NCBI RefSeq assembly: GCF_001598235.1
Contig: NZ_BCYO01000008.1
Location: forward strand, 1 to 64,000
DNA from: Polaromonas jejuensis NBRC 106434
GTDB taxonomy: Bacteria; Pseudomonadota; Gammaproteobacteria; Burkholderiales; Burkholderiaceae_C
Direction: 5' to 3'
Length of the DNA stretch: 64,000 bases
Below, piece by piece: positions 1-64,000 of this stretch (within the stretch, counting starts at the first letter, position 1; each line of letters opens with the position of its first letter). The notes beneath the pieces are model-generated. The model did not search any database, was not told the DNA's origin, and worked only from the letters and a program-made list of their open reading frames with translations. The position numbers and the translations under genes are program-made.

Positions 1-266
1 CCCGTCATTTCTCCAGGTGACCAAGGCGTTGATCACTCGCGTGACCTCCTGCCCTTGCATCTACGACTGCCTTGGTCGTCAGCGCAGCAGCGCGCACCTC
101 CACTTCATTGCTGAAGACTGCGCGTTGAATTGACGTCCGGGAAACTTCTGGTTTCCCTTTGTGGCGTCCGCCATTTCATTTTTTACAAAAGAGCTGTCCG
201 TTCCAGCGACGGCCTAACCTATTAATTTTGGCGATGGGTTTTTAACCCCGCCCGAGGGAGAACGAT

Positions 267-1217
267 ATGAAAAAACAAACTCAATGCCTCCTGGCATTTT
301 TGGCTGTATTACCTTCCACCGCCGTATTCGCCTGTGCCAGCGACGGATGTTCGCTGAGCTCGGATGTGGACGTGGAGTGGCTGTCTTCAAGCAATGGATT
401 CAGATTCGACCTTCGTTATGACTACCTGAACCAGAACCAAATCCGTAGCGGAACCGGCACGCCCGCGGTTTTCCCTGTAGACGGTCATGAACAAGAGCTT
501 TATACAAAGAGTCAAACTGTCACAGCCGGATTCGACTATCGCTGGAACGCATATTGGTCGGTCAATGTCCAGGTTCCTTACCTTGATCGCGCACATGGAA
601 CAAATGGCTTTGCTTTCGACGGCACGGATGCTGGCACTTCTCACACCAAGAGCATCGGCGATATCAAGGTGATTGGAAGCTACATGGGTCTTTCAGATGA
701 ACATAACTTGGGTGTTCAATTTGGCCTGAAGCTGCCCACTGGCAGCTATACCCAGAACTTCGACGGAGGGCCTATTGCTGGACAGCCGCTTGATCGCGGT
801 TTGCAGCCTGGAACGGGCACAACGGACGCCATTGTGGGAGCTTTCCGATTTTCGCCGTTGTCTCAGAACTGGAACTACTTCACCCAGGCCATAGTTCAGA
901 TTCCGCTCAATAGCCGTGCGGACTACAAGCCTGGCAAAGCGCTTAACCTGAATGCCGGGTTACGGTACTTGGGGTTTGACAAGGTGGTGCCGCAAGTTCA
1001 GCTTAACGTGAAGTTTTTGGGGAAAGACTCAGGCGCGAATGCCGCGCCAGATGACAGCGGCGGCACAACGGTTTATTTGAGCCCTGGCTTCACAGCCCCG
1101 CTAACCGAAAAGGTAAAGGTGTATGGATCCGTGCAGCTGCCGATTTACCGAAAGCTCAATGGTTTTCAGCTTGCGGCGAAATACATCTTCTCAGTGGGTA
1201 CCCGCGTCGAATTTTGA
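267..1217 (+). CDS. Outer-membrane beta-barrel protein, transporter-like
   Basis: This 316-residue protein has a cleavable signal peptide (about residues 1-22, ending near VFAC). It then shows alternating hydrophobic/aromatic strands typical of a beta-barrel and ends in Phe (VGTRVEF), the usual C-terminal signature of outer-membrane barrels. The mature start is Cys-rich (CASDGCSLSSD), followed by DLRYDYLNQNQ. It resembles the loosely defined transporter/MetA-pathway-like barrels, but I cannot name a substrate. AGGGAG lies about 8 bases before the ATG and supports this start. It converges with the TlpA-like gene one base after its stop, so the two may share a periplasmic or metal-related role (inference). 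Confidence 0.6.
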   Translation: MKKQTQCLLAFLAVLPSTAVFACASDGCSLSSDVDVEWLSSSNGFRFDLRYDYLNQNQIRSGTGTPAVFPVDGHEQELYTKSQTVTAGFDYRWNAYWSVNVQVPYLDRAHGTNGFAFDGTDAGTSHTKSIGDIKVIGSYMGLSDEHNLGVQFGLKLPTGSYTQNFDGGPIAGQPLDRGLQPGTGTTDAIVGAFRFSPLSQNWNYFTQAIVQIPLNSRADYKPGKALNLNAGLRYLGFDKVVPQVQLNVKFLGKDSGANAAPDDSGGTTVYLSPGFTAPLTEKVKVYGSVQLPIYRKLNGFQLAAKYIFSVGTRVEF

Positions 1218-1218
1218 T

Positions 1219-1716
1219 TCACCGGCTGTTTAGCAGCGGCGTGACCAGTGATTCCAGCAAAGGAAGCGTGACTTCCGGATCACCGACATGACCGTTTTTT
1301 CTGAGGATGCCGTCTTTGTCGACCACGAACGTGGACGGCATCCTCCAGACTCGCCCCAGTCCTTTGAAGTTGGCTTCTGACTTGATCGCGATGGGAAAGG
1401 TGAAACTCTGGGCGACCTTTCTGACTTTTTCCAGGTTGCTCGCATCGTCCATGCTGATGGCCAAAATTTCCAGCCCTTCTGCTTTGTGCTTGTCGTAGTA
1501 GGCCTGAATCGCAGGCATCTCCTCTCTGCACGGCGCACACCACGTGGCCCAGAAATTGATGATGGTCACCTTGCCCTGGTTGGCCGACAGCCGGACCAGC
1601 GTGGGGCTGTCGAGCAGCGTTGCTTCGACGTCGGGCGCGGGTGATCCGACTACCAAGTCGGCACTTATGGCTGGCAGAGAGAAAACAAAAATAACAATAA
1701 ACAACAAGCGGTTCAT
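1219..1716 (-). CDS. TlpA/ResA-like periplasmic thiol-disulfide oxidoreductase
   Basis: This 165-residue exported thioredoxin-fold protein has a signal peptide or anchor at residues 1-19, the active-site WCAPC at 59-63 inside NFWATWC, and the cis-Pro loop (MPST) near residue 131. Family members reduce or exchange disulfides in the periplasm, often for cytochrome c or copper-site maturation. The frame is open upstream to 1878, but those 54 residues lack a signal peptide, so the ATG at 1716 (MNRLLF) is preferred. It is convergent with the barrel gene. Its exact partner cannot be deduced. Confidence 0.85.
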   Translation of the reverse strand: MNRLLFIVIFVFSLPAISADLVVGSPAPDVEATLLDSPTLVRLSANQGKVTIINFWATWCAPCREEMPAIQAYYDKHKAEGLEILAISMDDASNLEKVRKVAQSFTFPIAIKSEANFKGLGRVWRMPSTFVVDKDGILRKNGHVGDPEVTLPLLESLVTPLLNSR

Positions 1717-2062
1717 GAGCAAGATTTTCGCATCTCTACATGTCCTGATATCTATCGCACGGCTAGCAACGACTGCGCAGGCCAAGTTACTGCATGACCG
1801 ATTCTGGATACCTACGGCTGCACGCCTCTGGAAGCTGTCGTTGAGTTCAAGTGAGGTCGAACGACAGCTGACCGGCAAGCCAAAATTAGAGATTGGATCT
1901 CCAGAAAGCCGCCGTTGGCCAATACCCGCAAACGCTGCGAAGTTGCCACTCGCGGGGACCGGGCCAATGTCGAATTTTGGTCCAAACTAGCCGGTCAACG
2001 TGTTCTGCTTGAGCGCCTGCAGTGCAGCGAACGGAGCCGGTCGGGTCGGGCGTACCGCCTCG
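1717..2062. other. Intergenic stretch, no gene seen
   Basis: About 346 bases lie between the TlpA-like start and the end of the PLP-enzyme gene. Open frames here are short and of shadow composition. No tRNA, terminator or clear promoter was recognised. Confidence 0.5.
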
Positions 2063-3295
2063 TCAAGACCTTGCGCCTGAGTAGAGCGAGGCCTTTACCA
2101 GCGCCTGCTCAACATCGGCGAGCAAGTCCGCGATATCTTCGATGCCGACACTCATGCGGACGAGACCGTCCGTCACCCCACTCTGGCGGCGAACCGCTTC
2201 GTCAACGGCGCTGTGTGTTGTTGACGCCGGGTGGCAGGCCAGCGAGTCCGTATCGCCCACGGATACGGCCTGGGTGACAAGCGTCAGTGCGTCGAGAAAC
2301 GAGCGCGCGGCGGGCAGTCCTCCTCGCAGCTCGAAAGAAAGAATGCCCCCAAAGCGGCGCATCTGCCGTTGGGCAACCGCGTGGCCTGGATGCCTCGCCA
2401 GCCCCGGATAGTGCACTCGCTCCACCGCCGGATGATTATTCAGCGCCTCGGCAATCTCCTCGGCGTTGTCACAGGAGGCCTCGATGCGCAAGGGCAGCGT
2501 TTTCAAGCCCCGCATTAGCATCGCCGCATCGTGGGGACTCAAACACGCGCCAAACTGCTTCATGCCGGTCGACCTGATCGCCTCCACCAGTTCAGCGCGT
2601 GCGATGGCCACGCCGCCGGTGGCATCGCCGTGACCACCGATGTACTTGGTGGCTGAATGAACAACGATGTCGACACCCAGCGCCAGCGGTCTCGATAGAC
2701 AAGGAGTGGCGAACGTGTTGTCCGCGACGCTGATGATGCCTGCATTGCGTGCAATGCTCTCCACCGCAGCCAGATCGGTAATTCCCAGCACCGGGTTGGT
2801 GGGAGTCTCGACGTAGACCACTTTCGTCCGCGCACTGATGCGTGCCTGCAGATCGTCCACCGTCGGTGCATGGACGCTGCGAATGCCCAGCCGAGGCAAC
2901 AGGTTGCGCATGATCCCTTCAGTGCCGCCGTACAGGGTGCCGACAGACACGATTTCGTCCCCGGCAGAGAGCACGGCGAACAGGCTCGAACAGATTGCGG
3001 CCATCCCACTGGAGAATGCCACCGCGCCGTCGCCGCCCTCAAGCGCCGCCATTTTGGCCTCAAAGGCCGCGACCGTTGGATTGGCGAAACGACTGTAAAG
3101 ATAGCCCGGCGCTTTCCCTGAAAAGCGCGCCACACCGGCGTCGAAGTCGTCGTAGGCAAAAGAGGAGGTTGCAACGATGGGCGTTGCAATCGCGCCTGTG
3201 CTGGCATCCGGCTTCTGACCCGCATGGACTGCGAGGGTACGCAAGCCTGGAGAACGGTGTCTCGCCGGATCAGGACCCTTGTCTTTCATCATCAT
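2063..3295 (-). CDS. PLP-dependent Cys/Met metabolism enzyme (cystathionine gamma-lyase/synthase-like)
   Basis: This 410-residue fold-type I enzyme of the trans-sulfuration family has the PLP lysine K217 in HSATKYIGGHGD, the phosphate-site SSGMAA near 95-100, YGGT at 122-125, and the C-terminal ASTTHS substrate loop. Methionine gamma-lyases usually carry Cys in the YGCT position. Here it is Gly, as in cystathionine gamma-synthase/lyase and O-acylhomoserine sulfhydrylases, so the exact reaction is open. GAGGAG precedes the first of three consecutive ATGs. The nitrilase lies 31 bases upstream on the same strand, suggesting an operon that handles a sulfur- or nitrile-containing amino acid, controlled by the divergent LysR gene (inference). 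Confidence 0.85.
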   Translation of the reverse strand: MMMKDKGPDPARHRSPGLRTLAVHAGQKPDASTGAIATPIVATSSFAYDDFDAGVARFSGKAPGYLYSRFANPTVAAFEAKMAALEGGDGAVAFSSGMAAICSSLFAVLSAGDEIVSVGTLYGGTEGIMRNLLPRLGIRSVHAPTVDDLQARISARTKVVYVETPTNPVLGITDLAAVESIARNAGIISVADNTFATPCLSRPLALGVDIVVHSATKYIGGHGDATGGVAIARAELVEAIRSTGMKQFGACLSPHDAAMLMRGLKTLPLRIEASCDNAEEIAEALNNHPAVERVHYPGLARHPGHAVAQRQMRRFGGILSFELRGGLPAARSFLDALTLVTQAVSVGDTDSLACHPASTTHSAVDEAVRRQSGVTDGLVRMSVGIEDIADLLADVEQALVKASLYSGARS

Positions 3296-3326
3296 TCGTG
3301 CATCTCCTCGAACGAACTGCGCTTAC

Positions 3327-4247
3327 TCAAACGAAATTCACCGAACGCTTTTGCCGTTCGTCGACGGTCAAGCTGAACACGTCCGGACGCGCATAGTGGC
3401 CGACCACATCGAAGTCGTAGCGCGCGCGCACCAGTTCTTCGATGTCGATGGACGCCGTCACCAAGCCGGTCTGGTTCATCAGTGGGCCGGCGAGGACATC
3501 ACCCATTGGGCCGACGATCAGCGACCCGCCACGGATCAGTGGACGTTCGGGATCCCAGTCGGGCACCTTGATGCCCAATTTGCTCGGCGAAGGCTGCACC
3601 TGGCAGGCGCTGATGACGAAGCAGCGGCCTTCGTGGGCGATGTGGCGCATCGAGCATTGCCAGATATCGCGCTCGTCCACGGTCGGGGCACACCAGATTT
3701 GGACGCCCTTGGCATACATGGCTGTGCGCAGCAGCGGCATGTGGTTCTCCCAGCAGATGACCGAGGCCAGACGACCGGCCGCCGACTCCACCACCGGCAG
3801 AGTCGAGCCATCGCCCTGGCCCCAAATCAGCCGTTCGGTGCCGGTCGGCATCAGTTTGCGGTGCTTGGTCAGCAAGCCCTGCTGCGGATCGAAGAACAAG
3901 GCGGTGCAGTAGAGGGTGCTGCCGTCGCGCTCTATCACACCCAGAACCAAGCTGGCGCCGGTGCGCCGGGACAGCTCGGCCAATGCTTCGGTCTCCGGGC
4001 CGGGCACGTCAATGGCATTGGCGTAGTAGCGGGCAAACTCTTCCCGGCCTTCCGGCAAGCGGTAGCCAAGGCGGGTGCCAAAGATCTGGCCCTTGGGATA
4101 GCCGCCCAGCAGTGCCTCGGGCATCACCACCAGAGAGGCGCTTGCGGCGGCGATCTCGGCTTCGAACGACAGGATGTGTTCCAGGGTTTCGGCTTTGCCG
4201 GCGGGTGAAGAGCCGATCTGGAGCGCGGCGACGATAGATGTGGACAT
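3327..4247 (-). CDS. Nitrilase-family carbon-nitrogen hydrolase
   Basis: This 306-residue member of the nitrilase superfamily has the Glu-Lys-Cys triad: E44 in [14 protein letters not shown]131 in [12 protein letters not shown] and C165 in [21 protein letters not shown] after the cysteine matches true nitrilases (nitrile to acid plus ammonia) better than amidases or carbamoylases. The open frame runs back to 4538, but that extension overlaps the divergent LysR gene, so the ATG at 4247 (MSTSIV) is chosen. It is followed by the PLP enzyme, and the pair may convert a cyano-amino acid or a nitrile derived from sulfur metabolism. The substrate is not determinable. Confidence 0.88.
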
Positions 4248-4344
4248 GGAATACAGCCTCAGCAGAATTGGATGAAGCCATTGTTCCCGTCCCATAGAAT
4301 TAATCAACGTAGCATCGTCACTGAATGATATGAATGGAATTAAT
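4248..4344. promoter_or_regulatory. Divergent nitrilase/LysR control region
   Basis: The 82-base gap between the nitrilase ATG and the LysR ATG holds a GAATTAAT motif at 4297-4304. A second copy at 4337-4344 lies just inside the LysR start. AT-rich T-N11-A type sites between a LysR gene and its divergent target are the usual arrangement, so this is the probable operator region. No -35/-10 pair is assigned. Confidence 0.4.
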
Positions 4345-5253
4345 ATCGAGTCGACAGATCTGAACCTTCTCAAGGTCTTCGAGGCTTTGTATGAAGAAGG
4401 CGGCGCGAGCCGGGCCGCCTTGCGCTTGGGGTTGACCCAGTCGGCGGTGAGCGCGGCTCTCGGCCGCTTGCGCACGCTGTACGTCGACCCCTTGTTCGTC
4501 CGTACTGGGCGCGGACTGGCTCCAACGCTGCGGGCCAACGAGCTGAAGCCCTTGATTTGCGAAGCGTTAAATAAGTGTCGGCAGAGCCTGGCACTGGTAT
4601 CGAGCCAGTCAGGCGGCTACCAAGGGCGCTCGGTGGCGATAGGCCTGTCCGACGATTTCGAGATCGCACTGGGCCCGCGCTTGATCGAAGCTGTCGCCCA
4701 GCGCACGCCGGGACTGCGGCTGGTTTTCCGGCAAACCCATAGCCGGATCGTGGCGGAGATGCTGATGGCGCGCGAGTTCGACTTGGGCGTCACCGCGGGT
4801 GGGTTTTCGTCACGCTCGCTCAGCCGCGAAGCCCTCGGCGAGGGGCGCTATGCCTGTCTGGTTGAATCCGACAGCCTGCCCGCCGGACAGGTTAATCTGT
4901 CGGTGGCAGAGTTCGTGCGCCGCGGGCATCTGCTGGTTTCGTCCGGCGGTTTTGTCGGGGTGGTCGATGAAGTACTCGCCGCCATGGGATTGCAACGGCA
5001 GGTCCTCGCTTCTACGACCCACTTCGCTGCCTTGCCCTTCCTGCTGCAAGGGAGCGACGCAGTGGCCACTTTGCCGCTGCATGCGGCCAGAGCTTTGGCC
5101 GCACGCACAGGGCTGCGCCTGTTGCCGTGTCCGCTGGACATGCCGCGCTACCCGATCGAACTGGGCTGGCGCATGGACACCCTGCGCGACCCGGCCATCA
5201 AAGAGGTGAAGGCTGTCGTGGGCGGGTTGTTGGCGGAGTACAAGTGGCAGTGA
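4330..5253 (+). CDS. LysR-family transcriptional regulator
   Basis: This 307-residue protein has an N-terminal winged helix-turn-helix (residues about 8-67: [15 protein letters not shown], then [14 protein letters not shown]) and a C-terminal periplasmic-binding-protein-like effector domain. [19 protein letters not shown] and APT resemble the NodD/LeuO-like LysR subgroup. It is divergent from the nitrilase-PLP enzyme operon and is its probable regulator. The inducer is unknown, perhaps a nitrile or amino acid. Confidence 0.9.
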
Positions 5254-5441
5254 TCTGGCCAAGCTCGGTTGACTCGGTCACGCCTGGCCGGAGTTTGTTG
5301 CCGGGAAAACGCGTCAATGTCGCGGCCTGGGACGTAACTCTTCAGCGCTTCGGTAGTTACTGAATGGCCGGATTCGCTGCAATGCGGAATTGCACGGTAG
5401 CAATCAGAAAGTCGGCAAGGGGCTCAAGGCGACCTTCAGCG

Positions 5442-5657
5442 CTAAGGATTCATATCCTCGATGCGAACCTTCTTCTTGTTAGGCGGCTTTAGCATTCCTT
5501 GCATTTCAAGTATTGACTTCGTCTTAGCCCTCACGATAATTTTCCCGCCTGACATAACATGCCACTTCAACTTGGTCCCAGGCTGCGCGCGGATGGCATC
5601 ACGAATAAGCTTTGGGACAGTAGTTTGGTCTTTTGCTGTGATGGTTGATTCAGACAT
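5442..5657 (-). CDS. SpoVT-AbrB/MazE-like antitoxin (orphan)
   Basis: This 71-residue protein has the swapped-hairpin AbrB fold signature: TITAKDQTTVPKLIRDAI, then PGTKLKWHV and GGKIIVRAK. It belongs with PrlF/MazE-type antitoxins, which bind DNA and neutralise a partner toxin. No toxin frame is adjacent: downstream is the LysR gene and upstream the integrase remnant. It is probably left over from a mobile module or acts as a stand-alone regulator. Confidence 0.75.
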   Translation of the reverse strand: MSESTITAKDQTTVPKLIRDAIRAQPGTKLKWHVMSGGKIIVRAKTKSILEMQGMLKPPNKKKVRIEDMNP

Positions 5658-5758
5658 CTGTGTTCCTTACTGAGCACTTTTAGGTCAGGGTACAACATCG
5701 TTAAGAAATTGTCGATTTGATCAGCCAAATTCTCGGTGAATTTTTGACCATCACTATG

Positions 5759-5929
5759 ATGGAGCGCACTACGCTCCGTAGAACGAAGGCCACGCTGATC
5801 CACAAGCGCAACAAAAACATTCGAGCCATGCAGCTCTTACTGGGACACACGAAGCTCGAGAGCACTGTTCACTACTTGGGAATCGAAGTGGATGGCGCAC
5901 TGGAAATTTCAGAGCTGACCGGGATATAG
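5759..5929 (+). pseudogene. Tyrosine recombinase (phage/XerD-like integrase), C-terminal remnant
   Basis: About 56 codons match only the end of tyrosine recombinases: RRTKATLIHKR, then NIRAMQLLLGHTKLES, then VHYLGIEVDGALEIS. The box with the second catalytic Arg (LRRTK) lacks its usual His (Thr in the expected place). The GHT His and the catalytic Tyr (HYLG) are present. The rest of the roughly 300-residue enzyme is missing, so this is a decayed integrase. Its place between an orphan antitoxin and other small accessory genes marks an old integration event. Confidence 0.8.
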
Positions 5930-6088
5930 ACCGTTTTCGGCCGGAAACGGCTATGGCGCCTCGCTTCGTTCGCCCGGGGTGCCACTGCACTGGTCAGTCC
6001 ATTGACGTTGCGTGCAGACCACGATCAAAGTTTTCCCCAACGATTTGGCGCCTTCCTTGTGGAAAATGGACTTGTGACTATCCGAACC

Positions 6089-6304
6089 ATGCGTTTCACG
6101 TCCGTCGGCACTCTTGTCGTCGCAGTCTTGCTGGGAGCCTTACTCTGGGTAGCGGCTCCAGTTGTTATTGATCGCCCCCTCAGGCTCTGGGAAGCGTTTG
6201 TTGCTACCGCCGCGATCTTGGCGCTTTTGGAGTGGTGGCGAGGGCGTCGGCTCCAGCGAGAACGTGAGCAAATCGAAAGCGTACGCGACTCAGCCCTCTG
6301 GTAG
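6089..6304 (+). CDS. Small two-helix membrane protein, unknown function
   Basis: This 71-residue frame from MRFTSV has two hydrophobic helices (about residues 5-27 and 33-52) and a basic tail (WWRGRRLQRER). The frame is open further upstream, but that stretch is not membrane-like. No strong ribosome-binding site is seen. No family was recognised. It sits among mobile debris and may not be expressed. Confidence 0.4.
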   Translation: MRFTSVGTLVVAVLLGALLWVAAPVVIDRPLRLWEAFVATAAILALLEWWRGRRLQREREQIESVRDSALW

Positions 6305-6406
6305 CTACACCTGCCATGTGCCCGCGAAGCTGCCGCGCGAAGTGTCGGTTGTCGTGAGCATCTCCGGCAAGGTCGCGCATCCTGTCGGCCGCGAAGTCGT
6401 GGAATT

Positions 6407-6799
6407 TCAAGCAGTCGCACCTGACCGCGGCATCATCCGCAAAGACACGCACGTGCAGCAATTTCGGCGCAGCTTCGACGCGTTTTTGCAGCGCGTCACC
6501 GGTGCTGGTGGCATACCGCCCAGCATCATTTCAATGGGGGTCAGGCCGGCAAATATCTTTTGCGGGCTCCGCAGGAAACTCCAGAGCAAGGTCGAGGAGA
6601 CGTCGGCGTCGCGATATTCCCGGATGATTTGCTTAAGCAGCGATTTATCCAGGCGTTCATCGAGCTGAAACGCGGGGTAGCGCCGGCCATCGACTCGGGC
6701 TAGCGACAAGAGGACAATGAATTCACCGGCAACCGCGCGTTCGTAAACCGCCTCCGGCGCACACTTCAGGTCTCCGGCCATCTCCTCGGCTGTAAGCAC
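6407..6799 (-). CDS. Antitoxin-like protein (MbcA/ParS/Xre-C-like domain)
   Basis: This 130-residue protein has an N-terminal helix-turn-helix-like segment (TAEEMAGDLKCAPEAVYERA). The following region RRYPAFQLDERL, then SSTLLWSFLRSP, then FAGLTPIEMMLGG follows the pattern of toxin-binding Xre/MbcA/ParS domains (P-A-x-Q-F/L, then W-x-F-L-x-x-P, then G-x-T-P-x-E). No RES-type toxin gene is adjacent. The last about 28 residues are Cys/Arg-rich and unlike the rest, so the C-terminus may be frameshifted. Function is by pattern only. Confidence 0.5.
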   Translation of the reverse strand: MLTAEEMAGDLKCAPEAVYERAVAGEFIVLLSLARVDGRRYPAFQLDERLDKSLLKQIIREYRDADVSSTLLWSFLRSPQKIFAGLTPIEMMLGGMPPAPVTRCKNASKLRRNCCTCVSLRMMPRSGATA

Positions 6800-6874
6800 G
6801 CCGTATAGATGCGCAAAGCGGCCGGGTTTCTGGCTGTCGATGGTTGCTTGAGGATGCTCGACAGCTGTCGCAGT

Positions 6875-7129
6875 TTATTCCTGGGGCATTTGATCGATAT
6901 TCCCGCGTGCTCGCACTCTAAGCCAAGTACCCAGGGTTGCACGCAAACATGTCTCGCATAAATCGATTTCTACGCGATTTCCATCACCAAAAATCGAGTC
7001 ATGGCCTGCATCGAAGCCGATGGACGTCATTTCTGCGAAACCGGGCTCGCCACGCAGGGCTTCTTTGTCACATCGATCGCACCTGATCTGATGGACTACG
7101 CTCACTGCTTCAATACCTTTGAGCTGCAT
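6875..7129 (-). CDS. Small CxxC...CxxC zinc-ribbon-like protein
   Basis: This 84-residue protein from the second ATG (MQLKGIEAV; the frame opens at 7153) has two CxxC knuckles, CDRCDKEA near residue 17 and LCETCLRATLG near 60, separated by an acidic stretch. The arrangement suggests a small zinc-binding protein. I know of similar unnamed proteins in Burkholderiales accessory regions, but no function. It is transcribed away from the TniQ-side repeat and has no operon partner. Confidence 0.5.
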   Translation of the reverse strand: MQLKGIEAVSVVHQIRCDRCDKEALRGEPGFAEMTSIGFDAGHDSIFGDGNRVEIDLCETCLRATLGTWLRVRARGNIDQMPQE

Positions 7130-7253
7130 CGAATACTCCCCGCGAAATTGCAAATAGCTAGCATAGTCGCACTGCGAGGCGGATGCTGTTGTATCGACCG
7201 GTTGACTCCGCAGCCGAAAGCAGCCTGGATATCGGCCGTCTTCGAGATCTCCA

Positions 7254-7321
7254 GCTCAATGGCCAGTTACCTGACGGTACTTTCCAGCCTCGCGCGCCCA
7301 TTTACGTAGATCCATCTGGCA
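7254..7321. repeat. 68-bp direct repeat, copy 1
   Basis: By eye it is identical at 62 of 68 positions to 22383-22450, in the same orientation. On the minus strand it encodes MDLRKWAREAGKYRQVTGH and a stop. It also covers the last codons of the TniQ-like gene. The two copies bracket about 15 kb. Its origin (mobile-element end, attachment site or conserved 3' gene fragment) is unknown. Confidence 0.8.
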
Positions 7322-8357
7322 TACCCATATACATAGCATCCAAAACAATGAGTTGAGCGACAAGTGAGCTGCTTGAGGTGTGTCCGCTAAGCGAAGACTG
7401 CACGTAATATTTGTCAAGTGGAAACAGGAGAATTTCACTCACGCCGTCAGGTGATTGCACCCCCCACTTTGTACCAATTCGGTCTGATAAAACTTCTAGC
7501 GCTGTACGAGGAGAATCAAAAGATGCTCGAAACTTTTTTACCAGCTCTGCCCATGCGTTTGGTCTGAATTTTTCACTTCGCGTGTAAAACGCGTCCTCGC
7601 ATTGCGAAATCAACGAGAGATATCCTTTATTCGCAGTTGCCGGTAGATCAGTGAACCGTGCTGACCCACATGCGGTACAACTTTCCCCAGGTAGCCTGAA
7701 CTGATTTCCGGTGTCTAGTGGTCTCTTACAATCTTCGCAGCACACGCTTAAGGGCACCCCATGGACTGAGCAGGAGCGGATGAATGGCAGCTGATGAATA
7801 ACTCGCCAAGCGGCAAACCCCAGCTTCAACTGATCGGAACAAGCACAAATTGAGCACCACCTCAACCCGAGGGCTCCCGCCTCAGGCACATAGATTCTTT
7901 TGTATTGAGCAGGTCTCACCGACGTTCCCACCTTTAACTGGGCCGCCCATTTTGACTCAACAGACTTGCTGAGCCCTAATGCGTAGAACCCAAAAAGGGT
8001 ATTTTGCCGAAGCACCTGATCTGGTGTCAGGGAGTCTGCAAAGTAGCTGCGGGCAATGTTATTCGCACCCACACCGAAAAGATTGGATGCGATCCCTTTG
8101 CGGTGCCCGTAAACTCGTTCCATCGCAAGCCCTCTACTCGGATACCCCCCAAATCTCTGGGCAATTACTACCGCTGAATAGATCAACGAGCCCGGAGGAA
8201 GAAGCGGAGAAAACGCTGGAAGGGCTGTTGTGAACTCTATTCTTGATGCTACGTTCACGAAAACTGCTTCCTTGGAAAAGTTGTGGACTTTAGACAATAA
8301 AACGCTGACACCAAAATGTGGATCTCTCTCTGAAAGGTTGTTGTGGACTCTTTTCAA
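7302..8357 (-). CDS. TniQ/TnsD-family transposition targeting protein
   Basis: This 351-residue protein has the TniQ layout: LLPPGSLIYSAVVIAQRFGG (residues about 53-72), a helical middle, then zinc-knuckle segments RWCSICACSD, CSVHGVPLSVCCEDC and CTACGS. TniQ/TnsD proteins choose the target site for Tn7- and Tn5053-like transposons. No transposase (TniA/TnsB) or ATPase (TniB/TnsC) is present, so it is an orphan. The first about 46 residues are encoded by the motif array at 8223-8468, and the conserved domain starts only after it. The real start may differ (a GTG near 8259 is possible) or the N-terminus may have been replaced. Confidence 0.7.
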   Translation of the reverse strand: MKRVHNNLSERDPHFGVSVLLSKVHNFSKEAVFVNVASRIEFTTALPAFSPLLPPGSLIYSAVVIAQRFGGYPSRGLAMERVYGHRKGIASNLFGVGANNIARSYFADSLTPDQVLRQNTLFGFYALGLSKSVESKWAAQLKVGTSVRPAQYKRIYVPEAGALGLRWCSICACSDQLKLGFAAWRVIHQLPFIRSCSVHGVPLSVCCEDCKRPLDTGNQFRLPGESCTACGSARFTDLPATANKGYLSLISQCEDAFYTRSEKFRPNAWAELVKKFRASFDSPRTALEVLSDRIGTKWGVQSPDGVSEILLFPLDKYYVQSSLSGHTSSSSLVAQLIVLDAMYMGMPDGST

Positions 8358-8468
8358 TCAAACCAGGTCTTGGTTTGAAGTAATAGAGTTCACAACAAAG
8401 TAATAGAGTTCACAACAAACGCTTCATCTTAAGCGGAGCGCACTTACTTAATAGAGTTCACAGCAGCC
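8223..8468. repeat. Inverted array of six transposon-end-like motifs around a hairpin
   Basis: Six copies of a GTTGTGRACTYTWTT-like motif form a mirror arrangement. Three read rightwards (8223-8241, 8280-8297, 8336-8355) and three leftwards (8381-8398, 8401-8418, 8449-8468). A perfect 8-bp-stem hairpin lies in the centre (TCAAACCA at 8358-8365, TGGTTTGA at 8371-8378). The outermost copies agree at 18 of 19 bases (GGCTGTTGTGAACTCTATT). Arrays of short transposase-binding sites at both ends are typical of Tn7-like elements. The copy at 8280 also continues into GACAATAAA, as in Tn7 ends. No flanking duplication was found. Confidence 0.75.
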
Positions 8469-8961
8469 GCGTATTCGACGCAGGACTGATGAATGGGCAT
8501 GGTTTTGCGAATACCGGTGCAAACTGACCACCGTTCCTGTATTCGTTGACCAGACTGCTGGCGATGACCATTGACCCGGTCAGCCGCCTTGCAGCGGGAG
8601 CTGCCCTTCGAATTAGACCCTGGCCTTGGAGCAGGCGCTCCAGACAGGTCATTGACAACGCTTCTGCGAACCAGCCCTTTATCGTAGGCGTCAATCAACT
8701 TTTTGTTGGGCCGTCGCTTGTGCAGCGGTAACTGTCGGTCACAGGTTTTTACCTGTGTGGATCTTCAGCGCCCGAAGCGGAAGGGGACAATCGAGAAGCA
8801 CTACTCTAAACAGACCATACACTGTTCGCTGACGCACAAATCAATCCCGGACGGGTGGATTTTTGTTGCCTCTTCGAATAAAACGCGCATCATAGACAAC
8901 GACGCTGTTGTAGTACTGGACCTGTGTGAATCTCAACCGATAGTCACGTAAGGAGAAGGTC
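8469..8961. other. Intergenic stretch upstream of DUF4142 gene
   Basis: About 490 bases with no recognisable gene; the open frames are short and compositionally unconvincing. A perfect inverted repeat CACAGGT...ACCTGTG lies at 8741-8758. AAGGAGAAGG just before 8962 is the ribosome-binding site of the next gene. Confidence 0.5.
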
Positions 8962-9501
8962 ATGAAATCATCGAGCATCATTTTCGCCTGCGCATTGGCT
9001 CTCGCGGCCGGTGCTGCCTTGGCGCAAGGTAGTCCATCCGCCGACGCCGGACCCACGGACGCGCAGATCGCGCACATTGTGGTTACAGCGAACCAGGTCG
9101 ACATCAATGCGGGCAAGCTCGCCGTGTCGAAAGGCAGCGACAAGGAGGTCAAGGGCTTTGGTAAGCAGATGGTCACCGACCACACTGGTGTCAACAAACA
9201 GGCTACCGCGCTGGTCAAAAAGCTCAAGGTCAAGCCAGAAGACAACCCAACCAGCAAGAGCCTCATGTCCGGCGGCGAGGACAACCTCAAGAAGCTCAAA
9301 GCGCTGAAGGGCAAAGACTTTGACAAGGCCTACATCGACAACGAGGTTGCCTATCATCAGGCCGTACTGGACGCGATCGACAAGACACTGGTGCCCAATG
9401 CCAAGAACGAAGAGCTCAAGGGGCTGATCGTCAAGGTCCGGCCGGCCTTCGTCGCGCATCTCGAGCATGCCAAGATGATGCAGGCATCGCTCAGCAAATA
9501 G
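8962..9501 (+). CDS. DUF4142 periplasmic protein
   Basis: This 179-residue exported protein has a signal peptide (about 1-21, AALA before QGSPSADAG) followed by a four-helix ferritin-like domain of the DUF4142 type: AHIVVTANQVDINAGKLA, FGKQMVTDHTGVNKQ and FVAHLEHAKMM. Family members are linked to envelope or oxidative stress, but no reaction is established. AAGGAGAAGG is an excellent ribosome-binding site. A cupredoxin gene follows 30 bases downstream, so the two are probably co-transcribed. Confidence 0.85.
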   Translation: MKSSSIIFACALALAAGAALAQGSPSADAGPTDAQIAHIVVTANQVDINAGKLAVSKGSDKEVKGFGKQMVTDHTGVNKQATALVKKLKVKPEDNPTSKSLMSGGEDNLKKLKALKGKDFDKAYIDNEVAYHQAVLDAIDKTLVPNAKNEELKGLIVKVRPAFVAHLEHAKMMQASLSK

Positions 9502-9531
9502 CGACAGATACCCGGCGTGCAAGAGACACAT

Positions 9532-9897
9532 ATGACCGCGTTGCTTGAGCAACGTTACGGTCGCAGGTGGACATATCCGCTAGTGGTCGCGCTGGTATGC
9601 GTCGTGGGCTTGCTCCGCGTCGACCCCGGCGCGATTGCCGCTGGGAAGCCCGTAACGCACACTGTTGTTATCGAAGCGTTGAAATACGCGCCCGACACCC
9701 TCACGGTCAAACGCGGTGACATGGTTGTGTGGATCAATAAAGACCCGTTTCCTCACACCGTCACCGCAAACGGCGTCTTTGATTCGCACGACATCGCGGC
9801 CAGCCGCTCATGGAAGTACACGGCGCGCACCCCAGGCGAATTCGCATACATCTGCAAGCTTCATCCGACAATGAAGGGAGCGCTGACAGTCGAATGA
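9532..9897 (+). CDS. Plastocyanin/amicyanin-like cupredoxin
   Basis: This 121-residue secreted blue-copper protein has an N-terminal hydrophobic helix (about 15-37) followed by a cupredoxin domain with the type-1 copper ligands in place: H75 (PFPHTV), then C108, H111 and M114 in YICKLHPTM. It would shuttle electrons or bind copper in the periplasm. An upstream in-frame ATG at 9517 exists, but AAGAG about 6 bases before 9532 favours the later start. It lies just after the DUF4142 gene. Confidence 0.85.
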   Translation: MTALLEQRYGRRWTYPLVVALVCVVGLLRVDPGAIAAGKPVTHTVVIEALKYAPDTLTVKRGDMVVWINKDPFPHTVTANGVFDSHDIAASRSWKYTARTPGEFAYICKLHPTMKGALTVE

Positions 9898-10265
9898 GTT
9901 CTGCGCTTTTCGTGGTGCCGACTCACTTCCATCCGACTGTGGGCTTTCGGGAGGCATCTCCAATGGCTGGTTGTGATTCGAGGCTTGCCCGCCGCCTGAT
10001 TTCAATCAATACTCGCTCGCGCTGCACAAGAGCCGGTCAAACGGAAAAACTGACATCCCAAGTCGAATGACCGCCCCCGAGTTCCAAGCACCGGCAACGA
10101 ATGTCAGCTTCTCGCCCAGGCGAACAGCATGCGGGTATTTGCGGGGAGTTGCAGCGGCGGAGGAAGCACCAGCCCCATCTCCGCAAGCTTTGCTTCAATT
10201 CTTGCCACGGTAAGCTCCTCGTTTTTTCCCTTGATACCGCGTGCAGTGCGCGGTCGCCAAGCGAA
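9898..10265. other. Intergenic stretch, no gene seen
   Basis: About 370 bases between the cupredoxin stop and the cupin stop. No frame with natural composition, RNA gene or repeat was recognised. Confidence 0.45.
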
Positions 10266-10706
10266 TCATCGCAGGATGACCCATCGTTTCATTGCCAACC
10301 GGTCGCATTGCTTTTGAGCTGGTCTTATGGCCCCCCGGTCATCCAGTTCGGGGTGCATCACAACGCTTTCCTGGGCCGTCGACTCATTACGTACACCAAT
10401 GAACACTGCGGGCACTTCGCGACGGTTCACCGCGACATGCGGAACACCAGCGGGAATAAAGAGATAGTCCCCGGGATGTGCCACTTCCCGATGCTCCAGC
10501 GCGCCGCCCGTCCACAGTTCGACTTCGCCCCCTCTCATCATGTAGAAAGCCGATTCGTGAAGTGCGTGAATATGCGCCTTGGTTCGACCTTCAGGGGGAA
10601 TCGTGACCATTCCGAGAAACAGCGCCTGCGCTCCAACCGACTCTTTGCTGATGCCCGGTGTGTATTTCGATCCCTGCCTGCTCACATAACTGGCCGAACC
10701 GGACAC
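10266..10706 (-). CDS. Cupin-domain protein, probably 5'-disrupted
   Basis: This small single-domain cupin has KAHIHALHES (metal-binding His/Glu), GGEVELWTG and GDYLFIPAGVPHVAVN. ESVVMHPELD closes the domain. The frame offered here starts at GTG 10706. Twelve codons upstream, in the same frame, an ATG at 10742 has a good GGGAG ribosome-binding site, but its eighth codon is TAA (10719-10721). The homologous region (CVV, then SRQGS, then PGISKESVGA) begins right after that stop. The gene has therefore probably suffered a nonsense mutation and may survive only through the weak GTG. The substrate is unknown. Confidence 0.65.
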   Translation of the reverse strand: MSGSASYVSRQGSKYTPGISKESVGAQALFLGMVTIPPEGRTKAHIHALHESAFYMMRGGEVELWTGGALEHREVAHPGDYLFIPAGVPHVAVNRREVPAVFIGVRNESTAQESVVMHPELDDRGAIRPAQKQCDRLAMKRWVILR

Positions 10707-10829
10707 AACACATCCGAATTATCTTTGATCTGCAGTTTCCATTTGTGAATCTCCCGGAAACATCAAGCAAAGCAAAATACGCCCGCGCCTTTGGGGCGTC
10801 AACCGACCGACGGAGTATGCCGGACGGGC

Positions 10830-11201
10830 TCAGTCCATCAAGGAGGGGGTATTTGCACTTGTCATTGCGATGACATTCATTTCGAACTTGACCAATTCAG
10901 CGGCGAGCCCGGGAAGTCTTTCGACCTGGCCGGCACCATATCGCACTTCGAGTGCAAGATTTTCACCCTCGACATAGCCAAGCTCGCAAAGACCTTGCCT
11001 AAATGCTTCCAGTGCGGGAGTTGCTTGCGCGGGTATTCCGTTGCCTGCCGTAGAAGCCGTTGCGCGAGGGGAAAAAGCCGAATTGAGGATCAGACCAATC
11101 CGTGCGGTGCTGGCTGCTTGCTGGGCAGTGGAAAAGCGTGGCGCTGCGGTGAGTCCCAAAAATACGATGGCGGTCAACGCGATCATCTCGTTGAGCTTCA
11201 T
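10830..11201 (-). pseudogene. ABC transporter substrate-binding protein (ABC_sub_bind), N-terminal fragment
   Basis: About 123 codons begin with a signal peptide (MKLNEMIALTAIVFLGLTAAP) and continue as ABC-type periplasmic binding proteins of the family with FRQGLCELGYVEGENLALEVRYG and RLPGLAAELVK. The match ends after NVIAMTSANT, where a stop follows. Full-length members have over 300 residues, so roughly two thirds are missing. No permease or ATPase is nearby. Confidence 0.75.
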
Positions 11202-11327
11202 TGCCTTTTCTCCCGGCATCAACCAAGGGGAACCCACTCTAGGCTTGACATCGCGGCTTGTCCAGACTCAGTATTGACGTGCGCAATCACGGGTGCTACT
11301 CTGACCCTCCGTACTGAGGAGCGCGCC

Positions 11328-11972
11328 ATGACACCATGGGACATTCAGGGCACCGAGCTGATCAACTGCAATTGCTCGTACGGCTGCCCGTGCCAGTTCA
11401 ATGCACTACCCACCAAGGGATTCTGCGAAGCCATGGGGGCAATCTCCATCGAGAAAGGCCACTTCGGGGAGGTGCCGCTCGACGGGCTGAAGATCGGCGT
11501 GGTGTTCAGCTGGCCCGGCCCCATCCACGAAGGCAAAGGCAAGTGCCAGCCCATCGTCGACACCAAGGCGTCACCGCAGCAACGCGAGGCTCTTCTGAAG
11601 ATCATGTCGGGCGAGGAAACCGAGCCCTTTGCAACCATGTTCTCAGTGTTCGCCTCGACCATGGAAACAGTCTATGAGCCGATCTTCACCAGGATCGATT
11701 ACGACGTGAATGTCGAGGGCCGGCGCGGCGTGGTGCATGTCCAGGACGTGTTCGATCTCGTCGGTGAGCCGATCCGCAACCCCGTCACCGGCCAGGAACA
11801 CCGTGCCCGCATCGACCTTCCGAACGGCTTTGAATATGAAATCGCGGAAATCGGCTCCGCGACCAGCCGATCCATGGGCAAGCTCGCGGTCGACCTGAAG
11901 AACAGCTACGCGCAGTTCGCCCGGCTTCACTTGAACAACAAGGGTATCGTGCGCCATCGCGCAGCCGTGTGA
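11328..11972 (+). CDS. DUF1326 protein with N-terminal Cys cluster
   Basis: This 214-residue cytoplasmic protein of the DUF1326 family has its hallmark cysteine cluster at 14-22 (NCNCSYGCPCQFN). The remainder is a beta-rich domain. The cluster suggests metal binding. The frame is open far upstream, but GAGGAG 8 bases before the ATG at 11328 sets the start. The DUF2182 membrane-protein gene begins inside the stop (TGATG), so the two are translationally coupled. The pair recurs in proteobacteria, but no biochemical role is established to my knowledge. Confidence 0.85.
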   Translation: MTPWDIQGTELINCNCSYGCPCQFNALPTKGFCEAMGAISIEKGHFGEVPLDGLKIGVVFSWPGPIHEGKGKCQPIVDTKASPQQREALLKIMSGEETEPFATMFSVFASTMETVYEPIFTRIDYDVNVEGRRGVVHVQDVFDLVGEPIRNPVTGQEHRARIDLPNGFEYEIAEIGSATSRSMGKLAVDLKNSYAQFARLHLNNKGIVRHRAAV

Positions 11973-12760
11973 TGGGACCGGAGGCCCTGCTGCGGCACGA
12001 GCGCCCGATCATCGTCTGCGGGATCGCGGCAGTCTTCGCACTCTCCTGGGTGTACATCTGGCAGGGGGCTGGAATGGGCATGTCGGCGCTCGACATGACC
12101 ACCCTCAGCCTGTTTCCCCATCGCCAGACGAGCATGGAAGGCAGCATGGAGGCGAGTTGGCGGATCGTCGCCGCCATGTGGTGGGTCATGATGATTGCCA
12201 TGATGACGCCCAGCGCGACGCCGCTGGTGCTGCTTTATTCGAAGGTGCTGGAGCGGCAGTCGGGACCCATGGCCCGCCGCTACGCGGCCACTTCGCTTCT
12301 GATGGCTGGCTATCTGGTGGTGTGGCTGGCCTTTTCGGTGGTGGCCGCGACGCTGCAAAAGATGCTCGAGCCCGCCGGGCTCATCTCGGGGATGATGCTC
12401 TGGTCGCGCAGCGCGGCCCTGTCGGCGGGGGTGCTGGCGGCTGCGGGCCTGTACCAGTTTTCCGGCACCAAGCGCGCGTGTCTGACCCAGTGCCGCTCAC
12501 CCGTTCGCTTTCTGACCCAGTACGCGCGCCCGGGTATCGGGGCGGGCTTCATGCTTGGCATGCGCCACGGCGCTTTCTGTGTGGGGTGTTGCTGGCTGCT
12601 GATGGCCTTGCTATTCGTCGGCGGGATCATGAACCTGATCTGGATCGCCGCGCTGATGCTCTTTGTGTTGGTCGAGAAGCTGATGCCGGCCGGGGCTACA
12701 TTCGGCAGGGTATCGGGAGCACTCATGATTCTCTGGGCGGGTGCGACCCTTCTTGTTTGA
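11972..12760 (+). CDS. DUF2182 integral membrane protein
   Basis: This 262-residue polytopic protein has about six to seven hydrophobic helices and the Met-rich signature MWWVMMIAMMTPSATPLVLLY. It also has a CxxC-like YQFSGTKRACLTQCRSP segment and FCVGCCWLLM in later helices. These Met, Cys and His features suggest metal handling in the membrane. The ATG overlaps the DUF1326 stop by one base; an in-frame GTG three bases earlier is less likely. Confidence 0.85.
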   Translation: MGPEALLRHERPIIVCGIAAVFALSWVYIWQGAGMGMSALDMTTLSLFPHRQTSMEGSMEASWRIVAAMWWVMMIAMMTPSATPLVLLYSKVLERQSGPMARRYAATSLLMAGYLVVWLAFSVVAATLQKMLEPAGLISGMMLWSRSAALSAGVLAAAGLYQFSGTKRACLTQCRSPVRFLTQYARPGIGAGFMLGMRHGAFCVGCCWLLMALLFVGGIMNLIWIAALMLFVLVEKLMPAGATFGRVSGALMILWAGATLLV

Positions 12761-13789
12761 AACCCAGGGACACTTTCGAAGAAGCGGGAGCCATACGAGG
12801 CTACATGATTGGGCGCTGTGGCGGCAATTTCCATGCTTCAGGACCTGCGCGCACGCCTGGATGACCGGCTGCTTTGCGGCGACCAAATGCGAGAGCGGTA
12901 GGACAGCAATGGGCGCGATGGAGCCTGTGACCGGTGGCCGCAATCTGGAATCCTGGTTTTTGAAGTGCCCAATGACAGTTTTCTCGTTAGCTCCGTCGAC
13001 CGGCAATTCGGTGCCGTTTAGTGCCAACTGCCAATCGGATTTTTTCTCGACCGTCAACAGCAGACTGGACTTCCCACGGTCTGGTAGACAGTCCGGGCCC
13101 ATGATTTCTTCATAGGAGCAAGCCATGAGCATCCAGCGTTATCCCAACAGTTCCCCCGGCCAATCGTAGGCGCAAGCTTGGGCGGGCGGTATCACCCATC
13201 GGTACGCATGGCCCCTGCCTTGGTGGGCTGCGAGGCCCAGCCCACGGATTTGCAACTCGCCTTCCATCTCCTGGCCGTGTTGGTCATTGTCAGCGGTAGC
13301 CGCTGGGGGCGGGAGGTGCAGGCACGCCGGCGCACCGCAGTGACGGCGCGAGTCCCCGGTAGCGCTTAGGCGCTAAGAGCCAACGCTACGTAGCTGTTAG
13401 TTGATCATTTGCCAGACCCCATTAGCCTGTCGGCAGGCTGTTCTAGATGGAACCGTTCCAATTTGCGGGGCCAATACCCCGAAGCGGCCCCCTGCCCTAT
13501 CAAGCCCAAGCAGGACCGTGTGCTGAAATAGATTGGGGCCCAACCGCGCCGCCGATGATGTCGGCGCTTAAGGACGCGCAAGGTGCGGGCGTTTGTCGAT
13601 TTCATGCTGGCATGCGTGGGCACCGGGTAGGTGCCGCAGCCTCGGGCATCAGCCCACGGTCGAAGCATCCTGGCCAGCCAGTCTCCATTTGGGTTTAGAC
13701 CACTCAACCGTTGAGTCCAATCAGGTGGCCCAGATGCCATTTAGAGACCTCGACGCTCAATCTGTGCCATGTCTGCCTGGTGCACCGAG
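12761..13789. other. 1-kb gene-poor stretch with possible gene debris
   Basis: No intact gene was recognised. A minus-strand frame from 13132 reads plausibly at first (SDWQLALNGTELPVDG near 13040-12990), then turns into the shadow of DUF2182, so it may be a decayed gene. A good ribosome-binding site (AGGAG) precedes ATG 13125, but that frame stops after 14 codons (MSIQRYPNSSPGQS). A short hairpin lies at 13360-13375 (TAGCGC TTAG GCGCTA). Confidence 0.4.
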
Positions 13790-14254
13790 CTATCTCATCC
13801 ATCGCTGCCGCAGCAGATGGTCGAGGGAGCAGCTTCCGGCCCCCCGGCATAGCAGCACCAGCAGCATCGCGGCCCACTGGATATGCGTAGGCCAGGCTTG
13901 CGGGTAGATGAATATCTCGATGACCGCGGTCATGCCCAGAAGTACCAGCGCCACCGGCCTGCTCGCCAATCCGAGCACCAGCAGTACTGGCGCACTCAAC
14001 TCGATCGAAACTGCCATGTAGGCGGCAATTTCCGGAGGTATGAGCGGCACCTTGTACTCTTCGCGAAACAGCTCCACGGCAGTCGCCCAATTGGCCAGCT
14101 TGGTCATGGCGGAATTCCAGAACACTGTGGCCACCGCGAGCCGCAGCGGGATGGCCAGGAGTGTGTAGGGCACCTGGTCGAGCCAACCGACGAGGCGCAC
14201 CATCGGGTTGTCATGCGCCGCTTGCGGCTTGATGGATGGGGGCGAATTTTTCAT
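13790..14254 (-). CDS. DoxX-family membrane protein
   Basis: This 154-residue protein has four hydrophobic helices typical of DoxX: LLAIPLRLAVATVFWNSAMTK, AAYMAVSIELSAPVLLVLG, PVALVLLGMTAVIEI and WAAMLLVLLCRGAG. It is the last gene of the DUF2282-DUF692-DUF2063-DoxX operon, where DoxX is a frequent partner of unclear role, perhaps redox or export. The frame is open to 14425, but that overlaps the preceding gene. The ATG at 14254, 17 bases after the DUF2063 stop, fits an operon start. Confidence 0.85.
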   Translation of the reverse strand: MKNSPPSIKPQAAHDNPMVRLVGWLDQVPYTLLAIPLRLAVATVFWNSAMTKLANWATAVELFREEYKVPLIPPEIAAYMAVSIELSAPVLLVLGLASRPVALVLLGMTAVIEIFIYPQAWPTHIQWAAMLLVLLCRGAGSCSLDHLLRQRWMR

Positions 14255-14271
14255 GTTCGAATCGTCCGGGG

Positions 14272-15066
14272 TTAAAGCGCCATCGTCCGGCTCGCCTGGC
14301 TGAAACTCGCATAGCATCCGCGCGCCAGGTGAGCGGCGAGCAAGCGGTGCGGCTCGGCACAAGATGCCGCCGCCAGCGCCGCGCCCAGTGGTTGCCCCGA
14401 AAACAGCGCTGCGGCAACCCGCCATTCGGGCTCGCTCAGGCGCACCGTGTGGACATCGTCGCCCGTTCGTTGAACCAGCAGCCAGACCGGACCGTCGGCA
14501 AGGTTTATCGCCGCCATGGCATCATCATCACGCCCCAGCACCGCGTGCCAGACCGCGTCGGCCGGGAACTCGCAGCGCAGCAGTTGCGTCGCCGGGTCCG
14601 GCACCAGGCGCAGGTCTTCGAGCGCTGCCTCGCCCAGGGTCGCCAGACGCGCGATCTCCAGCGGTTCGGCGTCGGCCGCGTGCAGCACGAGGTTGACCTT
14701 CCATTCGAGCCTGGCCAGGTCCGGCAGATAAGGCAGCGACGCCGCCTGCCCAAGTTGTGCCAGAAATTGCGGGAAGTCCGCGCCATACGCATCCAGCCAG
14801 GCACTGCGGGGTGGAGCCTGCGCCGCGAACAGGCGCGCCGCGCCCTCGAAGAATTCCACGCCCACCACATGTTGCACGGCCGGAAAGGCCAGGCGAAGTG
14901 CCGTCACCAGCACGCCGGCCGAGGTGTTGCGGTAAATGCCGATCCGCTCCTGCGGGTCCAATCCTTCGTTGATGACAAAGGCCGATGCGTCCCCGTCCAC
15001 GCCGCCCAGCAGGCTGTGGCGAATCGCCAGCTGGAGTTCAAGCAATGTTGGCGCAGGCGGCCTCAT
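14272..15066 (-). CDS. DUF2063 (HvfC/BufC-like) partner of the DUF692 enzyme
   Basis: This 264-residue protein begins with LLELQLAIRHSLLGG and RIGIYRNTSAGVLVTALRLAFPAV, the conserved N-terminal signature of DUF2063. Members work with DUF692 enzymes as precursor-recognition partners in RiPP-like maturation. Many carry the misleading label DNA-binding domain. Its start overlaps the DUF692 3' end by 29 bases, implying coupled translation and complex formation. DoxX follows. Confidence 0.87.
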   Translation of the reverse strand: MRPPAPTLLELQLAIRHSLLGGVDGDASAFVINEGLDPQERIGIYRNTSAGVLVTALRLAFPAVQHVVGVEFFEGAARLFAAQAPPRSAWLDAYGADFPQFLAQLGQAASLPYLPDLARLEWKVNLVLHAADAEPLEIARLATLGEAALEDLRLVPDPATQLLRCEFPADAVWHAVLGRDDDAMAAINLADGPVWLLVQRTGDDVHTVRLSEPEWRVAAALFSGQPLGAALAAASCAEPHRLLAAHLARGCYASFSQASRTMAL

Positions 15067-15928
15067 GGCGGTGTTCCTTGAGTATGACCTCGGCGACGGC
15101 TGCTTCCTCCATCAGGACTTCAAGCGCAGGCACATGGGTATCCCACTCGATCAGTGTCGGAATCGGGCCGAAGCGCGCGAGCGCCTCTCGATAGAGCGTC
15201 CAGACCGCCGGCGCGACGCGCGAGCCGTGGTCGTCGATGCGCAGCGTCCTGCCCCGACCGAACTCGCGGATGCTGTGTCCGGCAAGGTGGATTTCGCCGA
15301 TGGCCGCTGGAGGCAAGGCCGCAAGGTAGGTCAGCGTATCCCAGCCGTGATTGCAGGCGCTGACGTAGATATTGTTGACGTCGCACAGAATACCGCAGCC
15401 GGTTCGTTGCGCGACATGCGCCAGGAACTCCCACTCGGGAATGGTCGAGTGCCGGAAACGCAGATAAGTCGACGGATTCTCGATGAGGATGCGCCGCCTC
15501 AGGTGCATCTGAACCTGGTCGACATGATGACAGACGATGGCCAAGGCCTCTTCAGTCAAGGGCAGCGGCAGCAGGTCGGCCAGATAGGTGCCGCCGCTCA
15601 CGCTCCACGACAAATGCTCGGAGATCAGTCCGGGTTCTACCCTGTCGACAACATCTCGCAGACGCCCAAGATGGGCGGTGTCCAGCCCGTCGGCACTGCC
15701 CAGGGACAGGCCGACGCCATGCAGCGAGATCGGGTAGTCGCGGCGAATCGCGTCGAGGTAGCGTGGCGCCGTGCCGCCGCCCATGTAGTTTTCGCTATGC
15801 ACCTCGAACCACGCGACATCGGGACGCGCCTCGGCGACCGGCTGATGGTGCCGAAAGCGCAACCCGATACCGGCGCGCGCGGGAATTTGGTCAGGTGCCT
15901 CCCGCGCCTTGGCCAAAGCGACTCGCAT
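15038..15928 (-). CDS. DUF692 multinuclear non-heme iron oxidase (MNIO), BufB-like
   Basis: This 296-residue TIM-barrel enzyme of the DUF692/MNIO family shows the metal-ligand motifs in order: WFEVHSENYMGG, SLHGVGLSLGS, SEHLSWS, LIENPSTYL, CDVNNIYVSACNHGWD, IHLAGH, IDDHGS and LIEWDTHVPAL. Characterised members oxidise cysteine residues of small precursor peptides using an iron cluster and O2. Here the precursor is the DUF2282 protein 14 bases upstream. The ATG at 15928 fits operon spacing. Confidence 0.92.
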   Translation of the reverse strand: MRVALAKAREAPDQIPARAGIGLRFRHHQPVAEARPDVAWFEVHSENYMGGGTAPRYLDAIRRDYPISLHGVGLSLGSADGLDTAHLGRLRDVVDRVEPGLISEHLSWSVSGGTYLADLLPLPLTEEALAIVCHHVDQVQMHLRRRILIENPSTYLRFRHSTIPEWEFLAHVAQRTGCGILCDVNNIYVSACNHGWDTLTYLAALPPAAIGEIHLAGHSIREFGRGRTLRIDDHGSRVAPAVWTLYREALARFGPIPTLIEWDTHVPALEVLMEEAAVAEVILKEHRHEAACANIA

Positions 15929-15942
15929 AGGCTTGTGTCCGC

Positions 15943-16263
15943 CTAGCTTGCCTTCAGCTTGCCGCCCTGAATCTTGGAACAGTCACCCGCCGGCAGCAGC
16001 ACAAAGGACTTTGCGTCGCGCGCCTGCGTGGACAGGCCGGCGCAGGAATGCGCGCCTTCCGCGCAATCGTTCTTGGCCACCGCATTGATGCCGTAGCATT
16101 TCTCCAGCTTGTTTTGCGTCATCCGCATCATGTTGTCCTTGACGACCTGCGGCGCGTTGCTCATGTCCTTCGTGCCCTGCGCCTGTCCCGGCACCGCCAG
16201 AAATGCCAGCGCGAGACCGATCGTTGCAGACAGCGTCGAAGCTGCCAATACCTGTTTGCTCAT
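15943..16263 (-). CDS. DUF2282 precursor, bufferin-like periplasmic metallophore
   Basis: This 106-residue exported peptide has a signal sequence of about 28 residues (AFLAVPGQAQ). The mature part has four cysteines, C56, C67, C74 and C95, in KCYGINAVAKNDCAEGAHSC and LLPAGDCSKI. This is the DUF2282 pattern. Related precursors in Caulobacter were reported to have cysteines converted to sulfur heterocycles and to bind copper in the periplasm. It is the first gene of the operon, about 60 bases downstream of a SigF-like promoter. Modification chemistry here is inferred from family. Confidence 0.9.
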   Translation of the reverse strand: MSKQVLAASTLSATIGLALAFLAVPGQAQGTKDMSNAPQVVKDNMMRMTQNKLEKCYGINAVAKNDCAEGAHSCAGLSTQARDAKSFVLLPAGDCSKIQGGKLKAS

Positions 16264-16329
16264 CTGGGTTTCTCCTCAAGCTAAAAAAGGTAGGTTCACG
16301 GGGCGCAGGATTGCAACCCTGAAATGAGA

Positions 16330-16355
16330 TTCGACCGGCGGCGAGCAAAGGTTAC
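16330..16355 (-). promoter_or_regulatory. SigF-type ECF promoter for the DUF2282 operon
   Basis: On the minus strand GTAACC (16355-16350) and CGAA (16333-16330) are separated by exactly 16 bases. This matches the -35 GTAACC and -10 CGAA elements described for Caulobacter SigF-controlled DUF2282/DUF692 operons. The start of transcription would be near 16323, giving a leader of about 60 bases. The divergent gene encodes an ECF sigma factor, the expected user of this promoter. Confidence 0.75.
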
Positions 16356-16410
16356 TGGGCACGCAACATTTATTTGTTCGAAATGGTCCCTCCAAAGTGG
16401 AAAATCGGTC

Positions 16411-17070
16411 ATGTCCTCCAAAACGCTGCCAATCGGTCCAACGCCGAGTCCGGAGCCGGATGCCCAAGGTCCGGAGGCACCCGGGCGCGAACCCATCGCC
16501 GCGGAGACCCGCGCCGACGGCAGGCTCGATTGGTCCATCCTCATGGCACGGGCGCAAGGGGGTGACCGTGATGCCTACCGACGCCTGCTCGAAGCAATCA
16601 CGCCCTATTTACGGGCGCTCGCAGCCCGCCGCATCGGGAATCGAAGCGATCTTGAGGATACGGTTCAAGACATTCTTCTGACCGTGCACACGGTGCGCCA
16701 CACCTACGACCCGGCCCTCCCATTCGGCCCCTGGCTGCTTACCATCGCCAAGCGGCGCATCGTTGACGGGCTGAGGCGGCAGGAGCGTTCCAGTGCGCAT
16801 GAATTACCGATTGAGCTCGAACACGAAACCTTGTGGGCCTCCCACGCGAACTTACAGGAAGAGGCAGCGGACGCCCGCGTGCTGCGCGAAGCCATTGAGC
16901 ATCTGCCCGCCGGACAACGGGATGCGATACGAATGCTGAAACTCGAAGAAATGTCATTGCAGGAAGCGTCGGCGGCCAGCGCAATGTCGGTTGTTTCGTT
17001 GAAGGTGGCAACGCATAGGGCCTTGAAGAAGCTGCGCGCGATGATCGAAAAGTCAGGAGACCGGACATGA
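16411..17070 (+). CDS. ECF RNA polymerase sigma factor (SigF-like)
   Basis: This 219-residue sigma-70-family protein has region 2 at about 45-115 (DAYRRLLEAITPYLRALA, DLEDTVQDILLTVHTVRHTYDP, FGPWLLTIAKRRIVD) and region 4 near the C-terminus (LPAGQRDAIRMLKLEEMSLQEAS, VVSLKVATHRALKKLR). The start MSSKTL at 16411 is chosen. The open frame continues to 16324 but runs into the divergent promoter. It overlaps the NrsF gene by four bases, the classic sigma/anti-sigma arrangement, and faces the DUF2282 operon it probably controls. Confidence 0.9.
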   Translation: MSSKTLPIGPTPSPEPDAQGPEAPGREPIAAETRADGRLDWSILMARAQGGDRDAYRRLLEAITPYLRALAARRIGNRSDLEDTVQDILLTVHTVRHTYDPALPFGPWLLTIAKRRIVDGLRRQERSSAHELPIELEHETLWASHANLQEEAADARVLREAIEHLPAGQRDAIRMLKLEEMSLQEASAASAMSVVSLKVATHRALKKLRAMIEKSGDRT

Positions 17071-17729
17071 TCTCAACCTCCGAAGTCATCGATTCACTGG
17101 TGGCTGACGCAAAACCGGTGCGGCGCCTGCGGCCGCCTGCGCTGCGGGCGCTTTGCTGGCTGCTGTTTTCGGCGCTGATACTGGTGCTGGTCGCCTTCGG
17201 TCATGGCGTGCGACCGGATCTCCTGCTCAAGCTGCGCCAACCGGTTTTTGCCGCCGGCCTTGCGGCGGCCTTGGCGACCGGCGTTCTGGCTGCGATAGCG
17301 TCGTTTATGGCGAGTGTTCCCGGCCGATCGCGATGGTGGCAGCTACTGCCGGCGCCCGCGCTGGCCGCGTGGATTTCCACGATTGGCTATGGCTGCCTCA
17401 CGGACTGGGTCAGCATGGGACCAGAAGGCATGTCCCCCGGCGAAACCGCGCGCTGTTTTGCCACGCTGGCGCTCACCAGCATCCCGCTGTCGCTGGTGCA
17501 GCTCTTCATGCTGCGCTACATGGCGCGTCTGTCACCGGTGCCCGTAGCGATGATGGGGAGTCTTGCGGTCGCCGCGATGACGGCGGTCGCACTGTCACTG
17601 TTTCATCCGATCGACGCAACGGTCTTGATCCTGTTTTGGAACTTCGGCGTTGCGGCGCTGTTCTTGACCTTCAGCGGGCTTTATGGCAAGCGCCTGCTGG
17701 AGTGGCTTGCCGGCTACGGCGGCAGGTGA
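17067..17729 (+). CDS. NrsF-family (DUF1109) membrane anti-sigma factor
   Basis: This 220-residue protein has a short cytosolic N-terminus followed by six hydrophobic helices, as in NrsF. The Caulobacter homologue holds SigF at the membrane and releases it under chromate, cadmium or copper stress. Conserved cysteines appear in GYGCLTDW and ARCFATLAL, where the Caulobacter protein senses metal. The ATG lies within the sigma stop region (ATGA). Its 3' end overlaps the convergent small Cys-rich gene by 16 bases. Confidence 0.88.
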   Translation: MISTSEVIDSLVADAKPVRRLRPPALRALCWLLFSALILVLVAFGHGVRPDLLLKLRQPVFAAGLAAALATGVLAAIASFMASVPGRSRWWQLLPAPALAAWISTIGYGCLTDWVSMGPEGMSPGETARCFATLALTSIPLSLVQLFMLRYMARLSPVPVAMMGSLAVAAMTAVALSLFHPIDATVLILFWNFGVAALFLTFSGLYGKRLLEWLAGYGGR

Positions 17730-17968
17730 GCTGAAAAGACGGCTGATCTGCCACAGCAGCCGACCAGCCGACCGTGTTCCTGAATTGGCGGGCACGGCAC
17801 CGTCCCATACGAGCAGAAGACACAGCAGTCGCCTGGTTTCGGTTTGAGTACGGCGTGGCAGGCCGTGCACTCATAAAACCATTGACAGGCGTCGGTGGGC
17901 ATGCGTTCCGTTTTGGCGTGGCCGCAATGCGGGCAGGTCAGGGTCGAATCCAGGAGCACCGCGCTCAT
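17714..17968 (-). CDS. Small Cys-rich GDCCVFCSYGTVPCPP protein of mer-type clusters
   Basis: This 84-residue protein has an N-terminal zinc-ribbon-like CPHCGH and CTACHA pair, then the distinctive GDCCVFCSYGTVPCPPIQ block and a CCG. Proteins with this block sit beside merTP genes in many proteobacteria and are usually unnamed. The abundant cysteines suggest thiophilic metal binding. The start overlaps the merP stop (ATGA), so it is the third gene of the merT-merP operon. Confidence 0.8.
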   Translation of the reverse strand: MSAVLLDSTLTCPHCGHAKTERMPTDACQWFYECTACHAVLKPKPGDCCVFCSYGTVPCPPIQEHGRLVGCCGRSAVFSAHLPP

Positions 17969-18249
17969 TTCGAAGTCCCTATCAGTGTTGACGGATAGCC
18001 CGCATTTCGGGTGGCCTGGGTCAGGGCATCGACGCTGGTCCTGGCATCGTCAAACGTGACCCTCGCCTGACGCTTGTCGAAGTTCACCTCGGCCTGACTC
18101 ACGCCCGGAACCCGGGTGAGTGCTTTTTTGACGGTGATCGGGCACACCGGGCAATCCATGCCCGGCACGGCCAGCGTGACCGTCCTGGTCGCGGCCCAGA
18201 CCGGGCCCATCAACACGGCCACGGCAGTCATGGCCAACAGTCTTTTCAT
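17965..18249 (-). CDS. merP: Periplasmic mercury-binding protein MerP
   Basis: This 94-residue protein has a signal peptide (1-20, VWAA) and one heavy-metal-associated domain with GMDCPVCPITVKKAL, the two Hg-binding cysteines at 33 and 36. It passes Hg(II) in the periplasm to MerT. It is preceded by merT (12-base gap) and overlaps the next small gene. Confidence 0.93.
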   Translation of the reverse strand: MKRLLAMTAVAVLMGPVWAATRTVTLAVPGMDCPVCPITVKKALTRVPGVSQAEVNFDKRQARVTFDDARTSVDALTQATRNAGYPSTLIGTSK

Positions 18250-18261
18250 GCTTGACTCCTT

Positions 18262-18642
18262 TCAGTAAAACAAGGGCGCCAGGTAGGGAAAGACCAGTGC
18301 GACCAGCACCAACAAGGCCACCAGACCGAACAGCAGTTTGTAGCCACGCTTGACTTGTGGCCGCGCGCAGACTTCACCCACAGCGCATCTGGCGGCTGGC
18401 CGCCAGATGCGCCGCCATGCAAGAAACAATGCCAGCAGCGCCGCGCCAATGAAGATGGGGCGATACGGTTCAAGCAGGGTCAGATTGCCTATCCATGCGC
18501 CCGAGAAACCGAGCGTGATCAACACCAGCGGCCCCAGGCAACAGGTTGAGGCGAGCAGCGCCGCCACACCTCCGGCCAGCAGTGCAGCACGACCGGTCTG
18601 CAGCGGGGGGCGACCCTCTCTCTGGAATGACTCTGGAAACAT
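18262..18642 (-). CDS. merT: Mercuric ion transporter MerT
   Basis: This 126-residue membrane protein has three hydrophobic helices. The first carries the Cys pair C34-C35 ([20 protein letters not shown]). The loop between helices two and three has C86 and C92. It imports Hg(II) received from MerP. The mer promoter's -10 ends only 7 bases before this ATG, so translation from 18642 would be nearly leaderless; no better start with a ribosome-binding site is evident in frame. No merA reductase follows. Confidence 0.92.
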
Positions 18643-18648
18643 GAAGTA

Positions 18649-18679
18649 AGCTTACTTCCGTACTTGAGTACGGAGTCAA
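18649..18679 (-). promoter_or_regulatory. MerR-controlled merT promoter with operator dyad
   Basis: On the minus strand TTGACT (18679-18674) and TAAGCT (18654-18649) are separated by 19 bases, the overlong spacer typical of MerR-activated promoters. The spacer contains the dyad CCGTAC TCAA GTACGG. The arrangement is almost identical to that of the Tn501 mer promoter. Confidence 0.93.
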
Positions 18680-18684
18680 GCGAC

Positions 18685-19095
18685 ATGGAATACCCATTAC
18701 ACAAACTCACCATAGGCGCGCTGGCCGTCGAGGCAGGCGTCAATGTCGAAACCATCCGGTTTTACCAGCGCAAGAAGCTGCTGCCCGAGCCCGAACGTCC
18801 CCAAGGCGGCATTCGCCGCTATGGTCCAGCGGAGGTGTCCCGTGTGCGCTTCATCAAGGCAGCCCAGCGCATCGGGTTCACGCTGGACGAGATCGCCCAG
18901 TTGCTGCAGCTTGAAGACGGCACGCATTGTTCGCAGGCGAGGGACATAGCCGAGCACAAGCTCGCCGATGTCCGCCACCGGCTCGAAGATCTGCGGCGCA
19001 TGGAGTCCACCCTGGCCGATCTGGTCCGGCGTTGCGCCGCCGGACGGGGCAAAATCGCCTGCCCGCTGATTGCGTCCCTGCAGGAGACCCGCTGA
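18685..19095 (+). CDS. merR: Mercury-responsive regulator MerR
   Basis: This 136-residue MerR has an N-terminal winged helix ([19 protein letters not shown]), the long dimer helix, and the three Hg-binding cysteines at 82, 117 and 126, the same numbering as Tn501 MerR. The start MEYPLH at 18685 is the only ATG of the frame; a TTG at 18664 lies within the operator. It is divergent from merT and overlaps its promoter region, so it both represses and, with Hg(II), activates merTP. Confidence 0.95.
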
Positions 19096-19299
19096 TGAGG
19101 CGAGAGTGGAGCAAGTGTCCGCTTCTTTGGGTAGCGAATGTCGTCTGCGGGCCCGTTGTTGACCGCCACGAACGACCGCTTCCATGAGGACTCGTTTGTC
19201 AAGCCGTTTTTGATGACGGCCAAGCGAGAAAATTCCAACATTCCGTGTGACCGGCTCCTCCAAACTGCGGCATATCACCAGGCGAGCTATGCGGAGACC

Positions 19300-21111
19300 T
19301 CACTTGGGCGGCGGTGGTAGGGGGATCGCACCCGGGAAGACATAGGCTTGCAGCATAGCGATCACACCGATCACTGCGGCGCCGGCGATCGAGTACCAGA
19401 ACACCTTGCGGAAAATGGGTCCGAGCGCATGCGCACGCTCGTGCGAATCGTCGTAACATGCGGCGCAGGCCACCATGATGGACTGTGCGTCGATCATCTT
19501 GCCCATGACGCCGCCCGTTGAGTTGGTCGCCACAATCAGAATCTCGTTCAGATGCAGCTGTTGTGCCGTGATTCGCTGCAGGCTGCCGAACAAGGCGTTG
19601 GACGCCGTGTCCGACCCTGTGAGGAACACGCCCAGCCAGCCCAGATACGCCGCAAAGAACGGATACATCACGCCCGCGCCGGTGAAGGCCAGACCCAAGA
19701 CCGCGTCCGTGCCCGAGTAGCGGGTAAGAAACCCGAGCCCCAGCACCAGAGCGATGACCACAACGGGCGTCGCCATGCGGCGTCCGGTGCGAACAACGGC
19801 GTCTTTCCACTGCGTCGCGCTCAACCTGAGAACCAAACCAGACAGTATGGCGGCAACGAACACGCCGGTCCCCGCGGCCGACAGCCAGTTGATGACGAAG
19901 CGCGCCGCCTCGGGCTTGGCGCTGGCCGAGACCACCGGTGGGGTACGCTGTACAAGGTTGTGCAGCGCCGGCATATCCCATGCCGGCAAGGACAGCGTAC
20001 CCGTAAACGGCGAGCCCAGCAGCGTGGTCTTGAATGTGACACCGGAGAAGAGCGCATTCAGATAGCTCTTCCATGCGGGCATACCCCATACCGCGCAGCA
20101 GATGATCAGGATGGTCCACGGCATCCAGGCGTAGATTGTTTCCCCCACACTGTACGAGTACTTCCAGGTGCTGCGGTCGGTTGTCACGGCCGCGGACTTT
20201 CCGGCTTTCGCGAGCGCCTCGCGCTCCGTTTTCAGAAGAAAACGGGTCTTCGGATGCCAGACAAAACGCAGGAACAAAGCCGTGCAGATGACGGAGAAAA
20301 CGCCCGATACGACATCGGTCATCAGGTGGAATTGATTGGTTCCCGAGGCGAAATACTGCATCAACGCGAACGACCCACCCGCGCACAGCGTCGCTGGCCA
20401 CACCTCGAAGACTTCCTTCCACGTGCCACCCTCCATCTTCACGAAAACAGCGACCAGCCAGAATGGAACCAGCAGTGAAACCCAGGGTAACTGATGACCG
20501 GCCATGGCGGAGAGCGTGACCTGGTCCAGGCCGCTCACGGAAGCCAGCACGACGATGGGGGTGCCGATCGCCCCCCAGGCGACCGGGGCGGTGTTGGCGA
20601 GGAGATTCAGCACGGCGGACTGGAAAGGTTTGAATCCCAGGCCCACCATCACGGCGCCGGCGATGGCCACCGGCGTGCCGAAGCCCGAAGTTCCCTCGAT
20701 GATCGCGCCGAAAGAAAAAGCGATTAGCACACACTGGAGTCGCCGGTCGAAGGAGATTTGAATAATGGATTCCTTCACAATCTCGAATTTTCCGCTGATC
20801 ACGGTCATCGTGTAGAGGAACATCGCCCCCAGAATGATCCAGATGATCCCCAAGAATCCCGAGAGTGAGCCCAGTGCGAAAGCCGACGCGGCCGACGCTA
20901 GTGGCATCTTGAAGGCGACGCAGGAGACGAGGAAGGCGGCGAGCACGCCGCACAATGCCGCGTAAGGAGCGGAGATGCCCAGATGCTTCGTTCCCTGGGC
21001 GTCGCGATGCGGATGCAGGGCGATGAAGTACAACAGAACGACAATGGGAAGCGCTGCTACCAAAGTGGAAAGGAACACGTTCCCCATCGGATTGTAACTT
21101 TGATAGTACAT
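19300..21111 (-). CDS. lldP: L-lactate permease (LctP/LldP family)
   Basis: This 603-residue polytopic transporter has about 12-14 helices and the family signatures AFSFGAIIEGTSGFGTPVA and ATNSTGGVMGKMIDAQSI. It takes up lactate or glycolate with protons. The open frame extends to 21255, but GGAGGACTT right before ATG 21111 fixes the start. It stands alone, with no lactate dehydrogenase nearby. Confidence 0.9.
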   Translation of the reverse strand: MYYQSYNPMGNVFLSTLVAALPIVVLLYFIALHPHRDAQGTKHLGISAPYAALCGVLAAFLVSCVAFKMPLASAASAFALGSLSGFLGIIWIILGAMFLYTMTVISGKFEIVKESIIQISFDRRLQCVLIAFSFGAIIEGTSGFGTPVAIAGAVMVGLGFKPFQSAVLNLLANTAPVAWGAIGTPIVVLASVSGLDQVTLSAMAGHQLPWVSLLVPFWLVAVFVKMEGGTWKEVFEVWPATLCAGGSFALMQYFASGTNQFHLMTDVVSGVFSVICTALFLRFVWHPKTRFLLKTEREALAKAGKSAAVTTDRSTWKYSYSVGETIYAWMPWTILIICCAVWGMPAWKSYLNALFSGVTFKTTLLGSPFTGTLSLPAWDMPALHNLVQRTPPVVSASAKPEAARFVINWLSAAGTGVFVAAILSGLVLRLSATQWKDAVVRTGRRMATPVVVIALVLGLGFLTRYSGTDAVLGLAFTGAGVMYPFFAAYLGWLGVFLTGSDTASNALFGSLQRITAQQLHLNEILIVATNSTGGVMGKMIDAQSIMVACAACYDDSHERAHALGPIFRKVFWYSIAGAAVIGVIAMLQAYVFPGAIPLPPPPK

Positions 21112-21505
21112 AAGTCCTCCACCTGACGGAACTACGCGGCGGCTATTTCCTGGGAAACGCAGTCTGTGTTCTTGTCTCTTGACGGCGCACTGGTCCACAA
21201 CACCTGATGTTGATCTGCGTATCACCGCGCGCAGTGTTGCCTGAACTACGCTCAATGCGCATGACTCGATTCACGGTCGTTGCCTCAGTTATCCAAACCG
21301 GATTTCCCGGACGACTTTGCTTTCATTCTTGTGCATTACTTTGTACCTGTCAATCGCGGTCGCGCTTTTGGGAAAAATGCTTGGAGGACCGCTTTTTACC
21401 GATTCCGCAGGCCGAGTCGCCATGGCCGAGTGCCCGCTCCCGCTGCAATCCTGTCTAACAAAGAATTGGCGGTGGTTGGCTGAAAAAGACTGAGGATTAC
21501 GGTAG
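21112..21505. other. Intergenic stretch, no gene seen
   Basis: About 390 bases upstream of lldP and of the DUF2255 remnant. No convincing frame, RNA or repeat was recognised. The lldP promoter should lie in the left part. Confidence 0.45.
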
Positions 21506-21787
21506 GTGTTCAGTCTCATTCATGGATTCTTCACCTGGTCCGCAGCTGTCGACGATGATCTCTACGTGCGCGGCTATCACGGGCGGAACTCTCGCTGGTA
21601 CCAGGCTGCCGTGACGCAGAAAGCGGGTCCAATCATCGCTGCCGGCATGACGAGGGAAGTGATCTTCAAGCCGGTCGAGGGCCCGATCAACGACGCCTAC
21701 CACGCCAAGTATCGCGGCAGCCCAAACCTGGGGCTAGTGATCGGCCCGCTTGCCCGCTCAGCCACCGTGAAGGTAACTCCTCGCGAT
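21506..21787 (+). pseudogene. DUF2255 protein remnant lacking its N-terminus
   Basis: About 94 codons match the C-terminal three quarters of DUF2255 proteins: DDDLYVRGYHGRNSRWYQAA, QKAGPIIAAGM, FKPVEGPIN and DAYHAKYRGSP. The usual N-terminal about 25-30 residues are missing, and so is the natural stop. The frame reads straight through into the next gene. It is probably a truncated relic. Confidence 0.65.
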
Positions 21788-21847
21788 GGTGGGGTACCCA
21801 AGTCTGACTATGATTGCTCAAACTGCCATCTCAGCCCGAGACAAAGA

Positions 21848-22270
21848 ATGGCAATGCCCATGACTACTACTCTGCCCCCCTTCCCCATACGCACCGAATG
21901 CCCGCCCGGCGCCTGCAACTGCGGGCGCGATGCGCTGCTGGAGAACCCTGGTGGCGACCTGCGCGTGTTACGCCTGACCCGCGAGGATGAGAAGCGCCTG
22001 GTGCACCGGCTTGAAAACTTGAGCAGCCTCAGCGATCTGCGGCATATGGAAGAGCGGATGGAACAGCAGGTCGGCATCCGGCTGAGCATCAGCACCAGCC
22101 CCAACGTAGTCCGCAGCCTCCGCGGAATCACGATCCTGGTGCATGAGCAGCCCGGCCTGTGCCGAAAGACGCGCCAGGCCATTCCGGCAGCAATCAAGCG
22201 CAGTTTGGAGCAGCGGCCTGAAATTGCTTACGAGATTTTGAACGCCGGGGGCCTGTTCGAAAACCAGTGA
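21848..22270 (+). CDS. Uncharacterised protein with CPPGACNCGRD motif
   Basis: This protein of about 140 residues begins near MAMPMTTTL (in-frame ATGs at 21848, 21854 and 21860). It has a Cys cluster CPPGACNCGRDALL, followed by a helical region with LTREDEKRLVHRLE and a conserved tail RKTRQAIPAAIKRSLEQRPE. I recognise it as an unnamed Burkholderiales family with no known role. The Cys cluster may hold a metal. The frame is fused upstream to the DUF2255 remnant because no stop separates them, so the start is inferred from where the family similarity begins. Confidence 0.6.
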   Translation: MAMPMTTTLPPFPIRTECPPGACNCGRDALLENPGGDLRVLRLTREDEKRLVHRLENLSSLSDLRHMEERMEQQVGIRLSISTSPNVVRSLRGITILVHEQPGLCRKTRQAIPAAIKRSLEQRPEIAYEILNAGGLFENQ

Positions 22271-22382
22271 CCCTCGCCCCGCCCTGGGCCCGGCAGCCCG
22301 ACTGTGCCGGCCTTATTGGCAAGACGGAATGTTCTCTATGAGGCCTCTCAACCATGTGCCAACTCTGCGGAAATATGTAGCC

Positions 22383-22450
22383 GCTCAATGGCCAGGTACC
22401 TGACGGTACTTTCCAGCCTCGTATGCCCGTTTATGTAGATCCATCTGGCA
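22383..22450. repeat. 68-bp direct repeat, copy 2
   Basis: Same orientation as 7254-7321, with six mismatches. On the minus strand it encodes MDLHKRAYEAGKYRQVPGH and a stop. It marks the junction between the metal/stress region and the catabolic island that follows. Confidence 0.8.
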
Positions 22451-22515
22451 CCTTATTCTGCTCACAGAAGAAATCCCGTGGAACAGCGTCAACTTCAATT
22501 CTTGAGCGCGCGTCA

Positions 22516-23691
22516 TTACCGCCGAAGAAGTAGACAGGTGCCCATGACACAAGTCATCGTAAGCAAGCCCACAAAGGCTGCGCCTGTACCCAGCGCAGCG
22601 CCGACGGCGGCGAAGCACAAGGGAGCCAGCGCAAGACCCGAATAGCCGAACAGCAGCACCGCGCCGGTCACAGCGCCCGCGCGCGCCGGCCCGGCAATGC
22701 GCGCGACTTCCGCCACCATCACGCCATTCCAGCCGCTGGCGCTCAAGCCCGTCAACACGAGCAGCACCGCAAGCGCAATGGATGGCGGCGTCGCCGGCCA
22801 TAAAAACAACAGCAGGCCGGCAAGGCCCATCAGCAGCCCAAGCCCGCCCAGCAGTTGCACCGTCGACAGACCCGGGCGCTGGGCGACCCGCCCCCACAGC
22901 AGGCGCCCGACCAGTCCCGCCGCCTGCATTAGCGCGACCCAGCCCGCAGCGGCGGGGATGCGCAGTTGCCAGTGATGCACCGCATGGCACATGACAAAAA
23001 AGTTGAGGCACACCTGCGCGGCCATGTAAACCAGCATGGTGGCAGTCAGCAGGCGCAGTAGCGGCGATTCCATCACGTCGCGCAGGCCGCTGATGCCGCC
23101 GGTTCCACCGACCCCCAGGGTCGTCACAGCGCCACCGTCGCGCCGCACCAGACTGATGCACCAGAGTCCAACGCACAACGCGAGTGAGGCAACCAGCGCA
23201 AAGGGCCAGGCTGCATGCTGGAGCAACAGCGTGGGCAGCGCCAGCGAGCCCGTCATCGCGCCAATCTGATTACCGGTCTGCCGCACCGAAAAAATCCAGG
23301 GGCGACGCGCGAGCGGCGTGATGCGCGCCAGCACAGAAGCGCTGGCAGGTGTCTCGGGCCCGAAGGCCAGGCCGAGCAGCAGCACCGCAGGCCAGAGCGA
23401 CCAGCGGGACGGACCGATCCCCATCGCATCGCCGGTAAGGCACAGCATCGCCAGCATCACCGCGACCATGCAGAGGGCGGCCAGTTGCAGGTCGCCGACG
23501 CAGCGTATCAGCCGCCCTGTGGCCAAAGAAGAGAGCGCGCCGATGCCGAACAACACGCTGCCCAGCAGTCCAAGCGCCTGAACGTCGACGCCGAGCTGCG
23601 GTGCAAGCACCGACAGTGCGAAGGTGCCCATGGCGACGACCGCCTGCACCGCCATCATGGCCGGCAGGGTTCGGGCGATGGCGCTGGCCAC
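22516..23691 (-). CDS. MFS transporter
   Basis: This 391-residue major facilitator has about 12 hydrophobic helices, with GRLIRCVGDLQ after helix 2, FGPETPASASVLARITP and the helix-5 segment FSVRQTGNQIGAMTGSL. Start GTG 23691 lies nine bases inside the hydantoinase stop region. The frame is open to 23820 but would then overlap that gene strongly. As the last gene of the hydantoinase operon it probably imports the ureide substrate or exports a product (inference). Confidence 0.8.
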   Translation of the reverse strand: MASAIARTLPAMMAVQAVVAMGTFALSVLAPQLGVDVQALGLLGSVLFGIGALSSLATGRLIRCVGDLQLAALCMVAVMLAMLCLTGDAMGIGPSRWSLWPAVLLLGLAFGPETPASASVLARITPLARRPWIFSVRQTGNQIGAMTGSLALPTLLLQHAAWPFALVASLALCVGLWCISLVRRDGGAVTTLGVGGTGGISGLRDVMESPLLRLLTATMLVYMAAQVCLNFFVMCHAVHHWQLRIPAAAGWVALMQAAGLVGRLLWGRVAQRPGLSTVQLLGGLGLLMGLAGLLLFLWPATPPSIALAVLLVLTGLSASGWNGVMVAEVARIAGPARAGAVTGAVLLFGYSGLALAPLCFAAVGAALGTGAAFVGLLTMTCVMGTCLLLRR

Positions 23692-23699
23692 TGCGAGGT

Positions 23700-25148
23700 T
23701 CAGGCGCCGAGAAGGCGCGTCATGGCGTCCGGCAAACGGCGCTTGGGCAACAGCGTCGGTGCGCCGCAGGCAAGCAGCTCGCCGCGGCCCGGTTTCGGAT
23801 GAAAGACGCAGCCATCCCACACCACCTCGCCGCGACTCAGCGTGACGCCCGGCCAGGCCTTGAGGCGCATGCCTTCATACGGCGTGTAGTCAACTTCGTG
23901 ATGGAGCTGCTCGTTCTTCAGCACAAATTCACGCTCATCCCAAATCACGAGGTCGGCATCGGCGCCAATCGCAATCGTGCCCTTGCGCGGATGCAGGCCG
24001 TAGGCCTTGGCCGGCCCCGTCGAAGTGAGTTCGACAAAACGGTTGGCTGTCATGCGGCCAGCCAGCACGCCTTCGGACCAGAGCAGTGCCATGCGCGTCT
24101 CCAGCCCCGGGATGCCGTTGGGAATATGGCGGAACGCAACCTCTTCGCCGTGCGGCTTCTTGCCTTCCGGCCCGTCGTACTTGAAGGGCGCATGGTCCGA
24201 CGAGAACACGGTGAAGAGGCCGTCGTTGAGCCCATCCCAGATCACCTGCTGGTTGGCCTTGTCGCGCGGCGGCGGGCTGCAGATGCAACGTGCGCCCTTG
24301 TAGCTGTCGTCAATGCCGAGGTCCTCGGCCGTGAGAAAGAGGTACTGCGGGCAGGTCTCGGCAAAGACATTGAGGCCATGCGCACGCGCCCAACGGATCT
24401 GCTCGACAGCCTCCCGGCCCGAGACGTGGACGATGAGAATGGGCACATCGACCAGCTCGGCCAGTGCGATGGCGCGGTGTGTGGCTTCGCGCTCCACCAG
24501 CATGGGCCGCGAATGCGCGTGGAAACGCGGCGCGGTGCGGCCAGCGGCTTCCAGCCGCCGGGTCAGCCACTCGATGCAGTCGGAGTTTTCGGCGTGCAGC
24601 ATCGCCATGGCACCGTGCTGGCGGGCGACATCGAGCACGTCGAGGATCTGGCCGTCGTCGAGTTTCATGTCATCGTAGGTCATGTAGATCTTGAACGACG
24701 TAAAGCCTTCGCGTATCAGCTCGGGCAGTTCTTCCCTCAGCACGGTGGGCGTCGGATCGCTCACGATCAGATGGAAGGCGTAGTCGACATGCGCCTTGCC
24801 GGCAGCGCGTGCGCGGTAGTCCTCGACCGCGGCACGAAGAGACTGGCCCTTTTGCTGCGCCGCGAAGGGAATGACGGTGGTCGTTCCGCCGCAAGCGGCC
24901 GAACGCGTCCCGGTATCGAAGTCGTCGGCGTTGCGCGTGGGCGGTGCCATCGGCTGGTCGAGATGGCAGTGCGCGTCAACGCCGCCAGGCGTCACCGTTC
25001 GACCGGCCGCATCGATCTCGTTTGCACCTACGTCCAGCGCTTGGCCGATCTGGACGATGCGCCCGTCGCGTATGCCAATGTCGCAATCGAAGGTATCGCA
25101 GGCGGTCACGACGCGCGCGTTGCGCACGACAAGGTCGAATTCATTCAT
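23700..25148 (-). CDS. Hydantoinase/dihydropyrimidinase-family amidohydrolase
   Basis: This 482-residue cyclic amidohydrolase has the dinuclear-metal ligands in order: H60 and H62 (DAHCHLDQ), carboxylated K153 (FKIYMTYDD), H185 (LHAEN), H241 (HVSG) and D318 (SSDHAPF). It opens cyclic ureides such as hydantoins or dihydropyrimidines. Y155 and Y158 sit where substrate selectivity is set in D-hydantoinases. The open frame extends to 25685 over the ABC ATPase gene, so ATG 25148 (MNEFDL) is the start. It lies 35 bases after the ATPase gene. Confidence 0.9.
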   Translation of the reverse strand: MNEFDLVVRNARVVTACDTFDCDIGIRDGRIVQIGQALDVGANEIDAAGRTVTPGGVDAHCHLDQPMAPPTRNADDFDTGTRSAACGGTTTVIPFAAQQKGQSLRAAVEDYRARAAGKAHVDYAFHLIVSDPTPTVLREELPELIREGFTSFKIYMTYDDMKLDDGQILDVLDVARQHGAMAMLHAENSDCIEWLTRRLEAAGRTAPRFHAHSRPMLVEREATHRAIALAELVDVPILIVHVSGREAVEQIRWARAHGLNVFAETCPQYLFLTAEDLGIDDSYKGARCICSPPPRDKANQQVIWDGLNDGLFTVFSSDHAPFKYDGPEGKKPHGEEVAFRHIPNGIPGLETRMALLWSEGVLAGRMTANRFVELTSTGPAKAYGLHPRKGTIAIGADADLVIWDEREFVLKNEQLHHEVDYTPYEGMRLKAWPGVTLSRGEVVWDGCVFHPKPGRGELLACGAPTLLPKRRLPDAMTRLLGA

Positions 25149-25183
25149 GGTTTCAGTGAGGGCAAATAATCTTTGCAGGAGAT

Positions 25184-25957
25184 TCAGGCCGCTACGCCCA
25201 GCGTCTCTTCGGGCCGCAGCAGCGAGAGGATGTGCCGCTTGTAGTCGTTGAATTGCGGGCCGGTCGGGTCGCGCGGGCGCGGCAAGTCGACTTCGATCAG
25301 CTCGCGGATGCGCCCGGGCCGAGCCGACATGACGGCCACGTGAGTGCCGAGCGCGAGCGACTCGTCGATGCCGTGCGTCACGAACACTATGGTGCTCTGG
25401 CTCTCGCGCCAGATACGCACCAGCTCGCCGTGCATTTCCATCCTGGTCTGTTCGTCGAGGGCACCGAAGGGCTCGTCCATCAGGATGACTTCGGGGTTCA
25501 TGAGCAGCGCGCGTGCGATGCCAACGCGCTGGTTCATGCCGCCAGACAGTTCGCTCGGAAAGTGGTTTTCGAAACCGGTGAGTCGGACCATGTCGATGAA
25601 GCGCTGGGCCTTGTCCCTGCTCTCGCGCTTGTCCATTCCGCGCATCGTCAGGTGGAACGCTACGTTTTCCCATATCGTCAGCCACGGCATCAGCGTAGGC
25701 TGCTGGAACACGAAGCCGCGGTCCGACCCCGGCGCGCTCACGAGTTGGCCGCCGACCGACACCGTGCCGCTGGTCGGCTTGTCAAAGCCCGCAATCATAT
25801 TGAGCAGCGTCGACTTGCCACAACCGCTGGGCCCGAGCAGGCAGAGGAATTCGTTGCGCCCGACCTTCAGGCTGATGTCGTCAAGCGCCTTGACGGCGCT
25901 CTTGCGCTTGGGATCGTTGAAGAACCGCGAAACGCGGTCTATGGTGATCAAGGTCAT
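25184..25957 (-). CDS. ABC transporter ATPase (SsuB/TauB-like)
   Basis: This 257-residue ATP-binding subunit has Walker A LLGPSGCGKST, the Q-loop FVFQQPTLMPW, signature LSGGMNQRVGIARAL and Walker B VILMDEPFGALDEQTR. It is of the nitrate/sulfonate/taurine class. It energises the permease four bases upstream. The start MTLITI at 25957 is chosen because the longer frame overlaps the permease. Confidence 0.92.
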   Translation of the reverse strand: MTLITIDRVSRFFNDPKRKSAVKALDDISLKVGRNEFLCLLGPSGCGKSTLLNMIAGFDKPTSGTVSVGGQLVSAPGSDRGFVFQQPTLMPWLTIWENVAFHLTMRGMDKRESRDKAQRFIDMVRLTGFENHFPSELSGGMNQRVGIARALLMNPEVILMDEPFGALDEQTRMEMHGELVRIWRESQSTIVFVTHGIDESLALGTHVAVMSARPGRIRELIEVDLPRPRDPTGPQFNDYKRHILSLLRPEETLGVAA

Positions 25958-25961
25958 AGGT

Positions 25962-26786
25962 TCAGCCTTCCTTGGCCTGCAGGGTGGAGCCGCGCTGCCA
26001 GCGCAGCACGCGCGCGGCCGCCAGTTTGATGGCCATGTCGCTGAGAAAGCCAAGCAGCCCGATGCTTACCATGGCCGCGATGACGATGTCGTAGCGCAGA
26101 AAGTAGTATGAATCCCAAAGCACGTAGCCGACGCCGCTTTTCACCGCGACCATCTCGGCGGTCACCGACAGCATCCAGGCCGATCCGATCGCGATGCGCA
26201 ACCCCGAGAAGATGCTCGGCAGCGCGGCCGGAAACACGATGTGACGCAACAGGTTCCGCGGCGAGCCGCCCGCCATGGCACCGGCGCGCAGCAGGTTGCG
26301 GTCGCAGGTCTTCACCCCGTGGATGGTGCTCAGCAGCACCGGAAAGAAGGAGCCCAAAAACACGAGGAAGATGGCCGGCTTGTCGGCAATCCCGAACCAG
26401 ATGATCGCCAGCGGAATCCATGACACGGGCGGCACCGGCCGCAGAATCTGCAGCACGGGTTCAATCAGCTTCTCGACAGTGCGGGACCAGCCGATGGCCA
26501 TGCCGATGGCGACGCCCAGAACGGTGGCCAGCGCGAAACCGGCAAGCACCCGGCTCGCGCTCGCGGCGGTGTCAAAAATCCAGTGGCCGCTGTAGCTCTG
26601 GGTGTTGCCGTCGGTGGCGAAGATCCAGTCGGCCCAGGCGAGCAGCACCTGCGACGGTGCCGGCAGCAGGGCGCGCGGCAGCACGCCGGAACGGGAAAAC
26701 ACTTCCCACCCCGCAAGGATCAGCACCGGCACGATCGCGCGCTCGATGCGTCGGTAGAAAGTGGCGAGGGAGGAAGGCAAGTCCAT
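25962..26786 (-). CDS. ABC transporter permease (SsuC/TauC-like)
   Basis: This 274-residue inner-membrane permease has six hydrophobic helices and the EAA loop (LRAGAMAGGSPRNLLRHIVF). PVPPVSWIPLAIIWFGI is typical of SsuC/TauC/NrtB proteins. It pairs with the neighbouring ATPase and binding protein; gaps of 4 and 8 bases indicate one operon. Confidence 0.92.
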   Translation of the reverse strand: MDLPSSLATFYRRIERAIVPVLILAGWEVFSRSGVLPRALLPAPSQVLLAWADWIFATDGNTQSYSGHWIFDTAASASRVLAGFALATVLGVAIGMAIGWSRTVEKLIEPVLQILRPVPPVSWIPLAIIWFGIADKPAIFLVFLGSFFPVLLSTIHGVKTCDRNLLRAGAMAGGSPRNLLRHIVFPAALPSIFSGLRIAIGSAWMLSVTAEMVAVKSGVGYVLWDSYYFLRYDIVIAAMVSIGLLGFLSDMAIKLAAARVLRWQRGSTLQAKEG

Positions 26787-26794
26787 GGCTGGTC

Positions 26795-27796
26795 TCAGTA
26801 GCCGAGTGCGGACTTGGACTTGCCCGTGGCCGCTTCGAGGAAGCGGTAGTCCATATTCTTCTCGATCGCGGCGGAGACATCGGACTGGATGTACTTCAGG
26901 TCGCGCATCATGGCGCCGAGGGCGACTGCGGACGAGCGGTACATCTTGTAGTCGGGGTACAGGTTTTCCACGGCGCCTGCTGCGATGGCCTTGTCCAGCC
27001 CGGTGACCTTCTGGATGGTCTCGACGAATAGCGGCTTGTCGGCCGCCATCAGGGCGTTCACCTTGACAATGGAGCGCACCGTCTCCTCGACCGCCTTCGG
27101 CTTGCTGGCGATCACATCGGAACGCGTGACGATCAGGTTGGTGAGCTTGCCGGCGGCCTGGTCATAAGGGTAGGCGAAAAACCTGGCCGCGTTGAGCTGG
27201 CGGATCTGCGTGGCGAACGGGTCGACCGAGCAGATCAGCTCCACCTCGCCGCGGCGCAGCGCCTGCACGTGATCCGAAGGGTTCGGAATGTTGATGAACT
27301 GCACGTCCCTGTTGACGTCGATGCCCTGCTTGGCGAACGCGCCGCGCATATGGATGTCCTGCGCATTGCCGCGCGAAGCGGCCACGCGGAAGGGCTTGCC
27401 TGCCGCCTTGTAGTCGGCGATGACCTTCTTCAGGCTGGCCCAGTCGTTTTCCTTGATGGGCAGGTCGTTGGCGACCAGCATCTGCGAGCCGCCGTTGACC
27501 TGCCCCGAAATGGCGATCAAATCAAAGCCCTTGTCCAGCGCGCTAGCGTAGTGCAGGTAAGTAACCTGCGCCACGTCGATGCTCTTGGCCAGCAAGGCCG
27601 TCAGCACGTCGTTGCCGGTGTTGAAACCGATCGCTTCCAGCTTGACGTTGGCGGCGTGCTGCGGCGTCAGCGACAGCGGCGTGCAGTGCGCGCACTTGGC
27701 ATAGCCCAGCTTGATCGAGGGGGTCTCTTGAGCGTGGCTTGCCAGCGGCACGATGGCCGCCAACGCCAGCATGAATTTCGCCATGGATCTGAACAT
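26795..27796 (-). CDS. ABC transporter substrate-binding protein (NMT1/SsuA-like)
   Basis: This 333-residue periplasmic protein has a signal peptide (1-22, ASHA), then SIKLGYAKCAHCTPLSLTPQ. The CxxC in the first strand is unusual for this class. Domains follow as in taurine/sulfonate/pyrimidine-precursor binding proteins (AKSIDVAQVTYLHYAS, RGEVELICSVDPFATQ). It is first in the operon that ends with the hydantoinase, so a hydantoin or other ureide is a likely ligand (inference). Two copies of the operator-like 11-mer lie upstream. Confidence 0.9.
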   Translation of the reverse strand: MFRSMAKFMLALAAIVPLASHAQETPSIKLGYAKCAHCTPLSLTPQHAANVKLEAIGFNTGNDVLTALLAKSIDVAQVTYLHYASALDKGFDLIAISGQVNGGSQMLVANDLPIKENDWASLKKVIADYKAAGKPFRVAASRGNAQDIHMRGAFAKQGIDVNRDVQFINIPNPSDHVQALRRGEVELICSVDPFATQIRQLNAARFFAYPYDQAAGKLTNLIVTRSDVIASKPKAVEETVRSIVKVNALMAADKPLFVETIQKVTGLDKAIAAGAVENLYPDYKMYRSSAVALGAMMRDLKYIQSDVSAAIEKNMDYRFLEAATGKSKSALGY

Positions 27797-27874
27797 ATGG
27801 GTTCCTCTGAAGTGTTGGATGGGCGACTGAAAAGGCGCCGCCTGCGCTCAACAAAGCAAATGGCATGCCAAATG

Positions 27875-27885
27875 TTGTATCCAAT
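27875..27885 (-). promoter_or_regulatory. Operator-like site TTGTATCCAAT (1)
   Basis: This 11-mer lies 79 bases upstream of the NMT1-type binding-protein gene. The same sequence or its complement recurs at 27986, 32149 and 32286, with a weaker form near gntR. It is close to the palindrome TTGTATACAA, a common target form of GntR/FCD regulators. Confidence 0.6.
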
Positions 27886-27985
27886 ATGAATCTGGCCACC
27901 GGCGTACTGCAACTTCTCTACTTCTCTCAGAAGATGACGAAGCACCATACAGTTTTGGGAATATTTTCTTCTAGCGCAAAAGAAA

Positions 27986-27996
27986 ATTGGATACAA
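27986..27996 (+). promoter_or_regulatory. Operator-like site ATTGGATACAA (2)
   Basis: Inverted copy of site 1, 100 bases further from the binding-protein gene. Paired sites at this spacing would allow looping or co-operative binding by the GntR protein. Confidence 0.55.
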
Positions 27997-28052
27997 AATA
28001 CCTCTTGGTTGGTGCAGGATGCACGCCCTGCGGGCATGCTGGCGCATGCCGG

Positions 28053-28214
28053 TCAGCGCCAGTCGTGCCGCCCCTCGTTGCCCCAGAGTTCCCGCGCCGC
28101 GGCTTCGGCCTCCACGCAGACGCTTTCCATGTGGCCCCTGGTTGGCCTGCCGTGCTCGACCAGAATCTCGCTCCCGGGGTCGGTGAAGGCCCTGGATACG
28201 GTCGGCCACCTCAA
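28053..28214 (-). CDS. Possible small protein between the two ABC operons
   Basis: This 53-codon frame from TTG 28214 has natural protein composition (FTDPGSEILVEHGRPTRGHM, then VEAEAAARELWGNEGRHDWR) and lies directly after the permease stop at 28238. AAGGAAGG sits immediately before the TTG, rather close. An in-frame ATG lies inside at His-Met. It could be a small partner protein or the C-terminal relic of a larger enzyme. I do not recognise the family. Confidence 0.4.
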   Translation of the reverse strand: MRWPTVSRAFTDPGSEILVEHGRPTRGHMESVCVEAEAAARELWGNEGRHDWR

Positions 28215-28237
28215 GCCTTCCTTGTCAGTTCGAGACG

Positions 28238-29053
28238 TCAGCGTATGCGCTTGCTAATGCCGGTCAGGCGTTCCATCACGATCATCAGCACCAGCGTCAC
28301 CAGCACCATCAGACTCGATACGGCCGCAATGCTGACGTCGAGCCGGCCTTCGAGGTCCTGCCACATGCGAATCGGCAGCATGTCCGTCGAGGCATTGCGC
28401 AGAAACAGGGACACCGGCACGTTGTCGAACGAAGACATGAAGCTGATGAACGCGCCCGCCGCAATGCCTGGCGCGATGAGTGGCAGCGTCACGCGGCGGA
28501 ACGTGTAGGCACGGCTCGCACCGAGGCTGGCCGAGCTTTCGAGCAGGGCGGGCGGCATCTGCGAAAGTGCCGCCACCGTGGTGCGGATCACATAAGGAAC
28601 GCCGACGACGGTGTGACCGACGACCAGCGTCAATAGCGACAGTTCGATGCCAATGCGCGAAAAATAGATCAGCGAAGCCAGGCCGAAGGCCAGCGCGGGC
28701 AGGATCAACGGTGACATGAAGAATGAATCGAGCACCCGCGCCATCGCCTTTTCGGACCTCGCGATGGCCATTGCGGCGGCAACGCCAAGCACCACTGCGA
28801 ACAGGGTGGAAGCAGCCGCGACCTTGAGGCTGTTGAGCGCGGCGTATTGGAGCTGGAAAGCGTCGGGCAGGGATTCGTACCAGCGCAGCGAATAGCCGGG
28901 CGGCGGAAACTTGAGCGAGAAACCGTTGGTGAACGACAGCACGATCACGACGACCGTGGGCGCAAGCAGCAGCAGCGTCGCGATGGTCGCTATGACGCCA
29001 AGCACGGCGGTCAGCGCGATGGCGGAGGGTTCGTGGCGACGGGCAGCACCCAT
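28238..29053 (-). CDS. ABC transporter permease (PotC-like)
   Basis: This 271-residue inner-membrane permease has about six helices and the EAA loop LLESSASLGASRAYTFRRVT. NGFSLKFPPPGYSLRWYESL is typical of PotC/opine-type permeases. It is the fourth gene of the operon ATPase, binding protein, PotB-like and PotC-like. Confidence 0.92.
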   Translation of the reverse strand: MGAARRHEPSAIALTAVLGVIATIATLLLLAPTVVVIVLSFTNGFSLKFPPPGYSLRWYESLPDAFQLQYAALNSLKVAAASTLFAVVLGVAAAMAIARSEKAMARVLDSFFMSPLILPALAFGLASLIYFSRIGIELSLLTLVVGHTVVGVPYVIRTTVAALSQMPPALLESSASLGASRAYTFRRVTLPLIAPGIAAGAFISFMSSFDNVPVSLFLRNASTDMLPIRMWQDLEGRLDVSIAAVSSLMVLVTLVLMIVMERLTGISKRIR

Positions 29054-29057
29054 CGCA

Positions 29058-29924
29058 TCAACCGGCTACCTGGCCGCGGCTCAGTCGCCCCAGCAGGTTG
29101 AAAATGGTCACGCACGCCATGACAGCGACGAGGAACACGAGCGAGATGGCGGCCGCGAAGGGCCAGTTTTGCAGCGAGGACGCCTGCTGGTAGATGTACA
29201 TGGGCATGAACAGCATCTGGCCGCCACCAATCAGCGACTGTGAAATGAAGGCCGTGATACTGGCCGCAAAGGTCAGCAGGCAACCCGCCAGAATGCCTGG
29301 CAGCGTGAGCGGCAGGGTGATGCGGACAAAGGTCCGCAGCGCACTCGCGCCGAGTGCGGACGATGCATCTTCAAGATTCGGGTCGAGCTTCTGCAGCGCC
29401 GTGATGAGCGGCAGCGCCATCAGCGGCAACTGCACATTGGCCAGCGAGACGATGAGCCCGTTGCGGGTGTAGAGCAATTTGAGCGGCGCTTCAATCCAGC
29501 GGAACTCCATGAGCACCGAGTTGACGATGCCCTGGCGCCCCAGGATAACGACCCAGGCGAAGGTCCGCACCACCACGCTGGTCAGCAGGGGCATGACGAT
29601 GATCAGCATCAGCACCTTCTGCAAGGCGCCGGGGCTGCGCACGTAGCTCCAGGCGAGCGCATAGCCGAGCACCAGGCACAGCAACGTGGTCTGCACGCCG
29701 AGCCACAGCGTGTCGATCAGCACCGGCAGCGTGAAGCCGTCGATGGCGATCTTCACGTACTGGTCGGTGCCGAAGGACTTCAGCTCGGGCGTCGCATAGA
29801 AGCTGATCACGATCAGCAGCAGAAGCGGCGCCAGAAAGAAGAGCACGAAGAATGCCGCCAGCGGCGTGGCGAAGGCCAGGCCGTGGCCCGTGACGGGCGG
29901 GCCTTTCATTGCCGAGGTACTCAT
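29058..29924 (-). CDS. ABC transporter permease (PotB-like)
   Basis: This 288-residue permease has about six helices and the EAA loop LEDASSALGASALRTFVRIT. PLLTSVVVRTFAWVVILGRQG matches the PotB class. It starts 32 bases after the binding-protein gene and ends four bases before the PotC-like gene. Confidence 0.92.
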   Translation of the reverse strand: MSTSAMKGPPVTGHGLAFATPLAAFFVLFFLAPLLLLIVISFYATPELKSFGTDQYVKIAIDGFTLPVLIDTLWLGVQTTLLCLVLGYALAWSYVRSPGALQKVLMLIIVMPLLTSVVVRTFAWVVILGRQGIVNSVLMEFRWIEAPLKLLYTRNGLIVSLANVQLPLMALPLITALQKLDPNLEDASSALGASALRTFVRITLPLTLPGILAGCLLTFAASITAFISQSLIGGGQMLFMPMYIYQQASSLQNWPFAAAISLVFLVAVMACVTIFNLLGRLSRGQVAG

Positions 29925-29956
29925 CGTGCGTATCCTGAGGCTGGTTCAGGCCCGGA

Positions 29957-31000
29957 TCAGATCTTGATCTCGCGATTGAAGCGGTCTATCCATGCAGAGC
30001 GGTGCTCGTTGATCTTCTTCCAGTCCTGGAAGATGAACTTCTTTTTCATGTCGGCCGTGTCCTTGGCCAGCACCTTGGCGATTTCGCCGTCCATCTTGAC
30101 CTTGCCGTTGGTCGGCACGACCAGGTACGGGCTCTGCATCAGCTTGCCCTGCACTTCGGGCGACAGCGCGACGTCAATCAGTTGCGCGGCGAGCGCCTTG
30201 TTGGGCGAGTTCTTGACGATGTGGATGCTGGTCTTGAAAGCGATGGCGCCTTCCTTCGGCGCCACGAACTCCACCGGCACGCCGCGCGCCTTGAGGATCT
30301 GAATCGCATTGAAGTTGCCGGGGCTGATGTCGACCTGGCCTTGCTGGAACAAGGCAGCGAGCGCGCCCGGGTTGGCCGCCACCGCCGCCAGGTTGGGCTT
30401 GAGCTTCTCGATGGCCTTGAAGCCTTCTTCGACGTTGCCTTCGTTGCCGCCGTGCATGCGTGCAATTTCAACCAGGAAGCCGGTGCCCAGTGTCGAGTTG
30501 AGATTGGTGATGCCGACGCGACCTTTGTATTCGGGCTTCCAGAGATCAGCCCAGGAAGTCGGCGGCGTCTTGACCTTCTCGGGGTTGTAGGTGAGGCCCA
30601 CGACCTGAAAGAACATGGATGGACCCATCGGGTCCTGCGCCTCGGGAATCAGGTCCTTGTAGTTCTTGCTCTGGGCGGCCGGGAAGGGTTCGACCAGGTC
30701 CTGTCCGATGGCGGTGAGCGCCGGACCCGGATCGTGCAGCATCACGTCAATCGGCGGGTTGTTGCGCGCCGCCGAGACTTTGGCGATCTGGTCGACCGAC
30801 AGCATCGCGTCGAGCAGCATGTCCTGGCCGGCGGCCTTTTTGAAGGCAGGCACCAGCACGTCGCGGTGGGCTTCTTCCCAGCTGCCGGTGAAGGTGGCAA
30901 ACACCAGCTTGCGCGCTTGCGCATGGCTGATGCCGGGAAATAGCTCCATGGCGCTCAGTGTAAGCGCGCTGCCGAGCAGGTGACGACGGGTAAGTTGCAT
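29957..31000 (-). CDS. ABC transporter substrate-binding protein (PotD/polyamine-like)
   Basis: This 347-residue extracellular binding protein has a twin-arginine-like signal (TRRHLLGSALTLSAME, cleavage near SHA). It continues as a PotD/Fe-type binding protein: LVFATFTGSWEEAHRDVLVP, SWADLWKPEYKGRVGI and DISPGNFNAIQILKARGVPVEF. The ligand is unknown. Genomic context (amidase, hydantoinase) argues for an amide or amine compound rather than spermidine. Confidence 0.9.
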   Translation of the reverse strand: MQLTRRHLLGSALTLSAMELFPGISHAQARKLVFATFTGSWEEAHRDVLVPAFKKAAGQDMLLDAMLSVDQIAKVSAARNNPPIDVMLHDPGPALTAIGQDLVEPFPAAQSKNYKDLIPEAQDPMGPSMFFQVVGLTYNPEKVKTPPTSWADLWKPEYKGRVGITNLNSTLGTGFLVEIARMHGGNEGNVEEGFKAIEKLKPNLAAVAANPGALAALFQQGQVDISPGNFNAIQILKARGVPVEFVAPKEGAIAFKTSIHIVKNSPNKALAAQLIDVALSPEVQGKLMQSPYLVVPTNGKVKMDGEIAKVLAKDTADMKKKFIFQDWKKINEHRSAWIDRFNREIKI

Positions 31001-31030
31001 GGCGTTCCTCGTGAAGTGACAGTGAAAAGA

Positions 31031-32116
31031 TCAGGGCGCTGCGAACACGGTGACGCTGGCCGGCGAGGCGGGCTTGACCCACACCCGGGCCCCCGTCGCG
31101 CGCGGGCCTGTGCCAGGTGCGCGCGGTTCGGAAAGCTTGAGCCGCAAGCCGGTCTTGGTGCGGATCTCATGGACGATGGTCGCGCCCAGCGGCATTCCAA
31201 GTTCAACCGTGCTTTCGAACGCACCGAGGGGTTCGTCGCTCAAGCGCATGTTTTCCGGACGGATGCAGGCCAGCACCTTGCTGCCGGGTGCGATACCCGT
31301 CGGGGCGCGGGTCGACAGCATGGTGCCGTTGTCAAGCAACACCTTGGCGCCGTCGCCGCCCAGCGAATCGAGCGTGCCTGGCAGCACATTGGCCGTGCCC
31401 ACGAATTGGTTCACGAAGTAGCTCGCCGGCGCGTCATAAACCTGTGAAGGCGCTGCGAATTGCTCCAGCCGGCCCTGGTTCAGAACCGCCACGCGATCAG
31501 CCATGCCGAGTGCTTCCTCCTGGTCGTGGGTGACGATGATGGCGGTGGTACCGGCAGCGCGCTGGATGCGTTTGATCTCTATCTGCATGTCGAGCCTCAG
31601 GCTCTTGTCGAGCGCCGAAAACGGCTCGTCGAGCAGCAGCACCCGCGGCTCGATGGCCAACGCGCGGGCCAGCGCCACGCGCTGCTGCTGGCCGCCAGAA
31701 AGCTGGCGCGTGAGGCGGCCTGCCAAGTGGCCTAGCTGCACCATCTCCAGCATCTCGGTCGTGCGCCTGCGCGTCGCGTTGCGGTCGGTGCCGCGCGCGG
31801 CAAGGCCGTAGCCCACGTTCTCCGCCACCGTCATGTGCGGGAACAGCGCGTAGTTCTGGAACACAATGCCGACGTTGCGGCGCGCTGGCGGCAGTTCGTC
31901 GATGCGGCGACCGCCTATGACCACCTTGCCGGAGGTCTGCGTGATGAATCCCGCAATGATGCGCAGCAGCGTGGTCTTGCCGCAGCCGCTGGGGCCAAGC
32001 AGTGCGACGAGCTCGCCCGCGGCGACCTCCAGTGTCACGTGATCGACCGCCAGCGTGCCCGCATAGCGGTGCCTGATGTCATCCAGGGTCAGGCTTTGTC
32101 CGGCGGTCGATTCCAT
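31031..32116 (-). CDS. ABC transporter ATPase (PotA-like, with TOBE domain)
   Basis: This 361-residue ATP-binding protein has Walker A LLGPSGCGKTTLL, signature LSGGQQQRVALARAL and Walker B VLLLDEPFSALDKSLR, plus a C-terminal TOBE domain (about 275-361). The frame opens at 32158, but that start lies within operator-like site 3; ATG 32116 (MESTAGQ) with GAAGG upstream is preferred. It is the first gene of the second ABC operon. Confidence 0.92.
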   Translation of the reverse strand: MESTAGQSLTLDDIRHRYAGTLAVDHVTLEVAAGELVALLGPSGCGKTTLLRIIAGFITQTSGKVVIGGRRIDELPPARRNVGIVFQNYALFPHMTVAENVGYGLAARGTDRNATRRRTTEMLEMVQLGHLAGRLTRQLSGGQQQRVALARALAIEPRVLLLDEPFSALDKSLRLDMQIEIKRIQRAAGTTAIIVTHDQEEALGMADRVAVLNQGRLEQFAAPSQVYDAPASYFVNQFVGTANVLPGTLDSLGGDGAKVLLDNGTMLSTRAPTGIAPGSKVLACIRPENMRLSDEPLGAFESTVELGMPLGATIVHEIRTKTGLRLKLSEPRAPGTGPRATGARVWVKPASPASVTVFAAP

Positions 32117-32148
32117 GCCCTTCACATATGCAATCGCTGTGCCAGGTT

Positions 32149-32159
32149 TTGTATCCAAT
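32149..32159 (-). promoter_or_regulatory. Operator-like site TTGTATCCAAT (3)
   Basis: This site lies 33 bases before the PotA-like start. The flanking bases resemble those at site 1: both are followed 60-75 bases later by TGACGAAG. The two upstream regions may therefore share ancestry. Confidence 0.6.
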
Positions 32160-32261
32160 CAGTATTTCGCCCCTGGCGGCCTGCTTTCTCCTTGATGTTG
32201 ACGAAGAGAACGGGCTGGAACTGGTCTTGCTTGGGAACAGGCGGACACCCGTTAAACGATG

Positions 32262-32296
32262 CAATATGGTGCAATTTCGCACCATATTGGATACAA
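32262..32296 (+). promoter_or_regulatory. Operator-like site (4) overlapping an 11-bp inverted repeat
   Basis: CAATATGGTGC (32262-32272) and GCACCATATTG (32279-32289) are perfect inverted arms. The right arm overlaps ATTGGATACAA at 32286-32296. The pair lies 43 bases upstream of the amidase ATG, where a regulator would control the divergent amidase/ABC promoters. Confidence 0.6.
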
Positions 32297-32338
32297 AACA
32301 TAAGGTCTGGTGCATCCATTTAAAAGAAGGAAGCTTGC

Positions 32339-33760
32339 ATGCATGACGATTTACACCGCTGGACGGCCCGGCACATGGCACAGGAGGTGTCGGCTCGAAG
32401 GCTCTCCGCGAGCGAGGTCGCGCGGGCGATGTGCGACCGGGTAGCGAGACTGCAGCCGCAGCTCAACGCCTTTGCGGACTTCGATCCGGCACTGCCGCTG
32501 GCCGCCGCCCTTGCTGTGGATGCACGCCTTGCCGCAGGGGAGCGCCTGCCGCTCGCGGGGGTGCCTTTCACGGTGAAGGACAACCTCTGGTTGGGCGGCC
32601 GGCCAGCGACCTTCGGTTCAAGGGTCTTCGCGAACTTCGTCGCACCACGCGATTCATGGTGCGTGGCCCGGCTGCGTGATCTGGGGGCCGTGCCGCTGGG
32701 CATGACCAACTGTTCCGAATTCGCCTGCAAAGGCATCACCGCTACGCCGCTGCACGGCGAAACGCACAACCCGTGGGACCTGCGGCGCACGCCGGGGGGA
32801 TCGTCGGGTGGCGCCGTGGCAGCCGTGGCGGCCGGGCTGGGACCGATCGCGCTTGCCACGGATGCGGGCGGCTCGGTCCGCCGTCCTGCGGCCCATACCG
32901 GCCTGGTCGGAATGAAGCCGACCCTCGGCCGGGTGCCGAATCCCTGGGGTTTCGACGACCCCAACCACTTGCTGTCCGTCATCGGGCAGATCGGCCGCAA
33001 CGTCGAAGATGTCGCCTTCATGCTGGATGCGCTCACCGCCTGGGAGCCGGCAGACACGCTTTCGTCGCCGGCCTTTGCGACGCCCGATGCCATCGCGTCG
33101 TTGAAACGGCCGCTGCGGCCATTGCGCCTGGCCTGGTCACCCCAACTGGGTTGCGATCTGGCTATCGATGCGGACGTACTCGCCACGCTGGAAGCGGCCA
33201 TCGAGCAGTTGCGCAAGGCGGGCTGGACCATCGAACGGGCTGATCCGGTCTGGCCGCCGCAAGCACGCGAATACCCGCTCATCGCCCTGCAGCAGGCAGG
33301 GCTCGCGCAACGTTTCGGCGAGGTCTGGCGAAAGACGCCGGAGCAGCTCGATCCGGACATCGGGGCGCAGATCGAACTCGGCTTCGCCATTTCCGGAGCG
33401 CGCGTGACCGAACTGCTGAAGCTGCGCGAAGAATTCCACGCCAGTTTCACGCGCCTGTTTGATGGCTACGACGCATTGCTATGCCCCGTGAGTCCGGTCG
33501 AGGCCTGGCCCCTTGGCAGCCTCGGGCCGAGCGAGATCGGAGGCTTGCCGGCGGGACCGCGAGGCCACGCGGCTTTTACGCCAATTTTCAATTACGGCGG
33601 CGTGCCGGCGCTTTCATTGCCATGCGGCACCGGCCGGCAAGGGCTGCCAGTGGGCTTGCAGATTGCCGGGCCTCGCTTTGCCGACGCGCTGGTACTGCAG
33701 CTCGCATGGCATGCGGAACAGGCGCTGGGCGCGGCGCCGTTCTCTCCCCTGATGGACTGA
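32339..33760 (+). CDS. Amidase-signature hydrolase
   Basis: This 473-residue amidase has the Ser-cisSer-Lys triad: K80 (GVPFTVKDN), the Gly/Ser-rich GGSSGGAVAAVAAG (153-166) and nucleophile S179 (TDAGGSVRRPA). It hydrolyses an amide to acid and ammonia; relatives include allophanate and carbamate hydrolases. AGAAGGAAG precedes the ATG. It is divergent from the second ABC operon and carries its own operator site, so it probably acts on the transported compound or its hydantoinase product. Confidence 0.92.
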   Translation: MHDDLHRWTARHMAQEVSARRLSASEVARAMCDRVARLQPQLNAFADFDPALPLAAALAVDARLAAGERLPLAGVPFTVKDNLWLGGRPATFGSRVFANFVAPRDSWCVARLRDLGAVPLGMTNCSEFACKGITATPLHGETHNPWDLRRTPGGSSGGAVAAVAAGLGPIALATDAGGSVRRPAAHTGLVGMKPTLGRVPNPWGFDDPNHLLSVIGQIGRNVEDVAFMLDALTAWEPADTLSSPAFATPDAIASLKRPLRPLRLAWSPQLGCDLAIDADVLATLEAAIEQLRKAGWTIERADPVWPPQAREYPLIALQQAGLAQRFGEVWRKTPEQLDPDIGAQIELGFAISGARVTELLKLREEFHASFTRLFDGYDALLCPVSPVEAWPLGSLGPSEIGGLPAGPRGHAAFTPIFNYGGVPALSLPCGTGRQGLPVGLQIAGPRFADALVLQLAWHAEQALGAAPFSPLMD

Positions 33761-33774
33761 GGCCTGCAGGCCAT

Positions 33775-34506
33775 TCACCCGAAAAGCACGTCGGCGAGAT
33801 CGACTTCCTGGACCTCCTGCGCGTCGAGCTTGAGGGAGTTTTCTATGTGGTCGAGGTGGTCGATCATGAGCCGTTCAGCCGCGTCGGCGTCGCCGGCTTC
33901 GATGGCGTCGATCAGCAAGGCGTGCTCGTCATTCGGGCATGCCGCCGACGTGGGGGCTTCGAATGTCAGGATGGCCAGGCAGGTGAGCGGTGTGAGTTCG
34001 CGCATCAGCCGCGCCAGGATGCTGCTGCCCGACACCTCGGCCAGCAGAACATGGAAGTCGCCGGACAGGCGCACCGACTGCCGGCGGTCGCCGCGCGCGA
34101 GCGCTTGCTGCTCACGTTTGACCAGCGCGCGCAGCTGCTTCACGGCAGTCGGCGCCTTGCCGGCGGCGATGCGCTCAATCAACCGCGCCACGGCTGCCGG
34201 CTCGAGCGTGCGGCGCACCGACAGCACATCACGCGCCTCCTCTGCGCTCGGCGTCGTCACGAACGCGCCGCGGTTGGGAACGAGCGTGATCAGCTGCTCG
34301 ACCGCAAGGCGCTGCAGCGCACCGCGCACCTGCGTGCGGCTCACCGCGAAAAGCTCGGCCACCCGCTCTTCCGACAGCTTGGTGCCGGGCAAGAGCCTGT
34401 GTTCCACGATCGCGTCGTAAATACTCTGGTGGATGTCGGCTTTGCTTGCCACGCTGCGTGCCGCAGGCAGAGCATTCTTCGTCACGGTAGATTTCAGTTT
34501 TTTCAT
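33775..34506 (-). CDS. GntR-family (FCD) transcriptional regulator
   Basis: This 243-residue regulator has an N-terminal winged helix (IHQSIYDAIVEHRLLPGTKL, SEERVAELFAVSRTQVRGAL, LITLVPNRGAFV) and a C-terminal all-helical FCD effector domain with metal-binding His/Asp residues (SGDFHVLLAE, DEHALLIDAI). ATG 34506 (MKKLKS) is chosen; the earlier frame is not conserved-like. It is convergent with the amidase and is the likely reader of the TTGTATCCAAT sites in the island. Confidence 0.92.
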   Translation of the reverse strand: MKKLKSTVTKNALPAARSVASKADIHQSIYDAIVEHRLLPGTKLSEERVAELFAVSRTQVRGALQRLAVEQLITLVPNRGAFVTTPSAEEARDVLSVRRTLEPAAVARLIERIAAGKAPTAVKQLRALVKREQQALARGDRRQSVRLSGDFHVLLAEVSGSSILARLMRELTPLTCLAILTFEAPTSAACPNDEHALLIDAIEAGDADAAERLMIDHLDHIENSLKLDAQEVQEVDLADVLFG

Positions 34507-35005
34507 AGGTGATGGAACACAGCAAGAGTCATGCAAGCAAACCGCTGGCCATGGCGCTCGACATGGATACAAGAATCGTAGCTGATCGTATTCAATTTGC
34601 ATCAGCTGGCACGATGCTGGCTTTGTCAGCAGCGAATATGAACGAAAAAACACGATGTCGGCGCGCAAGCATTCCGGGATGCTCAGCTCTCGTCCAACCC
34701 CATGCGGGGTCCGTCACGGCCGCCAGGCTTTCGGATCGGCCGGAGGTCAGCACACAGTTCGGAGATTCTGGTCGCTGCCAGGTGACGGCTGGAGCGGCAC
34801 CTCTTCAGGCTAGCTCAGCTTCGAGTCCGACCGTCAGCTTTGCACGGCGATCCAGCGCACGACCGGCTCTCTTGCGTGCACCTCGGTGCTCGCACTGAAC
34901 GAAGTCCTGCAGGCGACGTCGGTGCGTCGCCCCCACCAGAACACGCAGTCAGAAACGCATGTTTCGAACGCCATTAAAACGGCGGTGGTGATTTTCTCCA
35001 ACGCA
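34507..35005. promoter_or_regulatory. gntR upstream region and island boundary
   Basis: About 500 bases without a gene. A weaker inverted pair of the island operator lies at 34562-34572 (CATGGATACAA) and 34586-34596 (ATCGTATTCAAT-like), 56-90 bases before gntR, suggesting autoregulation. The right half shows no recognisable feature. It marks the change from accessory to core genes. Confidence 0.45.
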
Positions 35006-35701
35006 TTACTTAGCCAGTTCCAGGCGCATCGCGTCAATCACCGCCTTGTAGTCCGGCTTGCCAAAAATGGCGCTGCCGGCCACGAAGGTGTCTGCCCCCG
35101 CGGCGGCCACGCTGGCGATGTTGTCGATCTTGATGCCACCGTCAACTTCGAGCCGGATGTCCTTGCCCGAGGCATCGATGCGCTTGCGCGCCTCATCGAT
35201 CTTGCGCAGCGCCGAGTCAATAAAGCTCTGGCCGCCAAAGCCGGGATTGACGCTCATGATCAGGATCAGGTCGATATCTTCGATCACCCAGTCCAGCACG
35301 TCCATGGGCGAGGCCGGGTTGAACACCAGGCCGGCCTTGCAGCCCTTGGCCTTGATGGCCTGGATGCTGCGGTGCAAATGGGCCGAGGCGTCGGGGTGAA
35401 AACTGATCAGGTCGGCGCCGGCATCGGCAAACGCGGCGGCCAGGCTGTCTACCGGCTGCACCATCAGGTGCACGTCAACCGGCACGGCCGTGCCATCCGC
35501 CTTTTTGGCATGCGGCTTGAGCGCCTGGCAAATCATGGGCCCAAAAGTCAGGTTGGGCACGTAATGGTTGTCCATCACGTCAAAATGGATCCAGTCGGCG
35601 CCGGCCGCAATGACGGCCTTGAGCTCATCGCCCAGACGGGCGAAGTCGGCAGACAAAATGGACGGAGCAATCCGGTAGGTGGGCGGCGTGGTTTTACTCA
35701 T
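35006..35701 (-). CDS. rpe: Ribulose-phosphate 3-epimerase
   Basis: This 231-residue TIM-barrel enzyme interconverts ribulose-5-P and xylulose-5-P. Signatures: [56 protein letters not shown] and LEVDGGI. ATG 35701 (MSKTTP) is preferred to the longer frame. It is divergent from apaG across 98 bases. Confidence 0.96.
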
Positions 35702-35799
35702 AGGCAGATTGTCGCAGCAAGCCCGCGCGGCGTCATCCCGCGGGTCACAGCCGCGGTGATCCGGGCGGTTAACATGGACCCTCACAGTCCCTTTTCCCC

Positions 35800-36195
35800 A
35801 TGCCGAAATACCAATTCTCCTGCGAAGTCACCCCCCAATACCGGCCTGAGCAATCAGCGCCGGAAGACCTGGTCTATGGGTTTTCCTATACCGTGACCGT
35901 CACCAACACCGGCGAGGTGGCGGCCCAGCTGATTTCGCGCCACTGGATCATCAGCGACGCCAACGGCCACACCGAAGAGGTCAAGGGCCTGGGTGTGGTG
36001 GGGCATCAGCCGCTGCTCAAACCGGGCGAGGCCTTCCAGTACACCAGCGGCTGCCGCCTGCGCACCCCCAGCGGCACCATGCATGGCAGTTATTTTTGCG
36101 TGGCCGAAGACGGCGAACGCTTTGAGGTGCCCATCCCCATGTTTGTGCTGGAAGCCAGCCATGGCGGCGGCACGCCCAGCCGCGTGCTGCATTGA
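35800..36195 (+). CDS. apaG: ApaG protein
   Basis: This 131-residue ApaG/FN3-like protein has [57 protein letters not shown] and [11 protein letters not shown], the full family pattern. Its role is uncertain (linked to Co2+ resistance and Ap4A metabolism in enterics). It ends seven bases before the next gene's start. Confidence 0.95.
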
Positions 36196-36202
36196 TGACC
36201 GC

Positions 36203-38167
36203 ATGAAAGATCTGTCCTCCCTGCTCAAGGCGCTGGACCCTGATGCCGACCTGGCGCAGCGCCATGTCTGGCTGATCAAGCTGTTTGAGTGGATTCGCGG
36301 CGACCAGACCTCCAGCCCGGCCGCCGTGGCGCGGGTCCAGACCTTCGTGGATGCCGTCCAGCGGCAGCCCGAGGTTCAGGCGCGCCTGCAGGCCTGGTGG
36401 CAAACCCTGAGCCAGACCGTCGACATCACCCCCTTGCTGGCGGATTTCGGCTTTGCCCCGCGGACGGCCTTTGTCAGCGAACTGGCCGAGCGCCTGCGCC
36501 GCAAGATGCTGCCCGGCACGCCGGAGACCGTGGATGCGTCAGAGCTGTTTCCGCTGGTGGCGCCTACCCGTTTCGATGCCCAATGGATGGGAGCCCTGGA
36601 AGAGCCCCTCATCACCCAGCTCACGCGGCTGCTGTCGGCCAACCCCAAGCGGGACACGCTGCACTGGCAGTACAACCTGATGGACGCGCTGACCTACTGC
36701 ACGGCGCAAATCCGTGCCACCGGTTTTGCGCCGGAGTTGCGATTGCGCATGGACCGGGCCACACCCGACGCCCGGGCCTTTCACGCCCTGCCGGCCGACG
36801 TGGAGGAACTGCGCAACGTGTTTTTCCGGCCTGAACGCGATGAGGAAGCGCTCCAGGCGGCCATCACCCGGTACCGCGAGCGGCTCGATGCCTGCCGGCA
36901 GGCGGTCAACAGCATCTATGCCCATCTGGAGGAAAACGGGATTTCAGTCGGCATGGTGTTTCGTTTGCGCCAATTGCGTGCGCGCATCCTGCGCGTGCGG
37001 GAGCTGCTCGATGCCCTGCTTTCGACCAAACCCGCAGTGGCGGCGCTCAAGCTGCTGACGCGCCGGGTCGTCATTGCACAGGAAGGCAAAAGCATTGGCG
37101 CCTTGATCAGTGCCAACTCCACGCTGCTGTCCGCCAAGGTCGCCGAACGCAGTGCCGAAACCGGTGAGCGCTACATCACCCGCAATCGGGGGGAATACCT
37201 GGAAATGCTGGGCAAGGCCATGGGCGGCGGCGCCGTGACGGCCTTCACCACCCTGCTCAAGTTCATGGTGGTGGGCATAGGCCTGTCGGCCTTCTGGAGC
37301 GGCTTCTGGGCCAGCGTGGCCTACTCGGGCACCTTCATCATGATCCAGCTGCTGCATTTCACGCTGGCCACCAAGCAGCCCGCCATGACAGCGCCCGCCA
37401 TGGCCGCCAAACTCAAGGACATCGACTCGACCGAAGCCAGCAACACGGTAGAGGACTTTGTCGACGAAGTTACACACCTGGTGCGCTCCCAGGTCGCGGC
37501 GGTGCTGGGCAATGTGTGCATGGTGGTGCCCGCCGTGCTGCTGGTCAACGTGCTGGTCCAGCTGCTGCTGGGCCGTCCCATGATCAGCCAGACTGAAGCC
37601 CGCCATGTGCTGGAAACCCTGACGCTGCTGGGCCCGACGCTGCTCTGGGCGGCCTTTACCGGCGTGATCCTCTTTGCCGCCAGCATGATGGCGGGCTGGG
37701 CGGAGAACTGGTTTGTCCTGCACCGGCTTGATTCGGCCATGCGCCACAACCCGCGCTTCACCGCGGTGCTGGGCGCCGAACGGGCGGCACGCTGGTCGAC
37801 CTTCATGCGCGAGCACATCTCCGGTTTTGCCTCCAATATTGCGCTGGGCTTCATGCTGGGCCTGATTCCGGCCTTTACGGGCTTCTTCGGCATCGAGCTC
37901 GAAGCGCGCCACGTCACACTCTCGACCGGGCAGCTGGCGGCAGCCGGCGCCTCGCTGGGGCTGGAGGCCTTCAGGAATGCGACGCTCTGGTGGTGCATCG
38001 CGTCCATTCCCCTGATTGGCGCGCTGAATCTGGGCGTGAGTTTTTACCTCGCGTTCCGGCTGGCCCTGCAGGCCCACAATGTCAGCGGCATGAACCGCGC
38101 CCGCATTCGCTCGGCCATCTGGGCGCGCTGGCGCAGCCACCCACGCAGTTTTTTCATGCCTGAATAA
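36203..38167 (+). CDS. Gcr-type membrane protein annotated as site-specific recombinase
   Basis: This 654-residue protein of the SpecificRecomb family (Neisseria gcr) has a long helical cytosolic N-terminal half (about 1-330), then six to seven membrane helices. GEYLEMLGKAMGGGAVTAFT, FFGIELEARHVTLSTGQ and FNVS-like HNVSGMNRARIRSA are typical. The recombinase label is historical; no recombinase motifs are visible. It starts just after apaG, so it is probably co-transcribed. Confidence 0.85.
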   Translation: MKDLSSLLKALDPDADLAQRHVWLIKLFEWIRGDQTSSPAAVARVQTFVDAVQRQPEVQARLQAWWQTLSQTVDITPLLADFGFAPRTAFVSELAERLRRKMLPGTPETVDASELFPLVAPTRFDAQWMGALEEPLITQLTRLLSANPKRDTLHWQYNLMDALTYCTAQIRATGFAPELRLRMDRATPDARAFHALPADVEELRNVFFRPERDEEALQAAITRYRERLDACRQAVNSIYAHLEENGISVGMVFRLRQLRARILRVRELLDALLSTKPAVAALKLLTRRVVIAQEGKSIGALISANSTLLSAKVAERSAETGERYITRNRGEYLEMLGKAMGGGAVTAFTTLLKFMVVGIGLSAFWSGFWASVAYSGTFIMIQLLHFTLATKQPAMTAPAMAAKLKDIDSTEASNTVEDFVDEVTHLVRSQVAAVLGNVCMVVPAVLLVNVLVQLLLGRPMISQTEARHVLETLTLLGPTLLWAAFTGVILFAASMMAGWAENWFVLHRLDSAMRHNPRFTAVLGAERAARWSTFMREHISGFASNIALGFMLGLIPAFTGFFGIELEARHVTLSTGQLAAAGASLGLEAFRNATLWWCIASIPLIGALNLGVSFYLAFRLALQAHNVSGMNRARIRSAIWARWRSHPRSFFMPE

Positions 38168-38471
38168 GAGCCACTGACAAACCCAGCGCAGCGGTCCTGG
38201 CCAGGCGTGCCGCCGCAGACAGTGCGGTAGCACGGCAAGGCGGCACAACGACGCCAGGAGGGTTTTGTGAGCGGCTCCAAGCACCCGGCGGGGGAATTTC
38301 GGCCTTGTCCTACAGGCGCTGGTGTCGAACGCCTGTAAATTATGGCAACACATCGTTGTTCCCCTGATCACCACCGGGCTTCGCGCCGCAACGGCTGGTC
38401 AGCCAACGCGCACCACGTCCACCCTGCGGGCCTGGCTGCAGAAGTCCTGACTAGAGTGGAGACCCATCCCT
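38168..38471. other. Intergenic stretch, no gene seen
   Basis: About 300 bases between the Gcr-type gene and the antiporter gene. No gene, RNA or clear terminator was recognised. Confidence 0.45.
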
Positions 38472-39731
38472 ATGAATGAAATCATGGCCATCTGGGCCGA
38501 ATGGATCAAGCCATCGGCCGGATTGCCCACGGTGCAGTGGTCTATTTTGCTGGCACTGGCCGCCGCCGCAGGCCATCTCATCAACCGCTACACCGGCCTG
38601 CCCAAGGTGGTTGGCTATTCGGCGGTCGGCGCCTTCGCCGGTCTGGCCGGCTTCACAGGGGCCGTCTGGCCCTTGCAGGGCATAGGGCTCTTTCTGCTCG
38701 AACTGGGCGTGGCCGTCGTGCTGTTTGAAGCCGGCGGCCGCATCCCCCTGCGCTGGTTTCGCCACAACCCCATGGTGCTGGTGCAAAGCCTGGCCGAATC
38801 CACCGTCACCTTTTTGCTGGTGCACTGGCTGCTGGGCCGGATGGGGGTGCGCGAAGTGGTGGCCGAGTCGCTGGCGCTGATTGCCATGGCCGCGTCACCG
38901 GCCGTGCTGTCCCGCGTGGCCATAGACACGCGGGCGGCGGGCCCGGTGACCGAGCGCGCACTGGTGCTGTCCACCCTCGGCACCCTGTACGCCCTGACGC
39001 TGTGCAGTGCCCGCGCCGGCATGATGCCGCGCGGCGAGGCCGGATTGTCGAACACGCTCTTCCCCGTGCTGGTGGTGCTGGGCCTGTCGGTGGTGGTGGG
39101 TGCCGTGCTGGCGCTGACGCTGCGCATTGCGCTGCGCGTCATGAGCCCCACCAGCGAAAACACGGCCATCCTGCTGCTCACGCTGATCGCCGCGGGGGCT
39201 GCGCTGGCGGCCAATTTTGGCGGCTCGGCACCGCTGGCGGCCTTGCTGGGCGGCATGCTGCTGAAACAGCTGAACCCGCGCCCCTGGTCCTGGCCGCGGC
39301 AAATGGGCACCGCCTCGTCCATGCTCACCATGCTGATGTTCGTGCTGGTGTCGGTGGTGGCCGCGCAGGCCGACTGGAGCGGTCCCGTGGCCAGCCTGGT
39401 GGCGGCGCTGGTCGTCGCGCGCATGCTGGCCAAGATTGCCGGCGTGGCGATCGGCAATGCCGGCAGCGGCACGAGCTGGACGCAGGCCTTGTGGGTGGGT
39501 TGCGCCATGACGCCCATGTCGTCGGTGGCGCTGCTGCTGGTGTCGGAGTATATGGCCGCTTCCGCCCCCATCGGGCGCCAGGTTGCGGGCATTGCCCTGC
39601 CCGCCATTTTGCTGATGGAAGTGCTGGGGGCCGTGCTGGCCACCATGGCGCTGTACCGCGCCGGCGAATGTTCAAAACCCTGGGCGCCGCTGGTGCGCGG
39701 CCCCGCGACAGGACCTGTCCATGAGCCTTGA
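38472..39731 (+). CDS. Cation:proton antiporter family membrane protein
   Basis: This 419-residue polytopic protein has about 12 helices and is similar in plan to CPA2-type Na+/H+ or K+/H+ exchangers: [53 protein letters not shown] and [20 protein letters not shown]. It lacks a C-terminal TrkA-N domain. It overlaps the ybdK start by 11 bases, suggesting coupled expression. Confidence 0.8.
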
Positions 39732-40860
39732 ACCTTTTCACAAATCCGCCGCCCTGTCATTGGGCGTGGAGCTGGAACTGCAGCTCGTGAACACGCACGA
39801 TTACGACCTGGCCCCCTATGCCGAGGACATGCTGCGCCTGATGGCCAAGATGCCGCTGCCCGGCGCGGTGGTGCCGGAAATGACGTCGAGCATGATCGAG
39901 ATATCCACCGGCGTCTGCCAGTCGTCGTCCGAGGTGCTGGGCCAGCTCTCGCAAATCCGCGATGCGCTGGTCAAGAGCGCCGACAAGCTCAATATTGCCG
40001 TGGTCGGCGGCGGCACCCACCCCTTCCAGCAATGGCACGAGCGCCGCATTTACGACAAGCCGCGTTTTCGCGAGCTGTCCGAGCTCTACGGCTACCTCTC
40101 CAAGCAGTTCACGATTTTTGGCCAGCATGTGCATGTGGGCTGCCCGGACGCCGACAGCGCACTGCTGACACTGCACCGCATGTCGCGCTACATCCCGCAC
40201 TTCATTGCCCTGTCGGCCTCCAGCCCCTACGTGCAGGGGCAGGACACGGCGTTTGACTCGGCGCGGCTCAATTCGGTGTTTGCCTTTCCGCTGTCGGGAC
40301 GCGCGCCGTTCGCCCTGACCTGGGACGACTTCACCGCCTACTTCGACAAGATGACGCGCACCGGCGTGGTCAAGAGCATGAAGGACTTCTACTGGGACAT
40401 ACGGCCCAAGCCGGAATTTGGCACCATAGAAATCCGCGTCTTTGACACCCCGCTCACCGTGGAGCGCGCCGCCGCGCTGTCCGGCTACGTGCAATCGCTG
40501 GCTTCCTGGTTCCTCAACGAGCAGCCCTTCATGCCCAGCGAAGACGACTACCTGGTCTATACCTACAACCGCTTCCAGGCCTGCCGCTTCGGCCTGGATG
40601 CCGTCTATGTGGACCCGGCCACCGGCGGCCACATGCCGCTGCGCGAGCACATCCTCATGACCATGGGCCAGGTCGAGCGCCATGCGGCCAGCGTCGGCGC
40701 CAGCGCGTCCGTGCACCTGCTGCGCAGCAGCGTGGAACGCGACGACAACGATGCCCGCTGGTTGCGCGAACGGCAGGGCGAAGAGCACCTGCTGGCCGAG
40801 GTCATACGCCAGGCGTCCGAGCGCTTTCGCGGCGCTGCGGCGCATCTTCAGCAGCCCTGA
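39721..40860 (+). CDS. ybdK: Carboxylate-amine ligase / weak glutamate-cysteine ligase (YbdK-type)
   Basis: This 379-residue member of glutamate-cysteine ligase family 2 has [48 protein letters not shown] and [17 protein letters not shown]. It ligates an amino acid carboxylate to an amine with ATP; true gamma-glutamylcysteine synthesis is weak in the E. coli homologue. It overlaps the antiporter gene. Confidence 0.88.
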
Positions 40861-40906
40861 GCCCGCAGCGCGCCACATAGTCCGGCGCTGCCTGTATGCT
40901 TGCCGC

Positions 40907-41893
40907 ATGGGTGAATTTGATCTGATTGCACGCTATTTCACGCGCCCCGCGACCAAGGCCGCGCTGGGCGTGGGCGACGACTGCGCACTGCTGCAGCCCA
41001 CGCCGGGCACACAGCTGGCCATCTCCTGCGACATGCTGGTGGAAGGCCGGCATTTTTTCGCGGATGTCGACCCCTTCGCGCTGGGCCACAAGGCCCTGGC
41101 CGTGAACCTGAGCGACCTCGCGGCCTGCGGCGCCACGCCGCTGGCCTTCACGCTGGCGCTGGCCCTGCCGCGCGCCGACGAGGCCTGGCTGGAAGCGTTT
41201 TCGCGCGGCCTCCTGGGCCTGGCCGATGCCCATGGCTGTGAATTGATCGGCGGCGACACCACGCAGGGGCCGCTCAACATCTGCATCACGGTGTTCGGCG
41301 AGGTGCCTGTCGTGGACGGCAAGAGCCAGGCGCTGTTGCGCTCGGGCGCCAGGGACGGTGACGATATCTACGTCAGCGGCACGCTGGGCGATGCCCGGCT
41401 GGCGCTGGAAGCCCTGCGCGGCACGCTCATCCTGCCACCGGCCTTGCTGGCCCAGACCAGGCAGCGGCTGGAACAACCCACGCCGCGCGTCGCGCTGGGC
41501 CAGGCGCTGCGCGGCGTGGCTTCGGCCGCGCTGGACCTGAGCGACGGCCTGCTCGGCGACCTGCAGCACATCCTGCAGGCCTCCGGCGTGGGCGCCACCC
41601 TCGACACCGCCATTGCTTCCAATTTAATAGCGGTACACACCCATCCCGCCTTGGAGACAGGCATTATTCCCTCTGAAAAGCAGCTGGAGTACGTGCTGGC
41701 GGGCGGCGACGACTACGAGCTGGCCTTCACCGCGCCCGCGTCGGCCCGCGAAGCCGTGCGCACGGCTTCGCAGCAGGCCGGCACACCGGTCACCCGCATA
41801 GGCCGCATCGAGGCGGAGCGCGGCCTCAGGCTGGTTGACGCCAACGGCCAGCCCGTCCCCAACACTTTTTCTTCCTTCGACCATTTCGCCTGA
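40907..41893 (+). CDS. thiL: Thiamine-monophosphate kinase
   Basis: This 328-residue ThiL makes thiamine diphosphate from the monophosphate with ATP. Signatures: GVGDDCALL, SCDMLVEGRHF, LIGGDTTQGP, ALDLSDGLLGDL and LAGGDDYEL. Residues about 236-255 (ASNLIAVHTHPALETGIIPS) come from a short interspersed repeat read in frame, just before the conserved GGDDYEL loop. The start is ATG 40907; the track's longer frame overlaps ybdK. Confidence 0.95.
   Translation: MGEFDLIARYFTRPATKAALGVGDDCALLQPTPGTQLAISCDMLVEGRHFFADVDPFALGHKALAVNLSDLAACGATPLAFTLALALPRADEAWLEAFSRGLLGLADAHGCELIGGDTTQGPLNICITVFGEVPVVDGKSQALLRSGARDGDDIYVSGTLGDARLALEALRGTLILPPALLAQTRQRLEQPTPRVALGQALRGVASAALDLSDGLLGDLQHILQASGVGATLDTAIASNLIAVHTHPALETGIIPSEKQLEYVLAGGDDYELAFTAPASAREAVRTASQQAGTPVTRIGRIEAERGLRLVDANGQPVPNTFSSFDHFA
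41612..41670 (+). repeat. Short interspersed repeat inside thiL
   Basis: It resembles the family copies elsewhere in this window (GCTTCCAATTTAATAGCGG start). It is translated as part of ThiL without a frameshift. Confidence 0.6.
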
Positions 41894-41900
41894 AATAGAC

Positions 41901-42467
41901 ATGACCGATACCCCCCCGTCGCCAATGCCAATGCCTGCGCCGCCCGCCCCGCTGCGGCCCAGCGCGACGTTTTTGCTGGCGCACCCGGCGCATTTCATGG
42001 CCCTGGGTTTTGGCTCAGGCCTCAGCCCGGTGGCGCCCGGCACCGCCGGCACGCTGTGGGCCTGGCTGTCGTTTCTGGTGCTGCAATTGTGGCTGTCACC
42101 GGCCCAGATGGGCTGGCTGATCGCCGCCTCCATCCCGCTGGGCTGGCTGGTCTGCACGGTCACCGCCCGCCACATGCGCGTGCTGGACCCGAGCAGTGTG
42201 GTCTGGGACGAGATCGCGGCCTTCTGGCTGGTGCTGTGGCTGGTCATGCCCACCGGCTTTTGGGGCCAGCTGGTGGCCTTCGGCCTGTTTCGCTACTTTG
42301 ACGCCGCCAAACCCGGCCCGGTCGGCTGGGCCGATCGCCTGTCGCACGGCGTGGACCCCGCCAGCGACCGCCACGCCTGGACCTGGGCCGGCTTCGGCAT
42401 CATGTTTGATGACCTGGCGGCCGCCGGCTGCACGCTGCTGGTCATCGCGCTGTGGAGGTTTTTCTGA
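41901..42467 (+). CDS. pgpA: Phosphatidylglycerophosphatase A
   Basis: This 188-residue membrane phosphatase dephosphorylates phosphatidylglycerol phosphate. FGSGLSPVAPGTAGTLWA, VVWDEIAAFWLVL and WADRLSHGVDP with FGIMFDDLAAA hold the Mg-binding acidic residues. Four hydrophobic segments are seen. It begins eight bases after thiL, and its stop overlaps the pncC ATG (TGATG). Confidence 0.94.
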   Translation: MTDTPPSPMPMPAPPAPLRPSATFLLAHPAHFMALGFGSGLSPVAPGTAGTLWAWLSFLVLQLWLSPAQMGWLIAASIPLGWLVCTVTARHMRVLDPSSVVWDEIAAFWLVLWLVMPTGFWGQLVAFGLFRYFDAAKPGPVGWADRLSHGVDPASDRHAWTWAGFGIMFDDLAAAGCTLLVIALWRFF

Positions 42468-42997
42468 TGGCTGGCGCACTTCAACCGCTACCAAATTCAG
42501 AGCTTACTGCGCCCGCCACGCCTGGACTGGTGGTCAATCTGGCCGATATTCTGCAGCAGAAAAACTGGCAGCTGGCGATTGCCGAAAGCTGCACCGGCGG
42601 CATGATCTGCGCCGCCTGCACCGACCTGGCAGGCTCCAGCAACTGGTTTGAGCGCGGCTTTGTGACCTACTCCAACGCGGCCAAAACCGAGCTGCTGGGC
42701 GTGGACGCCGCGCTGATCGCCCGCCACGGCGCCGTCAGCGAAGCCGTGGCGCGCGCCATGGCGGAAGGCGCCATGAGCCATTCAAAGGCACAGGTCGCGC
42801 TGGCGGTGACCGGCGTCGCGGGCCCGACCGGCGGCAGCCCGGCCAAACCCGTGGGGATGGTCTGGTTTGGTTTTGCGCTGCCCGGGCAACAGCTGTCGGA
42901 AGTCAGGCATTTTGACGGCGACCGGGCCGCCGTGCGGGCGGCCACGGTGCGGCACGCCCTGCAGCGGCTGCTTGAATTGCTGCACAAAGCCCCCTGA
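42467..42997 (+). CDS. pncC: Nicotinamide-nucleotide amidase (CinA C-terminal type)
   Basis: This 176-residue stand-alone CinA_C domain protein has LAIAESCTGGMICAACTDLAGSS, FVTYSNAAKTELLGV, VSEAVARAMAEGA and AVTGVAGPTGGSPAKPVGMVW. It deamidates NMN to nicotinate mononucleotide. GGAGG precedes ATG 42467. The first about 25 residues (QPLPNSELTAPATPG) derive from an interspersed repeat, so the N-terminus is longer than in plain family members. Confidence 0.93.
   Translation: MAGALQPLPNSELTAPATPGLVVNLADILQQKNWQLAIAESCTGGMICAACTDLAGSSNWFERGFVTYSNAAKTELLGVDAALIARHGAVSEAVARAMAEGAMSHSKAQVALAVTGVAGPTGGSPAKPVGMVWFGFALPGQQLSEVRHFDGDRAAVRAATVRHALQRLLELLHKAP
42484..42540 (+). repeat. Short interspersed repeat inside pncC
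   Basis: It starts GCTACCAAATTCAGAGCTTA and parallels the intergenic copy at 45695. It encodes the extra N-terminal residues of PncC. Confidence 0.5.
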
Positions 42998-43096
42998 CAG
43001 GTCCATGATGCGTATCTGTACCTGCTAGCAGTGCCAGGAAACGGCGCCAGGCCAGCGTCGATGCCATCACCGCCGGCAAGCCGTCAAGGAGTCCGC

Positions 43097-43588
43097 ATGC
43101 ATCCCAACCAGACCCGGCTGGAAAACTTCTACGCCGCCTTCGCCCGCCTGGACGCCGAGGCCATGGCGGCCTGCTATGCCCGGGATGCGCAGTTTGACGA
43201 CGAGGTGTTTTCGCTGCGCGGCCAGGACCAGGTGGCCGGCATGTGGCGCATGCTTTGTGCGGCCACCCAGGCCAAGGGCGCGGACGTCTGGAAGCTGAGC
43301 TGGAGCGGCGTCCAAGCCGATGCACGAAGCGGCAAGGCCCACTGGGAAGCCGACTACCGCTTCAGCGCCACCGGGCGCCTGGTGCACAACGCCATCGACG
43401 GGGTGTTTGAATTCAGCGAAGACGGACTGATCGCGCGCCACCGCGACCGCTTTGATTTCTGGGCCTGGTCACGCCAGGCCTTGGGCGCGCCCGGCCTGCT
43501 GCTGGGATGGACACCGCTGCTGCGCCGCAAGGTCCGCGCACAGGCCGCCGCCAATCTGCAAAAATACCTGACACAACGCAGGAGTTAA
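43097..43588 (+). CDS. NTF2/SnoaL-like protein
   Basis: This 163-residue cone-fold protein has QTRLENFYAAFARLDAEAM, CYARDAQFDDEVFSLRGQDQV, ADYRFSATGRLVHNAIDGVF and RHRDRFDFWAW. This is the usual nuclear-transport-factor-2-like layout of small isomerases or unknown enzymes. AAGGAG precedes ATG 43097. It ends two bases before the next gene, so an operon with the dehalogenase-like hydrolase is likely. Confidence 0.82.
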   Translation: MHPNQTRLENFYAAFARLDAEAMAACYARDAQFDDEVFSLRGQDQVAGMWRMLCAATQAKGADVWKLSWSGVQADARSGKAHWEADYRFSATGRLVHNAIDGVFEFSEDGLIARHRDRFDFWAWSRQALGAPGLLLGWTPLLRRKVRAQAAANLQKYLTQRRS

Positions 43589-43590
43589 CC

Positions 43591-44523
43591 ATGTCCTGGT
43601 TTGACGGCTTTGAATCGCGCTGCTTCGAGCTCAACGGCGCCACCATACACGCCCGGTTTTCCAGGGTGGCGCTGGGCGAGCCGCTGCGCCCGGCCCTGCT
43701 GCTGCTGCACGGCTTTCCGCAGTCGCATGTGATGTGGCACCGCGTGGCGCAGCGCCTCGCCCCGCATTACTTTCTGGTCATGCCCGACCTGCGCGGCTAC
43801 GGCGACTCCTCCAAAACGCCCGGCCTGCCCGACCACAGCAATTACAGCAAGCGCAACATGGCCCAGGACATGATAGGCGTGATGGATGCGCTGGGCGTAG
43901 ACCGGTTTGACCTGTGCGGCCACGACCGCGGCGGACGCGTGGCGCACCGGCTGGCGCTGGACCATGCCGCCCGCGTGAACAAGCTCTGCGTCATCGACAT
44001 CGTCCCCACGCTGGACATGTACGAGGGCCGCAGCCTGAGCGAGCCCTACATGGAATTCGCGCGCGCCTACTACCACTGGTTTCACCTGTTGCAGCCGGCG
44101 CCGCTGCCGGAAATCATGATGGGTGCCAACCACCCGGAAACCGCCCGCGCTTATCTGCACGCCAAACTGGGCGGCTGGGGCAGCGACGGCCTGGGCTATA
44201 TCGAACCCCAGGCGCTGGCCGAGTACGAGCGCGGCTTTTGCAACGCCGAGGCGCTGCACACCGCCTGCGAGGACTACCGGGCCAGCGCCGGCATAGACCT
44301 GGCGCATGACCGCGAAAGCCGCGCACAGGGCCAGAAAATCGCCTGCGACATGCTGGTGCTCTGGGCCGAGCGCGGCGTGGTCCATCGCCTCTTTGATCCG
44401 CTGGCGCTCTGGGAGGCGCAGTGCAACGGCGAGGTGTCGGGCCAGTCCATGGCTGCGGGCCACTTCATCCCCGAAGAGCAGCCCGAGGCAACCGCCAGGC
44501 TGCTGCAGCATTTTTTCAACTGA
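43591..44523 (+). CDS. Alpha/beta hydrolase, haloacetate-dehalogenase-like
   Basis: This 310-residue hydrolase has LLLHGFPQSHVMWHRVA, the arginine motif DLRGYGDSSKTP, nucleophile Asp in LCGHDRGGRVAHRLAL, YYHWFHLLQPAPLPE and catalytic His in AAGHFIPEEQPE. These match fluoroacetate dehalogenase-type enzymes, though epoxide or ester hydrolysis cannot be excluded. GGAG lies before ATG 43591. Confidence 0.82.
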   Translation: MSWFDGFESRCFELNGATIHARFSRVALGEPLRPALLLLHGFPQSHVMWHRVAQRLAPHYFLVMPDLRGYGDSSKTPGLPDHSNYSKRNMAQDMIGVMDALGVDRFDLCGHDRGGRVAHRLALDHAARVNKLCVIDIVPTLDMYEGRSLSEPYMEFARAYYHWFHLLQPAPLPEIMMGANHPETARAYLHAKLGGWGSDGLGYIEPQALAEYERGFCNAEALHTACEDYRASAGIDLAHDRESRAQGQKIACDMLVLWAERGVVHRLFDPLALWEAQCNGEVSGQSMAAGHFIPEEQPEATARLLQHFFN

Positions 44524-44538
44524 TTCAGCGAGCCGCTC

Positions 44539-45009
44539 ATGTCGACCTACACCGCAGAAGTTTTATGGCAGCGAAATGGCGAAGACTTTCTGGGCAACCG
44601 CTACAGCCGCCGCCATCTGCTGCGCTTTGACGGCGGGCTGGAAGTGCCGGGCTCCTCGTCACCGCACGTGGTGCCGCTGCCCCTGTCGGATGCCTCGGCG
44701 CTGGACCCGGAGGAAGCCTTTGTAGCCTCGCTGGCCAGCTGCCACATGCTGTGGTTTCTGTCTATCGCCGCCAAGCGCCGGTTCTGCGTGGACCACTACC
44801 TTGACGCCGCCGAAGGCCTCATGGCCAGGAATGTCGACGGCAAAATGGCCATGACCGTCGTCACGCTGCGGCCCGCCGTGCACTTCTCGGGCGAGCGACT
44901 GCCCACGCGTGAAGAACTGGACCGGCTGCACCACGAGGCGCATGAGGCCTGCTTTATTGCCAATTCGGTGAAGACTGAAGTGCGTTGCGAGCCGGTGTAT
45001 TCGGCTTGA
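44539..45009 (+). CDS. OsmC-family peroxiredoxin-like protein
   Basis: This 156-residue OsmC/Ohr fold protein carries the two redox cysteines in ASLASCHMLWFLS and HEACFIANSVKTEV. It reduces organic peroxides using a Cys pair. It follows the hydrolase by 15 bases, and the three genes from 43097 form a probable operon. Confidence 0.87.
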   Translation: MSTYTAEVLWQRNGEDFLGNRYSRRHLLRFDGGLEVPGSSSPHVVPLPLSDASALDPEEAFVASLASCHMLWFLSIAAKRRFCVDHYLDAAEGLMARNVDGKMAMTVVTLRPAVHFSGERLPTREELDRLHHEAHEACFIANSVKTEVRCEPVYSA

Positions 45010-45057
45010 TCTGCCCTCTGCTTGTGCAAGTGTCATATCTGATTTAGCCGCGTTGCC

Positions 45058-45613
45058 CTTCACTACCAGGCCGGGTCTCGCCCCGGCAGGCGACTCACTT
45101 GTCTTTTGCTTCGCCAAAAGAAAGTAAGCAAAGAAAAGGCGACCCTACTGTCTGCGACCCTTCGCTGCGCTACGGGCACCTTGCGGTGCTCAGTCCAGCC
45201 GGGGTCTCGTGCAAACTCGCCTGCGGCTCAAACAAGCACGAGCCCTGATCCGTCTGGACTTCCGCTCCTCAGCGCATACAGAAGGGGTAGAGGGCAGAGA
45301 AAAACCAATACCAACAGCCACGCTCCGCAGAACGCGCTTTGCGCGTTCTGCTCCCCGATTCCGATTGCTTTCCCCCAAACCCGTCCTGGCTGGGCTGAGC
45401 AGCGCAGGAGGGGGCGGATAAAAATTTCAGATGTCCGAAGGCGGCGAAGCCGACAAGTTTCTAAAATTTCCGTCCCCTCCGAGCAGCGCAAGGTGCCCGG
45501 AGCGCAGCGCAGGGACCCAGACTGCGGGTCGCCTTTCTTTTGGGTACTTTTCTTTGGCGAAGCAAAGAACAAGTGCCTCGCCCGCCGGGGCGAGACCCGG
45601 CTTGGTCGTGAAG
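45058..45613. repeat. Large inverted-repeat element with about 135-bp arms
   Basis: Left arm 45058-45193 and right arm 45479-45613 are imperfect inverted copies (CTTCACTACCAGGCCGGGTC against CTTCACGACCAAGCCGGGTC on the complement). Between them lie about 285 bases with a hairpin (CAGAACGCGC...GCGCGTTCTG) and no gene. The arms resemble a repeat I associate with Comamonadaceae genomes. Small open frames across it are spurious. It may be a non-autonomous element or a transcription stop. Confidence 0.75.
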
Positions 45614-45694
45614 TACATGGCGCTCAAATCAATAAAGGCTTCGACAGGCTACCCGGTTTAGCCGGGTTTGCAGCAGGCAGGCCTTCAATAGGAT

Positions 45695-45750
45695 CGCTAC
45701 TAAATCAATAGCTGGTCATGCCTGTTTTCGGCGGGCTGGAGCCTGAAAAT
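45695..45750 (+). repeat. Short interspersed repeat, intergenic
   Basis: About 55 bases beginning GCTACTAAATCAATAGCTGG and ending GGAGCCTGAAAAT. The type copy for the family found only in the right half of the window. Confidence 0.65.
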
Positions 45751-46031
45751 ATTCTCAACAACAGACTGTAGTCTTCTGGACACGCCTGAAGCGCGCTGAA
45801 AAAGCATGCCGTTGCCGAGGGGGAGCTGAAACCGCTTTGACGTAGGCTCCCCTGTTATTCGGTGCCTTTGCGGCGTTTGTGGACATTTGCGCTGCAAAGT
45901 CATTGCTGGCCAAACGAATGCTGATATAAACCAATGAGTTACGAGAACAAGGGAGTTGCCAGCATGAATGATCAGCCATGTTATTCCGCAGGTTTGCGGT
46001 CTAAATCACCTTAGACCCCTGAGGAGACGAA

Positions 46032-46553
46032 GTGTCACTTACTGACGTTCTGATGATCCTCGCTACCGCTGCGAGCCCGCTGATTGCTGTTCAAGTCACG
46101 AGATACCTGGATGATCGAAATGAGATTCGGGGCCGAAAGCTACACGTCTTCAAGACGTTGATGGCTACTCGCGCGTACACGCTATCGCCAGCGCATGTCG
46201 AGGCGCTGAATCGAATTGACTTGGAGTTTTCATCCAAGAAGCCTGCCGAAAAAGCTGTCCTGGACGTGTGGCAACAGTACCTTGACCACCTCGGAAACAA
46301 AAACATGGAAATTCAGGCCTGGGGAAACAAACGAACTGACCTTCTTGTGGACCTGCTACACGCGATGGGCAAGACTTTGGGCTACGACTTCAACAAGACG
46401 CAAATCAAGAATGGCACCTACTCACCGGTGGCTCATGGCCGAATCGAGTCAGAACAGGAGCGCATGCGTCAACTAACGCTCGAACTGCTGGAGGGAAAGC
46501 GCATGCTGCCTATGCACGTCACCAACATACCGCATAATCCTCCAGCACCATGA
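46032..46553 (+). CDS. DUF6680-like protein
   Basis: This 173-residue protein starts with a hydrophobic N-terminus (LTDVLMILATAASPLIAVQVTR) followed by a soluble helical part. RNEIRGRKLHVFKTLMATRA and LSPAHVEALNRIDLEF match my memory of DUF6680 proteins, of unknown role. Start is GTG 46032 with GAGGAG upstream. Its base composition is lower in GC than neighbouring genes, suggesting recent acquisition. Confidence 0.7.
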   Translation: MSLTDVLMILATAASPLIAVQVTRYLDDRNEIRGRKLHVFKTLMATRAYTLSPAHVEALNRIDLEFSSKKPAEKAVLDVWQQYLDHLGNKNMEIQAWGNKRTDLLVDLLHAMGKTLGYDFNKTQIKNGTYSPVAHGRIESEQERMRQLTLELLEGKRMLPMHVTNIPHNPPAP

Positions 46554-46717
46554 CGCAGCGGTCTAACCCTTCAATCGAGAAAACGTTGAGCATCGCTACC
46601 TCTGCTTTAGAGTTCAAAGAACTACTTTCTCATTAAATCAGCCGCCAGCCCTTTAGATTCTGACGCCATACGCTACAAAATCAGAAGCAATCAGTCCCGA
46701 TCTTCAGGCCCCAGCCA

Positions 46718-47569
46718 TCACCCGGCCCCATGGCACTTCTTGTATTTCTTGCCACTACCGCAGTAGCAAAGATCGTTGCGGCCAGGCGTGGCCTCCTTGC
46801 GCACCGTATCGACCTTGGGGCCCAGGGTCTTCCAGAGCTCGCGCAGGTCATACACCGCCCAGATCGCCTCGCCAAAGGCATTGAGCCGGGCAATGCTGGT
46901 GCTGGGCGCGCCTTCTTCGTTGAGGGGTGACACCTCGGGCGCGGCGGAGTCGTCTTCGGTCATGGCAACCACGGCCTGCAGGGCGCCGTCCAGCCATTTG
47001 GCGGCGTCCTTGTCGCGCGGGGCCGTCCATTCGTCGGGCCAGCTTTCGACGGCGAACATGAAGCCCAGCGCCCACACCTGGGCAAACGCGGGCAGCTCTT
47101 CGCCCTTGAAGCTTGCTTGTTCTTCGGGTGGCATGTCGGCCACGGCGCCGCGAATGTCCATGACTTCGGGGTGGTAGCAGCGCTCATCCTCCAGCGAGTC
47201 CACCTCGGAATCCAGCGCGGTTTCGACTTCCTTCCAGCGCTGCTTCCACAGCGTGAGGAAGCGCTCGCGCTGCGCATCGCTGGCGAACGAGCCACCTTCG
47301 GGGTCGGCGTCTTCGCCGGGGGCTGGCGTGGCCAGCAGCACCGACAGGTATTCGTCCTCGGCAATCGGGCGGCGCGAGCAGATCACGGCGGCCATGAAGC
47401 CCTCGCAGAACTCCCACTGCGGCGTTTCGTCGTAGCGGCTGCGCAGCTCGTCGAGGATGGCGTCCAGCTCGTCAAAGGCTTCGGCTTCCAGCAGGGGCGC
47501 ATCGAGCGCGGCGGCCAGCGGCAGCTTGGCGGAGGTGGAGGGGGGAGCGGGGGGAAATGGGGTCTTCAT
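46718..47569 (-). CDS. UPF0149/YecA-like protein with C-terminal SEC-C zinc motif
   Basis: This 283-residue protein has an UPF0149-type helical domain (WEFCEGFMAAVICSRRPIA, FAQVWALGFMFAVE) and a C-terminal SEC-C motif, PGRNDLCYCGSGKKYKKCHG, as in SecA tails. SEC-C domains bind zinc and often contact ribosomes or SecB-like partners. The function of this family is unknown. Confidence 0.88.
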   Translation of the reverse strand: MKTPFPPAPPSTSAKLPLAAALDAPLLEAEAFDELDAILDELRSRYDETPQWEFCEGFMAAVICSRRPIAEDEYLSVLLATPAPGEDADPEGGSFASDAQRERFLTLWKQRWKEVETALDSEVDSLEDERCYHPEVMDIRGAVADMPPEEQASFKGEELPAFAQVWALGFMFAVESWPDEWTAPRDKDAAKWLDGALQAVVAMTEDDSAAPEVSPLNEEGAPSTSIARLNAFGEAIWAVYDLRELWKTLGPKVDTVRKEATPGRNDLCYCGSGKKYKKCHGAG

Positions 47570-47726
47570 GCGGTGCGGTCCTGAGCCTCCCGTGAGGCTC
47601 TTACAAGATGCAAAGTGTATCTGCCGCGCCGCGAAGCCCTGGATAAGCAGGCGCCAGTGCCTGCGCCCCGGGGCGTCAATACCCGCGTAGCCCGGGTGAC
47701 GCCACTGGATCAGCCCAACCCGACAA

Positions 47727-47782
47727 TTGCTAGCAATTAAATAGCTGGCTGCGCCCGTGTGCCGTGGGCTGGCAGCCTTTTT
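47727..47782 (+). repeat. Short interspersed repeat, intergenic
   Basis: TTGCTAGCAATTAAATAGCT start, GGCTGGCAGCC near the end. It lies in the 330-base gap between the SEC-C gene and the patatin gene, which otherwise shows no gene. Confidence 0.7.
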
Positions 47783-47899
47783 CCTGCAAGAAAGGTGCCG
47801 GTCGAAGCTGGCCTGCAGGTCGCCGATGATAGGAATTAAGGGAAAACCCTATACTGAACCGCACATGCACGGCAATCGGTGCGCCACAAAGGAATTTCC

Positions 47900-48988
47900 A
47901 TGACCGACCGCTCAGCAAGCTACAGCCGTCCCGGCTTTCCCGAAAAATCAGGCCTTGCCCTGATCAAGCGCCTGGGCCGCAACTCGCCTGAACGCCTCAA
48001 CCTGGCGCTGCAGGGCGGTGGCGCGCACGGGGCCTTCACCTGGGGCGTACTGGACGCCCTGCTCGAAAACACCGGCATTGAGTTCGAAGGCCTGAGCGGC
48101 AGCAGCGCCGGCGCCATGAACGCGGTGGTCCTGGCCGACGGCTGGATGAAGGGGGGACGCGAGGGCGCTCGCCAGGGCCTGGCGGATTTCTGGACGGAGG
48201 TCGGAAAGCAAATGCCCTGGGAAATGGTGACCCAGGGCGAGGGCGACGCGATCAGCCTGTCGCCAGCCGGCAAATGGCTGGCCAACTGGGCCGGGCACTT
48301 CTCGCCCTCGCAGCTCAACCCGCTGGAACTCAACCCCTTGCGTGATCTGCTCCAGCGCCAGGTCGATTTCGAGCAGCTGCGCGCACGCAGTCCGTTCAAG
48401 CTGTTTGTCGGCGCCACGCAGGCCAGTACCGGAAAGCTGCGGATATTTCGCGAAACCGAACTCACCCTGGACATGTTGCTCGCCTCGGCCTGCCTGCCCA
48501 AGATCCATCACACGGTGGAAATTGACGGCGAGCCCTATTGGGACGGTGGCTACGCCGCCAATCCGGCGGTATTCCCGCTGTTCTATGACTGCGAGGCGCG
48601 CGATGTGTTGCTGGTGCTGCTGAGCCCGCTCAAGCGCGAAGGCACACCGCACACGGTGAAGGAGATCGAATCGCGCATTGTCGAGCTGGCGTTCAGCGCC
48701 AACTTCATGCGCGAGATGCGGATGTTCGCGCATGCGACTGAATTTTCGAGCCCGACATTTCTGAGCTGGGGGCGCCTAGAGCGGCGGCTGCAGAAGATGC
48801 GCTTTCACATGATCGATGCCAGCCAGTTGAGCAGCCTGGAGCGCACCGAGACCAAGCTGCTGGCGCACAGCCCGTTTCTTGAGCTGCTGCGGGACCAGGG
48901 CCGCGAGCGTGCCGCCTTTTGGCAGGCGCAGCACTCGGCTGACGTCGGGCGACGATCAAGCTTCGATGTCAAGAAGTGCTTCACCTGA
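47900..48988 (+). CDS. Patatin-like phospholipase
   Basis: This 362-residue patatin has the oxyanion loop LALQGGGAHGAF, nucleophile Ser in GLSGSSAGAMNAVV and catalytic Asp in YWDGGYAANP. It hydrolyses acyl lipids; RssA-type proteins share the layout. AAAGGAA precedes ATG 47900. Confidence 0.9.
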   Translation: MTDRSASYSRPGFPEKSGLALIKRLGRNSPERLNLALQGGGAHGAFTWGVLDALLENTGIEFEGLSGSSAGAMNAVVLADGWMKGGREGARQGLADFWTEVGKQMPWEMVTQGEGDAISLSPAGKWLANWAGHFSPSQLNPLELNPLRDLLQRQVDFEQLRARSPFKLFVGATQASTGKLRIFRETELTLDMLLASACLPKIHHTVEIDGEPYWDGGYAANPAVFPLFYDCEARDVLLVLLSPLKREGTPHTVKEIESRIVELAFSANFMREMRMFAHATEFSSPTFLSWGRLERRLQKMRFHMIDASQLSSLERTETKLLAHSPFLELLRDQGRERAAFWQAQHSADVGRRSSFDVKKCFT

Positions 48989-49305
48989 TTTGGCGGCCAT
49001 CAACGCTGGCGATTGATTTCCACCGAGATGTGAACCAGTTCCTCATGGACACGCAATTGCCGCTTGAAGTCATCGGGGTTGGCGTCAGCCGCGGTGATGA
49101 GATCGGCATCAAACTTCCGTACTTGGCATACAATTTTTTCCGGATTCTGCGAGCACCCCTTAAGGGGACATGGACCGAATTGATGTACCGCGTCGAAACA
49201 TTCAACCAGGTGTCATTCCTAAAAATCAACACCGGTACCGGAACCATGGCACAGCCAATCAAGTGGGGTTGGCTGCGGCGGTAAAACGACGAAGGAAGGC
49301 AACAC
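48989..49305. other. Intergenic stretch with a possible minus-strand gene remnant
   Basis: No intact gene. A minus-strand frame from about 49210 to the stop at 49000 reads with natural composition (FDADLITAADANPDDFKRQL, then VHEELVHISVEINRQR) but has no start codon and follows a TGA, so it looks like the C-terminal relic of a lost gene. A CCCCTTAAGGGG palindrome lies at 49156-49167. Confidence 0.4.
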
Positions 49306-49863
49306 ATGTCGTTGACCCAACTGCTTGCTCAATATGGCTACCTGGCGGTGTTCGTCGGTAGCGTCCTCGAAGGCGAAACCGTCCTGGTCCTGGCCGGTTT
49401 CGCAGCACATCAAGGCTATCTGTCGTTCCCGCTGGTGATCACGCTGGCATTCTGTGGCGGAACGCTGGGAGACCAGATTTCCTTCTTCATCGGGCGGTAC
49501 TACGGCGCTCCCTTGCTGTCTCGCTTCCCACGTCTTGCCTCGCGCGCCCAGCCGATCAACCAGTGGATACAACACTACCAGACCGGCCTCATCGTCGGGG
49601 TGCGTTTTATGTATGGATTCCGCATCGCTGGCCCGCTTGTCATTGGCATGAGCGATGTGTCGGCATGGCGATTCCTGTTGCTCAACCTCCTTGGCGCCGC
49701 GATATGGGCCGTGCTGATCGCCGGGGCAGGCTATCTTTTCGGCGAAACATTGCAATGGCTGGTCACCGACCTCAAACAGTATGAAGAAATAGCACTGCTG
49801 CTGATTGTTGTTGCGGCTGTCCTCATGGGCCTGGTTCACCGGCTGTACGCCCGCCATCGCTAA
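49306..49863 (+). CDS. DedA/SNARE-associated family membrane protein
   Basis: This 185-residue protein has GYLAVFVGSVLEGETVLVLAG, GGTLGDQISFFIGRYYG, GLIVGVRFMYGFRIAGPLV and GMSDVSAWRFLLLNLLGA, the DedA domain with its conserved Arg and Gly-Asp residues. Such proteins are undecaprenyl-phosphate or phospholipid translocases. GAAGGAAGG precedes the ATG. Confidence 0.92.
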   Translation: MSLTQLLAQYGYLAVFVGSVLEGETVLVLAGFAAHQGYLSFPLVITLAFCGGTLGDQISFFIGRYYGAPLLSRFPRLASRAQPINQWIQHYQTGLIVGVRFMYGFRIAGPLVIGMSDVSAWRFLLLNLLGAAIWAVLIAGAGYLFGETLQWLVTDLKQYEEIALLLIVVAAVLMGLVHRLYARHR

Positions 49864-50275
49864 CGAATTGAGCGACACAGCCATGGGTTCGCCGCTCCAG
49901 GGGGCTTGGCGTACGATTTTTTTCCGTTTCGTGGGCTGGCGCCTGCTGCAGCAGATTGCCGCCATCCGGGGCGCCGTGAACACCTGGGCCCGGATACCGT
50001 CGCGCCGGAGCAGCGGCGCGAGGATTTGGAGAGCGTGCCGGCCGTGCTGCGCTCCTGGCTCAGGCAGGGCGAGCCTGAGCCGCGCTTTTATCTGTTCGGC
50101 AAATGGGGTGCGCGCGCGGCCATGCCGGCCCGGGGACCCGCCCAATACGCTATTGATTAAATAGCTGCCTGCGCCCGTGCACCATGGGTCAGCAGCCATT
50201 TCTCCATGGAAAGCAGGGCTTCCCTGTGCGTCGCTTCAACCCTCATCTGGCGCCATGAATGAATGGCGATTCAGC
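49864..50275. other. Intergenic stretch with one interspersed repeat
   Basis: About 410 bases between the DedA gene and the end of the FTR1 gene. Two short frames overlap (49906-50160 from TTG, and another ending 50164) but neither looks like a conserved protein. A repeat copy occupies 50147-50205. Confidence 0.4.
50147..50205 (+). repeat. Short interspersed repeat, intergenic
   Basis: ACGCTATTGATTAAATAGCT start, then CTGCGCCCGTGCACCATGGG. Closely similar to the copies at 47727 and 51714. Confidence 0.7.
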
Positions 50276-51079
50276 CTAGCGCCTGCCTTGCGTGCGCACC
50301 AGCAGGGTGACCGTGGTGAGCGTCAGCACATAGACGGCCAGCTGTATGCCGGCTGGGCGATCGGTATAGCCAATCAGGGTGTGCAGCATCTTGCCCAGAA
50401 TGCTGGTGTCGCTCAGCAGCCAGGAGCTGTCCCAGATGGCATCGCCCCAGCTGGGCACCAGGTTGGCAGACAGCAGAAAGCCGACCCCCTGGCTGGCCAT
50501 GCCCGCTGTGAGCAGGATGATCAGGGCATTGGTCACGGCAAACAGCCGGTGCGTCGCGATCTTCAGCAGGCCGAAGTACATGGCGGCACCGAGCCCGACA
50601 CCGCCGACCAGGCCCAGCAGGCCACCGACCACCATCTGCGAGGTCTGGCCCGGCTCGCCGGCGGCAATGCCGTAAAGAAAGAGCACCGCCTCGGAACCCT
50701 CGCGCAGCACGGCAACGCCCACCACGACCGCCAGGCCGGTCAACGGCCGGGAGCCGCTGGCCACGGCACTGCCCACGGCGCTCAATTCCCGCGCCATTTC
50801 CCGTCCGTGCCGGCTCATCCAGATGCTGTGCCAGGCGAGCATGGCCACCGCCACGAACATGACGCAGGCATTGAATACCTCCTGGCCCATGCCGGAGGCC
50901 CACGAGGAAATGATGTCGGCAAAGCCGGCGACCAGGCAGGCGCCCAGAATCCCGCCGGCAATGCCGAGGCCGACCCAGCGCCCGCGCCGCGGGACCTGTT
51001 TGGTCGCGGCCAGCACGATGGAGGCGACCAGGGCCGCCTCGAGGATTTCGCGAAAGACGATGAGTGCGGTGGACAGCAT
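50276..51079 (-). CDS. FTR1-family iron permease
   Basis: This 267-residue permease has seven hydrophobic helices and both iron-binding REXXE motifs, REILE at 10-14 and REGSE at 126-130. FTR1/EfeU proteins import ferric iron after ferrous oxidation. The cupredoxin gene lies directly upstream (19-base gap), the usual partner in such two-gene systems. Confidence 0.93.
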   Translation of the reverse strand: MLSTALIVFREILEAALVASIVLAATKQVPRRGRWVGLGIAGGILGACLVAGFADIISSWASGMGQEVFNACVMFVAVAMLAWHSIWMSRHGREMARELSAVGSAVASGSRPLTGLAVVVGVAVLREGSEAVLFLYGIAAGEPGQTSQMVVGGLLGLVGGVGLGAAMYFGLLKIATHRLFAVTNALIILLTAGMASQGVGFLLSANLVPSWGDAIWDSSWLLSDTSILGKMLHTLIGYTDRPAGIQLAVYVLTLTTVTLLVRTQGRR

Positions 51080-51098
51080 GCGGGCTCCGGCAGCGTGT

Positions 51099-51434
51099 CT
51101 ACTTGGCGATCAGGTAGGTTTTGGAGACGGCTTCGTGGTACTCGTCGTGGAACTCGTACTTGCCGGGCTTGAGCGGGCCGATGAACAAGGTGGCTTCCTT
51201 GCCAGGAGGAATCACCTTCTCGGCCTTGAAGTCATCACTTTCGAATTCGGCCGGTGTGGCATCCAGATTCTTGACGACCAATTTGACTTTGGTGTTGGCC
51301 GGAATGGTCAGCTCTGCAGGGGTGAACTTGTGGTCCTTCAGGCTAAGGTTGAAGGTGGTGTCTGCTGCCCAACCAGCAGCAGCGGCCAGCAGGGAACCAA
51401 GGATCAGGGTGGTACGGGCAATGTGGCGGATCAT
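51099..51434 (-). CDS. Cupredoxin-like periplasmic partner of FTR1
   Basis: This 111-residue secreted protein (signal peptide 1-24, GWAA) has a cupredoxin-type beta-sandwich: FNLSLKDHKFTPAELTIPAN, TKVKLVVKNLD and PGKYEFHDEYHEA. The type-1 copper cysteine is absent. His/Asp/Met-type coordination, as in EfeO N-domains and P19-like proteins, is possible. First gene of the FTR1 operon. Confidence 0.85.
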   Translation of the reverse strand: MIRHIARTTLILGSLLAAAAGWAADTTFNLSLKDHKFTPAELTIPANTKVKLVVKNLDATPAEFESDDFKAEKVIPPGKEATLFIGPLKPGKYEFHDEYHEAVSKTYLIAK

Positions 51435-51713
51435 GGTGATTTCGTCTTTGGGTTGGACAGTTGGGCAATTGAACGGTTGGACCAGGAATCAAGCCAGGCC
51501 GGGGAGCGCCGTAGCCAAATTCGGATAAATTATAAATCACATTAAGAACAATTCGCATTTCCATTAATGGTGAAAAATCCGCGGGCTCCGGGGAAATGGG
51601 GTCAGACACTCATGGCGCGACCTGAAGCGCCCAACCAAAGACATTCGGGCCGGCGCAAAGTGGAGCCTGCGCGCCATTGGCGCTTCAACCAATCAGCACA
51701 TCAGCCAGGAATT

Positions 51714-51769
51714 AGCTATCAATTACATAGCTGCCTGTGCACGTACTCCATGGGCCAGAAGCCTTTTCG
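51714..51769 (+). repeat. Short interspersed repeat overlapping the PIN gene 3' end
   Basis: AGCTATCAATTACATAGCTG start, CCATGGGCCAGAAGCC near the end. Read on the minus strand it supplies the last 16 codons and the stop of the PIN-domain gene. Confidence 0.7.
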
Positions 51770-52130
51770 CCATTGAGGTGACGGCCCGGTCCTTGCTCAG
51801 CAGCAAGGCCTGATGGGCCACCGCCAGATCGATGAATTTCTGGTCGTCGGGGTCGCTGCAGGTCAGGCGGGCTTTGGTGGCCACTTCAACCAGGCGGGCG
51901 TGGCGGTCAAAGGCTGTAAGGACGTCGGCGGCGCCCAGCTGGTAAAAATCAAGGCGCGGAACGATTTGCGGGTAGGCCAGCACGCGGGCCAACTCGTCGC
52001 GCATGGCTTGGGTGGCCAGCCAGTCGAGCTCGCCGGACTCCAGACCCTGCTTGACCGCAAGCGCCGCCGCATCGTTGAAGACAAACACGTCGAGGACGAT
52101 GTTGGTGTCCAGAACGATGGGCCTGGCCAT
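51723..52130 (-). CDS. PIN-domain protein, TA-toxin-like
   Basis: This 135-residue PIN nuclease has the acidic Mg-binding residues: IVLDTNIVLDVFVF, RDELARVLAYPQ and TCSDPDDQKFIDLAVAH. Family members cleave RNA as toxins. No antitoxin gene is adjacent. The ATG overlaps the rlmL stop by one base (TGATG), so it is coupled to that gene. The C-terminus (MAKRLLAHGVRAQAAM) is encoded by an interspersed repeat. Confidence 0.85.
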   Translation of the reverse strand: MARPIVLDTNIVLDVFVFNDAAALAVKQGLESGELDWLATQAMRDELARVLAYPQIVPRLDFYQLGAADVLTAFDRHARLVEVATKARLTCSDPDDQKFIDLAVAHQALLLSKDRAVTSMAKRLLAHGVRAQAAM

Positions 52131-53509
52131 CAAGGCCTGGCCTCGCCGGTGGGCCGGTTCTCCGGTTTTCCGCGCGCCGAGCCGGCCACCATGTCAAAAC
52201 GGAACAGCCGGCATTCAATCGGGCCGTTCCACATCGGCACGCGGCGCGATTCCTTGAGGCGCATCTTGCTGGGCAGCTTGAGGTCGGGCGTGAGCACATG
52301 GGCGGTCCAGCCGGCGTAGTGCTTCTTCCAGTGCGCGGCCAGCTGCGGGAAGAAGTCATTGGCCTCTTCGCCCCAGGCATTCAGCGCCTGTTCGCGGCCG
52401 GGGTTGGCGGAGCGGTCGCGCGGCGTCTCGAAGGCGGGTTCCTCGCGGGTATCACCCGCATTGCGGTTCAGCGGCTGGCCAAACTCGTCGATGCCCTGCC
52501 CCTGGAATTGCGAACGGCGCTGGTCGCGGCCCTGCACGCCGGTGATGCCGGCCACACCGGCGACATCAATCCGCTCGCCATAGGGCGGGTTCACCAGCAT
52601 CACGCCGGAAGGCGCGGGCGGCATGCGCTGCAGCGCGTCGCCGCCGCGCAATTGCACGGCCTTGGCCACGCCGGCGCGCTCGGCATTGCGTTCGGCAAAG
52701 TCCACCATGCGAAAGGACACATCGCTGCCAAAGACCGGCGCCGTCGGCTCGGTGATGGCGGCCTCGGCCTGGTCCAGCAGGCCGTCCCAGACATGGCCCT
52801 GGAAGGGCAGGTATTTCTGGAAGGCAAAACGGCGGTTGATGCCGGGCGCAATGTTGCAGGCGATCTGCGCCGCCTCGATGGCTATGGTGCCCGAGCCGCA
52901 GCAGGGGTCATAGAGCGGCACGCCGTTCCGGCACTGCTGGTCCCAGCCGCTGGCGGCAATCATGGCGGCGGCCAGGGTTTCCTTGAGTGGCGCATCGCCC
53001 TTGTCCTCGCGCCAGCCGCGCTTGAACAGCGGCTCGCCCGAGGTGTCGATGTAAATGGTGACGGTGTCGGTGGTCAGGTGCACATAGACGCGCACATCGG
53101 GCCAGCGTGTGTCGACGTCGGGGCGCACCTCGAACTTGGCGCGAAAACGGTCGGCAATCGCGTCCTTGATCTTCAGCGCCGCGAAGTTCAGGCTTTGCAG
53201 CGGGCTGTGCTGCGCCGTGATCTCGACCTTGAAGGTCTGCCTGGGCGTGAACCAGATTTCCCAGGCCACGTTGGCCGCGGCGTTGTAGAGGTCCTGCTCG
53301 CTGCGGTACTGGTTGTGCTGCAGCTCGATCAGCACGCGCTGGGCCAGCCGGCTGTGCAGGTTAAGCTGCAGCGCATCGCGCCAGGAGCCCTGCAGCTGCA
53401 CGCCGGCGCGCCAGGCCTTGCCCTGGATGCCGGTGACGCGCTGCACCTCGGTGGCCAGCAGGGCCTCCACGCCGGCGGCGCATGGCAAAAAGAGTTGGAG
53501 TTGATTCAT
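52130..53509 (-). CDS. rlmL: 23S rRNA methyltransferase, RlmL N-domain type (THUMP + Rossmann)
   Basis: This 459-residue protein has a THUMP domain (about 45-155) and a SAM-dependent methyltransferase domain: YDPCCGSGTIAIEAA, FGSDV, NPPYGERI. It would methylate a 23S rRNA guanine N2. A variable insertion of about 65 residues (about 335-400, rich in Gln/Gly/Arg) follows NPPYGERI. ATG 53509 (MNQLQL) is chosen; the longer frame is not conserved-like. Confidence 0.9.
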   Translation of the reverse strand: MNQLQLFLPCAAGVEALLATEVQRVTGIQGKAWRAGVQLQGSWRDALQLNLHSRLAQRVLIELQHNQYRSEQDLYNAAANVAWEIWFTPRQTFKVEITAQHSPLQSLNFAALKIKDAIADRFRAKFEVRPDVDTRWPDVRVYVHLTTDTVTIYIDTSGEPLFKRGWREDKGDAPLKETLAAAMIAASGWDQQCRNGVPLYDPCCGSGTIAIEAAQIACNIAPGINRRFAFQKYLPFQGHVWDGLLDQAEAAITEPTAPVFGSDVSFRMVDFAERNAERAGVAKAVQLRGGDALQRMPPAPSGVMLVNPPYGERIDVAGVAGITGVQGRDQRRSQFQGQGIDEFGQPLNRNAGDTREEPAFETPRDRSANPGREQALNAWGEEANDFFPQLAAHWKKHYAGWTAHVLTPDLKLPSKMRLKESRRVPMWNGPIECRLFRFDMVAGSARGKPENRPTGEARP

Positions 53510-53589
53510 AAGTAGGCTTTGAAAATTGGCGTGACGCCCGGCTGGAATGCTGCGCGACGGCGACCTGAAAGTAAAGAGGACGGTGCCGC

Positions 53590-55143
53590 TTACAGCGACT
53601 TGCGCAAGCTGGCGGGCGCGATGCGCAGGGCTTCCCGGTATTTGGCCACGGTGCGGCGCGCGCATTCAATGCCCTGCTCCTTGAGCATTTCCGAAATCTG
53701 GCTGTCGCTGAGCGGCTTTTTGGGGCTCTCGGAGGTGACAAACTGCTTGATCAGCGCACGCACCGCCGTGCTCGACGCATTGCCGCCGGTTTCGGTGCCC
53801 AGCGCCGAGCCAAAGAAATACTTCAGCTCAAAAGTGCCGAACGGCGTGGCCATGTATTTGGCCGTGGTGACCCGCGAAATGGTCGACTCATGCAGGCCCA
53901 GCTCATCGGCGATCTCGCGCAGCACCAGCGGGCGCATGGCCAGCTCGCCATGGGTGAAAAAGTTCTTCTGGCGCTCCACGATCGCGCTGCTCACCCGCAG
54001 TATGGTGTCAAAGCGCTGCTGGATGTTCTTGATGAACCAGCGCGCCTCCTGCAGGCGCTGCTGCAGCGCCTGCCCGCCGCCGCCCTTGCCGTTGTGCTGC
54101 TTGAGGGCGTTGGCATAAATGTCGTGCACGCGCAGGCGCGGCATCACGTCACCATTGAGCGAAACCTTGAAGCCCCGGCCCGACTTGACGACGATGACGT
54201 CGGGCACGATGAGGTTGCGCTCGACATTCACGAAGCGCCGGCCGGGCTTGGGGTCCAGCCGGGCAATCACGGCGATGGCGCCCTTGATGACCGCCTCCGG
54301 GAAACCGCACAGGTGCGACAGGCGCTTGACATCGCGCCTGGCCAGCAGCTCCATGGGCTGCTGGCACATGGCCATGGCGGCACGGGTTTCCTCGCAGTTC
54401 CTGCAGTCGAGCAGCTGCAGGCTCAGGCACTCGGCCAGGTTGCGCGCGCCGACGCCGGCGGGCTCCATGTGCTGCAGCAGCTTGAGCGCCATGGCAAAGC
54501 GCTGCACCAGCTCTTCGGCGGCCTCCAGGTCATCGCCCGCCAGGCCGGCCGCCAGCGAGGCCAGGCTGTCTTCGAGGTAGCCATCGTCGTTGAGCGATTC
54601 GATCAGGAAGTGCAGGGCCGCGCGGTCTTCCTCGGACAGGCGCAGGCCCAGCGCCTGCCGGTGTAAATGGTCTTGCAGCGACACATGCGCACTCGCCAGG
54701 TCGGAGGCCTCGGCCTCGCTGTCGTCGATGTTGTTCTTGCGGGGCTGCGCGTCGCCGCCCCATTCGCTGTCATCGGGCGCGGACTCGACCGTGCCGTCGC
54801 CGTCCCAGCTGTCCTCGATCTTGATTTCGGCGCCGGATTCCGCGCCGATTTCGACATCATTTTGGCTTGTAGCGCCCGCGCTATCTGCGCCAGTAGCTAC
54901 TGAATCTGTAGCAGATTCAAACTCTCGGCTGTCCTGGCTGACCGGCGTGTTGGTGTGCTCCAGGCCGAATTCCTCGCGCACCGCGGCCTCTTCGGCCACC
55001 TCCAGAAACGGGTTTTCGTCGAGCATCTGCTCGACTTCCTGGCTCAGCTCCAGCGTGGACAGCTGCAGCAGGCGAATCGACTGCTGCAGCTGCGGCGTGA
55101 GCGCCAGATGCTGCGAGACGCGAAGTGAGAGACCCTGTTTCAC
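53590..55143 (-). CDS. rpoN: RNA polymerase sigma-54 factor
   Basis: This 517-residue RpoN has region I (LRVSQHLALTPQLQQSIRLLQLS), an acidic region II, the core-binding domain and the C-terminal RpoN box ARRTVAKYRE. It serves enhancer-dependent promoters. Region II contains ATDSVATGADSAGATSQNDV, the translation of an interspersed repeat. It lies downstream of lptB. Confidence 0.96.
   Translation of the reverse strand: MKQGLSLRVSQHLALTPQLQQSIRLLQLSTLELSQEVEQMLDENPFLEVAEEAAVREEFGLEHTNTPVSQDSREFESATDSVATGADSAGATSQNDVEIGAESGAEIKIEDSWDGDGTVESAPDDSEWGGDAQPRKNNIDDSEAEASDLASAHVSLQDHLHRQALGLRLSEEDRAALHFLIESLNDDGYLEDSLASLAAGLAGDDLEAAEELVQRFAMALKLLQHMEPAGVGARNLAECLSLQLLDCRNCEETRAAMAMCQQPMELLARRDVKRLSHLCGFPEAVIKGAIAVIARLDPKPGRRFVNVERNLIVPDVIVVKSGRGFKVSLNGDVMPRLRVHDIYANALKQHNGKGGGGQALQQRLQEARWFIKNIQQRFDTILRVSSAIVERQKNFFTHGELAMRPLVLREIADELGLHESTISRVTTAKYMATPFGTFELKYFFGSALGTETGGNASSTAVRALIKQFVTSESPKKPLSDSQISEMLKEQGIECARRTVAKYREALRIAPASLRKSL
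54857..54913 (-). repeat. Short interspersed repeat inside rpoN
   Basis: On the minus strand it begins GCTACAGATTCAGTAGCTAC and matches the family in both halves. It sits in the acidic linker of sigma-54 and keeps the frame. Confidence 0.7.
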
Positions 55144-55300
55144 GACAGTCCCAAGCGCCCACGGTCGGACAAAGTGAGCGAGCCACAGAAGGGAGCGAAT
55201 TCACAAGCATGGGCCGCGGAACCGGCTTTGCCGGGCCGCAGGCGCAGCCCCCTGAGGGGGGAGGGAGCTACACGAAGTGAGCGACAACGGGGGGGAGCCA

Positions 55301-56095
55301 TCACATCCTGAAGTGTTCGCCGAGGTAAACACGGCGCACATCGGCGTTGTTCACAATCTCGGAGGGTGTGCCACTGGCCAGCACATGGCCGTCGCTGATG
55401 ATGTAGGCGTGGTCGCAAATGCCCAGCGTTTCACGCACGTTGTGGTCGGTGATCAGCACGCCAATGCCGCGCGACTTGAGGAAGCCGATGATGCGCTGGA
55501 TCTCGATCACGGCAATCGGGTCGATGCCGGCAAAGGGCTCATCCAGCAGGATGAAGCGCGGCTGGGTCGCCAGGGCCCGCGCGATCTCGACGCGGCGGCG
55601 CTCGCCGCCCGACAGCGCCGGCGCCGGCGAGTCGCGCAGGTGGTCCACCCGCAAATCCTGCAGCAGGGCGTCCAGCCGCGATTCGATGTCGGCACGGCCC
55701 AGCGGCTTGCCGGATGCGTCCAGCTGCAGCTCCAGCACGGCACGCACGTTCTCCTCGACGGTGAGCTTGCGGAAGATCGAAGCCTCCTGCGGCAAATAGC
55801 TCAGGCCCAGGCGGGCGCGCAGGTGAATCGGCATCTGCTCGACGGACCGGCCATCGATGGAGATTTCGCCCGCATCGGCGCGCACCAGGCCCACGATCAT
55901 GTAAAACGAGGTGGTCTTGCCGGCCCCGTTGGGGCCCAGCAAGCCCACGACCTCGCCTTTTTGCACGGACAGCGAGACATCCTGGACCACCTTGCGGCTG
56001 CCGTAGGATTTCTGCAGCCCCTGCGCGACCAGGCGGCTGGGAATGGCGGGCGCGACCGCCAAATCCGCCGCCAAAGTATCAGTCACCACATGCAT
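55301..56095 (-). CDS. lptB: LPS export ABC transporter ATPase LptB
   Basis: This 264-residue ATPase has Walker [18 protein letters not shown], signature [15 protein letters not shown] and Walker [14 protein letters not shown]. It powers LPS extraction with LptFG. The N-terminus is about 20 residues longer than in E. coli. ATG 56095 starts five bases after lptA. In the gap to rpoN a CCCCCTGAGGGGG hairpin lies near 55250. Confidence 0.96.
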
Positions 56096-56099
56096 CGGC

Positions 56100-56741
56100 T
56101 CAGGGTTCTTTCTGGTTTTTATCGGCGCCCAGCGTGACGCTGGGGCGCAGGCTGGGCACGGGCCCGGCGGGCGGCGCCGGCTTGCCCGGTGCCGGGGCAG
56201 CGGCGCCCGGCGACAGCATGGCGCGAATCCGCCCGCTGGGGTTGGCCACCGTGCGGTTTTGCTCGCCGCCATCGACGGTGAACACATCGGTGTTGTTGTC
56301 GTAAACGATCAGCGAGCCGGTGGTTTCGTCGTTCAGCGTGGCGCCCTTGTAGCGGCGCACCACGGCGCGCTTGATGAATTTGACGAGGTCGGCGCGGCTG
56401 TCGTATTCGATGCGCTCGCCCTCGCCCTCGATGTACTCGTCGACGCCGTCACGTTTTTTTCGGTAATAGGCCAGCTTGCCGGGTGCCGCAATGGCAATCG
56501 CCAGCTGGTAACCCTCGGGATCCTGGCTCACATCCACCTGCGCGCCGCGGACGATGGTCGTGCCCTTGGTGATGACCACATTGCCGGTGAAGACGCTGGT
56601 CTGCTTCAGGTCGTCGTAGCGCAGGGCATCGGCCTCGGCGTTCATGGGCTTGTCGCGGTCGGCCCGTTCGGCAGCGGCCGGAAACACCACGCCCGCCGCC
56701 AGGGCGGCCGTCACGATCAGGGAGAAAAGGGTGGGTTTCAT
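56100..56741 (-). CDS. lptA: LPS transport periplasmic protein LptA
   Basis: This 213-residue secreted protein (signal 1-24, FPAAA) has the LptA beta-jellyroll: [39 protein letters not shown] and [14 protein letters not shown]. It bridges inner and outer membrane during LPS transport. The tail is Pro/Ala-rich. The upstream lptC/kdsC genes of other bacteria are not here; dsbA and a terminator precede it. Confidence 0.93.
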
Positions 56742-56824
56742 AAGGCACGAATCTTGCTGCAGAGGGTTTTGCCATTGTAGCCATGGCCGGTGACGGAATG
56801 GCTTCCAGGGCAAATTTGGCCCAT

Positions 56825-56853
56825 AAAAAAACCCGCCGGCGGCGGCGGGTTTT
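56825..56853 (-). terminator. Rho-independent terminator after dsbA
   Basis: A perfect stem AAAACCCGCC...GGCGGGTTTT (56828-56837 and 56844-56853) with a 6-base loop, followed on the minus strand by a run of Ts. It stops dsbA transcription before lptA. Confidence 0.9.
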
Positions 56854-56868
56854 GTGCCGGGCGCGGCC

Positions 56869-57534
56869 TTACTTGGCCTTGCCGCGTGATTGCCCAATCA
56901 GGTAATCGGTGACCTGGAGCGCACGCTCCATGGTCTGGGCCAGCGAGCCGGAGGTGTAGTAACGCCCGCCTATGCCGAGTGCCGGCACGCCGTCCACGGC
57001 ATAGATGTCCTGCAGCTGGGTGGCCTTGCGCACCTTGGTGCTCACGGAAAATGAGTTGTACATCTCGACGAACTTGGCCTTGTTGATGCCCTGTTTGTCC
57101 GCCCAGGCCGCCACCAGGTCGGCGGTGTTGAGCGCCTGTTTTTCCACATGAATGGCGTAAAACACCTTTTTGTGGAGCTCAGCGACCTTGCCCATGCCTT
57201 CCAGCACATAGTAAAGACGCTGTTGCGGCTCAAAATCGGGGCGGAAAGACACCGGCACGCGGCGCACGCTCACATCCTTGGGCGCCTTGCTGATCCAGGC
57301 TTCGAGCTGCGGCTCAAAGGCATTGCAGTGCGGGCAGCTGTACCAGAAGAACTCCACCACCTCGACCTGGCCGGCGGGCGCCTCGGTCGGCGCCGGCTTG
57401 TCCAGCTTCAAATAATCGGTACCATCCTTGAAGGCCCGGGCCTGGGCCTGCACCGCGGTTGGCAGCGCGCCTGCGCCCAAGGCGGCGGCAGCGGCCACGG
57501 AAGCGGCGGAAAGCGAAAACTCACGTCGTTGCAT
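56869..57534 (-). CDS. dsbA: Thiol:disulfide interchange protein DsbA
   Basis: This 221-residue periplasmic oxidase has a Tat/Sec-like signal (1-31) and active site CPHC at 67-70 in EFFWYSCPHCNAFEP. The cis-Pro loop is VDGVPALGIGG. It introduces disulfides into exported proteins. ATG 57534 is preferred to the TTG one codon earlier. Confidence 0.95.
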   Translation of the reverse strand: MQRREFSLSAASVAAAAALGAGALPTAVQAQARAFKDGTDYLKLDKPAPTEAPAGQVEVVEFFWYSCPHCNAFEPQLEAWISKAPKDVSVRRVPVSFRPDFEPQQRLYYVLEGMGKVAELHKKVFYAIHVEKQALNTADLVAAWADKQGINKAKFVEMYNSFSVSTKVRKATQLQDIYAVDGVPALGIGGRYYTSGSLAQTMERALQVTDYLIGQSRGKAK

Positions 57535-57616
57535 CAAAATTTACTCCTGGTATCGATGTTGCAGGGGTTTGACGCCCTGGCGCAAAAAAGTTCAACCGGC
57601 TTAGGGCCTGTTCACC

Positions 57617-58270
57617 CTAGCGTTGCACCCTGACCAGGGCGGTCTCTATCGAGTTGCTGTCCAGCCGTTCCTTGACCTTGTCGGCCTCGTCTTTTTTATC
57701 AAATGGCCCGAGACGCACGCGGTAGACGGTACGGCCCGACTGTTCGCGCTCGCTGACCTTGGCCTGCAGGCCCAGCAGCGACAGCCTGGCACGCTGCTGC
57801 TCGGCGTCTTCCGGGGTGCGGAAAGCGCCGGCCTGGACGAAATAAGTGAAGGGATCGGCACTGGCACCGTTGGCCAGGCCCTCCAGCTTGGCCTTGGCCA
57901 GATCCCCCAGCGGATCGGCCGACACGGCCGGTTTGGCGGTTTTGGGTGCGGCAGTGACGGCCGCCGATGATGACGATGAAGCAGCGGCCCCGGGCGGGGT
58001 CACGGCGCCGCCGGGCTCGGCCGGGACATTGCCCAGCTCGCCGGCAGGCGGCGGCTTGACGGCGTTTTTCCCGGCCAGCGGTGCATTCGGGTTCCAGTCC
58101 TTGTTCTTCTTGGCTTCCGCGGCATCGCTGTCGGGGTTGCGCGGCTGGCTCTTGTTCATGAAGGGCACAGGCACCTTGGTGATGTAGACCGCCACGGCCA
58201 GCGCGGCCCCCAGGCCTATCAGCGCGCCAATAATCAAACCCAGCAGGGTTCCGCCTCGTTGTGTTTTCAT
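57617..58270 (-). CDS. SPOR-domain membrane protein (FtsN/DedD-like)
   Basis: This 217-residue bitopic protein has one membrane helix (about 9-31), a Pro/Ala-rich linker and a C-terminal SPOR domain (about 140-217: YFVQAGAFRTPEDAEQQRAR, VYRVRLGPFDKKDEADKVKE). SPOR domains bind denuded peptidoglycan at division sites. It lies between argS and dsbA on the same strand. Confidence 0.9.
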   Translation of the reverse strand: MKTQRGGTLLGLIIGALIGLGAALAVAVYITKVPVPFMNKSQPRNPDSDAAEAKKNKDWNPNAPLAGKNAVKPPPAGELGNVPAEPGGAVTPPGAAASSSSSAAVTAAPKTAKPAVSADPLGDLAKAKLEGLANGASADPFTYFVQAGAFRTPEDAEQQRARLSLLGLQAKVSEREQSGRTVYRVRLGPFDKKDEADKVKERLDSNSIETALVRVQR

Positions 58271-58324
58271 ACCTTGTTCATACCTTGCCCAAACTCCTTG
58301 CCAAACGCGGCTTGCCTCATGTTT

Positions 58325-60022
58325 TTACATCTTGCGGGGGGCGCTGACGCCCAGCACCGCAAGGCCATTGTGCAACACCTGCGCGGTGGCGGCGACCAGC
58401 GCCAGGCGGGCCAGCTTGACGGCCACGTCATCGACCAGAATCCGCTCGGCATCGTAATAGCTGTGGTAGCAGGCGGCCAGTTCACGCAGGTAAAAGGTCA
58501 CATCGTGCGGCGCGAAATCCCTGGCCGCGGCGGTGAGCATGTCGGGGTATTTGGCCAGCAAGAGCATCAGCGCCTGGGCCTGCGGGCTCTCCAGCGCCGA
58601 CAGGTCCACGTCCTTCAGGGTTGCGGCGTCGCCAGCGTCCTTTTCCGTCCAGGCCGCCAGCACCGAGCAGATCCGCGCATGCGCGTACTGCACGTAATAG
58701 ACCGGGTTGTCGTTGTTCTGCGCCACGGCCAGGTCGACATCGAAGGTGTACTCGGTGTCGGGCTTGCGGCTCAGCAGGAAGAAGCGCACGGCGTCGGTGC
58801 TGGTCCATTCGATCAGGTCGCGCAGCGTGACGTAGCTGCCGGCGCGCTTGCTGATCTTGACTTCCTCGCCGCCCTTGACCACGCGCACCATGGTGTGCAG
58901 CACGTAGTCGGGGTAGCCGGCCGGAATGCCGACACCGGCCGCCTGCAGGCCGGCGCGCACCCGCGCGATGGTGCCGTGGTGGTCGGTGCCCTGGATGTTC
59001 ACCACCTTGTGGAAGCCGCGCTCCCACTTGGCGATATGGTAGGCCACGTCGGGCACGAAGTAGGTGTAGCTGCCGTCACCCTTCTTCATGACGCGGTCCT
59101 TGTCGTCGCCGTAGTCGGTCGACTTGAGCCACAGCGCGCCGTCCTGCTCGTAGGTCTTGCCGGCGGCGACCAGCTTTTGCACCGTCGCCTCGACGCGGCC
59201 GCTGGTGTAGAGGCTGGACTCGAGGTAGTACTGGTCAAAGCGGACGCGGAAGGCCTGCAGGTCCAGGTCCTGCTCGCGGCGCAGGTAGGCGACGGCGAAC
59301 TCGCGGATCGACTCCAGGTCGTCGATGTCGCCGCTGGCCGTGAACTCGCGGTCATCCGACTTGACGGTCTTCTTTGCCTTGAAGTCTTCGGCGATGTCGG
59401 CGATGTAGTCGCCGTTGTAGGCCGGGGCCTTGTCGCCGCTGGGCCACTCGGCATCGCCGGGCCTGAAGCCCCTGGCGCGCAGCTGGGTGCTGCTGGCCAG
59501 GGTCTGGATCTGCACGCCGGCGTCGTTGTAATAGAACTCACGCCAGACCTGGTCGCCCTGCGTGGCGCGCAGGTTGCAGATCGCGTCGCCGAGCGCGGCC
59601 TGGCGGCCGTGGCCGACATGCAGCGGTCCGGTCGGGTTGGCCGAGACAAACTCGACCAGCACCTTTTCGCCCGTGGCGGGCTGCCGGCCGAAGGCCTCGC
59701 CGGCGGCCAGCACCTCGCGCACGATCTGCTGCTTGGCCGATGTTTTCAGGCGGATGTTGATAAAGCCGGGGCCGGCGATTTCCACCGCGTCCACCCAGCG
59801 CTCGAAGGCGGGCGCCAGCAGCAGCAGTGCGCGCAGGCTTTCCGCCACCTGGCGGGGGTTTTGCTTGAACGACTTGGCCAGCTGCATGGCCGCCGTGCAG
59901 GCGAAATCGCCATGGGCCGCCACCTTGGGGGATTCAAAAGCCGCTTTGTCACCGGCGCCGGGGGAGAGTTCTTCCAGCCCGGCAGCCAGGGCCGCGAGCA
60001 GGTCTTTTTTAATCGAGAGCAT
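58325..60022 (-). CDS. argS: Arginyl-tRNA synthetase
   Basis: This 565-residue class I synthetase has the HIGH-type motif [20 protein letters not shown] and the KMSKS-type loop [20 protein letters not shown]. The N-terminal additional domain and C-terminal anticodon-binding domain are present. It charges tRNA-Arg with arginine. Confidence 0.97.
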
Positions 60023-60162
60023 GGGCCGATTTTACGGTTAAGCCAGGCCGGGGCCGGGAAGCGGCGCGGCCAGCCCCGGTCAGCGAATTTGCCGGGCGCA
60101 ACGTTATGTGTTGGAATTCCAGCCGGAACTCAAACCCTGATTCCTTTACTTTTGGAGCCACC

Positions 60163-60471
60163 ATGAAAAAGCTGTTGTCCCTGATCGCGGTCACTTTTGC
60201 CTTCTCCATGGGCCTGTCTGCCGCGGCCCATGCCGCGGATGCCCCGGCCAAAACCGCCCAGCAAACCAAAATGAGCACCTGCAACAAGGATGCCGCCGAC
60301 AAAAAAGGCGAGGAGCGCAAGGCCTTCATGAAAGAGTGCCTGAGCGCCAAACAAGAAGTGGCCGCCAAAGACACGAGCCAGCAGGGCAAGATGAAGACCT
60401 GCAACAAGGATGCCGCCGGCAAAAAAGGCGACGAGCGCAAGGCCTTCATGAAAGAGTGCCTGAGCAAGTAA
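60163..60471 (+). CDS. PsiF-repeat periplasmic protein
   Basis: This 102-residue secreted protein has a signal peptide (1-25, AAHA) and two near-identical PsiF repeats, each C-N-K-D-A-A-x-K-K-G then ERKAFMKECLS. E. coli PsiF is induced by phosphate starvation; its role is unknown. TTGGAG precedes ATG 60163. A terminator follows directly. Confidence 0.9.
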   Translation: MKKLLSLIAVTFAFSMGLSAAAHAADAPAKTAQQTKMSTCNKDAADKKGEERKAFMKECLSAKQEVAAKDTSQQGKMKTCNKDAAGKKGDERKAFMKECLSK

Positions 60472-60492
60472 GCTCCGGCTTCCTCCCCCTGC

Positions 60493-60529
60493 AAACCCCG
60501 CCAGCCCAGAGCTGCCGGGGTTTTCTTTT
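60493..60529 (+). terminator. Rho-independent terminator after the PsiF gene
   Basis: A 12-base stem with one mismatch (AACCCCGCCAGC and GCTGCCGGGGTT) and a 5-base loop, followed by TTCTTTT. Confidence 0.85.
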
Positions 60530-60577
60530 GGGCGCATGGCCATCATGGTCCCACCCATGGCAGAATCGGGACTCATT

Positions 60578-60762
60578 CAAGAGAGCGTTTGCGCCACCGC
60601 GCCAACCGCCGAAGGCGCAATCTCCCATGATCGCTCAGGCCCACGTATTGAATGAACCATGCCGAATCTGGAGAGAGCTGCAGCGCAACGCTGCCGCCAC
60701 CGAAGGAGCAAAACCCGATGCACGGCGCACCGGGTTGAATCTCTCAGGTACCAAGGACAGTG
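60578..60762 (+). ncRNA. Tandem glycine riboswitch
   Basis: Two aptamer domains stand in series. Aptamer 1 (about 60578-60640) has GAGAGCG, then GCCGAAGGCGCAA, then GCTCAGGC. Aptamer 2 (about 60668-60762) has GGAGAG, then CACCGAAGGAGCAA, then CTCTCAGGTACCAAGGACAG. These are the conserved elements of glycine riboswitches. It precedes the dadA-type gene, so glycine probably turns its expression on. In many bacteria the same switch controls gcvTHP. Confidence 0.93.
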
Positions 60763-60803
60763 GGAGCGGCACCAGCACTGGTGCACGCTGCCGCCATGAA
60801 ATT

Positions 60804-60859
60804 CACTATCGATTTCATAGCTGCTTGCGCACACCCGTTCTGGCCTGCGACCTCTTTTT
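60804..60859 (+). repeat. Short interspersed repeat between riboswitch and dadA
   Basis: CACTATCGATTTCATAGCTG start, then TTGCGCACACCCG. It occupies the place where the riboswitch's expression platform would act on the ribosome-binding site of dadA. Confidence 0.65.
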
Positions 60860-60875
60860 CCTTGGAGATTTGGCT

Positions 60876-62183
60876 ATGAAAGTTACCGTATTGGGCGCCG
60901 GCGTGACCGGCATCACTTCCGCCTGGTTTTTACGCCAGGCCGGTCACGAGGTCACCGTGATCGACCGCCAGCCTGGTGCAGGGCTGGAAACCAGCTTCGC
61001 CAACGGCGGCCAGATTTCGGTCAGCCACGCCGAGCCCTGGGCCAACCCCGGCGCGCCGCTGAAGGTGCTGAAATGGCTGATGCGCGAAGACGCACCGCTG
61101 CTGTTTCGCCTGCGTCCCGACCTGAACCAGTGGCTCTGGGGCCTGGACTTCCTGCGCCAGTGCACGCCGGGCCGAACCCGCCACAACATCAAGCAGATGG
61201 TGAACCTGGGCCTGTACAGCCGGGCGACGCTGCAAAAACTGCGCGCCGACACCGGCATGGACTACCAGCAAAAAACCGAAGGCATCCTGCATTTCTACAC
61301 CAGCGAGAAGGAGTTTGCCGATGCCCAGGGTCCCGCCGCCGTGATGCGCGAGTATGGCTGCGAGCTGGAGATGAAAACGCCCGATGAATGCGTGGCCATC
61401 GAACCCGCGCTGGCGGCCAGCCGGTCGAAAATCGTCGGTGGCAGCATGACGCCCAGCGACGAATCGGGCGACGCCCACGCCTTCACGCGCCAGTTGGCAG
61501 CCCTGTGCGCCGCCCAGGGCGTGGAGTTTTTATACAACACCCGCATCGTGGGCGCGCGCAAGGAAGGCGATCAGCTGCGCAGCATACAGATCGCCAGCAC
61601 CGAGGGCGTGGTCAGCGACATCAGCGCTGACGCTTATGTCATGTGCCTGGGCTCGTACAGCCCGCAGTGGGCCAGGCTGCTGGGCCAGAGCCTGCGCATC
61701 TACCCCGCCAAGGGCTATTCCGTCACCCTGCCGGTCACCAACGAGGCCGCGTCGTACAGCGTCTCGCTGACGGACGACGAATACAAGCTGGTGTTCTCGC
61801 GCCTGGGCAATCGCCTGCGCATTGCCGGCACGGCCGAGCTTGATGGCTACAACACGGACTTGAACCTGGTGCGTTGCGAAGCCATTGTGCGGCGCGTGCG
61901 CGAGCTCTTCCCCGACATGAGCGACGGCCGCAACGCCCGGTACTGGACCGGCCTGCGCCCGGCCACGCCCTCCAACGTGCCCTACATAGGCCGGTCAAAA
62001 ACCAGCAACCTGTTTCTCAACACGGGCCATGGCACCCTGGGCTGGACCCACTCCTGCGGCTCCGGCGCGGCGATTGCCGACATCGTGAGCGGGCTGACGC
62101 CCCAGGTGGACTTTGCCTTCACGGGCCTGTCCGGGCGGCACAAGCCTATTTCACTGGGCAAGCCCGCAACGTTTCAAGCCTGA
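60876..62183 (+). CDS. dadA: D-amino acid dehydrogenase (DadA-type FAD oxidoreductase)
   Basis: This 435-residue FAD enzyme has the dinucleotide-binding N-terminus KVTVLGAGVTGITSAWFLRQ and the family segments FANGGQISVSHAEPWANPGAP, YWTGLRPATPSNVPYIG and NTGHGTLGWTHSCGSG. It oxidises D-amino acids, and possibly glycine, to 2-oxo acids. TTGGAG precedes ATG 60876. It lies downstream of a glycine riboswitch and overlaps the argP 3' end by 10 bases. Confidence 0.94.
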   Translation: MKVTVLGAGVTGITSAWFLRQAGHEVTVIDRQPGAGLETSFANGGQISVSHAEPWANPGAPLKVLKWLMREDAPLLFRLRPDLNQWLWGLDFLRQCTPGRTRHNIKQMVNLGLYSRATLQKLRADTGMDYQQKTEGILHFYTSEKEFADAQGPAAVMREYGCELEMKTPDECVAIEPALAASRSKIVGGSMTPSDESGDAHAFTRQLAALCAAQGVEFLYNTRIVGARKEGDQLRSIQIASTEGVVSDISADAYVMCLGSYSPQWARLLGQSLRIYPAKGYSVTLPVTNEAASYSVSLTDDEYKLVFSRLGNRLRIAGTAELDGYNTDLNLVRCEAIVRRVRELFPDMSDGRNARYWTGLRPATPSNVPYIGRSKTSNLFLNTGHGTLGWTHSCGSGAAIADIVSGLTPQVDFAFTGLSGRHKPISLGKPATFQA

Positions 62184-63085
62184 AGCAGACAGCCGCGGGC
62201 CGCCGCCTTCACGGCCCGCGTGAGCCGCTGGGCCGATACCGGCTCACTCACCCAGTGTTGCCAGTACAGCATCACATCCACCGGGTGATCGGGCCAGATT
62301 TCCCGCAGGGCCTGCTGGCGCGGGCGCGCGGCCAGCAGCACGTCGGGCACCATGCCCCAACCCATGCCCAGCTCCAGCGCCAGCTCGAAAGCGTCCACGG
62401 CGGGCACCACATGGTGCGGATAGAGGGCGTTCTGCAGATTGAAATGCCGCGCCAAAAAGGCATCCTGCAAGGCGTCCTTGCGGTTGAAAATGACCGCCGG
62501 GCTGCTCAACAGGCGGCGCGACAGGGCCGTGCCGCCAGCCGCAGCGGCGGCGCCCCACTGCGCAATCAGCGCCGGTGCCGCCATGCAGCGGTAGCGCATC
62601 AGGCCCAGCGGCTCGGCCACGCAGCCGCGCATGGCCTGCGCCAGCGTGGTGACGCAGCCGGCGACAGCGCCGCTCTTGAGCGCATCGTGGGTGTGGTCCT
62701 GGTCATCCACCACGATGTCGAGCAGCAGACGGTGCTGGTGCGCGGCCGCGGCCACGCCCGGCAGAAACCAGCTGGTGAGCGAGTCCGCATTCACCGCCAC
62801 GCTCAGGCTCTGCATGCAGGCGGCCTTGCCGCCGCCGGGCAGGCCCGCCACCAGGTCCGCCTCCATCAACCTGACCTGTTTGACATGCCCCAGCAAGGCC
62901 TGGCCCGCGGGCGTCGCGCGCAGGGGCTTGCCGCGCACCAGCAGGCGTTGCCCCAAGTCGGCCTCCAGCGACTTGATGCGCAGGGACACCGCCGCGAGCG
63001 TCAGACTCAAAGCCTTGGCGGCCGCCCCAAAACTGCCGTGTTCAATGACGGCGGCCAGCGCATCCAGTTGACGGGCATCCAGCAC
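62174..63085 (-). CDS. argP: LysR-type regulator ArgP (LysG)
   Basis: This 303-residue LysR protein has DARQLDALAAVIEHGSFGAA, VSLRIKSLEADLGQRLLVR and AVNADSLTSWFLPGV, the ArgP/LysG signature. It senses lysine or arginine and activates the divergent exporter gene. Its gene faces argO across a 160-base AT-rich region. Confidence 0.92.
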   Translation of the reverse strand: MLDARQLDALAAVIEHGSFGAAAKALSLTLAAVSLRIKSLEADLGQRLLVRGKPLRATPAGQALLGHVKQVRLMEADLVAGLPGGGKAACMQSLSVAVNADSLTSWFLPGVAAAAHQHRLLLDIVVDDQDHTHDALKSGAVAGCVTTLAQAMRGCVAEPLGLMRYRCMAAPALIAQWGAAAAAGGTALSRRLLSSPAVIFNRKDALQDAFLARHFNLQNALYPHHVVPAVDAFELALELGMGWGMVPDVLLAARPRQQALREIWPDHPVDVMLYWQHWVSEPVSAQRLTRAVKAAARGCLLQA

Positions 63086-63245
63086 GGCAATAACTTTAAT
63101 ATTTATTGATAAAACTTAATTTTAGTTAATTTTGTTTAATTAATTCCCGCTTTTGGCGACACTCATGCGCAGGGACTTCAGGGCGCAGCAGCCCGGTCCA
63201 TCTTGGGCAACCTGCCTTTTCCTCACGCCACTCCTTGTCCGCCTC
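63086..63245. promoter_or_regulatory. Divergent argP/argO control region
   Basis: An AT-rich patch lies at about 63095-63140 (TAATATTTATTGATAAAAC, TTAGTTAATTTTGTTTAATT), in contrast to the surrounding GC-rich DNA. It probably holds the ArgP binding site and both promoters. Confidence 0.5.
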
Positions 63246-63884
63246 ATGAATCTGTTCACTGCTCCGGCCTTCTTCGCCGGCCTGGTTTTGAGCCTGTCGC
63301 TCATCATGGCCATTGGTCCGCAAAACGCCCATGTGATGCGCATGGGCCTGCGCGGCCAGCATTTGTGGCTCACGATCGCCATCTGCGTGGCCACCGACAT
63401 CGTCCTGATCGCCACCGGCGTGGCCGGCCTGGCACAACTGGGCGGGCTGTCCGACAAGCTGCTGGGTGCCCTGACAGGCGCGGGCGCGCTGGTGCTGCTC
63501 ACTTACGGCGCACTGGCCATGCAGCGCTTTCTCAGGCCTTCGGGCCAGACCCTCCGCACGGACGCACCGGCGGGCAAGGCGGCCGGCGTGTCGCGCCGCC
63601 AGGCCATCGCGCTGGCGCTGGCCCTGTCCTGGCTCAACCCCCATGCCTGGCTGGACACCGCCGTGCTGATCGGCACGGCCTCGCTGGCCTATGGCCAGCC
63701 GGACAATGCCGTGTTTGGCATGGGCGCGGCCACCGGTTCCCTGCTGTGGTTCACGGCGCTGGGCGTTGCCATGTGGTGCCTGGGGCGGCACCTGAACTCC
63801 CCACGTTTCTGGCGCGCACTGGATGCGCTGGTCGCCCTGATGATGTGGGGCACGGCGCTGTGGCTGGTGAAGGGCCTGTTCTGA
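63246..63884 (+). CDS. argO: LysE/ArgO-family amino acid exporter
   Basis: This 212-residue protein has six hydrophobic helices and LSLSLIMAIGPQNAHVMRMGL and ALSWLNPHAWLDTAVLIG, the LysE signature. It exports arginine or lysine. ATG 63246 (MNLFTAP) is taken; the longer frame from 63153 adds a non-conserved, non-membrane leader. It is divergent from argP. Confidence 0.92.
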   Translation: MNLFTAPAFFAGLVLSLSLIMAIGPQNAHVMRMGLRGQHLWLTIAICVATDIVLIATGVAGLAQLGGLSDKLLGALTGAGALVLLTYGALAMQRFLRPSGQTLRTDAPAGKAAGVSRRQAIALALALSWLNPHAWLDTAVLIGTASLAYGQPDNAVFGMGAATGSLLWFTALGVAMWCLGRHLNSPRFWRALDALVALMMWGTALWLVKGLF

Positions 63885-63901
63885 TTTGTTGAGCGCGGCG
63901 C

Positions 63902-64000
63902 TCACGCCGGCGCGGCCGCGGAACGCCAGAACTCGGACTGGCTGTAATGGTGCTTCAGGAAATCAATCCATAGCCGCACCCGCAGCGGCAAATGCTTGCG
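63902..64000 (-). CDS. LysR-type regulator, C-terminal end (partial)
   Basis: Thirty-two codons before the stop at 63904-63902 read KHLPLRVRLWIDFLKHHYSQ and SEFWRS. LPLRVRLWIDFLK is the usual end of LysR-family effector domains. The gene continues beyond the window edge. Confidence 0.7.
   Translation of the reverse strand, partial: RKHLPLRVRLWIDFLKHHYSQSEFWRSAAAPA

Follow-up and report, generated by a model that had tools for sequence, protein, structure and literature searches.

A bufferin-1 operon of Polaromonas jejuensis facing an ECF sigma factor and a His-type NrsF anti-sigma factor

INTRODUCTION

Operons for bufferin-1 peptides (Buf1) may lie beside genes for an ECF sigma factor and an NrsF anti-sigma factor, an association described for one class of bufferin clusters (PMC12452194). 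In Caulobacter, SigF drives an operon of this kind from a GTAACC-N16-CGAA motif (PMC3511200), and the literature on the NrsF family describes two conserved cysteines that mutants proved functional. Papers are cited here by accession, for the portions of their text that were available. Such a locus occurs in Polaromonas jejuensis NBRC 106434, within a stretch of 64,000 nucleotides (contig NZ_BCYO01000008.1, positions 1 to 64,000; hereafter the window), and raises the question of which signal opens the operon and whether the adjoining sigma/NrsF pair transmits it. That the family is known had been recognized in an earlier note on this DNA; operons of this kind include those of Caulobacter SigF, Cupriavidus gig and the bufferin-1 clusters. 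What appears to be new is a regulatory variant with a His-type NrsF.

THE BUFFERIN-1 OPERON AND ITS PROMOTER

The operon and its promoter comprise the following features:
15943..16263, minus strand: bufA, bufferin-1 precursor (DUF2282), 106 aa; PF10048, 70.4 bits against a cut-off of 22.4, E 1.3e-19
15038..15928, minus strand: bufB, MNIO (DUF692) bufferin maturase, 296 aa; PF05114, 351 bits, E 4.5e-105
14272..15066, minus strand: bufC, DUF2063 partner protein, 264 aa; PF09836, 70.4 bits
13790..14254, minus strand: doxX, DoxX membrane protein, 154 aa; PF07681, 60 bits
16330..16355, minus strand: SigF-type promoter GTAACC-N16-CGAA of bufABC-doxX, exact match

Family matches and layout bear out the reading of these four genes as one bufferin-1 operon: a four-cysteine DUF2282 precursor is followed by an MNIO that matches the BufB equivalog (NCBIfam MNIO_BufB, NF050167; 382.5 bits, cut-off 310) and, in the same operon, by the DUF2063 partner and DoxX, for which a start near 14254 appears likelier on inspection than the edge of the long open reading frame. 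BufA has, as judged by eye, an apparent signal peptide, and its cysteines stand at 56, 67, 74 and 95, as the earlier note had placed them, in columns that are all at least 99% conserved among 117 aligned BufA sequences; in BufB, 14 His/Asp/Glu/Asn columns are conserved at 1.00 (rounded) among 124 sequences. Modification of Buf1 is described on the two central cysteines, the outer two forming a disulfide (PMC12452194), and by analogy Cys67 and Cys74 are the expected modified pair and Cys56 and Cys95 the expected disulfide. Mass losses at all four cysteines, which had been proposed as a check, are unexpected, since Buf1 is modified only at the central pair.

The promoter (GTAACCTTTGCTCGCCGCCGGTCGAA, minus strand, 16355 to 16330) has 0 mismatches to the SigF form, and this exact match together with its conservation in orthologous loci upholds the earlier assignment. 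Among 80 loci, a perfect promoter precedes bufA at 22/22 that have the window's sigma/NrsF type and at 5/5 that have the other type, against 2 of the 53 bufferin loci in which no such pair was found (3/53 with up to one mismatch); the two pair-less loci with a perfect promoter are L040 and L049. The bufA promoter is conserved across NrsF types: with at most one mismatch it is present at 26/26 His-type, 24/25 Cys-type and 2/2 Glu-type loci and at the one locus with a truncated NrsF, and a second sample gave 14/14 for both His-type and Cys-type. A regulon search by this motif was dropped, as the genome holds 11 exact sites (N15-17) versus 40 for the reversed pattern, so that across the genome the pattern alone does not exceed chance.

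A HIS-TYPE BRANCH OF NRSF

Divergently from the operon lie:
16411..17070, plus strand: ECF sigma factor (SigF-like), 219 aa; Sigma70_r2 and Sigma70_r4
17067..17729, plus strand: nrsF, His-type NrsF anti-sigma factor, 220 aa; PF06532, 106.6 bits; state Cys110/Cys130/His180
17394..17396, plus strand: codon of NrsF Cys110, the extra conserved cysteine of the His-type branch
17454..17456, plus strand: codon of NrsF Cys130 (Caulobacter Cys131), Cys in 181/181 sequences
17604..17606, plus strand: codon of NrsF His180, in place of Caulobacter Cys181

The sigma open reading frame begins at 16324 and its likely start, chosen by inspection and uncertain, is the ATG at 16411; similar sigma genes adjoin NrsF at other loci. 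The pairing of a sigma gene with a gene for a six-helix PF06532 protein behind it, together with the GTAACC-N16-CGAA target promoter, corresponds to the ECF16 type. The SigF-like sigma and the NrsF that the earlier note saw facing the operon are present, but this NrsF differs in type from the Caulobacter sensor: His180 replaces Cys181, the SigF-type promoter of the sigma gene is missing, and the protein scores 19.7 bits against NCBIfam AntiSigF_NrsF (cut-off 300). The Caulobacter SigF/NrsF system with CC3254-CC3257 (bufferin-1) is alike in its four-gene operon, promoter and adjoining sigma/NrsF pair (PMC3511200), whereas the window lies in another bacterial class, has Cys110 and His180 without Cys181, shows no SigF-type promoter before its sigma gene and carries mer genes alongside.

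In an alignment of 181 NrsF sequences, a sample rich in relatives of the window, the position of Caulobacter Cys181 holds Cys in 112, His in 62 (window included), Glu in 6 and a gap in one. A cysteine within three residues of the Cys110 column is found in 60/62 His-type but only 2/112 Cys-type sequences; the two His-type proteins that lack it (L220 and L221) both keep a cysteine beside the histidine. In the least biased sample, a phylum survey of 77 NrsF copies outside the window genome, this position is His in 12 and Glu in 5. His-type proteins form one group (support 0.959) in a midpoint-rooted tree of 114 sequences; the group spans alpha- and betaproteobacteria and keeps the histidine in 39 of its 40 members, the fortieth (L044) being truncated. 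This tree ruled out a reading of the window NrsF as simply a divergent version of the Caulobacter protein.

The alignment calls for one caution, as 97 of the 112 Cys-type sequences read His-Cys at the site and a one-residue gap would turn the swap into a retained histidine and a deleted cysteine. An Asp three residues downstream (56/62 His-type, 37/112 Cys-type, 6/6 Glu-type) favors the ungapped reading, and under either alignment 57/62 His-type sequences have no cysteine within two residues of the site, while five have one directly before the histidine. In an AlphaFold2 model (mean pLDDT 86.1) the third helix is short (89-93 and 96-104), Cys110 lies in the loop after it, Cys130 where helix 4 begins and His180 in the turn that links helices 5 and 6, positions that would therefore place the three residues on one face; a fold search with the model gave no PDB match at E ≤ 0.001.

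Restriction of the His-type to bufferin loci was ruled out by the phylum survey, since no bufferin gene occurs in the fetched stretch at 9 of the 12 His-type loci outside the window genome, a count that includes L220 and L221, without the new cysteine, and L210, whose stretch is cut by a contig end. Neighbors at three of these loci include an amino-acid decarboxylase, a glycosyl transferase and a patatin, with no sign of sigma control over them.

OsrA/EcfF of Bradyrhizobium and B0023/B0022 of Brucella belong to the same six-helix anti-sigma family; unlike the window protein, OsrA and the Brucella anti-sigma factor keep Cys129 and Cys179 (PMC3420878, PMC8315932), and in OsrA Cys179 is essential for release after H2O2 while Cys129 is possibly needed for binding (PMC3420878). 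Sinorhizobium meliloti RpoE7, with the same operon type, is described as unresponsive to H2O2, Cd and chromate (PMC6180224). The paper on the Buf1 class does not, in its available text, split NrsF into types (PMC12452194). The available portions of the literature found on NrsF and bufferins (PMC3511200, PMC12452194, PMC12668002, PMC3420878, PMC8315932, PMC6180224, PMC13192273, PMC10304878) contain no mention of a His-type NrsF, nor does any title or opening of an abstract among the papers listed; earlier notice in ECF classification or subscription papers is possible.

CONTROL OF THE SIGMA GENE AND A SECOND PAIR

No SigF-type promoter was found before the window sigma gene, where the best site has 3 mismatches. 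With up to one mismatch, such a self-promoter is present at 84/110 Cys-type loci (49/65 and 35/45 in two samples) versus 3/50 His-type loci (3/35 and 0/15); scrambled motifs, as a control, matched 58/2140. The difference may matter little, because Caulobacter sigF, despite its SigF promoter, is described as lacking strong autoregulation during metal stress (PMC3511200).

In Cupriavidus metallidurans, gigPABT and rpoQ-rsqA show the same divergent layout of bufferin operon and sigma/anti-sigma genes, gig is induced by copper and gold and is under periplasmic signals, and rpoQ-rsqA is transcribed by the housekeeping RpoD (PMC10304878), which matches the missing self-promoter in the window. Metal-treated cells expressed gig more strongly once rpoQ had been deleted (PMC10304878), so that it is open to doubt whether this sigma factor drives gig. 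One C. metallidurans NrsF is said to keep both cysteines (PMC3511200) and the best-studied relative may therefore be other than His-type; Cupriavidus contributes five further loci, of which four (L038, L046, L227 and L228) are His-type and one (L044) is truncated before the site.

The same genome holds a Cys-type SigF/NrsF pair elsewhere (G000:C5), next to which this promoter pattern occurs twice, and because the motif is shared, cross-control of the bufferin operon is possible. The description of the locus as a self-contained module is not supported, given this second pair, and is also undercut by the rpoQ deletion.

THE mer/GDCCVxC NEIGHBORHOOD

Downstream of nrsF lie:
17714..17968, minus strand: GDCCVxC-domain protein, 84 aa; NCBIfam NF041374, 112 bits, cut-off 40
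17965..18249, minus strand: merP; TIGR02052, 131 bits, cut-off 92.55
18262..18642, minus strand: merT; NF010314, 191 bits, cut-off 150
18664..19095, plus strand: merR; TIGR02051, 166.9 bits, cut-off 150.85

The GDCCVxC gene overlaps the 3' end of nrsF tail to tail. Adjacency of a mer cluster, already pointed out from the sequence, is confirmed and recurs at related loci: mer/GDCCVxC genes occur near 14/37 His-type loci and, in a second, partly overlapping sample drawn from one family of genomes, near 7/15. A mercury-reduction operon was ruled out by the lack of MerA, which nowhere in the genome exceeds the curated cut-off (best 336.2 versus 454.45 bits). A TniQ-like open reading frame and a 68-nt repeat lie close to the ends of the window's metal stretch. 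The Buf1 paper mentions MerC fusions; in the available main text 'GDCC' is absent and MerT and MerP occur once each, in a reference title (PMC12452194). Among the papers listed, 10 of 377 matches, none contains the term 'GDCCVxC'.

PROPOSED MECHANISM AND ALTERNATIVE EXPLANATIONS

Gene layout, promoter conservation, the residue swap, the missing self-promoter and the recurrent mer/GDCCVxC neighbors are seen directly. The bufferin-1 operon is probably under the control of the ECF sigma factor encoded beside it, held by the His-type NrsF until periplasmic stress frees it. NrsF would hold the sigma factor at the inner membrane, both proteins being made at a steady basal level, as proposed from the lack of a SigF-type self-promoter. 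The stress would most likely be an excess of Cu(I) or of some other metal that seeks thiols; it would act on the side of NrsF that faces the periplasm, at Cys110/Cys130/His180, where metal binding and sensing are hypothetical, and NrsF would release the sigma factor to read the promoter and transcribe bufABC-doxX. BufB with BufC would modify the two central cysteines of BufA, and the peptide, exported via Sec, would buffer metal in the periplasm; we infer the sigma-promoter pairing, the modification and the copper buffering by analogy. Counted against the proposal are the rpoQ deletion, the report of a Cys-type C. metallidurans NrsF, the weak autoregulation of Caulobacter sigF, the non-response of RpoE7 and the bufferin-less His-type loci.

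NrsF might instead be a thiol-redox switch, in which oxidative or copper-driven oxidation joins Cys110 and Cys130 in a disulfide and His180 has a purely structural role. Published work links Cys-type homologues to H2O2 or HOCl and to their own cysteines (PMC3420878, PMC8315932), and a second cysteine is kept in both NrsF types, as if a pair were needed; however, the cysteine lost in the His-type is the one essential to OsrA for its H2O2 response, disulfide chemistry hardly accounts for a branch-wide histidine, and mer-type neighbors recur. This reading is possible but not favored. It is improbable that the Cys-to-His change is neutral loop drift after one ancestral event and says nothing of the signal: a single His-type group looks like one event rather than repeated convergence and a Glu-type exists too, but the histidine persists across two proteobacterial classes and nearly every His-type protein has gained a cysteine, the exceptions keeping one next to the histidine.

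Control of the operon mainly by the second, Cys-type SigF or another sigma factor, the local pair being redundant or a brake, would account for the sites beside the second sigma gene, for gig expression persisting without RpoQ (PMC10304878) and for the perfect promoters at L040 and L049, but is also judged unlikely, as the perfect motif tracks the local pair (27/27 versus 2/53 loci). For the mer/GDCCVxC adjacency, non-functional hitch-hiking on metal islands has an even chance. Arrangements and orientations vary, some of the loci are on plasmids, one of them typed conjugative, and the TniQ-like open reading frame and 68-nt repeat noted above fit such movement. Against it, these genes are near 0/27 bufferin-linked Cys-type loci and, in the same family of genomes where they accompany 7/15 His-type loci, near 0/45 Cys-type loci (14 bufferin-linked); moreover, MerT exceeds its cut-off in only 41/200 genomes of the order.

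CONCLUDING REMARKS

A further-reaching reading, tentative and rather doubtful, is that His-type NrsF proteins are a separate anti-sigma class that would bind soft metal directly in the periplasm through Cys110, Cys130 and His180, one motif and one sigma family being wired either to thiol oxidation, in the Cys-type, or to metal, in the His-type, and that the metal version mostly lost its self-promoter and became linked to MerT/MerP/GDCCVxC. The residue swap is sharp, branch-wide and goes with a changed circuit design, which makes the question of the signal directly testable by residue exchange. As mer-type genes accompany some His-type loci and no Cys-type locus among those examined, bufferins are worth testing against mercury. 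If the reading is true, the genome of P. jejuensis would carry one metal-wired (His-type) and one thiol-wired (Cys-type) version of the same circuit.

Operon Organization

The bufferin-1 operon that the earlier note had described as facing an ECF sigma factor and an NrsF anti-sigma factor was recovered as four minus-strand genes opposite two plus-strand genes, all of whose Pfam families scored over the curated cut-offs:

13790-14254, minus strand: doxX (DoxX)
14272-15066, minus strand: bufC, partner protein (DUF2063)
15038-15928, minus strand: bufB, maturase (MbnB_TglH_ChrH; NCBIfam 'MNIO family bufferin maturase', 382.5 bits, cut-off 310)
15943-16263, minus strand: bufA, precursor (DUF2282)
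16411-17070, plus strand: sigma gene (Sigma70_r2/r4)
17067-17729, plus strand: nrsF (NrsF)

The four cysteines proposed for BufA (Cys56, Cys67, Cys74 and Cys95) are present and occupy columns that are at least 99% conserved among 117 BufA sequences, where numbering runs four higher because the reading frame opens upstream of the start codon. Among the best 80 of 144 BufB relatives, the closest named one is Polaromonas sp. P2-4 (BufB 90% and NrsF 82% identical). Copper-type genes adjoin the operon at 9517-12760, encoding a cupredoxin-like protein (9517-9897), a DUF1326 protein (within 10791-11972) and a PpoB2 'copper chaperone' family protein (11969-12760).

Types of NrsF

Cys131 and Cys181 are reported to mark the NrsF family in Caulobacter (PMC3511200). 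Bradyrhizobium OsrA has Cys129 and Cys179, the latter described as essential for sigma release after H2O2 and the former as possibly required for binding (PMC3420878), and Cys129 and Cys179 are also given for the Brucella homologue (PMC8315932). The Pfam model gives the window NrsF 106.6 bits and the NCBIfam NrsF model gives it 19.7 bits (cut-off 300); the protein carries Cys110, Cys130 and His180 (its own numbering), and by its sequence it is a different type from the published two-cysteine NrsF.

Sequences were drawn from the loci of the BufB search (best 80 of 144) plus the window (i), further searches (ii), 12 plasmid regions (4 + 8) taken from the 73 plasmid records in which the window NrsF had a match (iii), a survey of 398 genomes across the phylum (iv) and a second sample of 299 genomes of a related family (v). 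In (iv), 81 genomes had a match and 79 of 82 places over the cut-off were used (two being this genome's own), with three fragments excluded. In (v), 90 genomes had a match and 60 places were taken: the 15 that reached 85-111 bits along nearly their full length, and 45 of the 109 with at least 182 bits, these 45 all from the upper 73 of the ranking. Fragments and one broken copy were excluded. Among the 181 NrsF aligned, the Cys131 column is always Cys (181/181); at column 181, 112 proteins have Cys, 62 have His, six have Glu and one has a gap (the truncated locus L044). These totals are not frequencies, since sources (i)-(iii) and the selection made in (v) are weighted towards relatives of the window. 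The phylum survey without this genome gave 60 Cys, 12 His and five Glu (n = 77), and in the second sample every one of the 15 low scorers has His and each of the 45 high scorers has Cys. The extra cysteine at the Cys110 column occurs in 60/62 His-type proteins, and two of the 112 Cys-type proteins (L151, L259) have a Cys within three residues of it. In the two His-type exceptions, L220 and L221, a Cys sits directly before the His, as it also does in L214-L216.

A midpoint-rooted tree was built from 114 NrsF, among them a second, Cys-type copy from L151 that was excluded from the 181. It places its 39 His-type proteins together with truncated L044 in a single group (support 0.959) and the six Glu-type proteins in a separate one (0.992). 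Since the His-type proteins cluster together, the Cys-to-His swap looks like one old event, retained since. The Glu-type members are L192, L193, L199, L201, L202 and L225, two of which adjoin bufferin genes.

In an AlphaFold2 model of the window NrsF (alignment of 23 sequences, mean pLDDT 86.1), helices span 24-46, 59-82, 96-104 (a further piece covers 89-93), 126-149, 157-179 and 185-217, and residues 115-124 form a hairpin. Cys110 comes after helix 3, Cys130 lies close to where helix 4 begins and the turn that joins helices 5 and 6 holds His180; because of these places relative to the modelled helices, the three residues are predicted to point to one common face. Both cysteines of Caulobacter NrsF are taken as periplasm-facing (PMC3511200), and OsrA Cys129 is placed inside the membrane (PMC3420878). 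A fold search with the model gave no PDB match at E <=0.001.

SigF-Type Promoters

The promoter claimed before bufA (GTAACC-N16-CGAA) was matched exactly at 16330-16355, minus strand. The bare motif alone is no evidence, as it has 11 sites genome-wide with spacers of 15-17, against 40 for the reversed pattern; it is the comparison of related loci that settles that the motif is more than chance. A BufB search over named genome contigs gave 144 relatives, of which the best 80 were kept; the 80 loci compared were the window, 76 of these with a recognisable bufA, and L021, L022 and L024 from another search, with start codons guessed and 260 nt upstream scanned. A perfect motif precedes bufA in 22/22 loci with the sigma/NrsF type of the window and 5/5 with the other type; where no pair was found, it occurs in 2/53 (3/53 at up to one mismatch). 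At up to one mismatch it was present in 26/26 His-type, 24/25 Cys-type, 2/2 Glu-type and 1/1 truncated loci of the first sample, and in 14/14 His-type and 14/14 Cys-type loci of the second. Two Paraburkholderia bufferin operons (L040, L049) have a perfect promoter and no adjoining pair was found; in P. tagetis (L049) a His-type pair lies on a different contig (L051), so these operons may be controlled from another part of the genome.

The types differ in the motif before the sigma gene itself (up to one mismatch), which was found in 49/65 Cys-type, 3/35 His-type, 0/6 Glu-type and 0/1 truncated loci among the 107 first-sample loci in which a sigma gene lies close to nrsF; scrambled motifs gave 58/2140. 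The second sample gave 35/45 Cys-type and 0/15 His-type (Fisher 6e-8, which overstates independence since at least three His-type loci are common to both samples and many loci are close relatives). L217 and L218, His-type loci with no bufferin gene in the stretch, carry a perfect site before the sigma gene. The lack of a self-promoter fits Cupriavidus metallidurans, whose rpoQ-rsqA is reported to depend on housekeeping RpoD (PMC10304878), unlike Bradyrhizobium ecfF (PMC3420878) and Sinorhizobium meliloti rpoE7 (PMC6180224), which are described with self-promoters. Caulobacter sigF does have a SigF-type promoter, but its autoregulation under metal stress is described as not strong (PMC3511200).

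A second pair lies elsewhere in this genome (G000:C5:125718-127009, L020), with a Cys-type NrsF (220 bits) and its own sigma gene. Because GTAACC-N16-CGAA occurs twice there, once at the sigma gene and once on the opposite strand facing a further gene, both anti-sigma types may feed sigma factors reading one motif.

Gene Neighbourhood

The adjacency to mercury genes claimed previously holds: merR-merT-merP-GDCCVxC lies beside the pair, all over curated cut-offs, with GDCCVxC overlapping the 3' end of nrsF; no MerA exceeded its cut-off in the whole genome. MerT, MerP, MerA, MerB, MerC or GDCCVxC (author-set score limits) lay no more than 5 kb from the bufferin cluster in 14/37 His-type loci (13/36 without the window; L054 and L232 are one species), 0/27 Cys-type, 0/2 Glu-type, 0/1 truncated and 2/57 loci without a pair, with unequal flanks in total (about 281 kb His-type, 137 kb Cys-type, 448 kb no pair). 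By origin, the His-type matches were 9/21 for the BufB search plus window, 5/11 for plasmids and 0/5 for the remaining loci, three of them from the phylum survey and two from a class search. In the second sample, with up to 8 kb fetched per side, such neighbours were found in 7/15 His-type versus 0/45 Cys-type loci (Fisher 2e-5), and among bufferin-linked loci in 7/14 versus 0/14 (Fisher 0.006); at least three of the 15 repeat earlier loci (L244=L046, L245=L050, L249=L047), L245 with mer genes. Chance adjacency is unlikely, since MerT exceeds its cut-off in only 41/200 genomes of the order, with the hosts of the compared loci being unmatched.

Gene order varies: GDCCVxC is directly 3' of doxX in L142, thioredoxin-MerR-MerT-MerP-GDCCVxC follows doxX in L230, merBAPT and merR are ahead of the sigma gene in L232, and merR-merC-merA lies beyond doxX in L233. 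This variation in order speaks for an association that arose repeatedly, although metal islands do collect such genes. The bufferin, mer and copper-type genes of the window sit between two copies of a 68-nt direct repeat (91%; 7254-7321 and 22383-22450) spaced some 15 kb from each other. The first copy reaches into the end of a TniQ-like ORF (7302-8357, minus strand), and the whole arrangement looks like a mobile-element remnant.

Eight His-type loci (L206, L211, L212, L214, L217, L218, L220, L221) have no bufferin gene in the fetched stretch, and their neighbours include genes for an amino-acid decarboxylase, a glycosyl transferase and a patatin. On Nitrobacter hamburgensis plasmid 3 (L143, typed conjugative), a His-type nrsF is followed without a gap by a TlpA-type thiol-disulfide reductase gene, with a copper oxidase gene about 6 kb further.

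Proposed Role of the Module

Most likely the module is a bufferin-1 operon that is controlled by an ECF sigma factor with NrsF and deals with copper or related metals in the periplasm. Against this reading, rpoQ deletion is reported to have raised gig expression in metal-treated C. metallidurans (PMC10304878), where RpoQ is described as dispensable for gig expression (PMC10304878, PMC13192273); S. meliloti rpoE7 is described as giving no response to H2O2, Cd or chromate (PMC6180224), and both cysteines are said to be kept in a C. metallidurans NrsF (PMC3511200). It also counts against it that nine of the 12 phylum-survey His-type loci outside this genome have no bufferin gene in the fetched stretch, although two of these nine (L220, L221) are those without the extra Cys and one (L210) ends at a contig edge; in contrast, 14/15 His-type and 14/45 Cys-type loci of the second sample are bufferin-linked.

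The operon, promoter and sigma/NrsF link are already published (PMC3511200, PMC12452194, PMC13192273), and gig is reported to encode bufferins (PMC13192273). 'GDCC' is absent from the main text of PMC12452194, and 'GDCCVxC' occurs in none of the 10 papers listed out of 377 matches of a literature search. No description of a His-type NrsF was found in the literature searched, which consisted mostly of titles, abstract openings and passages, the ECF classification paper and most subscription papers lying outside its scope. The His-type NrsF branch is the new part. A thiol switch through Cys110 and Cys130 would be the more conservative reading of it, and the more interesting hypothesis is that His-type NrsF contains a candidate direct metal site.
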